64,000 nucleotides of DNA. Source: Elusimicrobiota bacterium. Lineage in GTDB: Bacteria > Elusimicrobiota > Elusimicrobia > UBA1565 > UBA9628. Of the stretch, positions 1 to 64,000 are shown piece after piece. Each line of letters begins with the position of its first letter. The stretch's first letter is position 1. The stretch is from positions 3,562,437 to 3,626,436 of the forward strand of contig CP096137.1 in assembly GCA_023213235.1 (NCBI GenBank). The letters are read 5' to 3'. The notes under the pieces are model-generated. The model ran no database searches. It had not been told where the DNA came from and saw only the letters and a program-made list of their open reading frames with translations. Made by a program: the position numbers and the translations under genes.

Positions 1-128
1 CCACGGGCGCGCGTCTCATGCTCAACCTCGTGCACGCGCTGAAGAAGAACAACACGAAGAAGGGCCTGCTGGCGGCCTGCGCGGGCGGCGGGATGGGCGG
101 GGCGCTCGTCGTCGAGCGCGCGGGCTAG
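1..128 (+). CDS. Acetyl-CoA acetyltransferase (thiolase), C-terminal end only
   Basis: The last 41 codons of a gene that enters from the left edge; reading starts in frame at base 3 and ends at TAG 126-128. The visible end contains CAGGGMGGALVVER, the C-terminal thiolase signature whose Cys is the second active-site cysteine, which activates the attacking CoA thiol. Thiolases condense or cleave acyl-CoA plus acetyl-CoA in the cytosol. The substrate chain length cannot be told from this fragment. It converges with the next gene, whose stop codon lies 1-2 bases away. Confidence 0.85.
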   Translation, partial: TGARLMLNLVHALKKNNTKKGLLAACAGGGMGGALVVERAG

Positions 129-129
129 G

Positions 130-711
130 CTACTTGTAGGACTGCTGGCAGGACGGCTTCAGTTCCTGGAAGTAGTTGTTCCCGGCGCTGCCGCCACCGC
201 CGCGCTTCTCGGCGACGAGAGCCATCAGCGGGTCCGTCTCCATCAGGAAGTACTTGATCAGCGGCGGCTTGTCCTTGCGCGGCGTGATCACGATGTTGAG
301 CGAGAACTCGCACAGCAGCTCGTCCTCGGTGCAGTTCGTCTTGAGCTTGATGTAGTCCACTTCCTCGGCCTCCACCTCCTGGTTGCCGATGATCATGCCC
401 ATGATCCGGATGCCCTCGGGCCCGTAGCGCTTGGCCGCGCAGCCCGGCTCGACGAAGCGGAAGGGGCCCTTCTTCTTTCCCTTCGCGACCTTCATCAGCA
501 GCTGGATCTCGACCTGCTTGGACTTGGCCTTTTCGCGCAGATTCTTGGGCAAGGTCTCGGTGTCGATCTCCATGAAGGGCGCCACGAGCTTCGGATCGGC
601 GTCGGCCGTCGGCGTCTTGAGCATGTACTGCACGAGCTTCAGGCGCGTGGCCTCGTCCTCCGCGCGGGCGGAGAGGGGCAGCAGGAGGAGGGCGAGCAGC
701 AAGGACCGCAT
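130..711 (-). CDS. Secreted protein of unknown function (193 aa)
   Basis: Starts with a clear Sec signal peptide (Arg-Ser, then a Leu-rich core, SARA before Glu-Asp, residues 1-17), so the mature protein of about 176 residues should be periplasmic or exported. The mature part is charged, with two or three Cys residues and a C-terminal CQQSYK. I recognise no domain. The ATG at 711 has no Shine-Dalgarno sequence but a TATACT box six bases upstream, suggesting a leaderless transcript. It is transcribed alone, convergent with the thiolase on its 3' side. Confidence 0.7.
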   Translation of the reverse strand: MRSLLLALLLLPLSARAEDEATRLKLVQYMLKTPTADADPKLVAPFMEIDTETLPKNLREKAKSKQVEIQLLMKVAKGKKKGPFRFVEPGCAAKRYGPEGIRIMGMIIGNQEVEAEEVDYIKLKTNCTEDELLCEFSLNIVITPRKDKPPLIKYFLMETDPLMALVAEKRGGGGSAGNNYFQELKPSCQQSYK

Positions 712-717
712 TCCGAG

Positions 718-723
718 AGTATA
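718..723 (-). promoter_or_regulatory. -10 box TATACT, leaderless start
   Basis: TATACT on the minus strand, separated by exactly six bases from the ATG at 711. One of a recurring set in this window with the same geometry, at 3336, 6086, 13300, 14070, 17765, 49580, 53574 and 60589. No convincing -35 hexamer was found. Confidence 0.5.
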
Positions 724-736
724 ACCCGTGTGAGCG

Positions 737-1632
737 TTATCCGCGAGGGTGATGTTTGGAGTGGGCGGCTTTCAAGGCGGAAACGTCCAGGTGCGTGTAG
801 ATCTGCGTCGTCGAGAGGTCGGCGTGGCCGAGCATCTCCTGCACGGCTCTCAGGTCCGCTCCGCCCTGCAGCAGATGCGTCGCGAACGTGTGCCGCAGCA
901 GGTGCGGGTGCAGATGGGACTTGATCCCGGCGCGCTTGCCGAGCTCCTGAAGCCGGCGCCAGAACTGCACGCGCGACATCTTCTTGCCGCCCCGCCCGAG
1001 GAACAGCTCGGCGTCGGGCGCCTTGAAGCGGCGCTCGCGCTCCGACAGGTAGATTTTGAGCGCCGAGAGGGCGCGCGCATGAACGGGGACGAGGCGCTCC
1101 TTGTTGCGCTTGCCGATCACGCGCACGAACCCGTCTTGTAAATTGAGCCCTTCGGGCTTCACGCCGACGAGCTCGGAGATCCGCAGGCCCGAGGCGTACA
1201 GCAGCTCGAGCATCGCGCGGTCGCGCACGTCCTCGTACTCCGCCGTGTCCGGCGCGCGCAGGAGCTTCGACGCCTCGTCGAGCGTCAGGTGCCGGGGCAG
1301 GCGCTTGGGCAGGCGCGGCGTACGCAAAGTCTCCGCGGGGCTCTCGGGCCAGCCGTTCTCGAGCGTCTCGAAGGCGAAGTAGCTGCGCAAGGCGCCGATC
1401 CGGCGCGCGAGCGTCCCGGGGAAAGCTTCTTGTCCTTCTTTTCCGCCCAGAGGTATTCGTCGAGCTGTCCGCGCGTCGCCGCGGCCGGCTTGAGCCCCTG
1501 GCCGAGCGCCCACGCGTAGAAGGATTCGATGTCGGAGCGGTACGCCTCGACCGAGCGAGGGGACAATCCCCGCTCGAGGCTCAGGTAGTTCGCGTACTCC
1601 GTCAGCCGCGCCGCGGCGTCCTTGTCGTTCAT
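737..1632 (-). CDS. xerC: Tyrosine recombinase XerC/XerD family (one frameshift)
   Basis: Site-specific tyrosine recombinase of about 298 aa after repair of one missing base in the CCCGGGG run at about 1415-1421. The N-terminal SAM-like core-binding domain (LERGLSPRSVEAYRSDI) lies in the upstream frame. The catalytic domain lies downstream: ASGLRISELVG holds the first catalytic Arg, HLLRHTFATHLLQGG the His-x-x-Arg, and GHADLSTTQIYTH the final His and Tyr nucleophile. Length and motifs fit the housekeeping XerC/XerD enzymes that resolve chromosome dimers at dif rather than phage integrases. The ATG at 1632 overlaps the stop of the preceding regulator gene (ATGA), so the two are translationally coupled. 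Whether this is XerC, XerD or a single-Xer system cannot be settled here. Confidence 0.8.
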
Positions 1633-3336
1633 CGACGCACGATCTCGTACGATTGCTTGGCGCTGCGAGCCTTATCCTGCGTCGGATGAAGAATCCCGAT
1701 TTTCACCAGTTCTTTGATGGCCCCGCGAGCAGTCTCGTAATTCATATTGCTCCGATCCGCGATCTGACGAGCCGTGAGGGGTATCGACGGGCTCTCCACG
1801 AAGCTCGAAAGCAGCTTCTTATGCCGCCCGCGGAGCGAAGTGGCGACCGTGGGCTCGAACGAGCGACGGGGCGCGGCCAACCTGTATAGAGCGCTTCCGC
1901 GCGACCCCAATTGGACGATTAAGTCCGCGTTCCGAAGCTCGGCCAGCTCCGCCGTCGCTTGCCGCGAGTCGCAGCCGTTCAAGCGGCAGTAATCCTTGTT
2001 TCGTATCGAGAGATAGCGCTTCAGGTAGGCCAGGGCTTTTCTCTGCCTCTCATTGATGGCTTGGTCGGCGAACTCGTTGAGCCAGGCGATGGTCTTCTCG
2101 TCGAGAAGAGTCTCATTCAGGAAGAAGGCTCGGAAATGCGTCCTTTCGTCCTTAAAGCGGGGCGGCGGCAGGCCGGCCCTGGAGAGCTGCGCGATCATCG
2201 TCGGCACGCCGGTGCCGCGATTCTCGACGATCGAGGCTCCCTCGAGCAGCCGCATCAGGAAGCTGTTGCGGGCGGCTTGGATGTTGATCTCGTCGAGCGT
2301 GTCCTCGTTGACCGGACCGTAGAGCCCCCCGGGCTTTGAATGATGATCGCGTCCGAGTACATCTTGATCTGCACCTGCGTGCCGACGGCCCATGGTCCGT
2401 AATCGCGGTGGGCGAACGCGTTGATGACGACCTCTCGCAAGGCGACTTCAGGATACTCCCAGATTTCTTCCGCCAAGAGCCCCGTTTTCAGCGTGCTCTT
2501 TCGCATGCTGCCGTGAATGACCCCGAGCAGCGACCTGAGCATGGCGGGCAGCGGACCTTCGATGTTCCGATTGTCGATGATGGAGTCGAGGCCTTTCGAG
2601 GCTCCGTCCCGCGGGCCGGCGTATCGAACGAACGTCGCGCGAAGGTTCGGGAAATATTGTTGCGGATAATCCCCGAACATCAGCAGTCCGCACAAGGTCG
2701 GGCAAACTCGACCGTCTATCTCCGTGACGATCGAGAACTTCTTCATCAAGGTATCGGTCGACGCCTGGAGATAGCGCGCGTTCGGGTCCTTGTCTCTCAT
2801 CCGCGCGAAGAAGGACTCGATCGCATCTCGATTCAACGACTCCATATCCGCCTCGGGAACCGCTCGCGCATCTTCCTTTGGCTGGCCCCGTTCGGCGATC
2901 AGGCTTTGGATCTCATAATTGGTCATCCTTCGGTCGCCGTCCCCGACACGGATGAATGCGCCCCCGGAAGCCCGCTCGGCTTGTAGTAGCAAGGCTTGTG
3001 ATCGCGCGCGCATTCCGGGATTCGGACGACCAGAGCGCGACGTCCTTTCTCGGTGAAAAGGTCCATTCGCGGCCGAACGGGCGGCTCCATTTCCGCGCAC
3101 GCCTGGCCGACGACTTTTTGCAGCTCGTCGGCGTCCTTCACTCCGATCCAGGTAAAATCCTTTTCGGAAAATCCGAAGAGAAGAGTCCCTCCGCCGGATC
3201 GGTTTGCCAGCGCGGACAGCGATTCCCAGACGCGCGTGGGAGTCCCTCCGGAAGCCTCTTTGACTTCGACATCCTCGAGTTCCGAACCGCGGGAGCGAAG
3301 CTCCTCGACGAGTTCTTCAAATTCACTCTTGGTCAT
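1629..3336 (-). CDS. AlbA_2 / HATPase_c_4-type ATP-binding transcriptional regulator (two frameshifts)
   Basis: About 569 aa after repairing two single-base losses in C runs at 2961-2965 and 2325-2330. An N-terminal AlbA_2 (Schlafen-like) putative nucleic-acid-binding domain (SGGGTLLFGFSE) is followed by the RecG-like ATP-binding module, with REVVINAFAHRDY (GHKL-type N box), then IIIQSPGG and ENRGTGVPTM. C-terminal winged-helix segments follow (TARQIADRSNMNYETARGAI). Such proteins are predicted transcription regulators, often encoded in accessory regions. I choose the ATG at 3336 because a TACCAT box sits exactly six bases upstream; an in-frame ATG at 3384 has no ribosome site. The promoter is covered by palindromes (see 3343-3394), so autoregulation is likely. 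The gene overlaps xerC downstream. Confidence 0.75.
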
Positions 3337-3342
3337 GGGGGG

Positions 3343-3394
3343 ATGGTACCATATCTTGGTGGAAGTATACCATGCGTATACCATGACATGGTAT
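3343..3394 (-). promoter_or_regulatory. Operator-like palindrome cluster over the promoter of the AlbA_2 regulator
   Basis: Three related elements share the core TACCAT/ATGGTA: a perfect 10-bp palindrome at 3343-3352 that contains the TACCAT -10 box (3343-3348, six bases before the ATG); a direct repeat GTATACCATG at 3365-3374 and 3376-3385; and a perfect 17-bp palindrome (8-1-8) at 3378-3394. The arrangement looks like multiple binding sites for a dimeric repressor, probably the product of the downstream gene. Confidence 0.6.
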
Positions 3395-3400
3395 TTAGAA

Positions 3401-3417
3401 GGCCCCTTGTCGGGGCC
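3401..3417. other. Small G+C-rich hairpin
   Basis: GGCCCC, a five-base loop, GGGGCC. It lies between the recA terminator and the regulator's operator cluster. On the minus strand it is followed by TTCTAAATA. It may be part of the recA termination region; its function is unknown. Confidence 0.35.
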
Positions 3418-3432
3418 GGTTTCATTGCAAAT

Positions 3433-3461
3433 AAAAAACCCGCCGAGAGCGAGCTGGCGGG
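3433..3461 (-). terminator. Rho-independent terminator downstream of recA
   Basis: On the minus strand CCCGCC, an 11-base loop and GGCGGG (arms 3456-3461 and 3439-3444) are followed at once by six T residues (3433-3438). This is the best intrinsic terminator in the window. It separates recA transcription from the AlbA_2 regulator promoter. Confidence 0.75.
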
Positions 3462-3517
3462 TATGTTGACCATAGTATAACAGCGAAGCGGCGTCATTTT
3501 CAAGACCCCAAGAAGCG

Positions 3518-3547
3518 AGCCGCCGCCCCCTTTCGAGGGCGGCGGCT
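3518..3547. other. 11-bp perfect stem-loop after recA
   Basis: AGCCGCCGCCC at 3518-3528 pairs with GGGCGGCGGCT at 3537-3547. It lies just past the recA stop codon at 3562. No T-run follows on the minus strand, so it may protect the mRNA end or act together with the terminator at 3433-3461. Confidence 0.45.
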
Positions 3548-3561
3548 TTCGATCATGCGTC

Positions 3562-4652
3562 TTAAGACTTCTTGCCGGCCGCCTTCACGACGGGCTTTTC
3601 CGCCGCGAGGTCCGCGTCGGCTTCCTCCGCCTTGACCGTCGCCTCGACGGGGAGACGAGGTACTTCGCGCGCAGCGCCTTCTCGAGCTTCGCGGCCACGT
3701 CCGCGTGGTGCTTGAGGTAGGCCTTCGCGTTCTCGCGACCCTGTCCGAGGCGCTCGCCGTCGTAGAGGTACCACGAGCCGGACTTCTCGAGGATCGCGCC
3801 CTCGACGCCGAGGTCGATCAGGCAGCCCTCGCGGGACACGCCGAAGCCGTGAATCATCTCGAACTCCGCCGTGCGGTAGGGCGGGGCGACCTTGTTCTTG
3901 ACGACCTTGACCCGGGCGCGCGCGCCGACGACGACGTCGCCTTCCTTGATGTTCTCGATGCGGCGGATCTCGAGGCGCATCGTGGAGTAGAACTTCAGCG
4001 CCAGGCCGCCGGTCGTCGTCTCGGGGTTTCCGAACATGACGCCGATCTTGTTGCGGATCTGGTTGATGAAGATGATCGTGGTCTTGCTCTGGGAGACGAC
4101 CGCGGTGAGCTTGCGCAGGGCCTGGGACATCAGGCGCGCCTGAAGGCCCATGTGGCTGTCGCCCATCTCGCCCTCGATCTCGGCCTTGGGAACCAGGGCC
4201 GCGACGGAGTCCACGACGATGATGTCGATCGCCGACGAGCGCACGAGCTTCTCGGTGATCTCGAGCGCTTCCTCGCCGCAGTTGGGCTGGGCGATGAGCA
4301 GGCCGTCGATGTCGACGCCGAGCGCCTTCGCGTACGCCGGGTCCATGGCGTGCTCCGCGTCGATGTACGCGGCCGCGCCGCCCATCCGCTGCGACTGCGC
4401 GACGGCCATCAGCGCGAGCGTGGTCTTACCCGAGGACTCGGGTCCGTAGATCTCGATGATGCGGCCCTTCGGAAAGCCGCCGACGCCGAGAGCCAAGTCG
4501 AGGGACAGCACGCCGGTGGGGATCGCGTCGATCTTGATCTTGGCCGCGCGGTCTCCGAGCATCATCACCGCTTCCTTGCCGTACGCCTTTTCGATCTGCG
4601 CCATCGCCAGTTCCAGCGCCTTCGACTTGCCCGTGTCCATGTTGTTTCCCAT
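3562..4652 (-). CDS. recA: Recombinase A (one C-terminal frameshift)
   Basis: ATP-dependent DNA strand-exchange protein and SOS co-protease, about 363 aa. Walker [10 protein letters not shown] is at residues 70-78; the Walker B segment ([14 protein letters not shown]), MAW-type QALRKLT and the [14 protein letters not shown] and PETTTGG loops are all present. A missing base in the GGGG run at 3649-3652 throws the last 30 or so codons out of frame. Restoring it gives the usual Lys/Glu/Ala-rich acidic tail ending at TAA 3562. I choose the ATG at 4652 (MGNNMDTGK) because GGAGGGAG lies upstream at 4663-4670; ATGs at 4679 and 4640 are alternatives. The upstream region carries LexA-type boxes, so it should be SOS-regulated. 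Confidence 0.97.
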
Positions 4653-4708
4653 TGAGTGATTTCTCCCTCCTCGGTACACCCATGAACTGTCAGGTGCCCA
4701 AGGGAATT

Positions 4709-4737
4709 AGTATAGCAGAAGTCCTTTTCGAACACAA
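4709..4737 (-). promoter_or_regulatory. recA promoter
   Basis: On the minus strand, TTGTGT (4732-4737), a 17-base spacer and TATACT (4709-4714). The -35 element lies inside the LexA-type box at 4728-4743, so repressor binding would block RNA polymerase. Confidence 0.65.
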
Positions 4738-4775
4738 GTTCGATTTTTGTTCGAAAGCTGTTCGAACATGTTCGA
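4728..4775. promoter_or_regulatory. LexA (SOS) box and additional GTTCGA half-sites upstream of recA
   Basis: TCGAACACAAGTTCGA (4728-4743) is a perfect TCGAAC-N4-GTTCGA palindrome and matches the Gram-positive-type LexA consensus CGAAC-N4-GTTCG. A second perfect palindrome, TCGAACATGTTCGA, with only two central bases, is at 4762-4775; another TGTTCGAA half-site is at 4749-4756. No lexA gene is in the window. This places SOS control here on a CGAAC/GTTCG box rather than the E. coli CTGT-N8-ACAG type. Confidence 0.75.
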
Positions 4776-4817
4776 CGACCCTGCCCTACCAGACGATTGA
4801 GACCCCCTTAAAGTTCC

Positions 4818-5957
4818 CTACTGCTTGGGGTCGACGATCGCCAAGACGGCGTCAGCGGAGAAAATTCGGTTGCGCTGCCTGCCCGTCACTTCGCGCAGGA
4901 TCCCCTCGCGCACGAGGCGATCGACGTGCTTCTGCGCGGAGGCGGGCGTGATCGCGAGGATTTTCTTCACGTACCCCGCCGTCACCATGGGCTGCGCGAA
5001 AAGATGATCGATGAGCTTGTGCAGCAGGATCGACGTGCGCGGACCGCTGACGGCGGCCATGTATTCTTCCCGCAGCTCCGTCAGCCGCCGCGCCCGGTCC
5101 GACGCGTCGCGCGCCTGCTCGGTGACGCCGGCGAGAAAATAAGCCGTCCATTCCTTCCAGGCGCCGTGGCGGCTCACGTCCAGGAGCCGGTCGTAGTATT
5201 CGTCCCGCGTCCGGTCGAAATACGCGCTCAAGAACAAGAGCGGCGACGGCAGGAGCCCTTCCGACATCAGCATGAGCGTGATGAGAATGCGTCCGATGCG
5301 TCCGTTTCCGTCGAGAAACGGATGCAGCGCTTCGAACTGATAGTGCGTCAGGGCGATTTTCACGAGGGGCGGCAGGGTCGCGTCCGTGTTGACGTAGCGC
5401 TCGAGATCGCCGAGGCCCCGCATCATCTCCTCGCGCGGAGGCGGAACGTACCGTGCCGTCTCGATCTGGCGGGAACCGATCCAATTCTGCTCGGTCCGGA
5501 TCTGCCCGGGACGCTTGTCGTTGCCGCGAACGTCCTTCAACAGGACCGCGTGCATCTCGCCGATGAGCCTCGCGCCGATCGGCAGCGACTGAATCCTCTC
5601 GATTCCGAGATCGAGCGCGCGCACGTAATTGGCGATCTCGCGCACGTCGTCCGTCTGGACGACCTCGGCTCCTTCGAACAAGACGAGGTCCTCGTAGCCC
5701 GAGCGCGTGCCTTCGATGCGGCTCGAATAGACGGCTTCGCGTTTGACGAAAGGCCGGATGAGGAGATTGGCGTTCTTGAGCGAGGGACCGCTTCCCGCCA
5801 GTTCGGCCAAGGCGCGCGTCGCCCGGTCCAACGTCGCCGCGAGCTCCCAATCGACTTCGATCCGCGGCGGCAACGGATGCGGGACGAAAGACCAGGTGCC
5901 GTGTAGATTACGAATCAACTCTCCGGACTTCTTTTCCGAGAAATCGGTGGTATTCAT
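4818..5957 (-). CDS. Fic family protein, class II (379 aa)
   Basis: Fic-domain enzyme predicted to transfer AMP (or another nucleotide-derived group) from a nucleotide to a protein hydroxyl. The core motif HPFLDGNGRIGR is intact at residues 212-223. The inhibitory helix motif SSRIEG at 78-83 precedes the Fic core, which defines the self-inhibited class II arrangement. The C-terminal 80 residues form a winged-helix-like DNA-binding region (ASAQKHVDRLVREGILREV), as in many chromosomal Fic proteins. The ORF is complete and unbroken. It is a monocistronic gene whose -10 box is overlapped by a palindrome (5993-6007). No separate antitoxin is adjacent, consistent with internal inhibition. The target is unknown. 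Confidence 0.9.
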   Translation of the reverse strand: MNTTDFSEKKSGELIRNLHGTWSFVPHPLPPRIEVDWELAATLDRATRALAELAGSGPSLKNANLLIRPFVKREAVYSSRIEGTRSGYEDLVLFEGAEVVQTDDVREIANYVRALDLGIERIQSLPIGARLIGEMHAVLLKDVRGNDKRPGQIRTEQNWIGSRQIETARYVPPPREEMMRGLGDLERYVNTDATLPPLVKIALTHYQFEALHPFLDGNGRIGRILITLMLMSEGLLPSPLLFLSAYFDRTRDEYYDRLLDVSRHGAWKEWTAYFLAGVTEQARDASDRARRLTELREEYMAAVSGPRTSILLHKLIDHLFAQPMVTAGYVKKILAITPASAQKHVDRLVREGILREVTGRQRNRIFSADAVLAIVDPKQ

Positions 5958-5989
5958 TATTTCACTTGTCGACCATGACCGCCTATCTA

Positions 5990-6007
5990 ATTATAGCATT
6001 GTGCTAT
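5990..6007 (-). promoter_or_regulatory. Fic promoter -10 box with overlapping palindrome
   Basis: TATAAT on the minus strand (5990-5995) overlaps a perfect inverted repeat ATAGCA-TTG-TGCTAT (5993-6007). The transcript would have a leader of about 25 bases before the ATG at 5957. The overlap suggests repression, possibly by the Fic protein's own winged-helix domain. Confidence 0.5.
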
Positions 6008-6073
6008 GAAAGTAAATAACGAATATATGCTGAATTAATGAGAATAGGCCTCGAAAAAACACTCTATTTAGCC

Positions 6074-6079
6074 TACACT
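6074..6079 (+). promoter_or_regulatory. -10 box TACACT, leaderless start
   Basis: TACACT ends six bases before the GTG at 6086; no Shine-Dalgarno sequence is present. Same geometry as the other leaderless candidates. Confidence 0.45.
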
Positions 6080-6085
6080 ACTCAC

Positions 6086-6610
6086 GTGCGGAAGCTCCTT
6101 TCCCTCGCCGTCCTGCTCGCCGGCTGCGCCGCCGGCACGCCGAAGCCCCCGCGTCTGGGCGGCCCGATCGTCGAGCTGCGCGAGTCCTTCACCTGCCCGA
6201 ACGCGCCGTCGCGCGGGCTCATCACGATCCTGCCGGACGGCAAGGTCGAGCGCGTCGTGTTCCTCGGTCTCGACATCAAGTTCGGCGAGACGAAGACCGT
6301 GCGTGAGACGATGACGCTCACGCCTCCGGAGGCCGCGAATCTGTTCTCGTTCGTGGCCCAGTCCGGCTGGCAGGACCTGCCGGAGAATCCGCCCGTGGTG
6401 GCGCCGACGGACGCGTCGAACCCCAACGCGTGCTTCGGCTCGATCATGGTCAAGACGACCGAGGGCGCCCGCAGCGTGCACTACGCCGCGAGCAAGCGCC
6501 AGCCGAAGGTCGACGCTCTTATTAAAGGAGTGGAGGCGTTCCTGTCGCGTGGCACGTGGGACCGGCAGGAAGTGCCGTGGGCGCCGGGGCCGCGGCAGGT
6601 CGGGAACTAA
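6086..6610 (+). CDS. Lipoprotein of unknown function (174 aa)
   Basis: Reading from the GTG at 6086 gives a short basic N-terminus, a Leu/Val core and a lipobox LAGC, so it should be lipidated and membrane-anchored. The remaining 160 or so residues show no recognised domain; two later Cys residues and a VHYAASKRQPKVDALI segment near the end are visible. The open frame extends upstream to 6038, but GTG 6086 is preferred because the lipoprotein signal starts there and a TACACT box (6074-6079) is six bases upstream. The surrounding genes are mostly exported proteins too. Confidence 0.75.
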   Translation: MRKLLSLAVLLAGCAAGTPKPPRLGGPIVELRESFTCPNAPSRGLITILPDGKVERVVFLGLDIKFGETKTVRETMTLTPPEAANLFSFVAQSGWQDLPENPPVVAPTDASNPNACFGSIMVKTTEGARSVHYAASKRQPKVDALIKGVEAFLSRGTWDRQEVPWAPGPRQVGN

Positions 6611-6619
6611 GCCTCGACC

Positions 6620-7987
6620 TTAGTACTCGACGTCGCGTCGCGGCTCGGGCCGCATCAGGAGCAGCAGCCGCCCCGTGGCGACATCCCACGTGCGCAGGGA
6701 GCCGTCGACATACGACGACGCGCTGAACGTCTTCCCATCTTCCGAGAAGCGCATATCCCTCATCCAGCTCTCGACCGCCGTCGCCTTCCACAGCAGCTTG
6801 CCGGTGCCGGCATCCCACATCGTCAGCAGGCGCGATTTAGAGACGGACGCCAACCGTGTCCCATCCGGTGAGAGTGCCACCATTTCGGTCAGGCCGGGCG
6901 CCGCGCGGATCCACGTTTCGTCCTGCGACCAGCGGCCGTCGGCGGACTTTCGCATGGTCTGAAGCCCGTCGTTCATTCCCAGATAGAGCCGCCGTCCGTC
7001 GGGAGAGAACGCGCACGACATGGCCCCGAGGTCGTAACCTCCGTAGAACCGCTGCGCCACCTTCCACGTGAAGGCATCGACGAAGAGCATCTCGCTCTGC
7101 CGGGCCACGAAAGTTCGAGCGTCCGGCGAGTAGCACAGGCAGCTTGGAAGCCCGGATGCTTCATGGAAATCGGTGAGAACGTCGCGTGGAGCCGCCGGCT
7201 TCGACAAGTCCCAGGAAAGCGCCAGGTACGCGCGCTTGTTCCAGTCCTCCTTCGACAAGAACTCCTGCCCGCAAGCGACCACCGTGCGCTTGTCCGGCGA
7301 GAGCACTACCGAAGAAGGCATGAAATCGCGCCCGCCGGACGGCAGGGCCACCGAGCGCCTCGTGTCCAGATCGAGAACCGACAAACCGCGATCTCCCTCG
7401 CCATGGACGATGAATTGCCCGGCCCGCGCCCCAGGCATCGCGCCCATCGTCCCGCCGGAAATCGCGAGGCTGACGGCGACGCCTTCAGCAGTATCCCAAA
7501 GGCAGGCATTGTTGTCGTTGGCGCTGAAAATCTTTCCTGCTCCAGCCGGACCGAAGGTCAGGACGCGGCACTCCGGCGGCCCCGATAGAATCTTCTCGGG
7601 CTTCTGCAGTTGGGGCAGCGCCTCACGCGGCGCGGTCGAGCGAACGATCTGCGCCGGTTCGGTCGGACCCGCGACACGGCGCACGATGCGCAGCTTCTTC
7701 TCGGTCACGTTGCCGAGACCGTCGTAAGCGCGGATGACGTAGTTGCCGGCGTCGAGCCCGGTCAGCGGGACGCGGATGTGCCGGCCCCCGCCCCAACTGT
7801 GCTCGCGCTTTGTCGGACCGACGACTTCGACGCGATAGACGCCGGAGCCGCTCGGGCCGTCCGGCGTCTCGCCGTCACCGATGTAAACGTAACCGACCTT
7901 GGCCGGATCAACGGCCTCGTAATCGTCCGCCGCCGCCCCGGGAGGCAGGATGAGCGCGAGCAGCAATGCGATCAGTACGCGTGCCAC
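6620..7987 (-). CDS. Secreted WD40-like beta-propeller protein (455 aa)
   Basis: A Sec signal peptide (residues 1-20, ending GAAA before Asp-Asp) is followed by about 90 residues resembling an Ig-like or FlgD-type fold (RVPLTGLDAGNYVIRAYDGLG), then repeated WD40 blades. Several blades carry the phrases SPDGTRLASVS, SPDGRRLYLG, SEDGKTFSAS and end in W-D (LWDTAEG, MWDAGTGKLLWK, TWDVATGRLLLL). Likely a periplasmic or outer-surface scaffold; no enzymatic motif is visible. Its start overlaps the end of the upstream gene by 16 bases, so the two are co-transcribed. Confidence 0.75.
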   Translation of the reverse strand: MARVLIALLLALILPPGAAADDYEAVDPAKVGYVYIGDGETPDGPSGSGVYRVEVVGPTKREHSWGGGRHIRVPLTGLDAGNYVIRAYDGLGNVTEKKLRIVRRVAGPTEPAQIVRSTAPREALPQLQKPEKILSGPPECRVLTFGPAGAGKIFSANDNNACLWDTAEGVAVSLAISGGTMGAMPGARAGQFIVHGEGDRGLSVLDLDTRRSVALPSGGRDFMPSSVVLSPDKRTVVACGQEFLSKEDWNKRAYLALSWDLSKPAAPRDVLTDFHEASGLPSCLCYSPDARTFVARQSEMLFVDAFTWKVAQRFYGGYDLGAMSCAFSPDGRRLYLGMNDGLQTMRKSADGRWSQDETWIRAAPGLTEMVALSPDGTRLASVSKSRLLTMWDAGTGKLLWKATAVESWMRDMRFSEDGKTFSASSYVDGSLRTWDVATGRLLLLMRPEPRRDVEY

Positions 7988-8736
7988 TGGCTTCCCCGGC
8001 TATCCTTGTGGGTGCAGTCGATCAGGACCGTTCCGTCGATTTTGGAATCAGGGTCCAAGACGAACGTCCATTGCCCGCTGTCGGTGAGCTGGTTCTTTAA
8101 CTCCTCCATCGACCCGACGCTCTTGAGCACGCGGATGCCGTCGGACGGCTTGTGCTCCGGCAACTCGAGCTCCGGGATCCGCGCGAGGTATTTAGGGATC
8201 AACTCCCGCACCGCCGCCGGATACTTTCCCTCTTTGTCGCCGTAGTAGATCGAAAGCGCCGAGCGGATCGCGCCGAGATTTCCCTTGGCGCCGCCCTCCT
8301 TGCGCGCGCTGCGCGCCTTGCGCAGATTCTCCGGACCGACGACTTCCCCCAAGTCCTTGTCGATCGCCTTCAGGCTGTCGGCTAAAGCCCGCAAATCCTC
8401 GCCCGACACGCGTTGCAGATGCATCTGCGTGGTTTGCATCGTCATCATAAGGCCTAACATCGCGGCCTGGAGCCCGGACGGATCGGCGTACTTCTTCAGG
8501 TTCGCGTCCATCTTCTTGATCAGCTCGGCCGTCTTCTTCTGCTTCGCGAGATCCAGCTTGGACGCGTTCTGGCTCAGCTGCATCACTCCCATCTGGACGC
8601 TCTGGAGCGATTCGCCGATTTGGCGCAGGGCTTCCTGATCCTCGGGCGATTTGTCCGCGTAACGGCCCATGCGTTCGTATTGGGCCTGGGCGGAAAGGGT
8701 AAGCATGCACAGGAAGGCGACTAGAATTTTGGTCAT
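7972..8736 (-). CDS. Secreted protein with a pseudopilin-like C-terminal module (254 aa)
   Basis: A signal peptide (residues 1-18, SAQA before Gln) precedes a long, mostly helical, Gln/Lys/Leu-rich middle section (about 25-140). Near residue 155 comes KGNLGAIRSALSIYYGDKEG followed by KYPAAVRELIPKYL, which looks like the globular part of type II secretion and type IV pilin-like proteins. The N-terminal prepilin peptidase motif is absent, so the module has been placed on a Sec-exported protein. It is followed, with overlap, by the WD40 gene. A CACACT box six bases before the ATG is a weak leaderless candidate. Confidence 0.6.
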   Translation of the reverse strand: MTKILVAFLCMLTLSAQAQYERMGRYADKSPEDQEALRQIGESLQSVQMGVMQLSQNASKLDLAKQKKTAELIKKMDANLKKYADPSGLQAAMLGLMMTMQTTQMHLQRVSGEDLRALADSLKAIDKDLGEVVGPENLRKARSARKEGGAKGNLGAIRSALSIYYGDKEGKYPAAVRELIPKYLARIPELELPEHKPSDGIRVLKSVGSMEELKNQLTDSGQWTFVLDPDSKIDGTVLIDCTHKDSRGSQWHAY

Positions 8737-8811
8737 GGCCGCAGTGTGACAGCAGGACTGTTCTTCGTCAAGTCCGATGGAGAGGGCGCAGCGGAGAGGC
8801 TGTCGCGCGGC

Positions 8812-9336
8812 CTAGTCGATCCGCTTCCACAGATCCTTGTCGAGGATCTGAATGGAAGTCCGCCACTCCACCCCGCGCTCGCCGTCCTTGAAGACGGGAA
8901 CCTCGACGGGATAGACGCGAATCACGGTCTTCGAGTCCGTCCACCAGAACTTGTCGCCCGTGCGGTCGCCCTCGCCGTACGTCAGCGAGAGGTCGCGGGC
9001 CAATTCCTCGGACGTCTTCTCGCCGGAGCGCTTGGCGTTGTAGATCACCTGGATATCCACGAGACGGCCCCGCTTGAACCCTAACATCATCGCCTGCGTC
9101 CAGTTCGGAAACGCCTTCGCGTACGCCCGCTCGACGCGATACCGCGTCACGCGCCCGCGCGGATCGACGTAGGACGGCCAGTCCTGCGCCGGCGGATAAA
9201 TGCGCTGCACGTCCTCGAGGGAGTCCCCGAGCTGGAGCTCGGCCAGGTAGCGCTGGATCGGCGGCGGGTCGTCGTAGCCGTCCTCCCAGGCCCGCGCGGG
9301 AAGCGCGAGCAGCGCGAGGAGCAGAAGTCCCCGCAC
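8812..9336 (-). CDS. Secreted protein of unknown function (174 aa)
   Basis: Reading from the GTG at 9336 gives a signal peptide (VRGLLLLALLALPARA) and a mature protein of about 158 residues rich in Tyr, Trp and Asp. No family recognised. Phrases such as LQLGDSLEDVQRIYPP and LTYGEGDR resemble small periplasmic proteins that measure or bind an envelope component, but this is only an impression. GTG 9336 lies 9 bases beyond the stop of the serine hydrolase gene, so the two form an operon. Confidence 0.65.
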   Translation of the reverse strand: MRGLLLLALLALPARAWEDGYDDPPPIQRYLAELQLGDSLEDVQRIYPPAQDWPSYVDPRGRVTRYRVERAYAKAFPNWTQAMMLGFKRGRLVDIQVIYNAKRSGEKTSEELARDLSLTYGEGDRTGDKFWWTDSKTVIRVYPVEVPVFKDGERGVEWRTSIQILDKDLWKRID

Positions 9337-9344
9337 GGGAGTCC

Positions 9345-10517
9345 TCAGCGCGAGGCGCGCGCGCGCCGGCGCGTCGCCTTCGCGTAGTACTGCGGGCCCG
9401 CGTAATGCTTGAAGGTGACCTTCGCCACTTTCGTGATGAAGTCCTTGGCCTGCGAGTACGACCGGTTCTGTCCCGTGAGCACCGTGATCGCGTAATCGCC
9501 GTTGGGCGTGAGGAAGATGGCGGAGTCGTGGCACGCCTGACGGAGCAGTCCCGTCTTGTGCGCGATCTCCCAGCCGGCCGGCATGCCCTTGGCCAGGCGC
9601 GAGGCGACCGCCTTCGGCTTCTTCAAGATCTCGAGCATGACCTCGGAGCTGACCTTGTCGACGGCCTGGCCGTTGTAGATCTTGTCCATGAGCGCCGACA
9701 TCTCGCGCGCCGTCGTGTAGTTCTCGTGCATGACGCGCCCGCCCTTGATGCTCATGCCCTCTTCGTAGATGCCGGTATAAAGGAGGCCCATGCGCGGGAA
9801 CTGCTGCTGGACGTAGCCGATGCCGAGGCGGTCGAGCAACATCTTCGTGGCCGTGTTGTCGGACTCGTTGATCATGTGGATCAAGAGCTCGCGCACCGAG
9901 AGCTTGGTCCCGTCCGGCCGCCATTTCAAGGAGCCGGAGCCGCCCACGCGGTTGCGCCGCGTGATCGCCATGCGCTCGTCGAGCGCCAGCTGGCCGTCGC
10001 GGATTTTGTAGAAGGCCGCGATCATGACCGGGACCTTGATGAGCGAGGCCGCCGGGAAAAGGTCGTCGGGGTGGTGCATCCAGGTGCGGCCCGACTTCAG
10101 GTCTTTGAGGTAGATGGAGACGCGCCCCGGATAACGCGCCGACATCTTGGCGAGCTCGGACGTCATGTTCTCCCACTCGGTCTCGCGCGGGTCGGCGCGC
10201 ATGGCCGCCGGGGCGGGAGCCGGAGGCGGGCCGATCGTGACGGGCGGAGGAGGGGCCGCGACGACGGCGGCGGTCGGAGGAAGCGGAGCGGGAACGGGAG
10301 CCGGCGCGGGGCCGATCGAGGCCAGGGACGCGGGGGCCGCGATCTCGGCGACCTCGTTGTCTTCCTCGGGACGCCCGTTTTCCTCGGACCAGTCGAGACG
10401 ATAGCCGAGCCCGTAGGACAGGCCGATGACGGCGATCGCCGCGACGAGCAGGAGGTCGGCGCCCTGCGCGCGCAGGAGGTCCCAACGGATGCGTCTGTCG
10501 ACGAGGATTCGGCTCAT
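9345..10517 (-). CDS. Membrane-anchored class A beta-lactamase-like serine hydrolase (390 aa)
   Basis: One transmembrane segment (about residues 20-40) and a Pro/Ala-rich linker (about 62-106) lead into a penicillin-binding-protein/beta-lactamase fold. All three active-site boxes are present: S158-x-x-K161 (ASLIK), SDN at 219-221 and KTG at 321-323. The class A omega-loop ExxLN motif is not evident. The fold, anchor and linker suggest a periplasmic serine hydrolase acting on peptidoglycan-like peptides rather than a secreted resistance enzyme. It sits downstream of clpC, separated by a strong hairpin. Confidence 0.8.
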   Translation of the reverse strand: MSRILVDRRIRWDLLRAQGADLLLVAAIAVIGLSYGLGYRLDWSEENGRPEEDNEVAEIAAPASLASIGPAPAPVPAPLPPTAAVVAAPPPPVTIGPPPAPAPAAMRADPRETEWENMTSELAKMSARYPGRVSIYLKDLKSGRTWMHHPDDLFPAASLIKVPVMIAAFYKIRDGQLALDERMAITRRNRVGGSGSLKWRPDGTKLSVRELLIHMINESDNTATKMLLDRLGIGYVQQQFPRMGLLYTGIYEEGMSIKGGRVMHENYTTAREMSALMDKIYNGQAVDKVSSEVMLEILKKPKAVASRLAKGMPAGWEIAHKTGLLRQACHDSAIFLTPNGDYAITVLTGQNRSYSQAKDFITKVAKVTFKHYAGPQYYAKATRRRARASR

Positions 10518-10546
10518 TTGAGGGTACTGCTCTTAATATAACAGGC

Positions 10547-10582
10547 GGGCCGGTCCGCCGCCAGTCGGCGGCGAACCGGCCC
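10547..10582 (-). terminator. Strong hairpin downstream of clpC
   Basis: A 16-bp stem (10547-10562 and 10567-10582) with one mismatch and a 4-base loop lies 13 bases past the clpC stop. On the minus strand it is followed by GCCTGTTATATT, a poor T-run, so termination may be partial. The same sequence lies upstream of the serine hydrolase gene. Confidence 0.55.
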
Positions 10583-10594
10583 TAGGAACCCGTT

Positions 10595-13099
10595 TTACTG
10601 AGCCTTGACGGCGGGCTGCTTCGAGAAGACGAGCTTGTCGTTGGCCTCGTCGACCTCGACGTAGATCGTCTCGCCGCGCTCGAACTTCTTGAGGAGGATA
10701 TCTTCAGAGAGCGGATCCTCCACGGAGCGCTGGATCGTCCGCGCGAGCGGGCGGGCGCCGTAGTTGACGTCGAAGCCGTTCTTGATGAGGAACTTCTCGG
10801 TGTCCTTGCTGAAGTCCACCTTGAAGCCCTGAGCCTCGATCTTGGTGCGGACCTTGCCGAGCATCATGGTGAGGATCTCGGTCATCTCCTTCTCGTTGAG
10901 CGGGTGGAAGACGATGATGTCGTTGAGGCGGTTGATGAACTCGGGCGAGAAGACGCGCTTGACCTCGTCCATCACCGTCTCCTTCATCTTCTTGTAGTCG
11001 CGCTCGTTCTGATCGGCGACGTCCGCGGCCGCGAAGCCCAAGGACTTGCCCTTCGAGATGAGGCGCGCGCCGACGTTGGACGTCATCAGCACGACCGTGT
11101 TCTTGAAGGAGACCTTGTGTCCCAGGTTGTCGTTGAGCAGGCCGTCATCCATGACCTGAAGGAGGATGTTGAAGATGTCGGGGTGCGCCTTCTCGATCTC
11201 GTCGAGGAGGACCACCGAGTACGGCTTGCGGCGCACGGCTTCGGTCAACTGACCACCCTCTTCATAACCGACGTAGCCGGGAGGCGCTCCGATGAGGCGC
11301 GAGACCGCGAACTTCTCCATGTACTCCGACATGTCGATGCGGATCATCGACTCCTCGTTGCCGAACATGAACTCGGCCAGCGCGCGCGCCAGCTCGGTCT
11401 TGCCCACGCCCGTCGGGCCGAGGAACATGAAGGAGCCGATCGGCTTCTTGATGTCCTTGAGGCCGGCGCGGGAGCGGCGGATGGCCTGAGAGATCGTCTT
11501 GATCGCCTCTTCCTGGCCGATGACGCGCTTGTGGAGGTTCTCTTCCATGTGCACGAGCTTCTCGGTCTCGGACTCGGTGAGCGCGGTGACGGGAACGCCC
11601 GTCCACTTGGAGACGACGGCCGCGATGTCCTCGCCCGTGATCGTGGGCGTGGACTGGTCGCGCTTCTCGCGCCACTTCTTCTTGGCTTCCTCGAGAGCCT
11701 TACGCAGCTCTTTTTCCTTGTCGCGCAGGCGGGCGGCCTTCTCGTACTCCTGGCCGGAGATGGAGGCGGACTTGTCCTTGACCACCTTCTCGATCTCGAC
11801 CTCCTTGTCCTTGAACTCGGGAGGAGTGGCGGAGGACTGCAGGCGCGCGCGAGAGCCGGCCTCATCAAGGAGGTCGATCGCCTTGTCGGGCAGGAAGCGC
11901 TCGGAAATGTAGCGGTCGGAGAGCTCGGCGGCGGCGCGGAGCGCGGTGTCGTCGTACTTGATCTTGTGGTGAGCCTCGTACTTGTCCTTGAGGCCCTGGA
12001 GGATCGTGAACGTCTCCTCGACCGACGGCGGGTCGACGATGATCGGCTGGAAGCGGCGCTCGAGGGCGGCGTCGCGCTCGATGTACTTGCGGTACTCATC
12101 CAACGTCGTGGCGCCGATCGTCTGGAGCTCGCCGCGCGACAAAGCGGGCTTGATCATGTTGGAGGCATCGATGGCGCCTTCGGCGGCACCGGCCCCGATG
12201 ACGGTGTGGAGCTCGTCGATGAAGAGAACAACGGCACCCTTCGAGCGACGAATCTCTTCGATGATGTTCTTCAGGCGCTGCTCGAATTCACCGCGATACT
12301 TGGTGCCGGCGACAACCAGCGCCAAATCGAGCGTCAGAAGGCGCTTGTTCAGAAGGATCTCCGGCACGTCGGCCGAAGAGATTTTCTGAGCGAGACCCTC
12401 CACGATCGCCGTCTTGCCCACGCCGGGATCGCCGATCAAAACAGGATTATTCTTCGTTCTGCGGGCGAGAATCTGGATCATGCGCTCGATCTCGTCGTCG
12501 CGGCCGATGACGGGGTCGAGCTTGCCCTCCCGCGCCATCGCGGTGAGGTCGCGGCCGAATTCGTCCAAGGTCGGCGTCTTCGACTTCGTGCGCGACGGGG
12601 AGCCCGAGCCGGAGCCGGCCTGGGCGCCGCCGCCGGCGGCGCCGCCCTGCTGCTGCGACTGGCCTTCGCCGAGGAGGTTCAACACTTCCTCGCGGACCAC
12701 GTCGAGGCGCAGGCCGAGATTTTCGAGGACGCGAGCGGCCACGCCCTCCTCCTCGCGGATGAGGCCGAGGAGCAGGTGCTCGGTGCCGACGTAGCTGTGG
12801 CCCATGTGCTGGGCTTCCTCGACGGCGTACTCGAGGACTTTCTTGGCGCGGGGCGTGAAGGGGATCTCGCCGAGCAGCATGACGTTGTCGCCGGTGCCGA
12901 CGATCTTCTCGATCTCGGAGCGCACGCGGCGCAGGTCGACGCCGAGGTTCGCGAGAACCTGGGCGGCCACGCCCTCGCCGAGGGCGATCAGACCGAGCAG
13001 GATGTGCTCGGTGCCGACGTAATCGTGGTTGAGGCGCTTGGCCTCTTCCTGCGCGATGAGAATGACGCGCTGGGCGCGTTCCGTGAACCGGTTCGACAT
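10595..13099 (-). CDS. clpC: ATP-dependent Clp protease ATPase subunit ClpC
   Basis: Hsp100/AAA+ unfoldase of 834 aa that feeds substrates to ClpP. Two N-terminal Clp repeats (residues 1-145, each with YVGTEHxLLGLI) are followed by a Gly/Gln/Ser linker (145-172). The first AAA+ domain has Walker A GDPGVGKT at 223-230. A UVR/coiled-coil middle domain ([21 protein letters not shown]), typical of ClpC rather than ClpB, precedes the second AAA+ domain ([16 protein letters not shown]). The ATG at 13099 has an AGGAGA ribosome site. No clpP, ctsR or mcs genes are adjacent. The ORF is complete. Confidence 0.95.
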
Positions 13100-13288
13100 A
13101 AGAGTCTCCTGGAAGCCCCTTCGCTTCCCTATATTAGTGCGTCCGCCGACGACAGAATATCACCCTCGTGTTACGAAACGGCGTCGGAGAGGGTGAGTCC
13201 GGCCTGACGCCATTCTACATATTTTGGCCGGGTCGAGGACTTTACCGAGTTTTTAGCGTCGTGTAATCACTTTACGACGGCCGCGGCG

Positions 13289-13294
13289 TATAAT
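13289..13294 (+). promoter_or_regulatory. -10 box TATAAT, leaderless start
   Basis: A perfect TATAAT ending five bases before the ATG at 13300. No clear -35 hexamer at 16-18 bases. Confidence 0.5.
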
Positions 13295-13299
13295 TCGGC

Positions 13300-14052
13300 A
13301 TGAAGATCCTGGTGCCGGTCGTCCTAGCGCTGCTGTCCCCCGCCGCCTCGGCCGAGAACCGCCCTTTCAATACGGCCAACGGGCGCACGACCAAATCCTC
13401 CTCCCCGGCGCCTCAGGCCGCCCAGAGCGCCTCGGGCGGCGCCGCCGCCAACGGCCCGGCCGTCCAGGCCGCCGCGCCGGCGCGCGCCGGCGTCACGGTG
13501 TACGGCCCCGGCTCCATGGCCCGCGTCTCGGGCGGACGGTCCTTGCACGGCGGCCGCGGAAGCGGTGGAGGGCGCTCGTTCGGATACGTGGGGGCCCGCC
13601 GCGCCGGAGGCTCCGGCGCCGGCCAGGCCGCGAGCGGCGTCGGGGCCCGGCAGACGGCCGAGGAAGCTCCTCCGCCGAACTTCTCGAAGCCCGGCGCGCT
13701 GATCCGCGACACGGGCCAAGCGCCCGTCTACAATCAGGGCACCGTCGGGACGCACAGCGTCGACGCCGGCGAGATCGTCATGAACAAGCGCAAGGCCTTC
13801 AACGTCGCCACGGCGCCGAGCGTGCACATCGGCCCGAAGGACACGCCGCCTCCGCCGAACCCCGGCAACCCGGGCTCCTACACCGGCAGCGGCGCGGCTC
13901 CGAACGGCGCGGCCCCCAACGGCTCGTCGGGCTCCGGCTCGGGCGGCGACAACAACGGCTCGGGCAACAACGGCAAGGACAAGCCCGGCGACGACGACGA
14001 CGGCAAAGGCGGGGACAAGGCCCGGGAGTCGAGCTTTTACGACGCGTTCTGA
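13300..14052 (+). CDS. Secreted low-complexity Gly/Ala/Ser/Pro-rich protein (250 aa)
   Basis: A signal peptide (residues 1-18, ASAENR) precedes a low-complexity mature protein: Gly/Arg/Ser-rich near 75-110, Pro/Gly/Asn-rich near 180-205, and an Asp/Gly/Lys tail. The middle holds one ordered-looking stretch (IRDTGQAPVYNQGTVGTHSVDAGEI at roughly 135-160). No known family. Probably an extended or structural envelope protein. The ATG at 13300 follows a TATAAT box by five bases with no Shine-Dalgarno sequence. It ends 17 bases before the aminotransferase gene, which has its own leaderless-type promoter. Confidence 0.6.
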   Translation: MKILVPVVLALLSPAASAENRPFNTANGRTTKSSSPAPQAAQSASGGAAANGPAVQAAAPARAGVTVYGPGSMARVSGGRSLHGGRGSGGGRSFGYVGARRAGGSGAGQAASGVGARQTAEEAPPPNFSKPGALIRDTGQAPVYNQGTVGTHSVDAGEIVMNKRKAFNVATAPSVHIGPKDTPPPPNPGNPGSYTGSGAAPNGAAPNGSSGSGSGGDNNGSGNNGKDKPGDDDDGKGGDKARESSFYDAF

Positions 14053-14057
14053 AACGG

Positions 14058-14063
14058 TATGAT
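14058..14063 (+). promoter_or_regulatory. -10 box TATGAT, leaderless start
   Basis: TATGAT ends six bases before the ATG at 14070, overlapping the 3' end of the previous gene's stop region. No Shine-Dalgarno sequence. Confidence 0.45.
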
Positions 14064-14069
14064 CCCCGC

Positions 14070-15324
14070 ATGCGGCGCATACCGCCTGCGGGGATCAACC
14101 TTTTCCAGCTGATCTACGTCCTCATCCGGGAGTACAAGGAGAAGACGGGGCTCGAGCCGTTGAACCTCTCGTTGGGCAATCCCGACGGCGTCCCCCCGAG
14201 GCGATCCGCGCGCTCAAGGCGAAGTACGCGAAGGACCCCGGCTACGACTACCACACCTACGCCGAGGACAAGAACCTGCTGGCCTTCGCGGAGGGCATGG
14301 TCTCCCTGCACGGCGGCGTCGACGCCTCGAAGTTCCCCCACCTGCGCGTTCTGCCGACGGCCGGGATCAAGACGGCGACGGCGCTGATGCCGCTCGCCTG
14401 CGGGATGCACCTGCCCGACAAGACGGCGCGCGCGGGCTTCCGCGTCGCCTCGAACCTGCCCGCTTACGACGTGATCGGCACGTGGACCGACTCCTATCTC
14501 GCGACGAACCGCACCGCGTGGCCGCTCGTCTCGTCGGACAACATGCGCTTGAACTTGAAGCGCCTGAAGGACGCGCTCCGGAAAGACGGCGCCGACCGCG
14601 CCGACCTGATCTTCGTGATCCGTCCGGGGAACCCGGCGGCCGTCGGCGCCTCCGAGGCCGACTGGAAGGAGCTCATCGCGTTCTGCCTCGAGAAGAAGAC
14701 GCGCCTCGTCAACGACGGCGCCTACTCGGGCCTGACCGCGGCCGGCACCCACGTGCCGCTGGCGCAAGTCGCCAAGGACTACCCCGAGCTCGAGTGGCTC
14801 GAGCTGTACTCGGTGTCGAAGTCCTACAACGACCCGGGCGCGCGCCTCGGCGCGCTGATCGGCTCGAAGGACTTCGTCGAGGACTTCACCCTCGTGAAGG
14901 GCAACACCGACTCCGGACCCGTGCCCGGCGTGATGGCCGCCTACGGCGAGTTCCTCTCCGACCGAAAGGCCGCGAAGGCCGCGCTCGACGAGATCCGCTC
15001 CCTCTACGAGAAGCGCCTCGCTTATCTGATTCCCACGCTGAAGAAGGCGGGCCTGCGGCCCGCGTGCGCGACCGAGGCCGGCTTTTTACTCTGTGGAAGA
15101 CGCCCAAGGAGGCGTTCGGCAAGCCTCTGCCCGAGACCGGACGCCACGAGGCGTTCAACCGCGCGGTGATCGCCGAGACCGGCATCGTCGGCGTGCACTT
15201 CATGGCGCCCGGCGAGAGCGGGCCGGAGCCGCTGATCCGCTACGCGGTGTGCGCCGACGTGCTCGACGCGAAGTTCCAGAAGAGGCTCGAAGAGGGCCTC
15301 GCGCGCCTCAAGCCCGTTTACTGA
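14070..15324 (+). CDS. PLP-dependent class I/II aminotransferase (two frameshifts)
   Basis: Fold-type I pyridoxal-phosphate aminotransferase of about 418 aa after repairing single-base losses at the C run 14192-14197 and the T run 15083-15087. Visible family features: PLNLSLGNPDGVPP at the N-terminus, VIRPGNPAA in the usual NPTG region, NDGAYSGL (Asp that contacts the PLP ring nitrogen), and YSVSKSYNDPGARLGALIG, in which the Lys after SVS binds PLP. Such enzymes transfer amino groups between an amino acid and a 2-oxo acid. The substrate is unknown; LL-diaminopimelate or aspartate/aromatic types are both possible. It is convergent with the next gene, with a 7-base overlap. Confidence 0.85.
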
Positions 15325-15824
15325 CGCTCCGGCGTCGCGACGTCGCCCTGCAGCACCGGCGGCGGAGCGCCCATCAACGCGGGCTTGCCCTGCAGTCTCG
15401 CCTCGCCGGCCGTCGAGCGGATCCCGCCGATCACGTTGACGAGCGGGTTCACGCGGCCCTTCGTCGTCTCGACCGAGCACTCGGCCGTCTTGCGGCGCAG
15501 GCCGAGGCCGGCCGCGAGCACCGCGACGAGCGCGAAGGCGCCCGCCGTGAGCTTCGCGAGCTTCAACCGCGCGGCCCGCAGGCCGACGGGGCAATCCTTC
15601 GTGATCACCGTGCCGTCGTGTCGGCGATAGAAGCGCACGCACAGGCGACCTTCCTTCGCGACCAGCAGGGACTCGGCCTCGCGCTTGGTCATCTCCGACA
15701 GGTTGTAGACGTTGAGGCGGCACTTCGCGCAGGCGCGCACGCGCTCGTCGCCCGTCATCTTGTCCCACGACTCGGTGCACGGCGAGGCGACGGTCAGGCC
15801 GTCGAGAGGGCTGGTCTTTTCCAT
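15318..15824 (-). CDS. Cys-rich cytoplasmic domain plus one transmembrane segment (168 aa)
   Basis: The first 75 residues carry a conserved pattern seen in uncharacterised bacterial proteins: PCTESWDKMTG, then CAKCRLNVYNLSEMT, REAE, and CVRFYRRHDGTVITKDCP. Six Cys residues in CxxSW, CxxC, CVR and DCP contexts suggest metal or disulfide binding. One transmembrane helix follows (about 88-108), then a 55-residue tail that may be periplasmic. The function is unknown. The small membrane protein gene at 15862-16206 lies upstream in the same direction. Confidence 0.65.
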   Translation of the reverse strand: MEKTSPLDGLTVASPCTESWDKMTGDERVRACAKCRLNVYNLSEMTKREAESLLVAKEGRLCVRFYRRHDGTVITKDCPVGLRAARLKLAKLTAGAFALVAVLAAGLGLRRKTAECSVETTKGRVNPLVNVIGGIRSTAGEARLQGKPALMGAPPPVLQGDVATPERQ

Positions 15825-15861
15825 GCCCGTTGAGACACGGGCGGCCGCGGACGGTTCCGGC

Positions 15862-16206
15862 TTACTGGGCGGTCGTGGCCATGGCGCGCTCGCGCGCGGC
15901 CTGGCGGCGCAGCTCGGCGGCGCGCCGGCTCATCGCTCGGGAGACCTTGGTCATCCGCGAGGACATCAGCGCCTTCTCGGCTTCGGCGCGGCGCGTGGCG
16001 GGGCTCGCGAAATAGGAGGCGGAACTGGGCTGCGCGACGCGCGCCGCGCCCATGATCGCGGGCGACATGGGCACCGAGGCGACGGCGTCGCGAAGGTCCT
16101 CGGACGGCTTCGCCGGTCCCGTCGTCTTGACCATGACGCCGAGCGTCAGGGCCAGGATGCCGGTTCCGACGATCGTCCAGATGCGGGTCGCGCGCGTATC
16201 GCTCAT
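15862..16206 (-). CDS. Small single-pass membrane protein (114 aa)
   Basis: From the ATG at 16206: a short cytoplasmic N-terminus, one hydrophobic helix (IWTIVGTGILALTLGVMV, about 9-26), then a basic, helical Ala/Arg-rich tail. No known family. The start is chosen because MSDTRATR fits a cytosolic lead and CATACT lies six bases upstream; the open frame continues to 16275 without a better start. Followed in the same direction by the Cys-rich membrane protein, so the two may be co-expressed. Confidence 0.55.
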   Translation of the reverse strand: MSDTRATRIWTIVGTGILALTLGVMVKTTGPAKPSEDLRDAVASVPMSPAIMGAARVAQPSSASYFASPATRRAEAEKALMSSRMTKVSRAMSRRAAELRRQAARERAMATTAQ

Positions 16207-16289
16207 GTCTATAGTATGCCCGCGCCGGAGTACTCCCAACAGGGCCTTTGGGCCTAGGCCAAGACAGGTCTGCATACATATCAGTTCAT

Positions 16290-16359
16290 ACTAATATAAA
16301 TCAAATTAGTACTTGATATATCGACCACGAGGCCTTATACTGATATCAATCGAATTAGT
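16290..16359 (+). promoter_or_regulatory. Promoter with two 21-bp operator-like repeats upstream of the second fic gene
   Basis: Two copies of a 21-bp element, ACTRATATMAATCRAATTAGT (16290-16310 and 16339-16359), match at 18 of 21 positions and have ACTRAT/ATTAGT ends in inverted orientation. Between and over them lies a good sigma-70 promoter: TTGATA (16313-16318), 17 bases, TATACT (16336-16341). One repeat abuts the -35 element and the other covers the -10 box and start site, a classic repressor layout. The region is far more AT-rich than its surroundings. Confidence 0.65.
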
Positions 16360-16376
16360 ATCAACAGAGAGATCAG

Positions 16377-17718
16377 ATGAAAGCGCCGGAAAATCCGCCG
16401 GATTACAGGAAACTTCTCAAGGAGGACGACAGCATCTACGACCACATGCTGCGTCCCGAGGTGCGCGCTTTTATTCAAAAAGCTCGAAGGATTACCCCTA
16501 TTGGTCGAAGCTCAAGCATCTCCCGATGCCGACGGGAATTACGCCGGAGGTCGCGTGGGCATTGCGCGAGGCCACCTCCGTGGGCTCCCGTCACTATCTG
16601 CCGCTGAGCGATACGAGAAAAAACCGTTCTACTTTTGGCTTCCGGCCGGCGCTCAAGAACTGCTCCATCAGATAGACAGAAAATCTCCCGCGCAAATAAT
16701 CGGAGAGAGCGCCCCTTCGCCGCAGGCACGAAACCGGCACATCGCCAGCAGCCTTATGGAGGAAGCGATCGCTTCCAGCCAAATCGAGGGCGCCGCCACG
16801 ACCCGCCAAGTCGCAAAGGAGATGCTGAGAGCAGGCAGGGCTCCCGTAAACAAATTCGAGAAGATGATCGCCAACAACTATAAGGCGATGGAGCGGCTGC
16901 GGGACCTCAAGGATTCTCCGCTGACCGCCGAAATATTGCTGGAGCTGCAAACGGCTTTGACGGAGGGGACGCTCGACGACCCGGCGGCCGCCGGCAGGTT
17001 CCGGCGAAGCCCTGAAGACGACAACATCGTCGTCGAGGATTTCGACGGGACCATCCTGCATCACCCGCCGCCGGGATCCGAACTTCCGGCAAGAATCGGA
17101 CAGCTCCTCGCGTTCGCCAACGACGACTCGTCGGAAAGATTCATCCACCCCGTGGTCAAAGCCATCCTGCTCCATTTCTGGATCGGCTACGACCATCCTT
17201 TCGTCGATGGAAACGGAAGAACGGCCCGGGCCGTCTTTTATTGGTACATGCTCAGAAAGGGCTACTGGCTGTTCGAGTATGTATCGATCTCTCGAATCGT
17301 ATTGAAGGCGATGGGGGACTACAAGAGAGCGTATCTGTTCTCGGAGGCCGGCGAATGCGACGCCACCTACTTCCTCATGTTCAATCTTCGGGCCATCGAC
17401 ATCGCGATGGACGACGTGCATCGCTACATCGAACGGAAGAAAAAAGAGATTCAGGATTCCGCATCCGCCCTGCGGGCCATTCCTGAAATCAACTTTCGAC
17501 AGCGAGAGCTTCTCCTGGACGCTCTCAAGAAGCCCGGCCGCTCCTATTCGATCTACGAGCACAAGAATACCCACCAGGTCTCGTATCAGACCGCCAGAAC
17601 AGATCTACAGGACCTCCAGGCCAAAGGGTTCCTCTCCGCGATCCGCGACGGCAAAACGTTCCGATACGAAGCGACCGACAAACTGAACTCCGTGATCTTG
17701 GAGAAGCACCGGCGCTGA
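16377..17718 (+). CDS. Fic family protein, class II (two frameshifts)
   Basis: About 447 aa after repair of two single-A losses in A runs at 16477-16481 and 16618-16623. The N-terminal region (WSKLKHLPMPTGITPEVAW, then FYFWLPAGAQELLHQID) is typical of the larger Fic proteins. Next come the inhibitory motif SSQIEGA and the catalytic motif HPFVDGNGRTAR; a helix-turn-helix-like C-terminus (QVSYQTARTDLQDLQAKGF) ends the protein. Predicted to AMPylate a protein target under self-inhibition. Codon use is visibly less G+C-biased than in neighbours, and it sits behind an AT-rich operator region, so recent acquisition is plausible. It differs clearly in sequence from the Fic protein at 4818-5957. Confidence 0.85.
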
Positions 17719-17753
17719 TTTCAGCGTTTGATTCTCGACGGAGAACGCGCTAC

Positions 17754-17759
17754 TATAAT
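17754..17759 (+). promoter_or_regulatory. -10 box TATAAT, leaderless start of the ATP-grasp operon
   Basis: A perfect TATAAT ends five bases before the ATG at 17765. No Shine-Dalgarno sequence. It probably drives the five-gene run to 24297. Confidence 0.55.
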
Positions 17760-17764
17760 CAATC

Positions 17765-20212
17765 ATGAACCACGCCGAATCCGCCGTCGCAGCCGATCCC
17801 TCCGCCGACCTCAGGAACAAGACCTTCCTCGTCATCTCCTCGCCGAACCCGAAGAAGAAGTTCATCTACCAGCGCCTCAAGGAGCTGGGCTCGAAGATGA
17901 TCCTGATGTCCTCCGAGGCGAATTGGGTCAGCAAGATGACCGACGGTTTCGTCGAGTGCGACCCGCTCGACGAGGTCGCCTGCGTCGCCAAAGTGGAGGA
18001 ACTCGTCAAGACGCAGAAGATCGACGGCGTCATCACCTTCTGGGAGAACGCGGTGCCGCTGTGCGCGACGCTCGCGCAGCGCTTCGGCTGGATCGGCCAC
18101 ACGCCGCAGGCCGCGCTCAACGCGCGCAACAAGTACCTCACGCGCCAGACGCTCGAGAACTCCAAGCTCGGGAAGTACCAGCCCGCGTGGGCGCTCATCA
18201 AGGGCCAAGTCGACCTCGAGAAGTCCGCCGCGCGCATCGGCTTTCCTTTGGTCTTGAAGCCCGCCTGGGGAGTCAAATCGCAATTCGTCGTCAAGGTCGA
18301 CAGCCTCGACGAGGCGAAGAAAGCGCTCGACTACATCAAGACGAACATGACGCCCGCCTTCGACCCGATCTATAAATACGGCACCGACATCCTCGCCGAG
18401 GAGTACATGGACGGCGCCGAGATCGACGTCGATCTCCTCGTCCAGAACGGCGAGGTCAAGTTCCACGCGTTCAACGACAACTTCCCGACGAAGGAGCCGT
18501 TCTTCATCGAGACCGGCGACGCGATGCCCTCGCGCCACGAGGACAAGGACCTCTCCGACGTCCTGCGCATGGCCAAGGAGGTCGTGAAGTCCCTCGGCCT
18601 GACCAACGGCGCGCTCCACCTCGAGGCCAAGATCACGCCCGCCGGCCCCAAGCTCGTCGAGCTCAACGCGCGCATGGGCGGCGACTACCTCTACGACTGG
18701 ATCAAGACCGTCTGGGAGGTCGACATCATCGAGGAGGCCTCGCGCATCGCCGTCGGCCAGGCCGTGCACCCGAAGCGGCTGAAGGAACCCCGCTGCCACC
18801 TCGTCGGGAAGTACCTGATCCCCGAGTACTCCGGCGTCGTCACCGGCGTCAAATTCCCGCAGGAGAAGCTCGACCCCGCCAAGGTCCATGAGATCGCCGT
18901 GCAGAAGGAGCCCGGCGACGCCGTGCTCGTCCCGCCGGAAGGCTTCGAGACGATGGGCTGGGCCGTCGGCCGCGGCGACACGTACTCCGAGGCCGAGGAA
19001 AACCTCGACGAGGCGCTGCGCCAGGTGCACGTCAACATCGCCCGCTTCGACTCCACGTCCTCGCTCGGCAAGACGCGGCGCAAGAACCGATTCGGCGCCG
19101 CCCAGGTCTCGCGTCGCCGCATCCTGCAGTCGGCGCGCATCGAGAAGGTCCGCGGCTCGGACTTCGACAAGAAGAGCCTGCACGTCGGCATCCTGTGCAA
19201 CATCTTCGACGCCGAGGGCGGCGAGGAGAGCGCGGTCCACGCCGACCTGACCTCCGTCGGCCGCAACATCAAGAAGGCCGTCGAGTCCAAGGGACACAAG
19301 GTCACGTTCTTCGACATGAACGAGACGCCCCTGCCCTTCGAGAAGATCGCCAACGCGAACGTCGACATGATCTTCAACGTCTGCGAGCGCATCAACAATT
19401 CCTCCCTGCTCGAGCCCCACGCCGCCGCGATCCTGGACTGCCTCGGGATTCCCTACACGGGCTCCAATCCGTTGACGCTCGCGTTGTGCATCGACAAGAT
19501 CAAGGTCAAAAAGATCCTCGAGCAGCACGGGCTGCCCACGCCGAAGTTCGACTACGTCTTCGAGAAGAACGAGCCGATCCGCGAGGACCTTCACTACCCG
19601 CTGATGGTCAAGATCGCGAACATGGACAACTCGATCGGCATCAGCAACTCGTCGGTCGTGACCAGCCTCAAGGCGCTCAAGGAGCAGGTGACCATGCTCC
19701 TCGAAAAATACAACCGCCCCGTGCTCATCGAGGAGTTCATCGAGGGCGACGAGGTGGACGTGTCGATCATGGGCAACGAGGAGCGCGTGAAGGTCCTGCC
19801 GCTCTCCCGCTCGATGTTCGACGACCTTCCCAAGGGCACGTGGGGCATCTATCCCTTCCAGGCGAAGTGGGAAGACAACTCGGTCTATTCGAAGATCAAG
19901 GTCGAGCGGCCGGCGAAGTACTCTCAAAAGCTCTCGGCCCTGATTTCCGAGATCTGCCTGGACGCTTACCGGATTTTCGATTGTCATGACTACGCGCGCA
20001 TCGAGGTCCGCATCGACCGCGCGGGCAACCCCTACATCCTCGAGATCAACCCGAACCCGTCGATCAACGACGGGGACTGCGTGCCGGCCTGCGCCGAGGT
20101 GATCGGCCAGACCTACGCCGACTTCATCGAGGAGATCATGAAGGAGTGCATCTCGCGCTACCGCGCGCGCCCTCCCTATTATCACCTGCAGTCGGCGATG
20201 ACCCCCTTCTAA
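17765..20212 (+). CDS. Tandem ATP-grasp ligase: L-amino-acid-ligase-like half fused to D-Ala-D-Ala-ligase-like half (815 aa)
   Basis: Two complete ATP-grasp units in one chain. The N-terminal half (about 20-430) resembles carnosine-synthase/BacD-type ligases: GVITFWENAVPLCATLA, ARNKYLTR, and the metal- and ATP-binding LVELNARMGGDY. A basic linker with many Arg and Lys residues follows. The C-terminal half (about 475-800) resembles D-alanine-D-alanine ligase: NVCERINNSSLLEPHAAAIL, LGIPYTGSNPLTLALCIDK, and LEINPNPSIN in the metal-binding loop. ATP-grasp ligases join a carboxylate to an amine through an acyl-phosphate, so the fusion could form two amide bonds in sequence. I know no characterised enzyme with this pairing. 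It directly abuts galE (no spacer). Confidence 0.85.
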   Translation: MNHAESAVAADPSADLRNKTFLVISSPNPKKKFIYQRLKELGSKMILMSSEANWVSKMTDGFVECDPLDEVACVAKVEELVKTQKIDGVITFWENAVPLCATLAQRFGWIGHTPQAALNARNKYLTRQTLENSKLGKYQPAWALIKGQVDLEKSAARIGFPLVLKPAWGVKSQFVVKVDSLDEAKKALDYIKTNMTPAFDPIYKYGTDILAEEYMDGAEIDVDLLVQNGEVKFHAFNDNFPTKEPFFIETGDAMPSRHEDKDLSDVLRMAKEVVKSLGLTNGALHLEAKITPAGPKLVELNARMGGDYLYDWIKTVWEVDIIEEASRIAVGQAVHPKRLKEPRCHLVGKYLIPEYSGVVTGVKFPQEKLDPAKVHEIAVQKEPGDAVLVPPEGFETMGWAVGRGDTYSEAEENLDEALRQVHVNIARFDSTSSLGKTRRKNRFGAAQVSRRRILQSARIEKVRGSDFDKKSLHVGILCNIFDAEGGEESAVHADLTSVGRNIKKAVESKGHKVTFFDMNETPLPFEKIANANVDMIFNVCERINNSSLLEPHAAAILDCLGIPYTGSNPLTLALCIDKIKVKKILEQHGLPTPKFDYVFEKNEPIREDLHYPLMVKIANMDNSIGISNSSVVTSLKALKEQVTMLLEKYNRPVLIEEFIEGDEVDVSIMGNEERVKVLPLSRSMFDDLPKGTWGIYPFQAKWEDNSVYSKIKVERPAKYSQKLSALISEICLDAYRIFDCHDYARIEVRIDRAGNPYILEINPNPSINDGDCVPACAEVIGQTYADFIEEIMKECISRYRARPPYYHLQSAMTPF

Positions 20213-21223
20213 GTGAAGGTACTCGTCACCGGCGCCTCCGGCTACATCGGCAGCCACACCTGTCTCGAGCTGCTCAAGGCGGGGCACGACGTCGTCGGCT
20301 TCGACAACTTTTCGAACTCCTCGCCGAAGTCGATCGAGCGCGTGCGCGAGCTCGCGGGCAAGGACATGCGCCTCGAGACGCTCGACCTGCGCGAGACCGA
20401 GAAGCTGACCGCGCTCCTGAAGGAAGGCTTCGACGCCGTCGTGCACTTCGCCGCGCTCAAGGCCGTCGGCGAGTCCGTCGAGAAGCCGAAGCTGTACATG
20501 GAGAACAACGTCGGCGGCACGGCGAGCCTGCTCGGCGCGATGGAGATCGCCGGCTGCTCCCGCCTCGTCTTCTCCTCCTCCTGCACGGTCTACGGCGCCG
20601 TCGAGAAGAGCCCCGTCGGCGAGCGCCACCCGCGCGCGGCGGTCAACCCTTACGGCCAGACGAAGCTCGACATCGAGGACATGTGCTACGAGCTCGCCTC
20701 GGAGGACAAGAGCTGGAAGATCGCGCTGCTGCGCTACTTCAACCCCGTCGGCGCGCACGAGAGCGGCCGCATCGGCGAGGACCCGAAGGGCATCCCCAAC
20801 AATCTGATGCCGTACGTCATGCAGACGGCCGTCGGACGGCGCGAGTTCGTCAACGTCTGGGGCGACGACTACCCCACGCCCGACGGCACGGGCGTGCGCG
20901 ACTACATCCACGTCGTCGACCTGGCGCTCGGGCACGTCGCCGCGCTGTCCAAGCTCGAGGAGTTCCAGGGCGCGCAGGCCGTCAACCTCGGCGCCGGCCG
21001 CGGCTACTCGGTGCTCGAGGTGATCGCCGCCGCCGCCAAGGCCGCCGGCAAGCCGATCCCGCACAAGATCATGCCGCGCCGCGCCGGGGACGCGGCCGCG
21101 ATCTGGGCGGACGCCTCGCTCGCGAAGAAGAAGCTCGGCTGGGAGACCAAGCGCGGGCTCGACGAGATGTGCGCCGACCATTGGCGCTGGCAGAAGGACA
21201 ACCCGGAAGGCTACGGCGAGTGA
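20213..21223 (+). CDS. galE: UDP-glucose 4-epimerase
   Basis: NAD-dependent extended short-chain dehydrogenase/reductase of 336 aa that interconverts UDP-glucose and UDP-galactose. The NAD-binding TGASGYIGSH is at the N-terminus, VHFAALKAVGESVEKP follows, and the catalytic Tyr-x-x-x-Lys is in YGQTKLDIEDM. RYFNPVGAHESGRIGEDP and the PDGTGVRDYIHVVDLA segment are diagnostic of GalE. It starts with GTG directly after the TAA of the ATP-grasp gene, without any gap, and its TGA overlaps the next GTG. In this operon it may supply a sugar nucleotide for cell-surface polymers. Confidence 0.92.
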   Translation: MKVLVTGASGYIGSHTCLELLKAGHDVVGFDNFSNSSPKSIERVRELAGKDMRLETLDLRETEKLTALLKEGFDAVVHFAALKAVGESVEKPKLYMENNVGGTASLLGAMEIAGCSRLVFSSSCTVYGAVEKSPVGERHPRAAVNPYGQTKLDIEDMCYELASEDKSWKIALLRYFNPVGAHESGRIGEDPKGIPNNLMPYVMQTAVGRREFVNVWGDDYPTPDGTGVRDYIHVVDLALGHVAALSKLEEFQGAQAVNLGAGRGYSVLEVIAAAAKAAGKPIPHKIMPRRAGDAAAIWADASLAKKKLGWETKRGLDEMCADHWRWQKDNPEGYGE

Positions 21224-21567
21224 GCTTCGCGATCAAGCTCGTCCTGTCGGCGCTGATCATCGCCGCGGCCTCCGAGCTCGGCAAGCGCTCGACGGCCGCC
21301 GGCGCGATCCTGATCTCCCTGCCGCTGTCGTCGCTGCTCGCGGTGACCTGGCTGTACGTCGAGACCAAGGACGCGGGGCGCGTCGCCGCGATGACCACCG
21401 GAATCTTCTGGGCGATTCTGCCCTCGCTGCTCTTCTTCCTCGTTCTGCCCGCTTTGCTCAAGCGCGGCTGGGGCTACTGGCCGGCGCTCGGGGCCTCCTG
21501 CGCGGCGACCGCCGGCGGCTACGCCGCGTACGCCGCGCTGATGAGCCGGATCGGCCGTCCGGTTTGA
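21220..21567 (+). CDS. DUF3147 family membrane protein (115 aa)
   Basis: A small, very hydrophobic protein with about four transmembrane helices; it matches the pattern of the uncharacterised DUF3147 family (SALIIAAASELGKRS near the start, then LISLPLSSLLAV and WLYVETKD). It starts with GTG overlapping the galE stop (GTGA) and ends overlapping the next TTG (TTGA), so translation is coupled through the operon. The function is unknown. Confidence 0.7.
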   Translation: MSFAIKLVLSALIIAAASELGKRSTAAGAILISLPLSSLLAVTWLYVETKDAGRVAAMTTGIFWAILPSLLFFLVLPALLKRGWGYWPALGASCAATAGGYAAYAALMSRIGRPV

Positions 21568-21899
21568 AGAAAGTCCTTTTCATCTGCGGGCGGAACAAGA
21601 AACGAAGCCCGACCGCGGAGGAGCTTTTCTCCGGGAGCGCCGGCGCCGAGGTCGCGTCGGCCGGAACCTCCCCCGACGCGGAGAATCCCGTCACTCCGGA
21701 GTTGCTCGCCTGGGCCGATGTGATCTTCGTCATGGAGAAAGCCCAGAAGTCCAAACTCGCCGCGCGTTTCAGCTCCGCTCTCAAAGATAAGAAGATCGTC
21801 TGCCTGAATATCCCGGACAAATACGCCTTCAACGATCCCGCACTGATCAGCATCCTCCTGGCCAAGGCGGGGCCCTACTTCGCTAAACTGTCGCCGTGA
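21564..21899 (+). CDS. Small low-molecular-weight tyrosine-phosphatase-like protein (111 aa)
   Basis: Short relative of low-molecular-weight protein tyrosine phosphatases. The P-loop C-x5-R-S is present (CGRNKKRS near residue 9), and the general acid is probably the Asp in NIPDKY near residue 93. It is shorter than classical enzymes (about 150 aa) but matches a group of compact homologues that include phrases such as SAGTSPDAENPVT. The substrate is unknown. A TTG start overlaps the upstream stop and its own TGA overlaps the GTG of hrpB. Confidence 0.75.
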   Translation: MKKVLFICGRNKKRSPTAEELFSGSAGAEVASAGTSPDAENPVTPELLAWADVIFVMEKAQKSKLAARFSSALKDKKIVCLNIPDKYAFNDPALISILLAKAGPYFAKLSP

Positions 21900-24297
21900 G
21901 CGCGAATATTCTTCCCATCACGGCTCATCGCGAGAGGATCCTCTCCGAACTCAACCGCGCCGGCGCGCTGATCCTCTCCGCCCCGACCGGCTCCGGCAAG
22001 TCGACGCAGACGGCGCAGTTCCTCCTCGGAAAGACCAAGGGCAGGATTCTCGTCCTCGAGCCGCGCCGTCTCTCGGCGCGTTCGCTGGCGGCGCGCGTGG
22101 CCGCGGAGACCAAGACGCGGCTGGGCGAGCGCGTCGGCTACCAGGTACGCTTCGACTCGCGGTCCGGTCCCAAGACGGAGATCGTCTTCCAAACCTACGG
22201 AATCTTCGTCGCGCAGATGATGAAGGACCCGGAGCTTCCCGGCGTGGGGGCGGTTCTCCTCGACGAGTTCCACGAGCGCTCGCTCGAGTGCGACCTGGCG
22301 CTGGCCTGGCTCAAGCGGCTGCGCGTCAAGCGCCCGGAGCTCAAGCTCGTCGTGATGTCGGCGACGCTCGGACAGGAGGCTCTCGCGAAGTATCTTCCCG
22401 GCGCCGCGAAAGTCGAGGTGCCGGGACGGATGTTCCCCGTCGACGTGCGCTACCGTGTCCCCGACGCGCGCTCCGGTCCCGCCGAGAACGCGCTCGGCGC
22501 GCTCAAGGACCTGATCAAGCAGGGCCTCGACGGCTCCGTGCTCGTGTTCATGCCCGGACTCAGGGAGATCCGCCGTTCATTGACGGTGCTCGGCCCCGTG
22601 TGCCGTGAGCACGGCATCGAGCTCCTCGGCCTGCACGGCTCCATGGAGCCCGAGGAGCAGGACCGCGCGCTCGCTCCGACGGGCAAGCCTCGCGTCATCG
22701 TCGCCACCAACGTCGCCGAGACCGGCCTCACGATTCCCGACGTGACCGCGGTGATCGACTCCGGACTGCACCGCGTGGCCGCGCACGACGCCGCGCGCGG
22801 GATCAACACGCTCTACGTCGCGCGCATCTCCCGCGCCAACGCCGCTCAGCGCGCCGGCCGCGCCGGCCGCACGGCGCCCGGACGCTGCGTGCGCCTCTGG
22901 ACGCTGAACGAAGAAGCCGCGATGGCCGAAAGCCTCAAGCCCGAGATCGCGCGGCTCGAGCTGAGCTCCCTGCGCCTGCAGGCCGCGTCCTTGCCGGAGA
23001 GCGTCGACTGGCTGACCCCCCACAGGAGCCTGCCTGGGCGGCGGCCGGCAAGACGCTCGAGGCGCTCGGCGCCGCGGCGCAGGGGCGCGCGACCTCCCTG
23101 GGCCGGGCCCTGCTGCGCTACCCCGCGCCGCCGAAGGTCGCCGCCGCGCTCGAGGCCGCGCGCGAAATCGGCCCCGAAGCTTACGAGCGCGCCTGCGCGA
23201 TGGCCGCCGTCTTCGAGACCGCCGGCGACCGCCGTCCCGACAAGGCCTCCGACCTGGCCGAGCTCGCCGCCGACCTGCTCGCGGGCGCGCGCGGCGACCT
23301 CGACTGGGAGACCGTCGAGACGTTCAAGCAGCTCAAGCGCATCGGCGGCGAGGACGCCGCCGCGAAGCCCGGCAGCCTCGACCGCGTCTGGCTCGACGCG
23401 TTCTTCGACCGGCTCGCCGCGCGCGAAGGCGACGGCACCTTCTACCGCCTGGCCGACGGGCGCGGGGCGACCCTGCCCGTCGAGACGAAGAAGGCGCCGC
23501 CGCTCATCCTGGCGCTCGACGTGCGCGAGCGCGCCGGCGGCGGCCAGGCGCGCCAGGCCGGCGTGACCCTGTACCTGGCGTACACGCCGGAGTTCATCCA
23601 GAAGGAATTCCCCGGCGAGACGCGCTGGGAGAAGTCCTCGGAGTTCGACTCGCGCAAGGAACGCGTCTCCCACGAGGAGCGGCTGATGTTCCGCGGCCTG
23701 GCGATCGACCGCAAGGAGGCCGTCGTCCTCAAGTCCGACAAGAAGGCCTCGGCCGAGCTGTGGGCGGAGAAATTCGCCTCCGGCGAACTGCTTCACCCGG
23801 GACTCGACGACAAGGCCAAGCAGTACCTCGTGCGGATCGCGCTGGCCCGGCGCCTGTATCCCGACATGGGCTTCCCGGAGATGTCGATCGACGACTGGCG
23901 GCTCGTCTACGGCGAGGCGTGCGCCGGCAAGAACTCTCTCAAGGACATCGAGCGCGTCGAGCTGATCCCGCACCTGGCCGCCTATCTCGGCCCGGCGCTC
24001 TCCGCGTTCCTCGACCGCGCGCTTCCCGCCGCGAAGAAGCTGCCGTCCGGGAAATCCGGACGCTTCACCTACCACGAGACCAACCCCGCCGAGATCAACG
24101 CCCGGCTCGGAGACTTCGTCGGCATGAAGGGCACGCTCGCGCTGTGCGAGGGACGGCTGCCCGTGATCTTCGACATCCTCGCGCCGAACTACCGGACCGT
24201 GCAGAAGACCAAGGACCTGTCGTCGTTCTGGGCGAACACCTACCCGACGGTGAAGAAGGAGTTGCAGCGCCGGTATCCCCGCCATCCCTGGCCGTAA
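21896..24297 (+). CDS. hrpB: ATP-dependent helicase HrpB (one frameshift)
   Basis: DExH-box helicase of about 800 aa after repair of one lost C in the run at 23016-23021. Motif I is APTGSGKST, motif II is DEFHER, motif III VMSATLG, and motif VI is in ANAAQRAGRAGRTAPGR. The C-terminal half contains the HrpB-specific region (WAEKFASGELLHPGLDD, HETNPAEINARLGDFVGM, then WANTYPTVKKELQRRYPRHPWP). HrpB is widespread but its RNA substrate is not well defined. The start GTG at 21896 overlaps the preceding TGA. It is the last gene of the operon starting at 17765. Confidence 0.9.
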
Positions 24298-24351
24298 ATC
24301 CCCCTTGACTGACCGAACTCTTCAGGCATACTCATAGAAGAGAGGCCGGAT

Positions 24352-24474
24352 ATGCCGAAAAAACAAGAAAATAAACCCAAGTTATCACTCGAGCTGCTTC
24401 TGGCAGGCATCACCCCCGAAAACATCCATTCCGAGATTGATTGGGCAATTGGCCGCGGACGCGAAGCTCGCTAA
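24352..24474 (+). CDS. 40-aa protein resembling the C-terminal tail of MazE-type antitoxins
   Basis: A 40-residue ORF: a Lys/Gln/Asn-rich start, then LSLELLLAGITPENIHSEID, which resembles the toxin-binding tail of MazE antitoxins. The usual N-terminal AbrB/SpoVT DNA-binding domain is missing; an in-frame stop at 24310-24312 excludes a longer form. AGAGAGG is a weak ribosome site. Its TAA overlaps the ATG of the next gene by one base. Base composition is more AT-rich than its neighbours. It could be a reduced antitoxin or a coupling leader peptide. Confidence 0.45.
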   Translation: MPKKQENKPKLSLELLLAGITPENIHSEIDWAIGRGREAR

Positions 24475-24842
24475 TGGCCGATACCAAGTCCCGGCTGACG
24501 CGCCTGCCGATCCCCGACCCCGACGCCAAGGAGCCGCTGCCCATCGTGCTCGCAAAGGACGGCGGCCTCGTGCTCTCCTACCGGGCTTTCGTCGCGCGCC
24601 GCGATCAGTGCGTCGTCGTGGCGTTCCCGGGCTGCCGGGAGCACAAGTACACGCCGCGGTCCGGTCAGGAACTCGGCTGCTTCGAGGCGGCGGAATCGGC
24701 GTGGGTCAAAGCGCCGCTGCGTCACTACGTGTTCGTGTTTCCAGACACGGTCCTCGAATGCGCCGCGGAGGGCTACAGCGAGGAGCTCGTCGAGGAGCTG
24801 GGCGACACGGTCAAGATGATGTCCAAGCGCCTCTATCGATGA
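24474..24842 (+). CDS. Hypothetical protein, middle gene of a three-gene cassette (122 aa)
   Basis: Soluble mixed alpha/beta protein with no recognised family. Visible features: an N-terminal TRLPIPDPDAKEPLPIVLA, a central LSYRAFVARRDQCVVVAFPGC, two further Cys residues and an acidic C-terminal helix (YSEELVEELGDTVKMMSK). It does not show the MazF fold signature (no RRGDIVWVDFDP-like start), so the pair with the upstream MazE-like peptide is not a standard MazEF system. It overlaps both neighbours (TAATG and ATGA), which implies tightly coupled production. Confidence 0.6.
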   Translation: MADTKSRLTRLPIPDPDAKEPLPIVLAKDGGLVLSYRAFVARRDQCVVVAFPGCREHKYTPRSGQELGCFEAAESAWVKAPLRHYVFVFPDTVLECAAEGYSEELVEELGDTVKMMSKRLYR

Positions 24843-25120
24843 GGCTCGGCACGATCGCCGAGCAGCGCGGCATCTCGTTGCCCGGGAGGGGCCCCCTCCG
24901 TTGGATTCTGATCTTCGTGCTTTTTGTTCTTTGGATCCCGATCGGTGTGCTGCTCACCATCTTAATTCTCACGCCGCCCACATACATGCTCATGGTTATC
25001 GCGGCGAACTTCCATCTGGAACGCTATGTCTCGTCGACTATATGGGTTATTGCGCTCGTCGGGCTCGCCTACGTTTATCGAATGGGATATCACTACGCAG
25101 CGCGAAGGCTGCACTACTGA
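24839..25120 (+). CDS. Small two-helix membrane protein, last gene of the cassette (93 aa)
   Basis: Two strong hydrophobic segments (about 21-60, possibly two helices, and 68-85) separated by HLERYV, with basic termini; likely an inner-membrane protein with two or three helices. No family recognised. Its ATG overlaps the preceding TGA (ATGA). The last four codons and stop lie inside the left arm of a 48-bp perfect palindrome, so the stem-loop forms part of the gene's end. Confidence 0.6.
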   Translation: MRLGTIAEQRGISLPGRGPLRWILIFVLFVLWIPIGVLLTILILTPPTYMLMVIAANFHLERYVSSTIWVIALVGLAYVYRMGYHYAARRLHY

Positions 25121-25158
25121 TAATCACTGGCTCCGGAGCCAGTGATTATCAGTAGTGC
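25111..25158. repeat. 48-bp perfect palindrome (two 24-base arms, no loop)
   Basis: Every base of 25111-25134 pairs with 25158-25135; the centre is TCC|GGA. It starts within the last codons of the 93-aa membrane protein and lies between convergent genes, so a bidirectional terminator is the simple reading. The absence of any loop bases and of a T-run is unusual. Confidence 0.85.
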
Positions 25159-25161
25159 GCG

Positions 25162-25179
25162 ACTCGCACCGGTGCGAGT
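25162..25179. repeat. 18-bp perfect palindrome next to the 48-bp one
   Basis: ACTCGCACC followed directly by GGTGCGAGT. It starts three bases after the larger palindrome and ten bases before the stop of the leftward methyltransferase gene. Probably part of the same termination or protein-binding site. Confidence 0.7.
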
Positions 25180-25188
25180 TCGAGCGGC

Positions 25189-26174
25189 TTAGTCCACGCG
25201 GCGCGCGAGGGTGTAGAGGCTGTCGCCGGGGAACGGGCGCGTGAGGCGGTAGTACGCCCACATCAGCGTGGCCAGCGGCCAGGTCACGACGCGCACGACG
25301 AGCTTCACCGCGTCCACGATCCCTTGGCGTCGCGACTTGTCGGAGAGAACTCCGGTTCCGCCCGCCTCGAGCTCGGTGACCGTCTTTTCCGCGCTCGCGG
25401 CGCCGAACTTGGCGCGCTTGTAAACGGCGATCAACGGCGCGAGCGCCGCGAAGTAGAGGTGGTCGGACAGGTAGGCCAGCTTCAGCGTGCCGGCGTCTTG
25501 ACGAACGACGGAGAACCCATGATTAGCCAGGAATGTGCGCATGGCCGAATGGCTCCAGCGGGTAAAATGATGCGGCGGATAGTCGTGCTCCTCGCGCGCG
25601 AACGGGATCGGCCGGTCCGCGTTGGGCAAGGTCAGGGCCAGATGCCCCCCTTCTTAAGGAGAGGCGCCACCGCGCCAAGCAGTTCGGCGGGCTCCGGCGT
25701 GTGCTCGAGCACGTCGAAGAGGACCGCGGCGTCGAATTCACCCGGCATTTGTTGTTTCAAGAAGCGCACGAGATCGTCGGCATGAGCGTCGAGCCCGCGC
25801 TCCTTGGCGCGCGCGATCACTCGCTCATCGTAGTCGACGCCGACGCCGGACCAGCCCGCGAACTTCGCCAGGCCGAGGAAGCCGCCGTCGCCGCATCCGA
25901 CGTCCAGAATCCGCCCGGGCGCGAGACCTTCGCCAAGGAACTGACGGAAGCGCCAATCCGTCTCGGGAAGCGGACGCTCTTCCTTGGCGCGAAGCGGCGC
26001 GGCCTTCGCGTACCAATCGGCGGGCGGAGGGACGCGTGGCTCCGAGAAGACCAGGCCGCAGCCGGCGCACGACCAGACCGAGTAGTCGCCGCCGCCGATG
26101 CGATCATGCCAGGGCTCGACGAAGGAAAACGGCCCTCCGCGGGCGCAGCCCGGACAGGAGCGCGGCTCGCTCAG
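25189..26174 (-). CDS. Class I SAM-dependent methyltransferase with N-terminal zinc-ribbon-like motif (one frameshift)
   Basis: About 328 aa after repair of one lost C in the run at 25645-25650. The N-terminal C-P-G-C and C-A-G-C pairs suggest a zinc ribbon. Next comes a class I methyltransferase: motif I ILDVGCGDGGFLGLA, then VGVDYDERVIARAKERG, AAVLFDVLEHTPEP, and a C-terminal hydrophobic patch (about 285-300) that could touch the membrane. This domain order is common in methyltransferases of sugar or lipid pathways. The reading frame runs into the lepB stop with no ATG/GTG/TTG; the only start that keeps the first CPGC is CTG at 26174, overlapping the lepB TGA. That start is therefore uncertain. 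It is the last gene of the long hpf-to-methyltransferase operon. Confidence 0.75.
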
Positions 26175-27172
26175 CGGACCACCTTGATGCGCGAGGGCGG
26201 CCAATAGATGAACCAGGCTTTGCCCTTGACGAACTTCTGGTCGACGGGGCCCCAGTAGCGGGAGTCGCAGCTGTGGTCGCGGTTGTCGCCCATCATGAAG
26301 TACTGGCCTTCGGGCACCTTCACGGGACCGAAGTAGTCGCGCTGGATGTCGCCGAGCTCGCGGTCGAGCTGGTGCTCCTGCCAGAGCTTCTGGTATTCCT
26401 CGGGCTTGAGCTCGGTGGCGCGCACGGACTGCGGCTGGCGGAAGCCGTCGTCCCACTGCGCGTAGGATTCGTTGCTCATGAGCTTGCCGTCGATGAAGAC
26501 CTTGCCGCCGCTGACGGAGACGGTCTCGCCGGGAAGGCCGACGACGCGCTTGATGAAGTTCTCCCCGGCGTTGATCTTGCCGCAGTGCGGCTCGCGCGGG
26601 TCGGTGACCGGGAACTCGAAGACCATGACGTCGCCGCGCTGGACGCCGCGGAACGTCAGCAGGCGCTTGCCCCAGATCGGGACGCGGACGCCGTAGATGA
26701 ACTTGTTGACGAACAGGTGGTCGCCGATGAGCAGCGTCTTTTCCATCGAGCCGGACGGGATCTTGAAGGCCTGGATCAGGAACGTCATGAGCACCCACGC
26801 GAGCAGCGCCGAGGAGAAGACGGTGTCGGCCCACTCGAGGTCGTCGTCGAGGTAGAAGCGGCGGCTCTCGACGCTCTCGCCCTTCGACCACGCGCGCCAC
26901 CAGCCGATCGCGCCGAAGATCACGGCCGCGGTCGCCGCGGGAATGATGTCGCCGACGCGCAGCGCGCGCGCCCAGATCGCGATGACCTTCGTGCGTCCTT
27001 CGAAGACCATGGTCATGATCATGACGATGGAGAACGCCGCGATCGCGTAGAACACCGCGTGCCACGCCGCGGACTGGGCGGGGGTCGCGGGGCCGCCGCG
27101 GTCCTTCCAGCGGCGGGAGTACCAGGCGAACAGCCCGAGCGAGACGCCCACGAACAGCAGTCTTTCTTCCAT
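26171..27172 (-). CDS. lepB: Signal peptidase I
   Basis: Membrane serine protease that removes Sec and Tat signal peptides, 333 aa. Hydrophobic segments at the N-terminus (about 5-20, 36-55, 70-92) precede the catalytic Ser in KIPSGSMEKTLLIGD and the general-base Lys in FIKRVVGLPGE. The conserved box MGDNRDHSCDSRYWG is present. The ATG at 27172 has GAGGA upstream. It follows lepA by 14 bases, the classic lepA-lepB pairing, and overlaps the methyltransferase start. The many exported proteins in this window would be its clients. Confidence 0.95.
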   Translation of the reverse strand: MEERLLFVGVSLGLFAWYSRRWKDRGGPATPAQSAAWHAVFYAIAAFSIVMIMTMVFEGRTKVIAIWARALRVGDIIPAATAAVIFGAIGWWRAWSKGESVESRRFYLDDDLEWADTVFSSALLAWVLMTFLIQAFKIPSGSMEKTLLIGDHLFVNKFIYGVRVPIWGKRLLTFRGVQRGDVMVFEFPVTDPREPHCGKINAGENFIKRVVGLPGETVSVSGGKVFIDGKLMSNESYAQWDDGFRQPQSVRATELKPEEYQKLWQEHQLDRELGDIQRDYFGPVKVPEGQYFMMGDNRDHSCDSRYWGPVDQKFVKGKAWFIYWPPSRIKVVR

Positions 27173-27186
27173 GATCTGTCCTCGGC

Positions 27187-28998
<1,812 letters not shown>

Positions 28999-29002
28999 GG
29001 TG

Positions 29003-30723
29003 TCAGGGGTTCTGCTCGAGGAGGCGGCGGATCTCGTCGGACTCGGAGCACGTGATCGCCTTCGCGACCAGGCGCTTCATCGATTCGTGCTTGAGCCCGC
29101 GGATCGTCTGCTTGACGCGCAGGAACATGCGCGGGGAGATGCTCATCGCGTCGACGCCGAGGCCGATCAAGAGCGGGACCGCGCGCGGGTCCGACGTCAT
29201 CTCTCCGCAGACGCCGACCCACTTGCCCTTCGCGTGCGCGGCGCGCACGACGGAGTCGAGCAGGCGCACGACGGCGGGGTGGTAGGGATCGTAGAGGTGC
29301 GTCACGTTCTCGTTGATCCGGTCGACGGCGAGCGTGTATTGGATGAGGTCGTTCGTTCCGATCGAGACGAAGTCGACGTGCGGCAGGAACGCGTCGAGCA
29401 TGATCGCCGTCGAGGGGATCTCGACCATGATGCCGAGCTCGAGGTCCTCCTTGAAGACGACGCCCTCGGCGGACAGCTCGGCGCGGGCCTGGTCGAGCAG
29501 GCGGCGCGCGGCGAGCACCTCGCCGACCGAGGAGACCATCGGGATCATCACGCGGACCTTGCCCTTCAGGGACGCGCGCAGGATCGCGCGCAGCTGCGTC
29601 TTGAAGAGATCGAGGTGGCGCAGGAACAGGCGTACGCCGCGCAGGCCCATGAACGGGTTCGTCTCGTTCTTGGGGCCTTCGATGCCGAGCTGGCTCAGGC
29701 GGTCTCCGCCGATGTCGGCCGTGCGGATGACGACCTCGCGGCCGTCGAGCGCCTTGACCGCGGCGGTGTACGCCTTGACCTGCTCCTCCTCGGTCGGCGG
29801 CTCGGTGCGGTTGAGGAAGAGGTACTCGGTGCGGAACAAGCCGACGCCGTCGACCTCGAGGCCGACGACGGCCTTGAGCTCCTCGGGGAGTCGAGGTTCG
29901 CCTCCAGGCGGAAGGCGCGCCCGTCGAGCGTGACCGTGGGCAGGCCCTTGAGGTTCTCGAGCAGCTTCTCCTCGGCCTCGGCGCGGGACTGGACCTTCTC
30001 GTACTTGGAGACCGTCTCGGGGCCGGGGTTGATGATGACCAGGCCCTGCTCGCCGTCGACGATCACCGTGTCGCCCGTGCGCACGCGGCGGCTGACGTCG
30101 GAGAGGCCGACGACGGCCGTGATCTGCAGGCTCTGCGCGAGGATGGCGGTGTGGCTCGTCTTGCCGCCGAGGTCGGTGGCGAAGCCGATGATCTTCGTCT
30201 CCTTGAGGCCCATCGTGTCCGAGGGCAGCAGATTGCGGGAGATCAGCACGCACTCCTCGTCGATGTCGGCGAGCGAGCGCTTCTGTCGCTTCATCAGGTG
30301 CAGCAGAAGCCGCTTGCCGACGTCGAAAAGGTCGTGGCGGCGCTCGCGGAAGAACTCGTCGTCCATGCGCTCGAACTGGCGGTTGACCGCCTCGAGAGCC
30401 TCGGACAGCGCGAATTCGGCGTTGACGCCCTCCTCGAGGATGCGCTTCGGCACGTCCTGCGTGATCAGCGAGTCCTTCAGGATCAGACGGTGCGCGTCGA
30501 TGAGCTTGGCGTGATGCTTGCCGAGGACCTTGAGCACCTTCGCCTCGGCGGCGTCGAGGTCGCGGTGCGTGGCCTTCTGCGCGATCTTGAAGCGCCGGAC
30601 CTCCATGCGGATCTTGTCGCGGGGGATCTCGACGCGCTCGACGACGATGTCCTCGTCCTCGACGACGTAGGCCTTGCCGATCGCGATGCCGGGGCTGGCG
30701 GCTATCCCTTTGATGACGATCAT
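29003..30723 (-). CDS. ptsI: PTS enzyme I (phosphoenolpyruvate-protein phosphotransferase; one frameshift)
   Basis: Takes phosphate from phosphoenolpyruvate and passes it to HPr. About 573 aa once a lost G in the run at 29885-29888 is restored. The phospho-accepting His lies in GGKTSHTAILAQ. The PEP-binding TIM-barrel half includes GLFRTEYLFL, NPFMGLRGVRLFL, MIPMVSS, SIGTNDLIQYTLAVDR and the catalytic Cys in VGVCGEMTSDP. It starts with ATG overlapping the HPr stop. Together with HPr and EIIA-EIID in the same operon it completes the phosphoryl chain. Confidence 0.95.
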
Positions 30724-30986
30724 TGCTCGTCGAACCTGCGCTCGAACAGCTTCTCGAGAGCCTCGATGGCCTTCGCCTCGTCGGGGCCGTCGGCCTTCAC
30801 GACGAGCTTCGAGCCGCTCTCCGCGGCGAGCAGCATGAGGCCCATGACGCTCTTGCCGTTGACCTGAAGCCCGTCCTTGACGACGAAGACCTGGCTCTTG
30901 AACTTGCCGGCTTCCTGGACGAACATCGCGGCGGGCCGCGCGTGCAGGCCCATGCGGTTCTTGATCGTCAGGGTCTTCTCGGTCAT
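30720..30986 (-). CDS. ptsH: PTS phosphocarrier HPr
   Basis: Small cytosolic phosphocarrier, 88 aa. The active His is in MGLHARPAAMF. The regulatory Ser, substrate of HPr kinase, is in NGKSVMGLMLLAA, so both the PEP-dependent and the HprK-dependent phosphorylation sites are present, as expected with hprK in the same operon. Overlaps its neighbours on both sides (ATGA). Confidence 0.95.
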   Translation of the reverse strand: MTEKTLTIKNRMGLHARPAAMFVQEAGKFKSQVFVVKDGLQVNGKSVMGLMLLAAESGSKLVVKADGPDEAKAIEALEKLFERRFDEQ

Positions 30987-31770
30987 TGGGCCCATCCGAC
31001 GAAGCTCGCGACGGCCGCGCCCGCGCCCGCCAGGCCGAGCTGAGACAGAGGCGCCATGCCGAAGCGCGAGAGGACGAGGCCGCCCGCGAAGACGAGGCCG
31101 GCGCCGAGGCGCTCTCCCTCCGGCAGGGAGCCGGCGCCCGCGACGAGGCAGGCGACCGCGCCCGCGACGAGGGACCAGCGCAACCGTCGGATCCAGGATT
31201 GCACCGGGAGGCCGCACAGCGCGGCGATAGCGGCGTCGCCCTCGGCGCAGCCGCGGCGCAGCCCCTCGAGCCGCGCGGCCCACGCGGGCACGTTGTAGAC
31301 GAGCAGCGCGACGGCCACCCCCACCACGGAGCGGAGGCCGAGCCGAGGCGGTAGGCCGCCTGCGCGGCGAGCAATCCGGCCAGCGCGCTCGCCGGGCGCA
31401 GGCCGCCCCAGAAGAACGCGTCGTAGAGCCCCGCGAGAGAGGCGCCGAGCGTGCGTTTCAGGGGCTCGATGCGCGCGACGACCGACGCGCGCTCGGCTCC
31501 GGAGGAAGCGGCGGCCGCGCCCTCGAGCCGGCAGATCACTCCCGCCGCCAGCCACGCGGCCGCGGGATGAGTGTTGAAGTACCCCGAGTGCCGGCGGCGC
31601 GCCTCGCGCAGGCCCGCCTCGTCGCCGGCCCAACACTGAGAGAGCCATGGCTCGAGCGCGTAGGCCAACCCCGCGCCTTGCATGCGAGCGGGGTCCCACC
31701 GCGCCTGCAGCAGAAGCAGGCGCGCGCCGACTCGCGCGCGGGTGAGAGGCGTCATCGCGAGGGCGCTCAT
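30983..31770 (-). CDS. PTS mannose-family subunit IID (one frameshift)
   Basis: Membrane component of a mannose/sorbose-class PTS permease, about 262 aa once one base near 31345 is restored (this site has no clear homopolymer). Recognisable family phrases: RHSGYFNTHPAAAW, YDAFFWGGLRP and VYNVPAWAARLEGL. It is slightly shorter than typical IID (about 275-300 aa). Overlaps IIC upstream and HPr downstream. Confidence 0.8.
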
Positions 31771-32363
31771 GCGCGGGAAAGCCCCCAAGCGGCGACGCCG
31801 GACAGCCCGATCCACGGAGCGCACGAAGCCGCCGCCGACGCGGCGGCGCGAAGGACCTCGGGAGCGTAGGGCCACCAGAAACGGTCGGCCCAGCCGACGA
31901 GCGCCACGACGGCAAGGGACAGGGCGAACGTCCCCGCCGCGTGCAGCGCGATCGAGACGGCGAACGCGCGGCCGAGCGCGGGCCCGCCGGACTCCGCGGC
32001 CGCGGCGAGCGCGTCCGCGCCGGCCGTCCGCCGTGCCCGCTCGACGGCCTCGAGGCGCGCGTGCAGGAGCCCGGCGCCGAGGCCGCCGGCGAAGCACATC
32101 GCCGCCGACGTCCCGCCCAGCATGAGAGCGGCCGCCGTGCCGGAGGCGACGGACGCCGACCAGGTCAGGGAGCCGCCGACGGGCACGTCGACGAGCGCGA
32201 GCAGCTCGAAGGCGGCGCCGTACAGCGCCCCGGTGTGGGCCCGTCCGCCCAGCGCCCCGATCACGGCTCCGACGACGAACGGCCGCGACACGAGCGTCTG
32301 CGCGACGAGCACCGCGTCGAGCTCGAGGACGGCCAGCGCGGCGCAGGCGGCCAGGCCGGTCAC
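31767..32363 (-). CDS. PTS mannose-family subunit IIC (198 aa)
   Basis: Very hydrophobic protein with about five or six transmembrane helices, in the IIC position of a mannose-class PTS. PVGGSLTWSASVASGTAAAL is the best match to IIC. It is short compared with the usual 250-270 aa, so it may be a reduced permease serving regulation rather than transport. Starts with GTG overlapping the IIB stop. Confidence 0.75.
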   Translation of the reverse strand: MTGLAACAALAVLELDAVLVAQTLVSRPFVVGAVIGALGGRAHTGALYGAAFELLALVDVPVGGSLTWSASVASGTAAALMLGGTSAAMCFAGGLGAGLLHARLEAVERARRTAGADALAAAAESGGPALGRAFAVSIALHAAGTFALSLAVVALVGWADRFWWPYAPEVLRAAASAAASCAPWIGLSGVAAWGLSRA

Positions 32364-32842
32364 TTTCCCTCCAGGGCGGCGGAGAGGTCTTCCTCGGGGT
32401 CGCCCGGCAGGGCGCGGCCCTCGAGACGGATGCCCTTGGCCTTGAGCGCTTTGAGCGCCAGGCGGTCCTTCTCGTCGAGAAACAGCGCGCGGCCGAGCTG
32501 GACCTTGCCCACCGTGTGGTGCAGGCCGCCGACGTTGACGCGGTCGACGCCGAGACCGTTCTCGACGAGCGCGAGCGCCTCGGCGGGGCCCGGCACGAGC
32601 ACGAGCGCGGAGCGCTTCGCCATCTGCGGCGCCCCGAGCGCGGCCGGGGCGTCGGCGACCTTCAGCACGAGCAGGCCGACCGACGGCGGCAGCGCCATCT
32701 TCATGAGCGCCGTCTGAATCTCGTCTCCGGCGGCGGTGTCGGAAACGACGGCCACGAGGTCGACCTTGAGAAAGGGCACCCAGCCCTCCACGACCTGCCC
32801 GTGGATGAGCCGGTCGTCGACGCGCAGCAAAGTGACGCCCAT
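32360..32842 (-). CDS. PTS mannose-family subunit IIB (160 aa)
   Basis: Cytosolic IIB phosphotransfer protein. The phosphorylated His is in RVDDRLIHGQVVEGW close to the N-terminus, as in ManX/LevE-type IIB. VNVGGLHHTVGK matches a second conserved region. ATG 32842 is chosen over an upstream extension because it lies two bases after the IIA stop and begins exactly at the family's normal start. Confidence 0.9.
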   Translation of the reverse strand: MGVTLLRVDDRLIHGQVVEGWVPFLKVDLVAVVSDTAAGDEIQTALMKMALPPSVGLLVLKVADAPAALGAPQMAKRSALVLVPGPAEALALVENGLGVDRVNVGGLHHTVGKVQLGRALFLDEKDRLALKALKAKGIRLEGRALPGDPEEDLSAALEGK

Positions 32843-32844
32843 GC

Positions 32845-33264
32845 TCAACGGGCTCCCGCCGCGGCGAGGAACATCGCGCGCACGTCGCGGATCGACTTCT
32901 GCCCGTCGGCCACGCACTTCTCGACGAGCGCCTCGAGCGGCAGGCGCTCGCGCTGACCGAAGGCGGAGATCAGCATGTAGAGGTTCACGCCGCTGACCAT
33001 CTCGACGCGGCGCTCGCCGCGCACGAGAGGGAACGAGAGATTGTTCGGGGTGCCGCCGGGCATGTCGGTGAAGACGATGATCCCGTCGGCGTTCGAAAGC
33101 TCGGCGAGCGCGCGCTCGATGCGGGAGCGTATCTCCGGCACCGACATGCGCGAGGACGTCGCGATCGCGCGCACGCCCTTCTCCTGGCGTCCGACGATGC
33201 CCTCCGCGGCCTCGACGAGATAGGCGCCGAACTCGCCGTGGGTGACGACGATGAAATTGATCAT
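32845..33264 (-). CDS. PTS mannose-family subunit IIA (139 aa)
   Basis: Cytosolic IIA domain that receives phosphate from HPr. The active His is in VVTHGEFGAYL at residues 7-17. IVFTDMPGGTPNNLSF matches the conserved dimer and loop region. A free-standing IIA next to hprK and rapZ is typical of regulatory PTS gene clusters. Confidence 0.9.
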   Translation of the reverse strand: MINFIVVTHGEFGAYLVEAAEGIVGRQEKGVRAIATSSRMSVPEIRSRIERALAELSNADGIIVFTDMPGGTPNNLSFPLVRGERRVEMVSGVNLYMLISAFGQRERLPLEALVEKCVADGQKSIRDVRAMFLAAAGAR

Positions 33265-33268
33265 GGAC

Positions 33269-34141
33269 TCAGTGGGGGACGTCCCGGTGGAATTCCTGGA
33301 CGGGATGGCCGGTCGCGCGCAGCTTCTGCACGAGCCAGCGGGTGCAGAACACCGAGCGGTGCTTGCCTCCGGTGCAGCCGATCGCGATCGTGAGGTACGA
33401 CTTGCCCTCTTTCACGTAGTGCGGGAGCAGCTTGGAGATGATCTTGTGCCAGTCGTTGAGGAAGCGGCGGGCGACGGGCTGGGCCATGATGTACTTCTGC
33501 ACGGGCTCGTCGAGGCCGGTTTTTTCGCGCAACCCCTTTACATAGTGCGGGTTGGGCAGGAAGCGCACGTCCATGACGATGTCGGCGTCGATGGGCATGC
33601 CGTTCTTGTAGCCGAAGCTGAGGACCTGAAGGGTCATCTCGCGCGTGAGAGTGAGGCCGAGTGTCTCGGAAATCTTCTCCTTGAGCTCGCCGAGCGTCAG
33701 GCGCGTCGTGTCGATCGTCTTGTCGGCGACGCCCTTGATCGGCGCGAGCATCCTGCGCTCCTGCTTGACCGCGTCGGCGATCTTCCCGCCGAGCGGGTGG
33801 CGGTGGCGCGTCTCCGAGAAGCGGTGGATGACCGTCGCGTCGGCGGCGTCGATGAACAGCACGCGCACGTCGAGGCCTTGGCCTTTGAGCCGGCGCAGCA
33901 GCGGCGGCAGCGCGCCGAGCACGCGGCCCTCCCGGACGTCCATGCCGAGGGCGACGCGCGTCATCGCCGGCGACTTCTGCACGAACGCCGCGAAATCGTC
34001 GAGAAGCGCGATCGGAAGGTTGTCGACGCAGAACCAGCCGAAGTCCTCGAAGACCTTCAGCGCCTGGCTCTTGCCCGCCCCCGAGACGCCGGTGATGACG
34101 AAGATCTTCTTCGGCGGCGTCTTCTTCTTCTTGGCGCTCAC
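33269..34141 (-). CDS. rapZ: RapZ/YvcJ-family RNase adapter, nucleotide-binding
   Basis: 290 aa with Walker A GVSGAGKSQ near the N-terminus, CVDNLPIALLDDFA, then LSFGYKNGMPIDADIVMDVRFLPNPHY (split here by the family's usual motif boundaries), and the C-terminal GCTGGKHRSVF. In E. coli the homologue directs RNase E to the GlmZ small RNA and senses glucosamine-6-phosphate. Elsewhere the role is less clear. It starts with GTG overlapping the hprK TGA, in the standard hprK-rapZ order. Confidence 0.93.
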   Translation of the reverse strand: MSAKKKKTPPKKIFVITGVSGAGKSQALKVFEDFGWFCVDNLPIALLDDFAAFVQKSPAMTRVALGMDVREGRVLGALPPLLRRLKGQGLDVRVLFIDAADATVIHRFSETRHRHPLGGKIADAVKQERRMLAPIKGVADKTIDTTRLTLGELKEKISETLGLTLTREMTLQVLSFGYKNGMPIDADIVMDVRFLPNPHYVKGLREKTGLDEPVQKYIMAQPVARRFLNDWHKIISKLLPHYVKEGKSYLTIAIGCTGGKHRSVFCTRWLVQKLRATGHPVQEFHRDVPH

Positions 34142-35087
34142 CCGCGCTCCTTCGTCTTCATGCGCTCGATGAGGCGCTGGTTGAAGTTCTCGGCGGAGAA
34201 GTAGCCCTGCGAGCGCAGGCGCTGGTTCAGCGCCGCGACCTCGATGAGCACGGCGAGGTTGCGGCCGGGGAAACCGGGATGCGGATCTGCGGGATCTCCA
34301 CGTCGAGAATCGACAGTTTCTTGTTGTCGAGCCCGGTTCGGTCGTATTGCGTCTGCGCGTTCCAGGCCTCGAGCTTGATCGCGAGCTCGATGCGCGTGCG
34401 GTCGAGGATCGCTCCGATGCCGAACAGCAGCTTGACGTCGATGACGCCGAGCCCGCGGACCTCCATGTGATTCTTGAGCGGCTCGGGGCACGAGCCGCGG
34501 AGGTAGCCGCCGCGGCGGTGCTGGATCTGGACCGCGTCGTCGGCGACGAGGATATGGCCGCGCTTGAGCAGCTCGAGCGCGCACTCGGACTTGCCGATTC
34601 CGGATTCCCCCTGGATGATGACGCCGAGCCCGTACACGTCGACGAGCACGCCGTGCACCGTCGTCGCCGGGGCGAGACGGGCCTCGAGAGCTTCCGACAG
34701 CTCGCCCGTCAGCGTCGCCGTGTCGTAGGCCGAGCGAAGCAGGGGGACTCCGTGTTTCTTGCACGCCTGCGCGAGCGCGGGCGGCACCGGCGTGTTGTGC
34801 GTGACGATCACGCACGGCAGGTCGGGAGCCGCCAGCATCGCCGACAGCGCGTCGGCCAGCTTCTTGGCGTCGGATTTCTGGCAGTACGCCTGCTCGCCGT
34901 TGCCGAAGATCTGTATCCGCTCGGCGCGGAAGCGGTCGAGGAAACCGGACAGCGCCAGACCGGGCCGGTTGAGATCGGCCACGGTCACGCGGCGCGCGAG
35001 CGACTTCTCCCCCGACAGGAGCTCCAGGCGGAGCCGGTCGCCCTGCTCCTTGAGGAGTTCGCCGACGGTCAGTTCCGCGGCCTGCAC
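34138..35087 (-). CDS. hprK: HPr kinase/phosphorylase (one frameshift)
   Basis: Bifunctional enzyme that adds or removes phosphate on the regulatory Ser of HPr. About 316 aa after restoring one base near 34264-34273. Walker A is GESGIGKSE, followed by LVADDAVQI and the HprK signature EVRGLGVIDVKLLFG. The C-terminal helix (VAALNQRLRSQGYFSAENF) lies in the shifted frame. GTG start four bases after the hpf stop. Confidence 0.94.
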
Positions 35088-35091
35088 CGCT

Positions 35092-35616
35092 CTAGCGCTT
35101 CGTCTTGCGCAGCGGATGGATGATGCCCAGGCTCTCGTCCTCGCGGCGGAAGAGGACGTGAATCTGGTCGGTGTCCTTGTCGAGGTAGACCATGAACTTA
35201 CGGTCGCCCGCGTCGAAGGAGCGCGCGGCTTGCTCCGGCGTCGTCGGCTCGACGGTCTGGCGCACGACGGTGAAGGACGTCTGCGGAGCGGGCACGGCGT
35301 CGGCCATCGTGTCGGAGGCCTTCGGCTTGTGGCGGCTCTTGACCTTTTCCTTGTGCTTCTTGAGCTGGGCGTCGATCTTGTCGGACGCGAGGTCGATCGC
35401 CGAGTAGAGGTCGGCGGCCGTCGCGAGCGCCCGGAACGTCTGGCCCGGGGCGTGCACGATCATCTCGGCCTTGTGGGAGCGCTTCTCGACGAAGAGGAAC
35501 GCCTGGCCCCAGACGATGTGGTCGAAATATTTCTGGGTCTTTCCCATCTTCTGCTGGACGTACTCGCGCAGAGCGGGAGTTATCTTGAGCTGCTTGGCCG
35601 TCAGTTGGATCTCCAT
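35092..35616 (-). CDS. hpf: Long-form ribosome hibernation-promoting factor
   Basis: 174 aa with the N-terminal S30AE/YfiA domain (residues 1-100, TAKQLKITPALREYVQQKM) and the C-terminal dimerisation domain (115-174, IVRQT-like VVRQTVEPTTPEQAA, FMVYLDKDTDQIHVLFRRED). The long form pairs two 70S ribosomes into 100S particles in stationary phase. First gene of the 12-gene leftward operon, behind a strong promoter (35626-35655) that gives a leader of only a few bases. Confidence 0.95.
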   Translation of the reverse strand: MEIQLTAKQLKITPALREYVQQKMGKTQKYFDHIVWGQAFLFVEKRSHKAEMIVHAPGQTFRALATAADLYSAIDLASDKIDAQLKKHKEKVKSRHKPKASDTMADAVPAPQTSFTVVRQTVEPTTPEQAARSFDAGDRKFMVYLDKDTDQIHVLFRREDESLGIIHPLRKTKR

Positions 35617-35625
35617 GATCCGCAG

Positions 35626-35655
35626 ATTCTAGCGGTTGCCCTTCCTTTTAGTCAA
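35626..35655 (-). promoter_or_regulatory. Sigma-70-type promoter of the hpf-PTS operon
   Basis: On the minus strand TTGACT (35650-35655), 18 bases, TAGAAT (35626-35631). The predicted start site is about 2-3 bases ahead of the ATG at 35616, so the mRNA is nearly leaderless. Confidence 0.75.
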
Positions 35656-35780
35656 CCGCCGCGCGCGCGATTTCCGGCGACGCGGCCTTGACGCTTTCGT
35701 CTCAAAATTGATAGTATGGCGGGCCGCAAAGAGAGGCCGACGGGGCTTCTTGCCGGGTCCGGAACGGGGGGTTTCCCCGC

Positions 35781-35870
35781 GATTTTGTAGTTTTTAATAA
35801 ACACTTTAAATATATAGATAATCTCTGTGGATAACCGACTTATCCACGCTTGTGAATAACCTGTGAAAAC
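35781..35870. other. oriC part 1: AT-rich unwinding-element candidate plus DnaA boxes upstream of dnaA
   Basis: A 42-bp AT-rich stretch (35781-35822) is followed by DnaA boxes: TGTGGATAA (35826-35834, the reverse complement of the perfect TTATCCACA), TTATCCACG (35840-35848), TGTGAATAA (35851-35859), and a weak TGTGAAAAC (35862-35870) overlapping the dnaA GTG. It lies at the point where gene orientation diverges. The boxes probably also autoregulate dnaA. Confidence 0.8.
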
Positions 35871-37211
35871 CGCCGACGGAGTGGAGCTCTGGGCGCAGAC
35901 CGTGGAACGCCTGCGTTCGGAGATCGGAGACGAGAACGCCGAGCTCTGGCTCAAGCCCGTGGAAGCGTCCTCGCTCGAGGGCGGCGTCCTGATGCTGAAG
36001 GTCCCCAATAAGTTCTTCTCCGACGGGATCAAGGAGCGTTACCAGAAGCGCCTGCTCGCCGTGCTGCGCGAGCTCTCGGGGGCGGAGATCGGCCTCGACT
36101 TCCGCGTCGAGCGGGATCTCACGCGCGTGCTGCCCTCGTCGGACCCCGTGCCCGAGGCGTCCCCGCAGTCCGACTTCCCGCTTTCCGAGCTGAACCCGCG
36201 CTACACGTTCGACTCGTTCGTCATCGGCGAGTCCAACCGCCTCGCGCGCGCGACGGCGGAGTCGATCTCGAAGAGCCCGGGCACGCAGTACAACCCGTAC
36301 GTGATCTACGGCGGCGTCGGCCTCGGCAAGACGCACATCATGCACGCCATCGGCAACGCGATCCGCCGGCATCATCCGCGCTCGCGCGTGCTTTACACCA
36401 CGTCCGAGCAGTTCGTCAACGAGTTCATCGCCGCCGTGCAGAACAACTCGATCGATTCTTTCCGCTCGCGCTACCGGTCTCTCGACTGTCTGCTCATCGA
36501 CGACATCCAGTTCCTGATCGCCAAGGACCGCTCCGAGCAGGAGTTCTTCCACACCTTCAACGCGCTCTTCGACAGCCGCAAGCAGATCGTCGTCAGCTCC
36601 GACCGTTCGCCGAAGGAGATGTCTCCCCTCGAGCAGCGTCTCGTCTCCCGCCTCGAGTGGGGCTTCGTCGCCGACATCAAGCCTCCGGACCTCGAGACGC
36701 GCATCGCCATCCTGCGCAAGAAAGCCGCTCATGAGGGCTTCACGGCGCCCGACGACGTCATCCTCTTCATCGCCTCGTCGGTCAAGACGAACGTCCGCGC
36801 GCTCGAGGGCTGCCTGATCCGCCTCAAGGCGTTCCAGGCCATGACCGGCGCCCCCTCTCCGTCGACGACGCGCGCGACATCCTCAAGGATTCGATCGCCG
36901 TCGACGACTCCTCGCCCGTGCGCGTCGAGACGATACAGCGCGTCGTGGCTCTCAAGTACTCGGTCGACGTCAAGGACCTCAAGGGCCACCAGCGCACGGT
37001 GTCGATCTCGATGCCTCGCCAGGTCGCGATGTACCTGTCCTGCGTGATGACCGAACTGTCGTCGACCGACATCGGACGGGCGTTCGGAGGAAAGGACCAT
37101 TCGACCGTCCTCCACGCGAGAAAGAAGATCGAGAAGAAGATCGAGGAGGATCCGTTCTTCCTCGAGCTCATCAACAAGCTGCAGGCCGACATCAAGGCGG
37201 CCGAGCGATGA
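35863..37211 (+). CDS. dnaA: Chromosomal replication initiator DnaA (one frameshift)
   Basis: About 449 aa after restoring one C in the run at 36851-36855. Domain I (WLKPVEASSLEGGVLMLKVPN) comes first, then the AAA+ core with Walker A GGVGLGKTH, Walker B LLIDDIQFL and sensor SSDRSPKEM. Domain IV has the DnaA signature GGKDHSTVLHARKKIE. The initiator binds TTATCCACA boxes and melts oriC. Start GTG at 35863 overlaps the fourth box and lacks a Shine-Dalgarno sequence. Since DnaA is essential, the frameshift must be a sequence error. Confidence 0.97.
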
Positions 37212-37254
37212 CGGCGATGCGACGCGAATATTGCGGGGATATGTTTTGCCGGCC

Positions 37255-37384
37255 TGTGAACAACATGTGTGCTTTTTACGACAACGGGGGACGGCGCGCC
37301 GCGTTGTGGACGGTGTGGACAACTCGCTCGGGTTGTCCACAGGCGCCGGGACGTTTTTCCGATGGGGAGACTCGGTTATCCACC
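37255..37384. other. oriC part 2: DnaA boxes between dnaA and dnaN
   Basis: Near-consensus boxes at 37255-37263 (TGTGAACAA), 37314-37322 (TGTGGACAA), 37333-37341 (TTGTCCACA) and 37376-37384 (TTATCCACC). 37314-37322 and 37333-37341 face each other as an inverted pair. With the cluster upstream of dnaA this makes a bipartite oriC. No second AT-rich stretch is visible here. Confidence 0.75.
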
Positions 37385-37419
37385 GCGTCCCCCGCTCGAT
37401 GACGGAGAGGATGATTTAA

Positions 37420-38538
37420 ATGAAATTAACCATCAGCAAGGAAGAACTGGCTCAGGGAGTCCAGACGATCCAATCCGCTCTGTCCAGCCGGACCACTTTG
37501 CCCATCCTCTTGAACTTTCTCATGGAGACGGAGGACAAGAAGGTGAAGGTCATCTCGACCGACCTCGAGATGGGCGTCAAGCACTACATCAAGGCCGAAA
37601 TCGAGACCGACGGGTCGATCACGATCCCCGCCAAGAAGTTCGCGGACATCCTCCACAGCCTCCCGGACTCGGAGGACGTCGAGTTGACGGTCGACGCGGG
37701 CGGGAAGATTTCCTTGAAGTGCGGCCGCTCGCGTTTCGGCATCGTGGGCTCGCCTAAGTCCGAGTACCCGGTCCTTCCCGATTTCAACAAGTCGTCCTCC
37801 TTCGAGCTGCCGGCCGGCGTGGTCGCAGGAATGGTCAAGAAGACCATCTTCGCGGCCTCCTCGGACGAGACGCGCCACGTGCTCAACGGCGTGTTCTGGG
37901 CCGCCAAGAAGGGCGTGCTCGAGATGGTCTCGACCGACGGCCGTCGCCTGGCCGTCTGCGCGAAGAAGATCCTGCCCAAGGACAAGGAATTCGCGGTCAT
38001 CGTCCCGACCAAGGTCCTCTCCGAGCTGCTGCGCCTCGTCGGGCTCCTCGAAATTTCCGAGAATGACGACGAGAAGCTGCTCGTCGCGGTCACGGAGAAC
38101 CAGATCACGTTCCAGCTCAAGGGCACGACGATTCTCTCGCGCCTCGTGGGCGGAGCCTTCCCCAACTACGACCAGGTCATCCCGACCAAGCGCGAGGTCG
38201 TCTTCACGGCCCCGACCAAGGACCTGACGGCCGTCACCAAGCGCGCGGCGCTGTGCGCCGTCGACCGCGGAGGCTCCGTCAAGTACGCCTTGAAGAAGGG
38301 CGTCCTTCACGTGACCGCGTCGAGCCAGAACAACGAGTTCAACGAGGACGTCGCCGTCGAGTACGCCGGCGCGGATTTCTCGGTCGCGTTCAACCCTCAG
38401 TTCGTCGTGGACGCGCTCAAGCACGTCGACTCGGAGAAGGTCTCGGTCGCGATGACGAGCCCGGTGAACCCGGCGCTCTTCGAGCCGGCCGGCGCCGAGG
38501 CCGACTACAAGTTCGTCGTGATGCCGATGAGGCTCTGA
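37420..38538 (+). CDS. dnaN: DNA polymerase III beta sliding clamp
   Basis: 372 aa, the standard length for the three-domain clamp. The N-terminus MKLTISKEELAQGVQTIQSALSS (shown split by the family as MKLTISKEEL and VQTIQSALSSR), TLPILLNFLMET, and the C-terminal FAPAGAEADYKFVVMPMRL-like ending FEPAGAEADYKFVVMPMRL match the family. Confers processivity on the replicase. GGAGAGGAT upstream serves as ribosome site. Unbroken. Confidence 0.97.
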   Translation: MKLTISKEELAQGVQTIQSALSSRTTLPILLNFLMETEDKKVKVISTDLEMGVKHYIKAEIETDGSITIPAKKFADILHSLPDSEDVELTVDAGGKISLKCGRSRFGIVGSPKSEYPVLPDFNKSSSFELPAGVVAGMVKKTIFAASSDETRHVLNGVFWAAKKGVLEMVSTDGRRLAVCAKKILPKDKEFAVIVPTKVLSELLRLVGLLEISENDDEKLLVAVTENQITFQLKGTTILSRLVGGAFPNYDQVIPTKREVVFTAPTKDLTAVTKRAALCAVDRGGSVKYALKKGVLHVTASSQNNEFNEDVAVEYAGADFSVAFNPQFVVDALKHVDSEKVSVAMTSPVNPALFEPAGAEADYKFVVMPMRL

Positions 38539-38539
38539 T

Positions 38540-41411
<2,872 letters not shown>

Positions 41412-41429
41412 CCTCGGAGACCATCGATC

Positions 41430-43939
<2,510 letters not shown>

Positions 43940-43943
<4 letters not shown>

Positions 43944-44446
43944 GGGGAGTCGTCCTCGCGGCGCTGCTCGCCGCGAACGCATCCGCGGAACTGACGCTCG
44001 ACGCGGCCGGCTGGCAAAGCGGCCGCGTCGAGAAGCCGGCGCGTCCGGCCGTCTGGACCGACGCGGCCGTCTCGCCGATGGACGCGAAGGCCTCAAGGCT
44101 GCTGCGCGGCAAGGCCGTGCTCAAGAACCGCGGCCCCAAGGCCGCCGAGGGAGTGCTGCTGCGCTACTCGGTGACGGCGAGGCTCGTCCCCGACCGAAAC
44201 GCCCCGGCCGAGGCCGCGTGGGCCCTTCCGTTCATGGTCGACGAAAGGCGGGTGCCGAAGATCGGCCCGAACCAGATACTGGAGATACCGCTGACGACCA
44301 CGCCCAAGCTGGAGCTCTACGTCAAGCGCCTCGCGCGTCAGGGCTTCAAGGTCAACGGACTCAAGCTCTCGGCGATGCTCGACCCGCACGACGGCGGCGC
44401 CGTCCGTCTCGTCGAGGCGATCCTCTCCCCGGAGCAGCCCAAGTGA
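43940..44446 (+). CDS. Secreted protein of unknown function (168 aa)
   Basis: Starts with GTG overlapping the gyrA stop. A short signal peptide ([17 protein letters not shown], residues 1-16) precedes a mature beta-rich protein with features such as [20 protein letters not shown] and [20 protein letters not shown], resembling an Ig-like or adhesin-type domain. No family recognised. It is curious inside a gyrA-serS operon. Ends with GTGA overlap into serS. Confidence 0.6.
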
Positions 44447-45744
44447 TCGATCTCGGCGCGGCGCGCAAGGCCGCCGACAAGGCGCGCGCGGCCCTCGGCC
44501 GGCGCAATCCCAAGCTCGCGGCCGCCTTCGACGAGCTGCTCAAGCTCGACGAGGCGCACCGCGCCCTGCTCAACGAGGTCGAGGCGATGCGCGGCAAGCG
44601 CAACGCCGCCTCGCAGGAGATCGGCAAGGCCATGGCCGCGAAGGACCAGGCCAAGGCCGACGCCCTGAAGGCCGAGGTCGGCGAGCTCAAGGTCCGGATG
44701 ACGGAGAAGGAAGCCGCGCTCGCCGAGTCGGAAAGGACCATGAAGGCCGCGGCGATGATGCTGCCGAACCTGCCGCATGAGAGCGTGCCCACGGGAAAGG
44801 ACGAGAACGACAACCCGGAAGTCCGGAAGGGATCGGCTCCCCGGACTTTCGATTTCAAACCCCTGGACCATCACGCGATCGGCGAGAAGCTGGGTATTCT
44901 CGACATGGCCGCCGGGGCCAAGCTCTCCGGCGCGCGCTTCGCCCTCTGGAAGGGCGCGGGCGCCAAGCTCCTGCGGGCGCTCGGCAACTACCTGCTCGAC
45001 CGCCACGCGAAGTCGGGCTACCTCGAGGTTCACCCTCCGTATCTCGTGAAGCCCGAGGTCATGGAAGGCACGGGCCAGCTCCCGAAGTTCGACCAAGACA
45101 TGTACCGCACCCTCAGCGGCGACGGCGAGGGCTCGTCGACGATGTACCTGATCTCGACCTCGGAGATCCCGCTGACGAACATGGTCCGCGAGGAGATCCT
45201 CGCCGCCGACAGGCTTCCGATGAAGCTCACGGCGTTCACGCCCTGCTTCCGGCAGGAAGCCGGCACGTACGGCAAGGACACGCGCGGCGTGATCCGCAAC
45301 CATCAGTTCGATAAAGTCGAATTGGTCTGGATCACGAAACCGGAAGATTCCCTGGCGGCCCTGGAACAACTGACCAAAGACGCCGAGAACGTCTTAACGG
45401 ATTTGGAACTCCCGCACAGGGTCATTCATCTTTGCACGGGCGACATGGGATTCTCGTCCCAGAAAACGTACGACCTCGAAGTCTGGATGCCGTCGGAGGC
45501 CCGTTACCGGGAAATTTCTTCCTGCAGCGACTGCGGCGACTTCCAGGCACGGCGCATGCAGGCGCGCTTCCGCCGCGAGCAGAAAGCCCCGGCCGAGCTC
45601 GTGCACACCTTGAACGGCTCCGGCGTCGCCGTCGGCCGCCTCGCGGCCGCCATCCTCGAGAACGGCCAGCAGCAGGACGGCTCGGTCGTGATCCCTCGCG
45701 CGCTGGTCCCCTACTTCGGGGCCGAGCGCATCGCGGTTCCCTGA
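44443..45744 (+). CDS. serS: Seryl-tRNA synthetase
   Basis: 433 aa class II synthetase. The N-terminal coiled-coil arm (about 30-105) binds tRNA-Ser. Motif 2 is FTPCFRQEAGTYGKDTRG and motif 3 GSGVAVGRLAAAILEN; TSEIPLTN binds the serine. Start GTG overlaps the previous stop. One base separates it from mazG. Confidence 0.96.
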   Translation: MIDLGAARKAADKARAALGRRNPKLAAAFDELLKLDEAHRALLNEVEAMRGKRNAASQEIGKAMAAKDQAKADALKAEVGELKVRMTEKEAALAESERTMKAAAMMLPNLPHESVPTGKDENDNPEVRKGSAPRTFDFKPLDHHAIGEKLGILDMAAGAKLSGARFALWKGAGAKLLRALGNYLLDRHAKSGYLEVHPPYLVKPEVMEGTGQLPKFDQDMYRTLSGDGEGSSTMYLISTSEIPLTNMVREEILAADRLPMKLTAFTPCFRQEAGTYGKDTRGVIRNHQFDKVELVWITKPEDSLAALEQLTKDAENVLTDLELPHRVIHLCTGDMGFSSQKTYDLEVWMPSEARYREISSCSDCGDFQARRMQARFRREQKAPAELVHTLNGSGVAVGRLAAAILENGQQQDGSVVIPRALVPYFGAERIAVP

Positions 45745-45745
45745 G

Positions 45746-46159
45746 ATGGCGCGCGGGATCAGGAAGCTCGACGGCGTCGTCGCCAAGCTCTTAGGCCCGA
45801 AGGGCTGCCCCTGGGACCGCGAGCAGACCCACAAGAGCCTGATCCCCTACCTGAAGGAAGAGTCCGCCGAACTTGCCGACGCGCTCAAGGGCGGCCGCTG
45901 GCACGAGATCGAGGACGAGCTCGGCGACCTGCTGTTCCACATCCTCTTCCACGCGCGCTTGGGCAAGAAGCGCTTCAATCTGAACACGATCGCCGAGAGC
46001 CAGGCGAACAAACTGATGCGCCGCCACCCGCACGTCTTCGGCCGCACGCGCACGTTCAAGAATTCCAAGGAAGTACTCGCCAACTGGAAGCAGATCAAGG
46101 CCGGCGAACGCGCTCTGCGCGCCGAGGAAGTCGCCGCCCGGAATAGGAGGGCCCGCTAG
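45746..46159 (+). CDS. mazG: MazG-family nucleotide pyrophosphohydrolase (137 aa)
   Basis: Single MazG domain: CPWDREQTHKSLIPYLKEES, then EIEDELGDLLFHILFHAR holding the ExxE and ExxD metal ligands, and RRHPHVFGRT. Hydrolyses NTPs to NMP and pyrophosphate, cleaning the nucleotide pool. E. coli MazG has two such domains; this is the one-domain form. It precedes speD with a TAGTG overlap. Confidence 0.9.
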   Translation: MARGIRKLDGVVAKLLGPKGCPWDREQTHKSLIPYLKEESAELADALKGGRWHEIEDELGDLLFHILFHARLGKKRFNLNTIAESQANKLMRRHPHVFGRTRTFKNSKEVLANWKQIKAGERALRAEEVAARNRRAR

Positions 46160-47097
46160 TGTTCTTCGAAGGCCCCGAGAAGAAAGTCGAACTCGCCTTG
46201 ATTCCCGGCCGCCCGTCGCTGCGCTCCCGCGGCCACGACTACTGGAAGGAGATCGTCGCCAAGGCCAACGCGCAGGTCCTCTCGACGATCTCGAGCGACT
46301 CGATGGACGCCTACCTCCTGTCGGAGTCGAGCCTTTTCGTCACCGACACGTGGCTGACGATGATCACCTGCGGCCGCACCGACCTCGTCTCCGCCGTGAT
46401 GAAGCTCGTCGACGACTTCGGCGTCGACGCGTTCCAGTACCTCGTCTACGAACGCAAGAACGCGCACCACCAGGAGTACCAGCCCTCGAACTTCTTCGAG
46501 GACTGCCGCCGGCTCTCCGACCGGATGCCCGCGAAGTCCTTCCGCTTCGGCGACGGCGACGACCATCACGTCTTCCTCTTCCATCTCGACAAGCCCTACG
46601 TCCCGGCGGCCGAGGACCTGACGCTCGAGATCCTCATGCACGGCATAGACCCCCAAGCCTCCCGGGTCTTCATGTCCGGCCCCGCCCGCAAGAAGGACTT
46701 CATCAAGGAGAAGTCCGGCGTGTGGTCGATCCTTCCGGGGTTCCAGGTCGACGACTATCTGTTCGAGCCGATGGGCTATTCGCTCAACGCGATCAAGGGC
46801 TCGAAGTACTACACGATCCACGTGACGCCCCAGAAGATCGGTTCCTACGTCAGCTTCGAGACGAACTGCGTCGAAGGCGACGCCAACGAGACCGTCACGC
46901 GCGTGCTCGACCTCTTCAAGCCGCAGTCCTGCGACGTGATCCTGTTCCAGCCCCAGTCGGCGCGCCAGAAGGTGCGCTGCTACTACCCGATCAAGCGAGC
47001 CGTGCGGCAGAACCTGTCCTGCGGCTACCGTGTCACCTTCGACCATCACTTCAAGCCGGTCGAGGGCGCGGCGCCGGCGACGGAGATCGTGCTTTGA
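46159..47097 (+). CDS. speD: Eukaryote-type S-adenosylmethionine decarboxylase
   Basis: 312 aa, far longer than bacterial SpeD (about 115-265 aa) and closely patterned on the eukaryotic enzyme. FFEGPEKKVEL at the N-terminus; the self-processing site AYLLSESSLFV at 51-61, where cleavage between E56 and S57 makes the pyruvoyl cofactor; ITCGRTDL with the catalytic Cys at about 71; and F-x-P-x-GYSLNAIKGSKYYTIHVTP followed by SYVSFETN. It makes decarboxylated SAM, the aminopropyl donor for spermidine synthase, encoded immediately downstream. GTG start overlaps the mazG stop. Confidence 0.93.
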   Translation: MFFEGPEKKVELALIPGRPSLRSRGHDYWKEIVAKANAQVLSTISSDSMDAYLLSESSLFVTDTWLTMITCGRTDLVSAVMKLVDDFGVDAFQYLVYERKNAHHQEYQPSNFFEDCRRLSDRMPAKSFRFGDGDDHHVFLFHLDKPYVPAAEDLTLEILMHGIDPQASRVFMSGPARKKDFIKEKSGVWSILPGFQVDDYLFEPMGYSLNAIKGSKYYTIHVTPQKIGSYVSFETNCVEGDANETVTRVLDLFKPQSCDVILFQPQSARQKVRCYYPIKRAVRQNLSCGYRVTFDHHFKPVEGAAPATEIVL

Positions 47098-47917
47098 AGT
47101 GGGTGGACGAGGTCTATCAGGGAATCGTTCGGACGAGCTTCAGGCTTAAGAAAAGACTGTTTAAGGGCCGGAGCAAGTTTCAGACCGTCGAAGTGGTGGA
47201 AACGGCAGGTCATGGCCGATTGTTGTTGATCGATGGTATGACCATGGTCTCCGAGCGCGACGAGTTCGTCTACCACGAGATGATCGCGCATCCGGCGCTG
47301 TTCACCCATCCACGACCCCGAAACGTCCTGGTCATCGGAGGCGGCGACGGCGGAACCGTCCGCGAGGTCCTCAAGCACAGGTCCGTGAAGTCGTGCACCC
47401 TCGTCGAGATCGACGGCCTCGTCGTCGAGGCTTCGAGGAAATACATTCCGCAGACGGCCAAGGCGTTGTCCGATCGTCGCGCGACGGTCCGCATCGAAGA
47501 CGGGGTCAAGTTCGTCGCGGAGACGAAGGAGAAATTCGACGTCGTGATCGTCGACTCGACCGAGCCGTTCGGGCCCGCCAAGGAGTTGTTCGGGCCGTCC
47601 TTCTACAGGAACGTGAAGCGGATCCTGACCAAGGACGGAATCGTCGTCAGCCAGGCGGGCTCCCCTTCTACGAGATCAGCACGATCAAGAATCTCTACCG
47701 GATCACCAAGCCGATCTTCCCGGTCGTAGAGGTCTGCCTGTTCAACAACCTGACCTATCCCGGCGGCCTGTGGGCGTTCACTTTCGCGACGAAGGGGCTC
47801 AATCCCCGCAAGGCGCGGATCCGCTCGTCCGATCTCAAGCTTCGCTGGTACAACTCGGAGATTCACGCCGCCTGCTTCGCGCTGCCCAACTTCCTCGGAA
47901 AGGAACTCGGCCGATGA
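47094..47917 (+). CDS. speE: Spermidine synthase-family aminopropyltransferase (one frameshift)
   Basis: About 274 aa after restoring one C in the run at 47662-47665. The dcSAM-binding VIGGGDGGTVREVLKH, LVEIDGLVVEASRKYIP and IVDSTEPFGPAKELF are typical; the last segment, DSTEP, is the aminopropyl-transfer site. Moves an aminopropyl group from decarboxylated SAM to putrescine (or a related amine). TTG start overlaps the speD TGA, and its TGA overlaps the Rieske ATG, so the three are one translational unit. Confidence 0.93.
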
Positions 47918-49064
47918 AAGACCTGATCGTCGACAAGGACATCGCGAAGGCCGAGGGCCTGCCCGCCCGCGCGTTCACCGAGCCCGCGATCCTCGACCTC
48001 GAGCTCGAGACGATCTTCAAGACGAACTGGCTGCTCGTCCCCGAGTCCTCCGGTGAGGACGCCCGCGCCGACGCGCGTCCGTGGGACGAGCGCCTCAAGC
48101 AGCGCGGGGCTCGCGCCCCGATCACGATGATGGACCGCCCGCTCTTCCTGCAGAGGGGCTGGAAGGACGGCGAGCTGCGCCTCCTGCCCAACGTCTGCAC
48201 GCACGCCTGGTATCCGCTCGTCGCCGGCGAGGGCCGCAGCGAGAAGCTGATCTGCGCCCAGCACGGCCGCCAGTTCGACGCGTCGGGCAAGGCGCTCTCT
48301 CAGCCCGGATTCCCGCCGAAAGCGGGCGTTTTCCCCGCTCGTGCGACCACCTCTCCGCGTTCGAGACGAGGAAGTACGGTCCTCTCCTGTTCACGCGCTT
48401 CGGCGACGCGGCGCTCGATCTCGCGAAGATCACCGAGAAGATAGACGAGTCGATCGGCGCGCTTCCCATCGAGAAGCTCAAGCGCCGCCCGCAGAAGTCG
48501 GAGTTCCGCGAGGTCGACGGCAACTGGAAGCAGCACGCCTGGAACTACATGGACAAGTTCCACGTGCAGTTCCTCCACAAAGCGCCGGGCGGGCTGGCCG
48601 ACGCGATCGAACTCTCCTCTTATAAAACGGAGCTGCATGAGGGGTGCTCCCTGCAGTGGGCGTTCGCGAAGGACCCCGACAGCGGCTTCGATCCCGACTA
48701 CCTGCCCGCGCGTTTCCGCGCCCCGGGCAAGACCGTCTTCGCGTTGTGGTGGTTCGTCTACCCGAACCTGACCCTCAACTTCTACCCATGGGGCCTCTCG
48801 GTCAACGTGTACGAGCCGATTCCGGGCAAGCCCGACAAGAGCCTGTTCCGCTGGTACTCCTGGTCGTGGGACGACAAGAAGATGAACGAGCGCGAGAAGC
48901 GCTGGCTCTCCGAGCAGGTGGACACCGAGGACGTCGAGGCGATGACGCTCGTGCGCCGCGGCGCGCGCTCAGGCCTGGCGCCGCGCGGGCGCTTCTCCGC
49001 GACCGAGGAAACGGGGCCGCACTGGTTCCATCACGCCGTCAGCAAGGCGCTGACCGCGAAGTAG
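47914..49064 (+). CDS. Rieske non-heme iron oxygenase alpha subunit (one frameshift)
   Basis: About 383 aa after restoring one C in the T4C4 run at 48329-48336. The Rieske [2Fe-2S] ligands are C95-x-H97 (NVCTHAWYP) and C114-x2-H117 (ICAQHGRQF). The catalytic domain has the mononuclear-iron pattern NYMDKFHVQFLH (two His), with an acidic ligand expected downstream. Such enzymes hydroxylate, demethylate or desaturate small molecules using electrons from a reductase, which is not in the window. Its position, overlapping speE, suggests that the substrate may be a polyamine or derivative. That is inference only. Confidence 0.85.
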
Positions 49065-49580
49065 TTATTTCGCGGACGGATCGGCCGTGAACCAGCCGTT
49101 GAGCGAGACGAACTGGTTGACCCAGGCGTACTGGTTGACGTACTGGCTGACGAACACCGTCCCGTCGAGCCGCGCGGTTCCCGCGCGCTTGCCGTCCCGG
49201 CCGTAGAGCGTCCCCGTTCCGGAGACGTGCGCCGAACCGGTGACGAACCCGCCCGAGCCCTGCTGGCAGGAGCCGCTCAAGAACGCGTAGCCCGTGACCG
49301 GCACGTAGCCGTGGACCCCGTCGGGGCCGAACACCGGCAGGCTGGCGGAGAGATGGATCGAGCCGTTCATCCAGCCGGTGCCGTTCTGCGGCGCCGAGCA
49401 GTGCATGAAGCCGTTGCCGGACAAGGTGCCGGTGGCGTGGATCGAGCCCGAGACGGGGGCCGCGGCGGAGACGGCCTTCGCCGTGACGGCCGGGGCGACG
49501 ACGGGAGCGACGTCGACGGGGACGGGAGCTCCGATCTGGGAGGCGATGAGCGCGACGGTCGCGGCGATGTTGGCGGGCAT
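49065..49580 (-). CDS. Secreted Gly/Ser/Thr-rich protein with internal repeats (171 aa)
   Basis: The N-terminal 25 residues are hydrophobic but not a textbook signal peptide. The middle shows three related strands: GSIHATGTLSG, GSIHLSASLPVFGPDG and GSAHVSGTGTLYGRDG, about 30-35 residues apart, suggesting a small beta-solenoid or sheet. Two Cys (about 61 and 104) may pair. No family known. The ATG at 49580 has a TAGAAT box exactly six bases upstream and no Shine-Dalgarno sequence. Its stop abuts the stop of the convergent Rieske gene. Confidence 0.6.
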   Translation of the reverse strand: MPANIAATVALIASQIGAPVPVDVAPVVAPAVTAKAVSAAAPVSGSIHATGTLSGNGFMHCSAPQNGTGWMNGSIHLSASLPVFGPDGVHGYVPVTGYAFLSGSCQQGSGGFVTGSAHVSGTGTLYGRDGKRAGTARLDGTVFVSQYVNQYAWVNQFVSLNGWFTADPSAK

Positions 49581-49586
49581 GACGGG

Positions 49587-49592
49587 ATTCTA
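49587..49592 (-). promoter_or_regulatory. -10 box TAGAAT, leaderless start
   Basis: TAGAAT on the minus strand, six bases before the ATG at 49580. Confidence 0.5.
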
Positions 49593-49629
49593 CCCGAAGG
49601 ACCCGGCGCAAGTCTAGGACTTCAGGGTA

Positions 49630-50669
49630 TTAAAGCCAGCCGCGGCGGCGCAGGGACTCGGCGACCTGGACGGAGTTGAGCGCGGCGCCCTTGAGCAGGT
49701 TGTCGGAGACGACCCAGAGCGCGAACTCGTTCTTCGTCGCGCCGCGGCGCAGCCGGCCGGCGTAGACCGGGCCCTGTCCGGACGCGGAGCGCGGCGTCGG
49801 GTAGTCCCCTCCGCGGACAACACCAGGCCGGGCGTCTTTTTGAGGATCGCGCGGACTTTTTCCAGTGAAACCGATCGCGCGAGAGTGATCCAGGCCGCGA
49901 GCGCGTGGCCGCGGATCGAGGGCACGCGCACGGTCGTCGCGGAGATCTTGAGGTTCGGCGCGCCCCACACCTTGCGGAGCTCGGCGGCGACTTTTCGCTC
50001 CTCGCCGGAGTAGCCGTCGTCGCCGAAGCGGCCGACCTGCGGGATCACGTTGTAGGCGATGGATTTAGGAAGAACAGCGGATTTACCGGCACCGAGAACG
50101 GGAGCCCGGCCGTCGGCCAAGGTTTTCGTGCCCTTGAGCTCATCATACTGACCGAACAGCTCGCCGAGGGCGGCCTTGCCGGCGCCGGAGACGGCCTGGT
50201 AGGACGCCAAACGGATTTCCCGAATTCCGATTTTCGAATGAAGAAGAGAACCCGCGACGGCAAGACCCGTCATCGTGCAATTGGGGCCGGCGATCAATCG
50301 GCGTTTCGGAGAAAGCTCGTGGGAATTGACCTCGGGAATGACCAAGGGAACGGACTTGTCCATTCTAAACGCGGCGGAGTCGTCGATCGTCCACACGCCT
50401 TTCTTCGCGAGCGCGGGCGCCAGCTCGAGGGCGACCTCGTCGGAGCTGACGAGGAAGGCGATGTCGCAGGCCTCGAGGGACTCCTTGGAGACGCCGGGCG
50501 CCGGGATCCGGCGGCCGCGGAAGATCACGTGCGACTTCGCCCGGCCGGACGAGAACGGACGCAGCTCGGCGACGGGAAATCCCCGCTTGTCGAGCAACGA
50601 GACGAGCTCGCGACCGACCATGCCTGTCGCGCCGACGACGCCGACGACGAGGCCCTTACCGCGGCGCAT
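49630..50669 (-). CDS. asd: Aspartate-semialdehyde dehydrogenase (one frameshift)
   Basis: About 346 aa after restoring one base in the CCCC run at 49806-49809. NADP-binding GVVGATGMVGRELVSLL, FSSGRA, and the active-site Cys in IAGPNCTMTGLAVA are present; VPSIRGHALAAWI contains the substrate-binding Arg and His. Reduces aspartyl phosphate toward lysine/diaminopimelate, threonine and methionine. Its start overlaps the end of the upstream secreted-protein gene by 14 bases. Confidence 0.95.
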
Positions 50670-51654
50670 AGGGGATCATGTAGCCGTCGGAGTAGCCGGT
50701 CGCGCCCGAGATGTCGCGGGCCGCTCCGCGCAGGAAGGTGCCGGGAAGCGGCGCTTTCTCCGCGGGCAGGGCGAACATGTACGGCGGGCGCCGGACGAGA
50801 CGCGAGACGCGCTGCCACTCGAGCTGGTCGCGGGACGCCTCGACCCACGCGTCGGCCACGTCCTCCCCGGCGGCGGAGAAGCGCACGACCGTCTTGGTCC
50901 CGATGCGCGCGACCGAGAGATCGGCGACCGAGACGGCGGGCTCGTCGGGGCCGGGCGGCACGAGCTTGATCGCGATCGCCGGAGCGAGCGTGTTGAGCGG
51001 CGTCTCGAGCGAGGCGCCGCGCGAACGCGGGGGCACGCCCTGCACGGAGCGGTTGAGCCACGCGCGGGTCTCCCCTCCCGGGCTCTCGATGTCCGCGGCC
51101 GCGAGGATGGGCGCGCTCGAGGCCTTCGTGAAGTAGTTCGTCGGCGACCAGACGATCAGGTAGTTCGGCTGGGTGAAGCTGACCTGCGCGAGCGGAACCT
51201 CCGCCCAGAACCACTCGCCGCCGCCGACGCCGTCGACGCGCGCCTGCGGGTCCGCCTCGGCCGGGATGTCGCGCGTCTCGGCGATGAAGAAGCTCTGCTC
51301 CGACGTCCACGCCGGGGAGTTCGAGATGCCGGCGTACACCTTGCCCGGGATGATCTCGCGCAGCCACGGCTTGCCCGCGACGGGGCGGGTCTTCGCGCGG
51401 CCGAGCTTCGCGCCGATGAACGCGCGCGCGAAATCTCCGGGCGGCGCGGGAGGCAGCTTCACGATCCACGCGTTGTTGAAACCCGCGTACCAGTTCGCGT
51501 CGGGACCGCCGTCGGCGAAGCGTTCGTATTCGTGGAGGCTGGGCGCCAAGGTCACGATCGTCGGCATGATCGCGCTCGTCGACAACGCCGGCGGCAGGCC
51601 GTCGGCCGCTGCGGCGGCCAGGGCCGCGCTGAGGGCGAGATATGAAATGATCAT
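50656..51654 (-). CDS. Secreted protein of unknown function (332 aa)
   Basis: Signal peptide (MIISYLALSAALAAAAADG) followed by a 310-residue mature protein with many Trp, Tyr and Pro residues and beta-type composition. It may have two domains: an N-terminal one with WYAGFNNAWIVKLPPAP and a C-terminal fibronectin-like one with VEASRDQLEWQRVSRL. I recognise no family. The ATG overlaps the parB TAA by one base, so it is the third gene of parA-parB-(this)-asd. Confidence 0.65.
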   Translation of the reverse strand: MIISYLALSAALAAAAADGLPPALSTSAIMPTIVTLAPSLHEYERFADGGPDANWYAGFNNAWIVKLPPAPPGDFARAFIGAKLGRAKTRPVAGKPWLREIIPGKVYAGISNSPAWTSEQSFFIAETRDIPAEADPQARVDGVGGGEWFWAEVPLAQVSFTQPNYLIVWSPTNYFTKASSAPILAAADIESPGGETRAWLNRSVQGVPPRSRGASLETPLNTLAPAIAIKLVPPGPDEPAVSVADLSVARIGTKTVVRFSAAGEDVADAWVEASRDQLEWQRVSRLVRRPPYMFALPAEKAPLPGTFLRGAARDISGATGYSDGYMIPYAPR

Positions 51655-52552
51655 TATTTTTTAAGCACTTTCATCAATCGATCGAAGTCCTCGAAGGAGA
51701 AGTACGAGATCGCGATGGTGCCCTTGGCCCCGTTCTTCTTGGACCGGATGACGACCTTGGTGCCGAGGCTTTGTTGCAGAGACTCTTCGATGGCGCGCAG
51801 GTCCGCGGGCTTGGGCGCGGGCTTCTTATCCGAGGCGAGTTCTTCCTCGAGTACCGGGCCGGCCTCCATCTCGCGGGCGAGGGCTTCGGTTTCGCGGACG
51901 GAGAGTTTGTCGGCCATGACCTTTTGGAACACGGCATGGCGGAGGTTGGGGTCGTCGATACCGAGGAGCGCCCGGCCATGACCTTCGGTGATCTGGGCGA
52001 ATTGCAGCGCCTTCTGGATCTCGTCGCTGAGCTCGAGCAGCCTCAGCGTATTGGAAATCGCGGCCTTCGACTTGCCGACTTCTTCAGCGAGGGCGGTCTG
52101 GTTGATCCCGAACTCCTTCATGAGGCGAAGGTAGCCAAGAGCCACCTCGATGGGGTTGAGGTCGGCGCGCTGAAGGTTCTCGATCAGGGTCAGCGCCATG
52201 CGGTGCTTCTCGTCGCGCGGCTGACGGACGACGACGTCGATCTCGGCCAGGCCGGCCAGTTGATGCGCGCGCCAACGGCGCTCGCCGGCGATGAGCTCGT
52301 AGGAGCGCGTGGCCAGGTCATAGGACACGACGATGGGCTGGGCCAGACCGTGCTGCTTGATCGAGGTCGCAAGCTCCGAGAGCGCCTCGGGCTCGAAGTG
52401 ACGGCGGGGCTGGAGGTGGTTGGGGCGGATCTTGTCGACGGGAATCTTCGTGATGCCCCCTCAGGAGAGGAAGGAACGCTCGCGGCCGGCGCGGGGGTCG
52501 GGGCGGACGGGATGAGGGCCGAGAGGCCTCGGCCGAGGGCTTTACGGGTCAT
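51654..52552 (-). CDS. parB: Chromosome-partitioning protein ParB (one frameshift)
   Basis: About 299 aa after restoring one G of the run at 52456-52460. The N-terminus KALGRGLSALIP is typical. The N-terminal CTPase/ParB domain ends in ELIAGERRWRAHQLAGL, the GERRWRA motif of the CTP-binding fold. A helix-turn-helix follows (QTALAEEVGKSKAAISNTLRLL, shown in part). ParB spreads on parS sites near oriC. It overlaps parA (ATGA). Confidence 0.94.
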
Positions 52553-53361
52553 GCGGGGTTCTCCGTGGTTTCGGGGGCGACCGGCGCCGGCGGCTGCGAC
52601 AGGCCGCGCCGCGACAGAAACTCGCGAGCGAAGGCCATGTAGGACTCGGCCCCTTTGGACTTGGGGTCGTACTGGAAGATGCTCTGCCCGAAGCCGGGGG
52701 CCTCGGCCAAGCGGATGTTGCGCGGGATGATGGAGTTGAACATCTTCGGCCCGAAGTACTTGAACACCTCGTCCTTCACCTGATTGGACAAGGTCATTCG
52801 GGAGTCGAACATGGTCAAGACTCCCCCTCGGTCTCCAGCTTTGGGTTGAGAGCGCCCTTGATGCGGTCGACCGCGGCCAGGAAGGCGGCCAGGCCTTCCA
52901 TGGAGTAATACTCTCCCTGGATCGGGATGATGATGCGATCGGAGGCGTTCAGAGCGTTAACCGTCAAAAGACCCAAGGAAGGTGGGCAGTCGATGACGAT
53001 GTAGGCATACTTGTTTTTGACGGCGGAAAGGGCCCCTTTAAGGCGGCTTTCCCGCGCCAAGGCGGACACCAGCTCGATTTCAGCCCCGGCAAGCTCGTTG
53101 TTTGCCCCGGCCGCGGACAGCTTGGGCAGTGGAGACTGCTTGATGGTCTTTTCCAGGGGTAAGAGGTCGACGAGCACATCGTAGAGGTTGGGCTCGAATT
53201 CCAGCTTGTTGAACCCCACCCCGGAGGTGGCGTTGCCCTGGGGGTCCATGTCGATCAGGAGGGTGTCATGACCTAAAACCGCCAAGGCGGAAGCCAGGTT
53301 GACGGCGGTGGTGGTCTTGCCGACCCCCCTTTTGGTTTGCGATTGCAATTATCTCGGCCAT
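52549..53361 (-). CDS. parA: Chromosome-partitioning ATPase ParA/Soj (frameshifts at two sites)
   Basis: About 271 aa. The deviant Walker A, KGGVGKTT, is broken: the coding strand has six Gs (53324-53329) where eight are needed. A second loss lies in the run 52823-52827, so the total of three missing bases restores frame. The rest is intact: IDMDPQGNATSG, IVIDCPPSLGLL and PIQGEYYSMEGLAAFLAAVD. ATG 53361 (MAEIIAIANQK) is the normal start. The ATPase positions origin regions through ParB. Confidence 0.94.
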
Positions 53362-53365
53362 GATC

Positions 53366-53456
53366 TGTTTACTCGTGAAAACACGTCATTCGGCCATGAG
53401 AATTTACTCGTGAAAACTCCAGTTCCTATACTAGCATTCGGCCTAAAAGTTGTCAA
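53366..53456 (-). promoter_or_regulatory. parAB promoter and repeated parS-like elements
   Basis: On the minus strand TTGACA (53451-53456), 17 bases, TAGTAT (53428-53433), a near-perfect promoter. Between it and the parA ATG are two copies of TTTACTCGTGAAAAC (53368-53382 and 53403-53417, 35 bases apart). The 18-bp surroundings of the first copy (53366-53383, TGTTT to AAACA) resemble the parS consensus TGTTTCACGTGAAACA with one extra base in each half. CATTCGGCC also occurs twice. Likely sites for ParB or ParA autoregulation. Confidence 0.55.
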
Positions 53457-53538
53457 GAGCCGTCATTATTGTTATATTAGATTGTTAACGATTGATCAGT
53501 GCTGTTAAGTGTTGTTTGTTAGTTTATCTCTTTTGATC

Positions 53539-53567
53539 TGGACACAACCCGACTTTTATCTTACACT
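53539..53567 (+). promoter_or_regulatory. Promoter of the glutamine-synthetase-family gene, leaderless
   Basis: TGGACA (53539-53544), 17 bases, TACACT (53562-53567), then six bases and the ATG at 53574. This is the leaderless candidate with the best -35 element in the window. Confidence 0.65.
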
Positions 53568-53573
53568 TCGCCC

Positions 53574-54921
53574 ATGACCAACGCCGCGCCTCTGCTCGCC
53601 GCGATCAAGAAGGGGAAATCCGCACCGTCATCCTCGCGATGCCCGACATGCAGGGCCGCTGGATCGGGAAGCGCTTCACGGGACGCCATTTCGCCAAGGC
53701 GGTCGCCGCCCATGGCACGCACGCCTGCGCGTACTTGCTCACCGTCGACATGGAGATGGATCCCGTTCCCGGCTTCGCTCTGACGAGCTGGGACAAGGGC
53801 TACCAGGATTTCGCGCTCGTGCCGGATTTCTCGGCGTGGTGGGCGCCCGCGTGGCTGCCGGGCACGGCGCTCGTCGTCGCCGACGTGCTGGACGCGGCGC
53901 ACGAGAAGACGATCTCCGTCGCGCCGCGCCAGGTCCTCAAGGATCAGGTCGCCCGCGCCGCGGCGAAGGGGTGGTCCCTCAAGATGGCCTCCGAACTCGA
54001 GTTCTACCTGCTGCGCGAGACCTACGAGTCGGCGCAGAAGAAGAACTGGACCGGCCTCGAGCACTACGGCACCTACATCGAGGACTACCACATCCTGCAG
54101 GGCACGCGCGAGGAGCCGGTCGTCGGCGCGATTCGCGACCTCATGGAGGACACCGGCGTCCCCGTCGAGAACTCCAAGGGAGAGTGGGGCCCCGGACAGC
54201 ACGAGATCAATCTCGAGTACTCCGACCCCGTTCGCATGGCCGACCTCCACACCGTCTACAAGCACGGCGCCAAAGAGATCGCGATGCAGAAGGGCGCGTC
54301 GCTGACCTTCATGGCCAAGTACAGCGACAAGCTCGCCGGCTCCTCGTGCCATATTCACGCGAGTCTCTGGGACAAGGCGGGGCGCAAGTCCGTCTTCGCG
54401 CCGGGGGCAAGCCCTCGAAGGAGTTCCGCTGGTTCCTCGGCGGGATGATGGCGCTGGCGCGCGACTTCTCCTTGCTCTTCGCGCCCACGGTGAATTCCTA
54501 TAAGCGCTACCAGGCCTCGACCTTCGCGCCGACGCGCATCGCCTGGGCGCGCGACAACCGCACGTGCGGCTTCCGCGTCGTCGGGGAGGGGGACTCCCTG
54601 CGCATCGAGAACCGCATCCCGGGCGCCGACGCGAACCCGTACATGGCCTTCGCCGCGGTGATCGCCGCCGGCCTGCACGGCATCGAGCGCAAGATCGAGC
54701 CCCCGGCGGAGTTCGCCGGCGACGCCTATAAGTCCAAGGTGACTCCCGTTCCGAAGACCCTGCACGAGGCCATCGCGCTGTTCGAGAAGTCGGCGGCGGC
54801 CAAGGAGGCCTTCGGCGCCGAAGTGCATGAGCACTACCTGCACGCGGCCCGCGCCGAGCAGGCGGCCTACGACCGCGCGGTCACCGACTGGGAGCGCGGC
54901 CGGTATTACGAACGGATCTGA
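53574..54921 (+). CDS. Glutamine synthetase-family ligase, possibly gamma-glutamylpolyamine synthetase-like (two frameshifts)
   Basis: About 449 aa after restoring single Gs at 53612-53615 and 54403-54407. ATP-dependent glutamate-amine ligase fold: SELEFYLL (metal ligands), GEWGPGQHEINLEY, TFMAKYSDKLAGSSCHIH, and RIENRIPGADANPYMAFAA. MPDMQGRWIGKRF and YLLTVDMEMDPVPG resemble the PuuA/GlnA3 branch that glutamylates polyamines or other amines more than the assimilatory GlnA. With polyamine genes on both sides within 10 kb, a role in polyamine handling is plausible but not shown. Confidence 0.75.
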
Positions 54922-54941
54922 ACCGTATTAAGGAGAGAACC

Positions 54942-55370
54942 ATGAAAATCATGACCATGACGGCGGCCTTGCTGATGATCTCCCTCGGCGCCCGGGCCGA
55001 GGATCCCGCCCCGACGCCCGCGGCGGAGAAGCCGGCGCTCGAGCAGCGCGGGGAGCGCGTCGAAAAGCAGGGTGAGCGGCTCGAGAAGAAAGGCGAGCGC
55101 ATGCAGAAGCAGGGAGAAAGGCGCCAGGAGCGGGCGGAAAAGGTCGAAGAGCGGGCCGAGAAAATCGAGGCCCGCGCCGAGAAGCTTGACGAGGCCGGCA
55201 GGGAGAAGGCCGCCGACCGCCTCGAGCGCAAGGCCGACCGATTGGACAAGAAAGGCGAGCGCATGGAGCGCCAGGGCGAGCGCCGCGAGCGGCGAGGGGA
55301 GCGGGCCGAGCGCCGGGGCGAGCGCCGCGAGAACCGCGGCGAGCGCATGCAGAGGCGCGGCCGCCGCTAA
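54942..55370 (+). CDS. Secreted charged repeat protein (142 aa)
   Basis: Signal peptide (residues 1-19, GARA before Glu-Asp), then nearly pure seven-residue repeats on the pattern G-E-R-x-E-K-x (for example KQGERLEKKGERMQKQGER), turning into RRGERAERRGERR near the C-terminus. The charge pattern predicts a long single helix or coiled coil. Encoded by imperfect 21-bp DNA repeats. AAGGAG ribosome site upstream. The function is unknown; it could bind acidic cell-wall polymers or nucleic acid. Followed directly by the epimerase gene. Confidence 0.7.
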   Translation: MKIMTMTAALLMISLGARAEDPAPTPAAEKPALEQRGERVEKQGERLEKKGERMQKQGERRQERAEKVEERAEKIEARAEKLDEAGREKAADRLERKADRLDKKGERMERQGERRERRGERAERRGERRENRGERMQRRGRR

Positions 55371-56299
55371 ATGAAGCGGATCCTCGTCACGGGCGGCGCG
55401 GGCGCGATCGGGGAAACCTCGTCTCCGCGCTCGCCCGTGAGGGGAGCCGCGTCGTCGTGCTGGACAATTTGACGTCCGGCCACCGGCAGAACCTTCCGCC
55501 AGGCGTCGAGCTCGTGCGAGGAGACGTGGGGGACGCGAAGACCGTCGCGCGGGTGCTCAAGCGGGGCTTCGACGAGATTTACCATCTGGCCGCGTTCTTC
55601 GCGAACCAGAACTCGTGCGACCATCCCGTCGACGACTTCCGCTCGAACGCGCTCGGCACCGTGCTGATGCTCGAGGGGGCCGCGAAGCTGAGGGGGCTGA
55701 AGACCTTCCTGTTCGCCTCGACGTCGTCGCTGACGGGGGACCTCGATGAGGGCCTCGCCGAGGGCTTCAGCACTCCCTACATGGCCTCGAAGTTCACGGG
55801 GGAGCTCTACGCTCGGTACTACCGGCGTGTCGGCGCGGTGCCCGTGCGCACCGTGCGCTACTACAACTGCTACGGGCCCGGAGAGTGGCCGGGGCGCTAC
55901 CGCAACGTGGTCGTCAATTGGATCGAGAAGGTGCTCAAGGGAGAGCCGCTCGGCATCACGGGCGACGGGCGCGAGACGCGCGACTTCACCTACGTCGACG
56001 ACATCGTCTCCGGGACGATCGCCGTCGCCCGCTCGAAGAAGACCTGCGGGCCCCGCGTCTACCAACTCGGGACGGGCAAGGAGACGACGATCAAGCGCCT
56101 GGCCGAGCTCGTCCAGGAGGCCTGCGGCCGGACCGTCGGCGTGTCGCTGACGCCGCGGCGCGGGTGGGACAAGACGATGCGCCGCCGCGCCGACCTCACG
56201 CTCGCCCGGCGCGACGCCGGCTGGAAGCCGAAGGTCTCGCTCGAGCAAGGGCTTTGGCGGACCGTGGCCTGGTACCGGGCCCATTTCCCGTCGAAATGA
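55371..56299 (+). CDS. NAD-dependent sugar-nucleotide epimerase/dehydratase (one frameshift)
   Basis: Extended SDR enzyme of about 309 aa after restoring one G of the run at 55410-55413, which lies inside the GGAGAIGG cofactor loop. Other features: LVRGDVGD, HLAAFFANQNSCDHP, catalytic YMASK (Tyr-x-x-x-Lys) and RYYNCYGPGE. It is closest in pattern to UDP-glucuronate/UDP-galactose-type epimerases. ATG directly follows the previous TAA; its TGA overlaps the glycosyltransferase ATG. Confidence 0.85.
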
Positions 56300-57404
56300 A
56301 GATCGCTCTCGAGATCTCCGGCGCCCTCGCGGGAGGGGGTTCCGGCGCTACACGGAGATGATCGTCCGCGCCCTCGCCGAGGCGGATAAGACGAACGAGT
56401 ACGTCCTGTTCGGCGCGTTCTGGAGCCGGCCGGAGCGCCTGGCGGAGCTCGACCTGCCGAAGCAGGCGAACTTCAGGACGCTTCAGCTCAAGGCGCCGCA
56501 GCGCCTCCTCCTGCCGGCCGAGGAGTTCCTCGGAATCCGCTGGCAGGAGAAGAAGCTGCTCGAGCTCGGCGTCGATCTCGTGCACGGATTCTCCAACTGG
56601 CTTCCTCGACTGGAAAAGCTGCCCTCGATCATGACCTTGGCCTACGCCGAGCATACCGCGTTTACTCGTTGGGACGAGTTCTATTTCAACCGCCTGCTGC
56701 CCCGCTCCGTGAGGCAGGCCGATAAGATTCTGTCGATCTCGGGAACCGCCAAGGACGCGGCGGTCCGCGACTTCGGCGCCGACCCGAAGAAGATCGACGT
56801 GGTCTACTATGGGGCCCCGCTGGACGGCTTCGAGCCCGCGGGCGGCCCCGCGTCGCCGCCCTATTTCCTCTTCGTCGGGGTCACGCGCTCGACGAAGAAC
56901 ACCAAGGTGCTCATGGAGGGCTTCGTCCGGTTCAAGAAGTCGCACCCCGAGGCGCCTCATCGCTTCGTGATCTGCGGCGCGCCGGGCGACGAGCAGGAGG
57001 AGCTTGAGAAGCTCCTGGCCGGCGCGGGCCTCACGGAGGCGGTGACCTTCGCCGGCAACGTCGCGCAGAAGGACGTCCACCCGTACTACCAGAAGGCGCT
57101 GGCCTACGTGTCGGCCTCGGCGCTCGAGGGGTTCCACCTGCCCTTGATCGAAGCGATGGCTTGCGGGATCCCGACCGTGGCGGCGCGCGGTGGCGCCCAG
57201 ACCGAGATCGTCGCCGACGCGGGGCTGCACGTCGACGCGACGGCCGAGGATCTGGCCCGGGGCATGGAGGCCGTCGCCTTCGACGAGCCCCTGCGCGCGC
57301 GCCTGCGCGAGAAGGGCTTCGCGCGCTGCCGGGAGTTCTCCTGGAGCCGCGCCGCGCGGCAGGTGATCGCCGCCTACGAAGCGGTCTTGGCGCGCCCGCG
57401 CTGA
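56296..57404 (+). CDS. Glycosyltransferase family 4 (GT-B) (one frameshift)
   Basis: About 369 aa after restoring one G of the run at 56335-56339. GT-B fold: LFVGVTRSTKNTKVLMEGF at the start of the nucleotide-binding half, then VSASALEGFHLPLIEAMACG with the EX7E-type motif. Probably adds a sugar to a surface glycan, with the epimerase upstream supplying the donor. It converges on wecB, overlapping it by 31 bases. Confidence 0.88.
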
Positions 57405-58458
57405 GCGAGCGCCAGCACGGCGGCGGCGCAGCGCTCGCCGGCCTTGCCGTCCCAATACTTCGGCGGCTTGGCCTTGCCCCGCCGGCGCTTGAGCGCGGCG
57501 GCGGCCTCGCGGGGCAGCAGAGAGACGTCGCGCACGAGCTTGTTGGTTCCGTGCGTGATCGTCACCGGGCGCTCGGTCGTCGTGCGGATCGTCAGGCACG
57601 GGACCCCGAGGAAGGTCGTCTCCTCCTGCACGCCGCCCGAGTCCGTGATGACGAGGGCCGCGCCCTTCTGCAGGCCGAGGAACTCGAGGTAGCCGAGCGG
57701 CTCCGTCAGGCGCAGGCCCGCGGGCGCCGTCCAGCCCGCGTCGTCGAGCCGCCGGCGCGTGCGCGGGTGGAGGGGAGGACGACGGGGGCCGTCTTCGCGA
57801 CCTTCTCGAGCGCGCGCATCAGGGCGAGCAGGGCCTTGGGTTCGTCGGTGTTGGCCGGGCGGTGGACGGTGACGAGGACGTAGGGGCCCTCGAAGCCGGG
57901 CTTCTTCGCCGACGGCAGAAGGCGGATCAAGGTGTCGATCATCGCGTTGCCGACGAGCTTGACTTTAGACGCGGGCACTCCCTCGCGCGCGAGGTTGCGC
58001 GCGGCGTCCGCCGAGGGGATCAGCAGCAGGTCGGCCAGCTGATCGGTGACGAGGCGATTGAGCTCCTCGGGCATGTCTCGGTCGCCCGAGCGCAGGCCGG
58101 CCTCGACGTGCGCCAGCGGAATGCGCAGCTTCGCCGCGGCGAGCGCGGCGGCCAAGGTCGAGTTGACGTCGCCGTAGACCACGACCACGTCGGGCTTCTT
58201 CTCGAGAAGAACCGGCTCGAGGCCGAGCAGAACCTGCGCGGTCTGGGCCGCGTGCGTGCCGGAACCGACGCCGAGGGACACGTCGGGCGCGGGCACGCCG
58301 AGCTGGACGAAGAACACGTCGGACATGTTCGCGTCGTAGTGCTGGCCGGTGTGGACCAAGGTCTGGCGCACGCCCTTTCGGGCGGCGAGAGCGCGGATGA
58401 CGGGGGCGGCCTTTATGAAATTCGGCCTTGCTCCGACGACATGCAGGATGTGGGTCAT
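57374..58458 (-). CDS. wecB: UDP-N-acetylglucosamine 2-epimerase, non-hydrolysing (one frameshift)
   Basis: About 361 aa after restoring one base of the GGGG run at 57772-57775. GARPNFIKAAPVI, HTGQHYDANMSDVFF, VYGDVNSTLA, HVEAGLRSGDRDMPEE-NR, and TDSGGVQEETTFLGVPCLT are all present. Interconverts UDP-GlcNAc and UDP-ManNAc, a precursor of surface glycans. ATG overlaps the stop of the second epimerase. Last gene of the operon starting at 62574. Confidence 0.92.
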
Positions 58459-59549
58459 GGTCTCCAGTCCTTCGGGGCCGGTCCCCGTCCGAGCCAGTGA
58501 GCGACGCCGGCGGCGACGCGCGCGGCGGCCCGCCCGTCTCCAAAGAGCCGGCGCCCGCGCCCCATGCGGCGGCGAAGGGCGGCGTCGCCGAGCAGGCGGG
58601 AGGCCTCGCGTTCCAGACGGCGCGGATCGAGCCCGACGAGAAGGCCCGCGCCCGCGGCGAGGATCTCCGGGCGCTCCGTGCGCCGGCGCGCGATCAGAAG
58701 GGGCTTGCCGAGCGTCGCGGCCTCCTCCTGAATTCCGCCGGAATCCGTGATCACGAAGAGGCAGCGGGCGAGCAGGGCGAGCAGTTCGGGATACGGCAGG
58801 GGCCGTACCAGCCGCACGCGCGCATGCCGCAGAAGGCGGCGCGCGACGCGGTCGACGGCGGGGTTCGGGTGCACCGGGTAAACGAACACCGCGGCCGGGT
58901 GGCGTTCGGCCAGCCGTGTGAGGGCTCCGCACAGCCGCGCCAGCGGGCGACCGTGGAGCTCGCGCCGGTGCAGAGTGACGAGGACCTCGTTCGTGCGGCC
59001 GCGACGCGGGCGCAGCGCGCGCAACGCGTCGACGACGGTGTTGCCCGTGACGTGGATCGAACGGCCGCCGAGCCTCTCACGGCGCAGGTTCGCTCGCGCG
59101 GCGGGCGTCGGGGGAAACAGCACCGAGGCGATCGAATCGATCAGAACGCGGTTGCGCTCCTCGGGAAAGGGGTCGTCCCGGTCGAACGTGCGCAGGCCCG
59201 CCTCCACGTGCGCGACCGGGATTCCGGCCTCGCGCGCGGCGACCGCGGCGGCGGCGGCCGTCGTCGTGTCGCCCTGGACGACGACGAGCGCGGGCTTCAC
59301 GCGGCGAAGCAAGGGAGCGAGCGCGGCCATGGCGCGGCGAGCGACCTGGTCCGGCGTCTGCCCGGGCCTCATCAGCCGCAGGTCGACGTCGGGACGCAGG
59401 CCGAACGGGCGCAGCGCCGACGCGAGCAGTTCGCGGTGCTGTCCCGTCGCGCACACGACGGTCCGGATTCGCCGGCGGCGCAGCGCGGCGACGACGGGGG
59501 CGAGCTTGATGGCCTCGGGCCGCGTGCCCATGACCACGAGGACCTTCAT
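58455..59549 (-). CDS. Second UDP-N-acetylglucosamine 2-epimerase-family enzyme, Arg/Ala-rich (364 aa)
   Basis: A divergent relative of WecB in tandem with it: VMGTRPEAIKLAPVV, TGQHRELL, GDTTTAAAAA, HVEAGLRTFDRDDPFPEE-NR, TGNTVVDAL, and TDSGGIQEEAATLGKP. The sequence is clearly different from the neighbour, so it is not an assembly duplicate. It is unusually rich in Arg and Ala. It might act on another UDP-sugar. ATG 59549 overlaps the agmatinase stop. Confidence 0.85.
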   Translation of the reverse strand: MKVLVVMGTRPEAIKLAPVVAALRRRRIRTVVCATGQHRELLASALRPFGLRPDVDLRLMRPGQTPDQVARRAMAALAPLLRRVKPALVVVQGDTTTAAAAAVAAREAGIPVAHVEAGLRTFDRDDPFPEERNRVLIDSIASVLFPPTPAARANLRRERLGGRSIHVTGNTVVDALRALRPRRGRTNEVLVTLHRRELHGRPLARLCGALTRLAERHPAAVFVYPVHPNPAVDRVARRLLRHARVRLVRPLPYPELLALLARCLFVITDSGGIQEEAATLGKPLLIARRRTERPEILAAGAGLLVGLDPRRLEREASRLLGDAALRRRMGRGRRLFGDGRAAARVAAGVAHWLGRGPAPKDWRP

Positions 59550-60589
59550 CCGCGCGGAGAGCGCAGGCCGCGGCTGACCAGGGTCCAGGCGCACATCTTA
59601 TAAAGGAGGCGCATCGCGACGTTCGCGTCCCACTCCGTCGGGCCCGGGGCGACCTCGACGAGGTCGAAGCCGAGGATCGTCCGGCCGGAGCGCGCGACCA
59701 TCGAGATCAGGTGCTGCGCCTCGGCGAGCTGGAGGCCGCCCGGGACCGGCGTGCCCGTGCTCGGGCACAGCTGGGGGTCGAGGCCGTCGATGTCGAAGGT
59801 GATCCACACCTTGCCGGGCAGGGCGGCGACGATCTTCTCGCAGGTCTGCGTCCACGGCGTGCCGTCGAAGCGGGCGCGCGCGAGGTCGCGGTCGAAGAAC
59901 ACCTTCGCGCGCTCGCCGAGCGCGTCGAGGTAGGCCTGCTCCTGCTCGCAGTAGTCGCGGATGCCGACCTGCACGAGCTTCTCGATCTTGGGGACCCCGT
60001 CGAGCGCGTTGCGCATGATCGAGGCGTGCGAGTGGACGAAGCCCTCGTAGGCGTCGCGGGTGTCGGAATGGGCGTCGAAATGTAACAAACCAAAGGCACC
60101 ATGCTTTTCGGCCGTCGCCTTGAAGGCGCCCAACGGCACGCTGTGGTCCCCACCCACAATGCCGACGATTTTTCCAGCTGCTTGGAGCTCTTTAGTTTGC
60201 CGGTAAACCCAGTCGTTCAGCTTTTCACTGAGATCGTTAACGAGCCGCAGCGAGGCCTGTAGTTTCCGGTTCCCATCGATACGCCCACCCTTGGCTATGA
60301 CCTTCTTCGCTTCGGCTTTGGCCTTCTTGTTCCACGCCAGGACTTCCTTCGAGACGGGGCGCATGTAGATGCCCGGCTCGTAGGGCTTGTGCACGTCGCC
60401 GTCGAAGAGGTCGATCTGGCCGCTGGCCTCGAGGATCGCGTCGGGGCCCTTCGAGGTCCCGCCGCCGTAGGACGTGGTCGCCTCCCACGGCACGGGCAGG
60501 AGCACGAGCGCGGAGTCCTTCTCCTGGTGAGGAAGTCCGAAGACGCCGCTGTCCTCGTCGGGGGCCGAATTCGGGTCGAAGTCGAGCAT
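59546..60589 (-). CDS. speB: Agmatinase/arginase-family ureohydrolase
   Basis: 347 aa, unbroken. The binuclear manganese ligands are in GGDHSVPLGA, HFDAHSDTRDAYEG, and TFDIDGLDPQLCPSTGTP. The last motif and an extended N-terminus fit agmatinase-type members, which split agmatine to putrescine and urea; arginase or another guanidine substrate is possible. The ATG at 60589 has TAGAAT six bases upstream, so the gene can be expressed on its own within the larger operon. Its product would feed SpeE. Confidence 0.87.
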   Translation of the reverse strand: MLDFDPNSAPDEDSGVFGLPHQEKDSALVLLPVPWEATTSYGGGTSKGPDAILEASGQIDLFDGDVHKPYEPGIYMRPVSKEVLAWNKKAKAEAKKVIAKGGRIDGNRKLQASLRLVNDLSEKLNDWVYRQTKELQAAGKIVGIVGGDHSVPLGAFKATAEKHGAFGLLHFDAHSDTRDAYEGFVHSHASIMRNALDGVPKIEKLVQVGIRDYCEQEQAYLDALGERAKVFFDRDLARARFDGTPWTQTCEKIVAALPGKVWITFDIDGLDPQLCPSTGTPVPGGLQLAEAQHLISMVARSGRTILGFDLVEVAPGPTEWDANVAMRLLYKMCAWTLVSRGLRSPRG

Positions 60590-60595
60590 GCGGGA

Positions 60596-60601
60596 ATTCT
60601 A
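60596..60601 (-). promoter_or_regulatory. -10 box TAGAAT, leaderless start of the agmatinase gene
   Basis: TAGAAT six bases before the ATG at 60589, inside the 64-base gap after the HDAC-like gene; it gives the agmatinase-epimerase part its own promoter. Confidence 0.5.
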
Positions 60602-60653
60602 GCTAAAAGGGCTTATCCCCAGAAGTTCAACGTTGAACTCGCGACGGCGCGAG

Positions 60654-61508
60654 TCAGAAAAATCCGTCGAGGAAGCTCTCGACGAGGATCGGCAGATCTT
60701 CCGAATACCCGCCCTCGAGCGCGGCGTAGCGCGGCAGCTTGGTCTGCGCGAGCAGCGAGCCGATGCGCTTGAAGGTCCCCTTGTCGAGCTTGAGGCCGGC
60801 GATGGGATCCTCTTTATAAGCGTCGAAGCCCGCGGAGACGGCGAGCACGTCGGGCTTTTCCCGCAGCAGCAGTTCGAGCCGCGGCTCGAATTCCCTCAGC
60901 CAGGCGTCGCCGGCGGTGCCGGCCTCGAGCGGGACGTTCCAGCAGTTGCCGCGCGAGTCGAGGCCGGTGCCGGGATAGAGGGGGAACTGATGGAGGGAGA
61001 GGAAGGTCGTGTTCTCCCGTCCGAGCACCAGCGACTGGGTGCCGTCGCCGTGGTGCACGTCGAAGTCGACGATCGCGACCTTGAGGCCGGGTTGGGCCTT
61101 CTGCAGGCGCGCGACCGAGAGCGCGAGATTATTGAGGTAGCAGAAGCCGGCCACGCGGTCTTTGCCGGCGTGGTGGCCGGGCGGGCGCATCAACGAGAAG
61201 GAGGGCTCGCCTTTCATCGCGGCGTCGGCGGCGGAGAGGGCGCCGGACAGGGAGATGAGGGCGATTTCGTCGATGCCGGGAAACGGCGGAGTGTCCGGAT
61301 CGGAGAACGTGCCGGACTTGATGGAAGCAAGGTGGGACGGCCCGTGAAGCAGGGCGACGTCGACGGCGGAGGCGTGAAGCGACGGCTTTTCGGGCTGATG
61401 TCCGGCGGCCCTGAGCATGGCAAATGTATCTTTAACGCGAAACGGCGCCTCGGGGTGTCCCGAGGCGCCGTATTCGGCGGTCCTGAGGTCGGAGAAGACC
61501 CGACCCAT
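60654..61508 (-). CDS. Histone deacetylase / acetylpolyamine amidohydrolase-family enzyme (284 aa)
   Basis: Zinc-dependent deacetylase fold of the class II HDAC/AcuC/APAH superfamily. The catalytic and zinc-binding motifs are intact: RPPGHHAGKDR, DFDVHHGDGT, and SAGFDAYKEDP, followed by LEGGYSEDLP. Bacterial members remove acetyl groups from polyamines, acetoin-pathway enzymes or other acetyl-lysine or amine substrates. Between a deoxyhypusine-synthase-like gene and agmatinase, an acetylated polyamine is the natural guess. A perfect hairpin lies in the first codons (61442-61471). Confidence 0.85.
   Translation of the reverse strand: MGRVFSDLRTAEYGASGHPEAPFRVKDTFAMLRAAGHQPEKPSLHASAVDVALLHGPSHLASIKSGTFSDPDTPPFPGIDEIALISLSGALSAADAAMKGEPSFSLMRPPGHHAGKDRVAGFCYLNNLALSVARLQKAQPGLKVAIVDFDVHHGDGTQSLVLGRENTTFLSLHQFPLYPGTGLDSRGNCWNVPLEAGTAGDAWLREFEPRLELLLREKPDVLAVSAGFDAYKEDPIAGLKLDKGTFKRIGSLLAQTKLPRYAALEGGYSEDLPILVESFLDGFF
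61442..61471 (-). other. Perfect 13-bp stem-loop inside the first codons of the HDAC-like gene
   Basis: ACGGCGCCTCGGG pairs with CCCGAGGCGCCGT around a four-base loop. It lies 38-67 bases inside the ORF and directly after the deoxyhypusine-synthase-like gene. The coded residues (AEYGASGHPEAP) match the family, so this is coding sequence and not a terminator alone. Confidence 0.7.
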
Positions 61509-61515
61509 GAGTTCT

Positions 61516-62574
61516 TTAGCGGAGCGCGGCCGGAATCTTCGCGTTCACGTCGTTGAGCAGCGCGTTGAAGCGGCGCTCGCGGCGCTTCTTCCAGCTGCCC
61601 TTATGGTAGCCGTAGGACGCGAGGGTCGGGAGCGCGATCGTGGCTTCCGAGAAGACCATCTGCTCGTCGGTGACCGCGACCTTGCCCCACGAGCACGCCT
61701 CGCGCAGGGTCGAGCCGGAGAGCGCGCCGTCGCGCTCGTCGGCCACGGTGATCTGCACCGCGTACTTGTGCATGATCGGCTCGAGGCCGATCATCTCCGC
61801 GCCGACGGTGACGTCCTGCGCGAAGTTCTTCGGCACGCCGCCGCCGATCATGAGAAGGCCCGTGTCGCCGCACGCGAGCTTGACGCGCACGAGCTCCCGG
61901 AAGTCCTTCGCCGAGTCGATCGACGCGTGGCTCTCGGGGTTGTGCCACTGGTGGTGCAGGAACCCGAAGCCGGCCGAGCAGTCCGAGAGGGCGGGGATGA
62001 AGATCGGAACGCCCTTCTTGTAGGCGGAGAGCACGATCGAGTCCTTGACCTTGGCCTTCTTCACGAGGTACTTGCCCATTTCCTCGACGATCTCGCGCGA
62101 GGAGTAGGGCTTCGGCTTGAGATTCCCGATGATGTCGGAAATCGTGTTGTCGCACTGGCCGAGCTCGTCCTCGTCGATGAGGGTGTCGTAGATCCGGTCG
62201 ACGCGGGCGTTGCGCAGGGCCATGTCGTCGAGCCACTTCGAGCCCTTGTAGTGCTTGAAGCCGAGAGCCTCGAAGAAGTCCTGATCGACGATGTTGGCGC
62301 CGGTGGAGACGATGGCGTCCACCATGTTGCTCTCGACCATCTGCCAGACGATCTTCTTGAGCCCCGCGGAGAACAGCGAGCCGGCGAGGCAGAGGATGAT
62401 GCCGCACTCCTTGTCGGCGAGCATCTTCTCGTAGATCTCGCTCGCGCGCGCGAGGTCGCGGGCGGAGAACGCCATCTTCGAGTAGGCTTCGACGACGGGG
62501 CGCATGTCGTGCTTGGTGATGTCGAAATGCTCGATCTGCTCCTTCAGCAGCTCGCTCTTCTTGATGTTGGCCAT
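61516..62574 (-). CDS. Deoxyhypusine synthase-family protein (bacterial DHS-like)
   Basis: 352 aa NAD-dependent aminobutyl-transfer family. Family features: SLFSAGLKKIVWQMVESNMV, VSTGANIVDQDFFEALG, KGVPIFIPALSDCSAG, LLMIGGGVPKNF, and the active-site Lys in REACSWGKV (about residue 298), which in eukaryotic DHS forms the imine with the butylamine group of spermidine. Bacteria lack hypusine on EF-P, so homologues probably make other polyamines, such as homospermidine. ATG 62574 is preceded by AAGGG. Seven bases separate it from the HDAC-like gene. Confidence 0.85.
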   Translation of the reverse strand: MANIKKSELLKEQIEHFDITKHDMRPVVEAYSKMAFSARDLARASEIYEKMLADKECGIILCLAGSLFSAGLKKIVWQMVESNMVDAIVSTGANIVDQDFFEALGFKHYKGSKWLDDMALRNARVDRIYDTLIDEDELGQCDNTISDIIGNLKPKPYSSREIVEEMGKYLVKKAKVKDSIVLSAYKKGVPIFIPALSDCSAGFGFLHHQWHNPESHASIDSAKDFRELVRVKLACGDTGLLMIGGGVPKNFAQDVTVGAEMIGLEPIMHKYAVQITVADERDGALSGSTLREACSWGKVAVTDEQMVFSEATIALPTLASYGYHKGSWKKRRERRFNALLNDVNAKIPAALR

Positions 62575-62644
62575 TTTACCCTTGGTCTTTGTCCCGTCTC
62601 GGGAGTTTTGTCGTCTCGATATTTTATAACATTGCTCGTCGACG
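62575..62644. promoter_or_regulatory. Divergent intergenic region of the polyamine operon
   Basis: A 70-bp gap between divergent genes. On the minus strand TATAAA and AATATC lie about 45 bases before the ATG of the deoxyhypusine-synthase-like gene, with AAGGG as ribosome site; on the plus strand TATAAC lies 14 bases before the ATG at 62645. No clear -35 sites or operator repeats were seen. Confidence 0.4.
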
Positions 62645-63739
62645 ATGACGAAAAATTCTCTCGGAAAAATATTATTCGCGTCGCTCGCGGCCGCCGCCCT
62701 GGCCGCTCCGTGCGCCGCGAAGAAGCCGAAGAACTTCCGTCTCAAGCCGAAACCGGCGGTCGTCGCGGAGGTCGAGGAGTCGACCGCGGCCGCGAAGGGG
62801 CCGCTCAAGCTGATGGCGGGGCGCTGGAAGCCCGAAACGCGCGCCGTCCTCGACCGCTTCATCGCCGAGCGCGGCTCGTCGGCGCCCGGCTACGACGCCT
62901 CCAAGCCCCCCGTCGCGGTCCTGCCCTGGAGCGACGCTCTCGTCGCCGGCGATCCGGCGGAGCTCGTGTTCCTCAAGCTCGCGACCGACGTCGACTTCAA
63001 GTACGAGGACGAGTGGTGGGAGGTCATCCCCGTCGGCCGCGGCCGCCAGCCCGCCCGGTCGGCCTACAACTCCTTCATCGCGCTCGCGAGCTCGACGTGG
63101 CGCTCGCAGCCGGATTATCACCGCTACCGGAAGTCCCTGCTGTCGAGCTACGCCGGACTGTGCCGGGAGGTGGGCCGGCGCGAGTGCCGCCAGTATCTCA
63201 TGCGGTTGTGGGCCGGATGGAAGGAGGAGGACGCCGTCGACTACGCGAAGGAGGCGCTCGCGCACGAGAAGAACCGCCTCGCCGGCATCGAGGCCGTCTC
63301 CTCGGAAGTGGGAGACCCGTCGCCGCTCAAGATACGCCGCGGCCTGCGCCTGGTTCCCGAGATGCGCGACCTCGCGCAGAAGCTGCGCGCCTCCGGCGTC
63401 GACGTGTGGATCGTCGACGACGTGCCCCAGCCCGTGCTCGAGGCGTCCACGGCGGACTACGGGATCGACCGCACGCGCGTGCAGGGCGTGCGCGCCGCGC
63501 TCGACGGCCAGCGCTTCTCGGCCTCCGTTCTCAAGCCGGTCCCGACGCGCGGCGGCAAGGCCGAGATCGTCAAGGCGTCGGTCGGCCGCCCTCCGGACCT
63601 CGTCATCGGGCGCGACGCGGCCGACCTCGATCTCCTGCAGTACGGCTCCGGCACGCGCATCGTCCTCTCCGGAGACAAGGAGCTCGAGAACCGCGCACTC
63701 GAGTACGGCTGGCTCATCCAGCCCGCGCTCGCCCGTTGA
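62645..63739 (+). CDS. Exported HAD-like protein with lost catalytic motifs (364 aa)
   Basis: Signal peptide (residues 1-25), then a domain patterned on exported HAD phosphatases of the phosphorylcholine-phosphatase type. The nucleophile motif DWDNT is replaced by PWSDA at 94-98 (PPVAVLPWSDALVAGD); motif II (usually VSASP) reads VDDVP at 257-261; motif III/IV reads GRDAAD at 322-327. The C-terminal EYGWLIQPA matches the family. It is probably not a phosphatase and may bind a ligand instead. Confidence 0.7.
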   Translation: MTKNSLGKILFASLAAAALAAPCAAKKPKNFRLKPKPAVVAEVEESTAAAKGPLKLMAGRWKPETRAVLDRFIAERGSSAPGYDASKPPVAVLPWSDALVAGDPAELVFLKLATDVDFKYEDEWWEVIPVGRGRQPARSAYNSFIALASSTWRSQPDYHRYRKSLLSSYAGLCREVGRRECRQYLMRLWAGWKEEDAVDYAKEALAHEKNRLAGIEAVSSEVGDPSPLKIRRGLRLVPEMRDLAQKLRASGVDVWIVDDVPQPVLEASTADYGIDRTRVQGVRAALDGQRFSASVLKPVPTRGGKAEIVKASVGRPPDLVIGRDAADLDLLQYGSGTRIVLSGDKELENRALEYGWLIQPALAR

Positions 63740-63792
63740 CGGATTGTGACTAAGATTCGTAGAGTCCTTCCCTCGCCGAGCAGGAGAAGCCC

Positions 63793-64000
63793 ATGTCCGA
63801 TAAGAACTCGCAGGAAGAAGTCGGGGACCTTTTTGTCACCGAAACCGCTCTGACGCTGAAGCTGATGCCCAGCCGCAAGAGCGCGACCGTCTCGATCCGC
63901 TGGTTCGCGAAAGAAGGCGTCACGAACGTGCGCACCGCGGCGAAGGACATCCAGACTCTCGTCGGCAAGCTGCGCGGCCGCGGACGCGTCGTGCGCAACC
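63793..64000 (+). CDS. Hypothetical protein, partial (runs off the right edge)
   Basis: AGGAG upstream of ATG 63793. The 69 visible codons start MSDKNSQEEVGDLFVTETAL and include a TVSIRWFAKEG segment and a basic GKLRGRGRVVRN end. No family can be assigned. It is separated by 53 bases from the HAD-like gene. Confidence 0.55.
   Translation, partial: MSDKNSQEEVGDLFVTETALTLKLMPSRKSATVSIRWFAKEGVTNVRTAAKDIQTLVGKLRGRGRVVRN

What the first reader, a model, noticed from the sequence alone, without database searches (positions are those of the whole stretch)
17765..20212. Fusion of two different ATP-grasp ligases in one 815-aa protein
An L-amino-acid-ligase-like unit (carnosine synthase/BacD type) is fused to a D-Ala-D-Ala-ligase-like unit through an Arg/Lys-rich linker. 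Both halves keep their ATP/metal-binding signatures (ELNARMGG and LEINPNPSIN). Two sequential amide bonds would let one enzyme build a short peptide or an unusual peptidoglycan or surface-polymer linkage. It heads an operon with galE, a DUF3147 membrane protein, a small phosphatase-like protein and HrpB. I know no characterised enzyme with this architecture.
Basis: partly seen in the sequence, partly recalled or inferred. Interest (0 to 1): 0.8.

Follow-up and report, generated by a model that had tools for sequence, protein, structure and literature searches.

The report
Two peptide-bond ligases fused together
This gene from an uncultured Elusimicrobia bacterium joins two different ATP-driven peptide-bond-forming enzymes in one protein; the same fusion occurs in some small-genome bacteria (CPR) and archaea, where it sits in gene clusters that look like they make an unknown small peptide, so it probably builds a short non-ribosomal peptide.

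Summary
Window 17765-20212 (+) encodes one intact 815-aa protein. Residues ~14-427 are an L-amino-acid-ligase-type ATP-grasp unit (Pfam ATP-grasp_4, LAL_C2; model Z 38 to ligase 3vot). Residues 469-806 are a D-Ala-D-Ala-ligase-type ATP-grasp unit (Z ~32 to Ddl). Both keep their catalytic residues and are under purifying selection. The join is not an assembly accident: the full-length fusion is in about 30 genomes of the same Elusimicrobiota class, 3 of 279 sampled genomes of the Woesearchaeota record's phylum and 13 of 286 sampled genomes of the CPR class holding Komeilibacteria. Its C halves form one clade. The C half is not a D-Ala-D-Ala ligase: its substrate-pocket residues are replaced, and the genome has a separate ordinary Ddl. 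The galE 'operon' is genus-specific. In CPR genomes the fusion lies beside a MurL/QueC-like carboxylate-activating enzyme (9 of 14 genomes), a LysA-like decarboxylase and further ATP-grasp ligases: a peptide-pathway context. Best reading: a bifunctional NRPS-independent ligase making two successive amide bonds in a small peptide-like metabolite. Product unknown. New variant of a known kind.

The parts
17765..20212 (+). bifunctional ATP-grasp ligase gene, 815 aa
17804..19045 (+). N half, aa ~14-427: L-amino-acid-ligase-type unit (ATPgrasp_N, ATP-grasp_4, LAL_C2)
   Evidence: Pfam; 3vot E 4e-24; VIA Z 38.2 over 401 residues; invariant K123, K165, E212, E219, E287, E299, R303, G305
19046..19168 (+). 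aa 428-468, conserved junction (SSxGKTxRKNRF...ARIEKIR), partly low-confidence in the model
   Evidence: invariant S432, G435, T437, R439 across Elusimicrobia, Woesearchaeota and CPR; pLDDT <50 at 431-438; dN/dS <=0.15 where dS is measurable
19169..20209 (+). C half, aa 469-815: Ddl-type ATP-grasp unit with altered substrate pocket
   Evidence: Dala_Dala_lig_C 2.8e-36; Z ~29-32 to Ddl structures; residue mapping to E. coli DdlB
17727..17764 (+). conserved upstream block with a -10-like TATAAT (17754-17759) 5 nt before the ATG; probable leaderless transcript
   Evidence: similar block in other species of the genus; -10-like motifs close to the start in other genera
20213..21223 (+). galE-like epimerase directly downstream; conserved neighbour only within the genus, probably not a functional partner

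Best explanation
The protein is a bifunctional, NRPS-independent amide ligase that makes two successive amide bonds in one small peptide-like metabolite. Inferred order: the N half phosphorylates the carboxylate of a first amino or carboxylic acid and joins it to an amino acid, as L-amino-acid ligases do. The C half then forms a second amide bond by Ddl chemistry (acyl phosphate, then amine attack) on a substrate that is not D-Ala. It does so either by activating the carboxylate of the new dipeptide or by joining the dipeptide to another unit. In CPR relatives the product is probably processed further by a neighbouring MurL/QueC-like enzyme that activates a carboxylate with ATP, and by a LysA-like PLP decarboxylase. 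Elusimicrobia lack the MurL-like partner, so there the ligase product is probably final or processed differently. Shown here: the fusion, conservation of both catalytic sites, the changed D-Ala pocket, the phyletic spread and the CPR gene context. Inferred: activity of both sites, their order, handover between the halves, and the product.
For: Both halves are complete and match active ligases in sequence and in model. Catalytic residues are invariant or nearly so across three phyla. dN/dS is 0.06-0.20 in both halves within the genus. The fusion is kept in about 30 genomes of the class, in Woesearchaeota and in CPR, and the C halves form one clade with support 100. Among 286 CPR-class genomes, 11 carry a close MurL-like gene and 9 of these are among the 14 with the fusion, on the same contig, with gaps of 20-49 bp in 7 cases (Fisher p 3e-12, inflated by shared ancestry). 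Those loci also hold further ATP-grasp ligases, LysA-like decarboxylases and a dipeptide-epimerase-like enzyme. On rhizobial plasmids a LAL-type gene and a Ddl-like gene lie side by side as separate genes, with ectB and an exporter in some, as expected if the two activities serve one product. A characterised precedent with two separate ATP-grasp ligases acting in turn is PnaC then PnaB in phosphonoalamides (PMC11867202).
Against: No substrate, product or assay is known. The relative placement of the two halves in the model is uncertain (pTM 0.58), so no channel can be claimed. In Elusimicrobia there is no conserved partner gene beyond the genus and no MurL-like gene (the same model finds its targets in CPR), so the pathway context is borrowed from distant relatives at 37-49% identity. 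Several CPR members (L148-L152) have eroded C-half residues, so the C site is not kept everywhere.
Confidence: 0.55

Rival explanations
1. The two halves are both active but work independently, making two unrelated amides, and were fused only for co-expression.
For: No channel is visible (pTM 0.58). Stand-alone relatives of each half exist (C half in archaea; N half in CPR genomes G669 and G872).
Against: The junction holds residues invariant across phyla. The fused form was kept across three phyla. The paired but separate genes in rhizobial clusters point to one product.
Confidence: 0.15
2. Cell-envelope enzyme: builds or amidates a peptidoglycan or surface-polymer peptide.
For: Ddl-type C half. 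MurL-like and, in some CPR loci, MurG-like genes lie nearby. FemAB/LPG-synthase-like transferases flank the archaeal stand-alone C halves.
Against: Occurs in Woesearchaeota, which are archaea. The genome has a separate Ddl with the canonical pocket. No peptidoglycan gene is a constant neighbour in Elusimicrobia. The D-Ala pocket is lost.
Confidence: 0.12
3. Only one half is catalytic; the other is a regulatory or substrate-binding remnant.
For: Some CPR members have degraded C-half residues (L148-L152).
Against: In the window protein and all Elusimicrobia and Woesearchaeota members aligned, the checked catalytic residues of both halves are present and dN/dS is low in both.
Confidence: 0.1
4. 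A protein- or peptide-tagging ligase that adds residues to a macromolecule rather than making a free small peptide; the basic junction would bind the acceptor.
For: ATP-grasp ligases of the RimK and graspetide kinds do this (general knowledge; PMC8939145 for graspetides). The Arg/Lys-rich junction is conserved.
Against: Closest families by sequence and model are free-amino-acid ligases (LAL, Ddl). No conserved small gene was seen next to it beyond the genus.
Confidence: 0.08

Closest known systems
L-amino-acid ligases (BL00235/3vot, RizA/4wd3, BacD-YwfE/3wnz)
   Same: Whole fold, LAL_C2 domain and catalytic residues of the N half
   Different: Only 19-23% identical; these are single-unit dipeptide ligases, not fused to a second ligase
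D-alanine--D-alanine ligase (DdlA/DdlB, VanA/VanG)
   Same: Whole fold and ATP/metal/oxyanion residues of the C half
   Different: S150->N622, Y216->W702, G276->S766, S281->D771, L282->C772, D257->E747; below the NCBIfam Ddl cut-offs listed
PnaC + PnaB of phosphonoalamide biosynthesis (PMC11867202)
   Same: Two ATP-grasp ligases acting in turn to make a tripeptide without an NRPS
Adjacent LAL-type and Ddl-like ATP-grasp genes on rhizobial plasmids (L182, L183, L184)
   Same: Same two unit types in the same order, apparently for one product
   Different: Separate genes, 20-32% identity per half, no known product; ectB nearby in L182 and L183
Carbamoyl-phosphate synthetase large subunit (CarB)
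   Same: Two ATP-grasp units in one chain
   Different: The two units of CarB are duplicates of one type; here they are of two families, and superposition of whole chains fails (rmsd ~21)
Carnosine synthase (CARNS1/ATPGD1), from own knowledge
   Different: No second Ddl-type unit as far as I know; no CARNS1 sequence was compared here

Membership tests
L-amino-acid ligase (N half) | ATP-grasp_4 plus LAL_C2 above Pfam cut-offs | tested here: met
   83.4 and 39.6 bits against cut-offs of 27 and 29.4
L-amino-acid ligase (N half) | Fold of known LAL structures | tested here: met
   3vot Z 38.2, rmsd 3.1, 401 aligned
L-amino-acid ligase (N half) | ATP-dependent dipeptide synthesis from free L-amino acids | not testable with these tools
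   needs an assay
D-alanine--D-alanine ligase (C half) | Ddl fold and ATP/metal/oxyanion residues (K97, K144, E180, E187, K215, R255, E270, N272) | tested here: met
D-alanine--D-alanine ligase (C half) | D-Ala pocket residues S150, Y216 and S281/L282 | tested here: not met
   N622, W702, D771/C772 in the window protein; the same in the 11 Elusimicrobia members aligned except one C->A at L282; the E15 loop alignment is unsure
D-alanine--D-alanine ligase (C half) | NCBIfam Ddl cut-offs | tested here: not met
   177.8 bits against 243 (NF002378) and 156.2 against 245.65 (TIGR01205)
Carbamoyl-phosphate synthetase large subunit | Two CPS-type ATP-grasp units (CPSase_L_D2) | tested here: not met
   PF02786 not among the matches at E <= 0.001; the halves belong to two other families
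Carnosine synthase | Sequence relationship to CARNS1 and carnosine-forming activity | not tested
   no CARNS1 sequence compared
MurL (CPR neighbour gene, not the finding itself) | NCBIfam NF041275 cut-off of 700 bits | tested here: not met
   15 of 16 members match weakly, best 6e-10; the member scored in full has 10.6 bits; the model resembles QueC-type PP-loop enzymes. Related in sequence, not shown to be MurL

The most novel reading that the evidence does not exclude
Elusimicrobia, CPR bacteria and Woesearchaeota share a so far undescribed non-ribosomal peptide pathway whose core is this two-ligase fusion. In CPR a MurL/QueC-like enzyme epimerises or otherwise activates the peptide's C terminus and a LysA-like enzyme, a type known to act on a D-centre, decarboxylates it, giving a D-amino-acid- or amine-ended peptide.
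Probability: 0.3. Interest if true: 0.8.

Novelty: new variant of a known kind. Interest (0 to 1): 0.6.

Why it matters
Characterised enzymes with two ATP-grasp units in one chain are few; in the papers read only CarB was named as such. A natural fusion of an L-amino-acid ligase with a Ddl-type ligase whose D-Ala pocket has been replaced would be a compact tripeptide synthetase and a useful biocatalyst. Its presence in reduced CPR and Woesearchaeota genomes, with carboxylate-activating and decarboxylating neighbours, points to an unknown peptide made by organisms about whose small molecules little is known.

Tried and rejected
galE/HrpB operon as functional context: rejected, since galE linkage is seen in 12 loci, all of the window's genus. 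MurL-like gene in Elusimicrobia: none in 58 genomes; the same model gave 11 strong hits in CPR, so the blank is informative. Pfam support for DUF3147: none at E 0.01. CarB-like architecture: whole-chain superposition fails (rmsd ~21). PDB sequence relatives of the MurL-like neighbour: none. Literature: searches for ATP-grasp with Elusimicrobia, for fused LAL and Ddl, and for 'two ATP-grasp' found no description of this fusion; the library holds only open-licence papers. Tree of N halves: Elusimicrobia paralogs and CPR stand-alone N units branch among the fusions, so one fusion event with later losses or domain reuse is likely but not proved. Other phyla could not be scanned evenly; the exact-seed scan of genome contigs reaches only close relatives.

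Full report
OBSERVATION. The ORF at 17765-20212 (+) is open for 815 codons. Pfam places ATPgrasp_N, ATP-grasp_4 and LAL_C2 in residues 39-425 and Dala_Dala_lig_C in 587-792. PDB sequence searches pair the first half with L-amino-acid ligases (3vot, E 4e-24) and the second with Ddl (E ~5e-22). An AlphaFold model built on 28 natural fusions has mean pLDDT 85. Its N half aligns with 3vot at Z 38.2 over 401 residues and its C half with Ddl chains at Z 29-32 over about 300. The relative placement of the halves is uncertain (pTM 0.58).

REALITY OF THE FUSION. The same continuous frame occurs in about 30 genomes of the window's class within Elusimicrobiota (60-93% identity, a few cut by contig ends; outside the class only single units matched at E 1e-40). 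It also occurs in 3 of 279 sampled genomes of the phylum of a Woesearchaeota record (49%). In 286 sampled genomes of the class of a Komeilibacteria record, 13 carry the full fusion (37-47%) and one carries a copy cut by a contig end. All fused C halves form one clade (SH-aLRT 100) whose nearest outsiders are archaeal stand-alone C-type proteins. The N-half tree is compatible, but paralogs and stand-alone units branch within it. Within the genus, dN/dS is 0.11-0.20 for the N half and 0.06-0.13 for the C half.

ACTIVE SITES. In the N half K123, K165, E212, E219, E287, E299, R303 and G305 are invariant in 28 fusions; by the HMMER alignment E287, E299 and R303 fall on the acidic and Arg positions shared with 3vot and BacD. 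In the C half, aligned to E. coli DdlB taken from the MG1655 record, K97, K144, E180, E187, K215, R255, E270 and N272 are kept and D257 is Glu. S150, Y216, G276, S281 and L282 are N622, W702, S766, D771 and C772. DdlB residue roles are from general knowledge of that enzyme: S150 and Y216 help close the first D-Ala site, S281 and L282 bind the second D-Ala. The genome encodes a separate Ddl with the canonical residues (L004). So the C half should still make acyl phosphates and amides, but not D-Ala-D-Ala. Members from CPR loci L148-L152 have lost some C-half residues.

JUNCTION. Residues 428-468 (SSxGKTxRKNRF...ARIEKIR) are conserved across phyla, with S432, G435, T437 and R439 invariant, although part of this stretch is modelled with low confidence. 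Its role is unknown.

CONTEXT IN ELUSIMICROBIA. galE follows with no gap but is a neighbour in one genus only; the wider synteny (ClpC on one side, LepB/LepA-like genes on the other) is that of the chromosome region, and in other families the gene has no constant partner. A -10-like TATAAT lies 5 nt before the ATG, in a block conserved in the genus, with similar motifs close to the start codon in other genera: probably a leaderless transcript.

CONTEXT IN CPR AND ARCHAEA. Neighbour clusters contain a ~460-aa family whose members match the MurL model weakly (15 of 16, best 6e-10) and whose model resembles QueC-type PP-loop enzymes, with four invariant Cys. [quoted passage not shown]). Of 286 CPR-class genomes 11 have a close member. 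Nine of these are fusion genomes, on the same contig, seven with a 20-49 bp gap; the other two have it beside stand-alone Ddl-like genes. The loci further contain LysA-like PLP decarboxylases with conserved motifs, other ATP-grasp ligases, an L-Ala-D/L-Glu-epimerase-like enzyme and LPG-synthase/FemAB-like transferases. Archaeal relatives of the C half occur in tandem arrays and fused to a lysine-2,3-aminomutase-like unit. On rhizobial plasmids a LAL-type and a Ddl-like gene are adjacent, with ectB and an exporter in some.

INTERPRETATION. The simplest reading is a bifunctional ligase that makes two successive amide bonds in a small peptide-like metabolite, as PnaC and PnaB do as separate proteins (PMC11867202). 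Steps shown: fusion, conserved catalytic sites, changed pocket, distribution, context. Steps inferred: activity, order, handover, product. The pathway context is strongest in CPR and is only borrowed for the window organism.

NOVELTY. Each half belongs to a known kind; the combination was not found described in the open-licence literature searched. I rate it a new variant of a known kind.

Noticed in passing
window 17727-17764; L005-L013, L015-L029: Promoter-like block with a -10 element about 5-10 nt before the start codon, suggesting leaderless transcripts in Elusimicrobia.
   Followed up: partly
L003 88-3246 (-), same genome: 1052-aa ORF with an apparent signal peptide, an ATP-grasp-like stretch with LAL_C2, and an MFS transporter domain: a ligase fused to an exporter.
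   Followed up: partly
L002/L081 (same genome), L086, L088, L092: N-half paralog (about 36%) at the C end of ~1000-1650-aa proteins with a large N part without Pfam match; in the window genome the frame appears broken.
   Followed up: partly
L164, L165, L167: Archaeal ~700-aa fusions of a lysine-2,3-aminomutase-like unit with a Ddl-type ATP-grasp unit, next to further Ddl-like genes.
   Followed up: partly
L142-L152, L161-L170: MurL/QueC-like PP-loop family with four invariant Cys, without a clear Pfam family, beside Ddl-type ligases in CPR and archaea.
   Followed up: yes
G048:C5:47275-48612: N-half-like match lies in an open frame of 17,755 codons: a giant-gene candidate in an Elusimicrobia relative.
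   Followed up: no
window 14070-15324 and 21896-24297: An aminotransferase and HrpB are each split over two frames; the aminotransferase is 419-420 aa in relatives, so indel errors or decay are likely in this assembly.
   Followed up: partly
window 9345-10517 (-): Beta-lactamase2-family protein (Pfam 6e-57) encoded close to ClpC.
   Followed up: no
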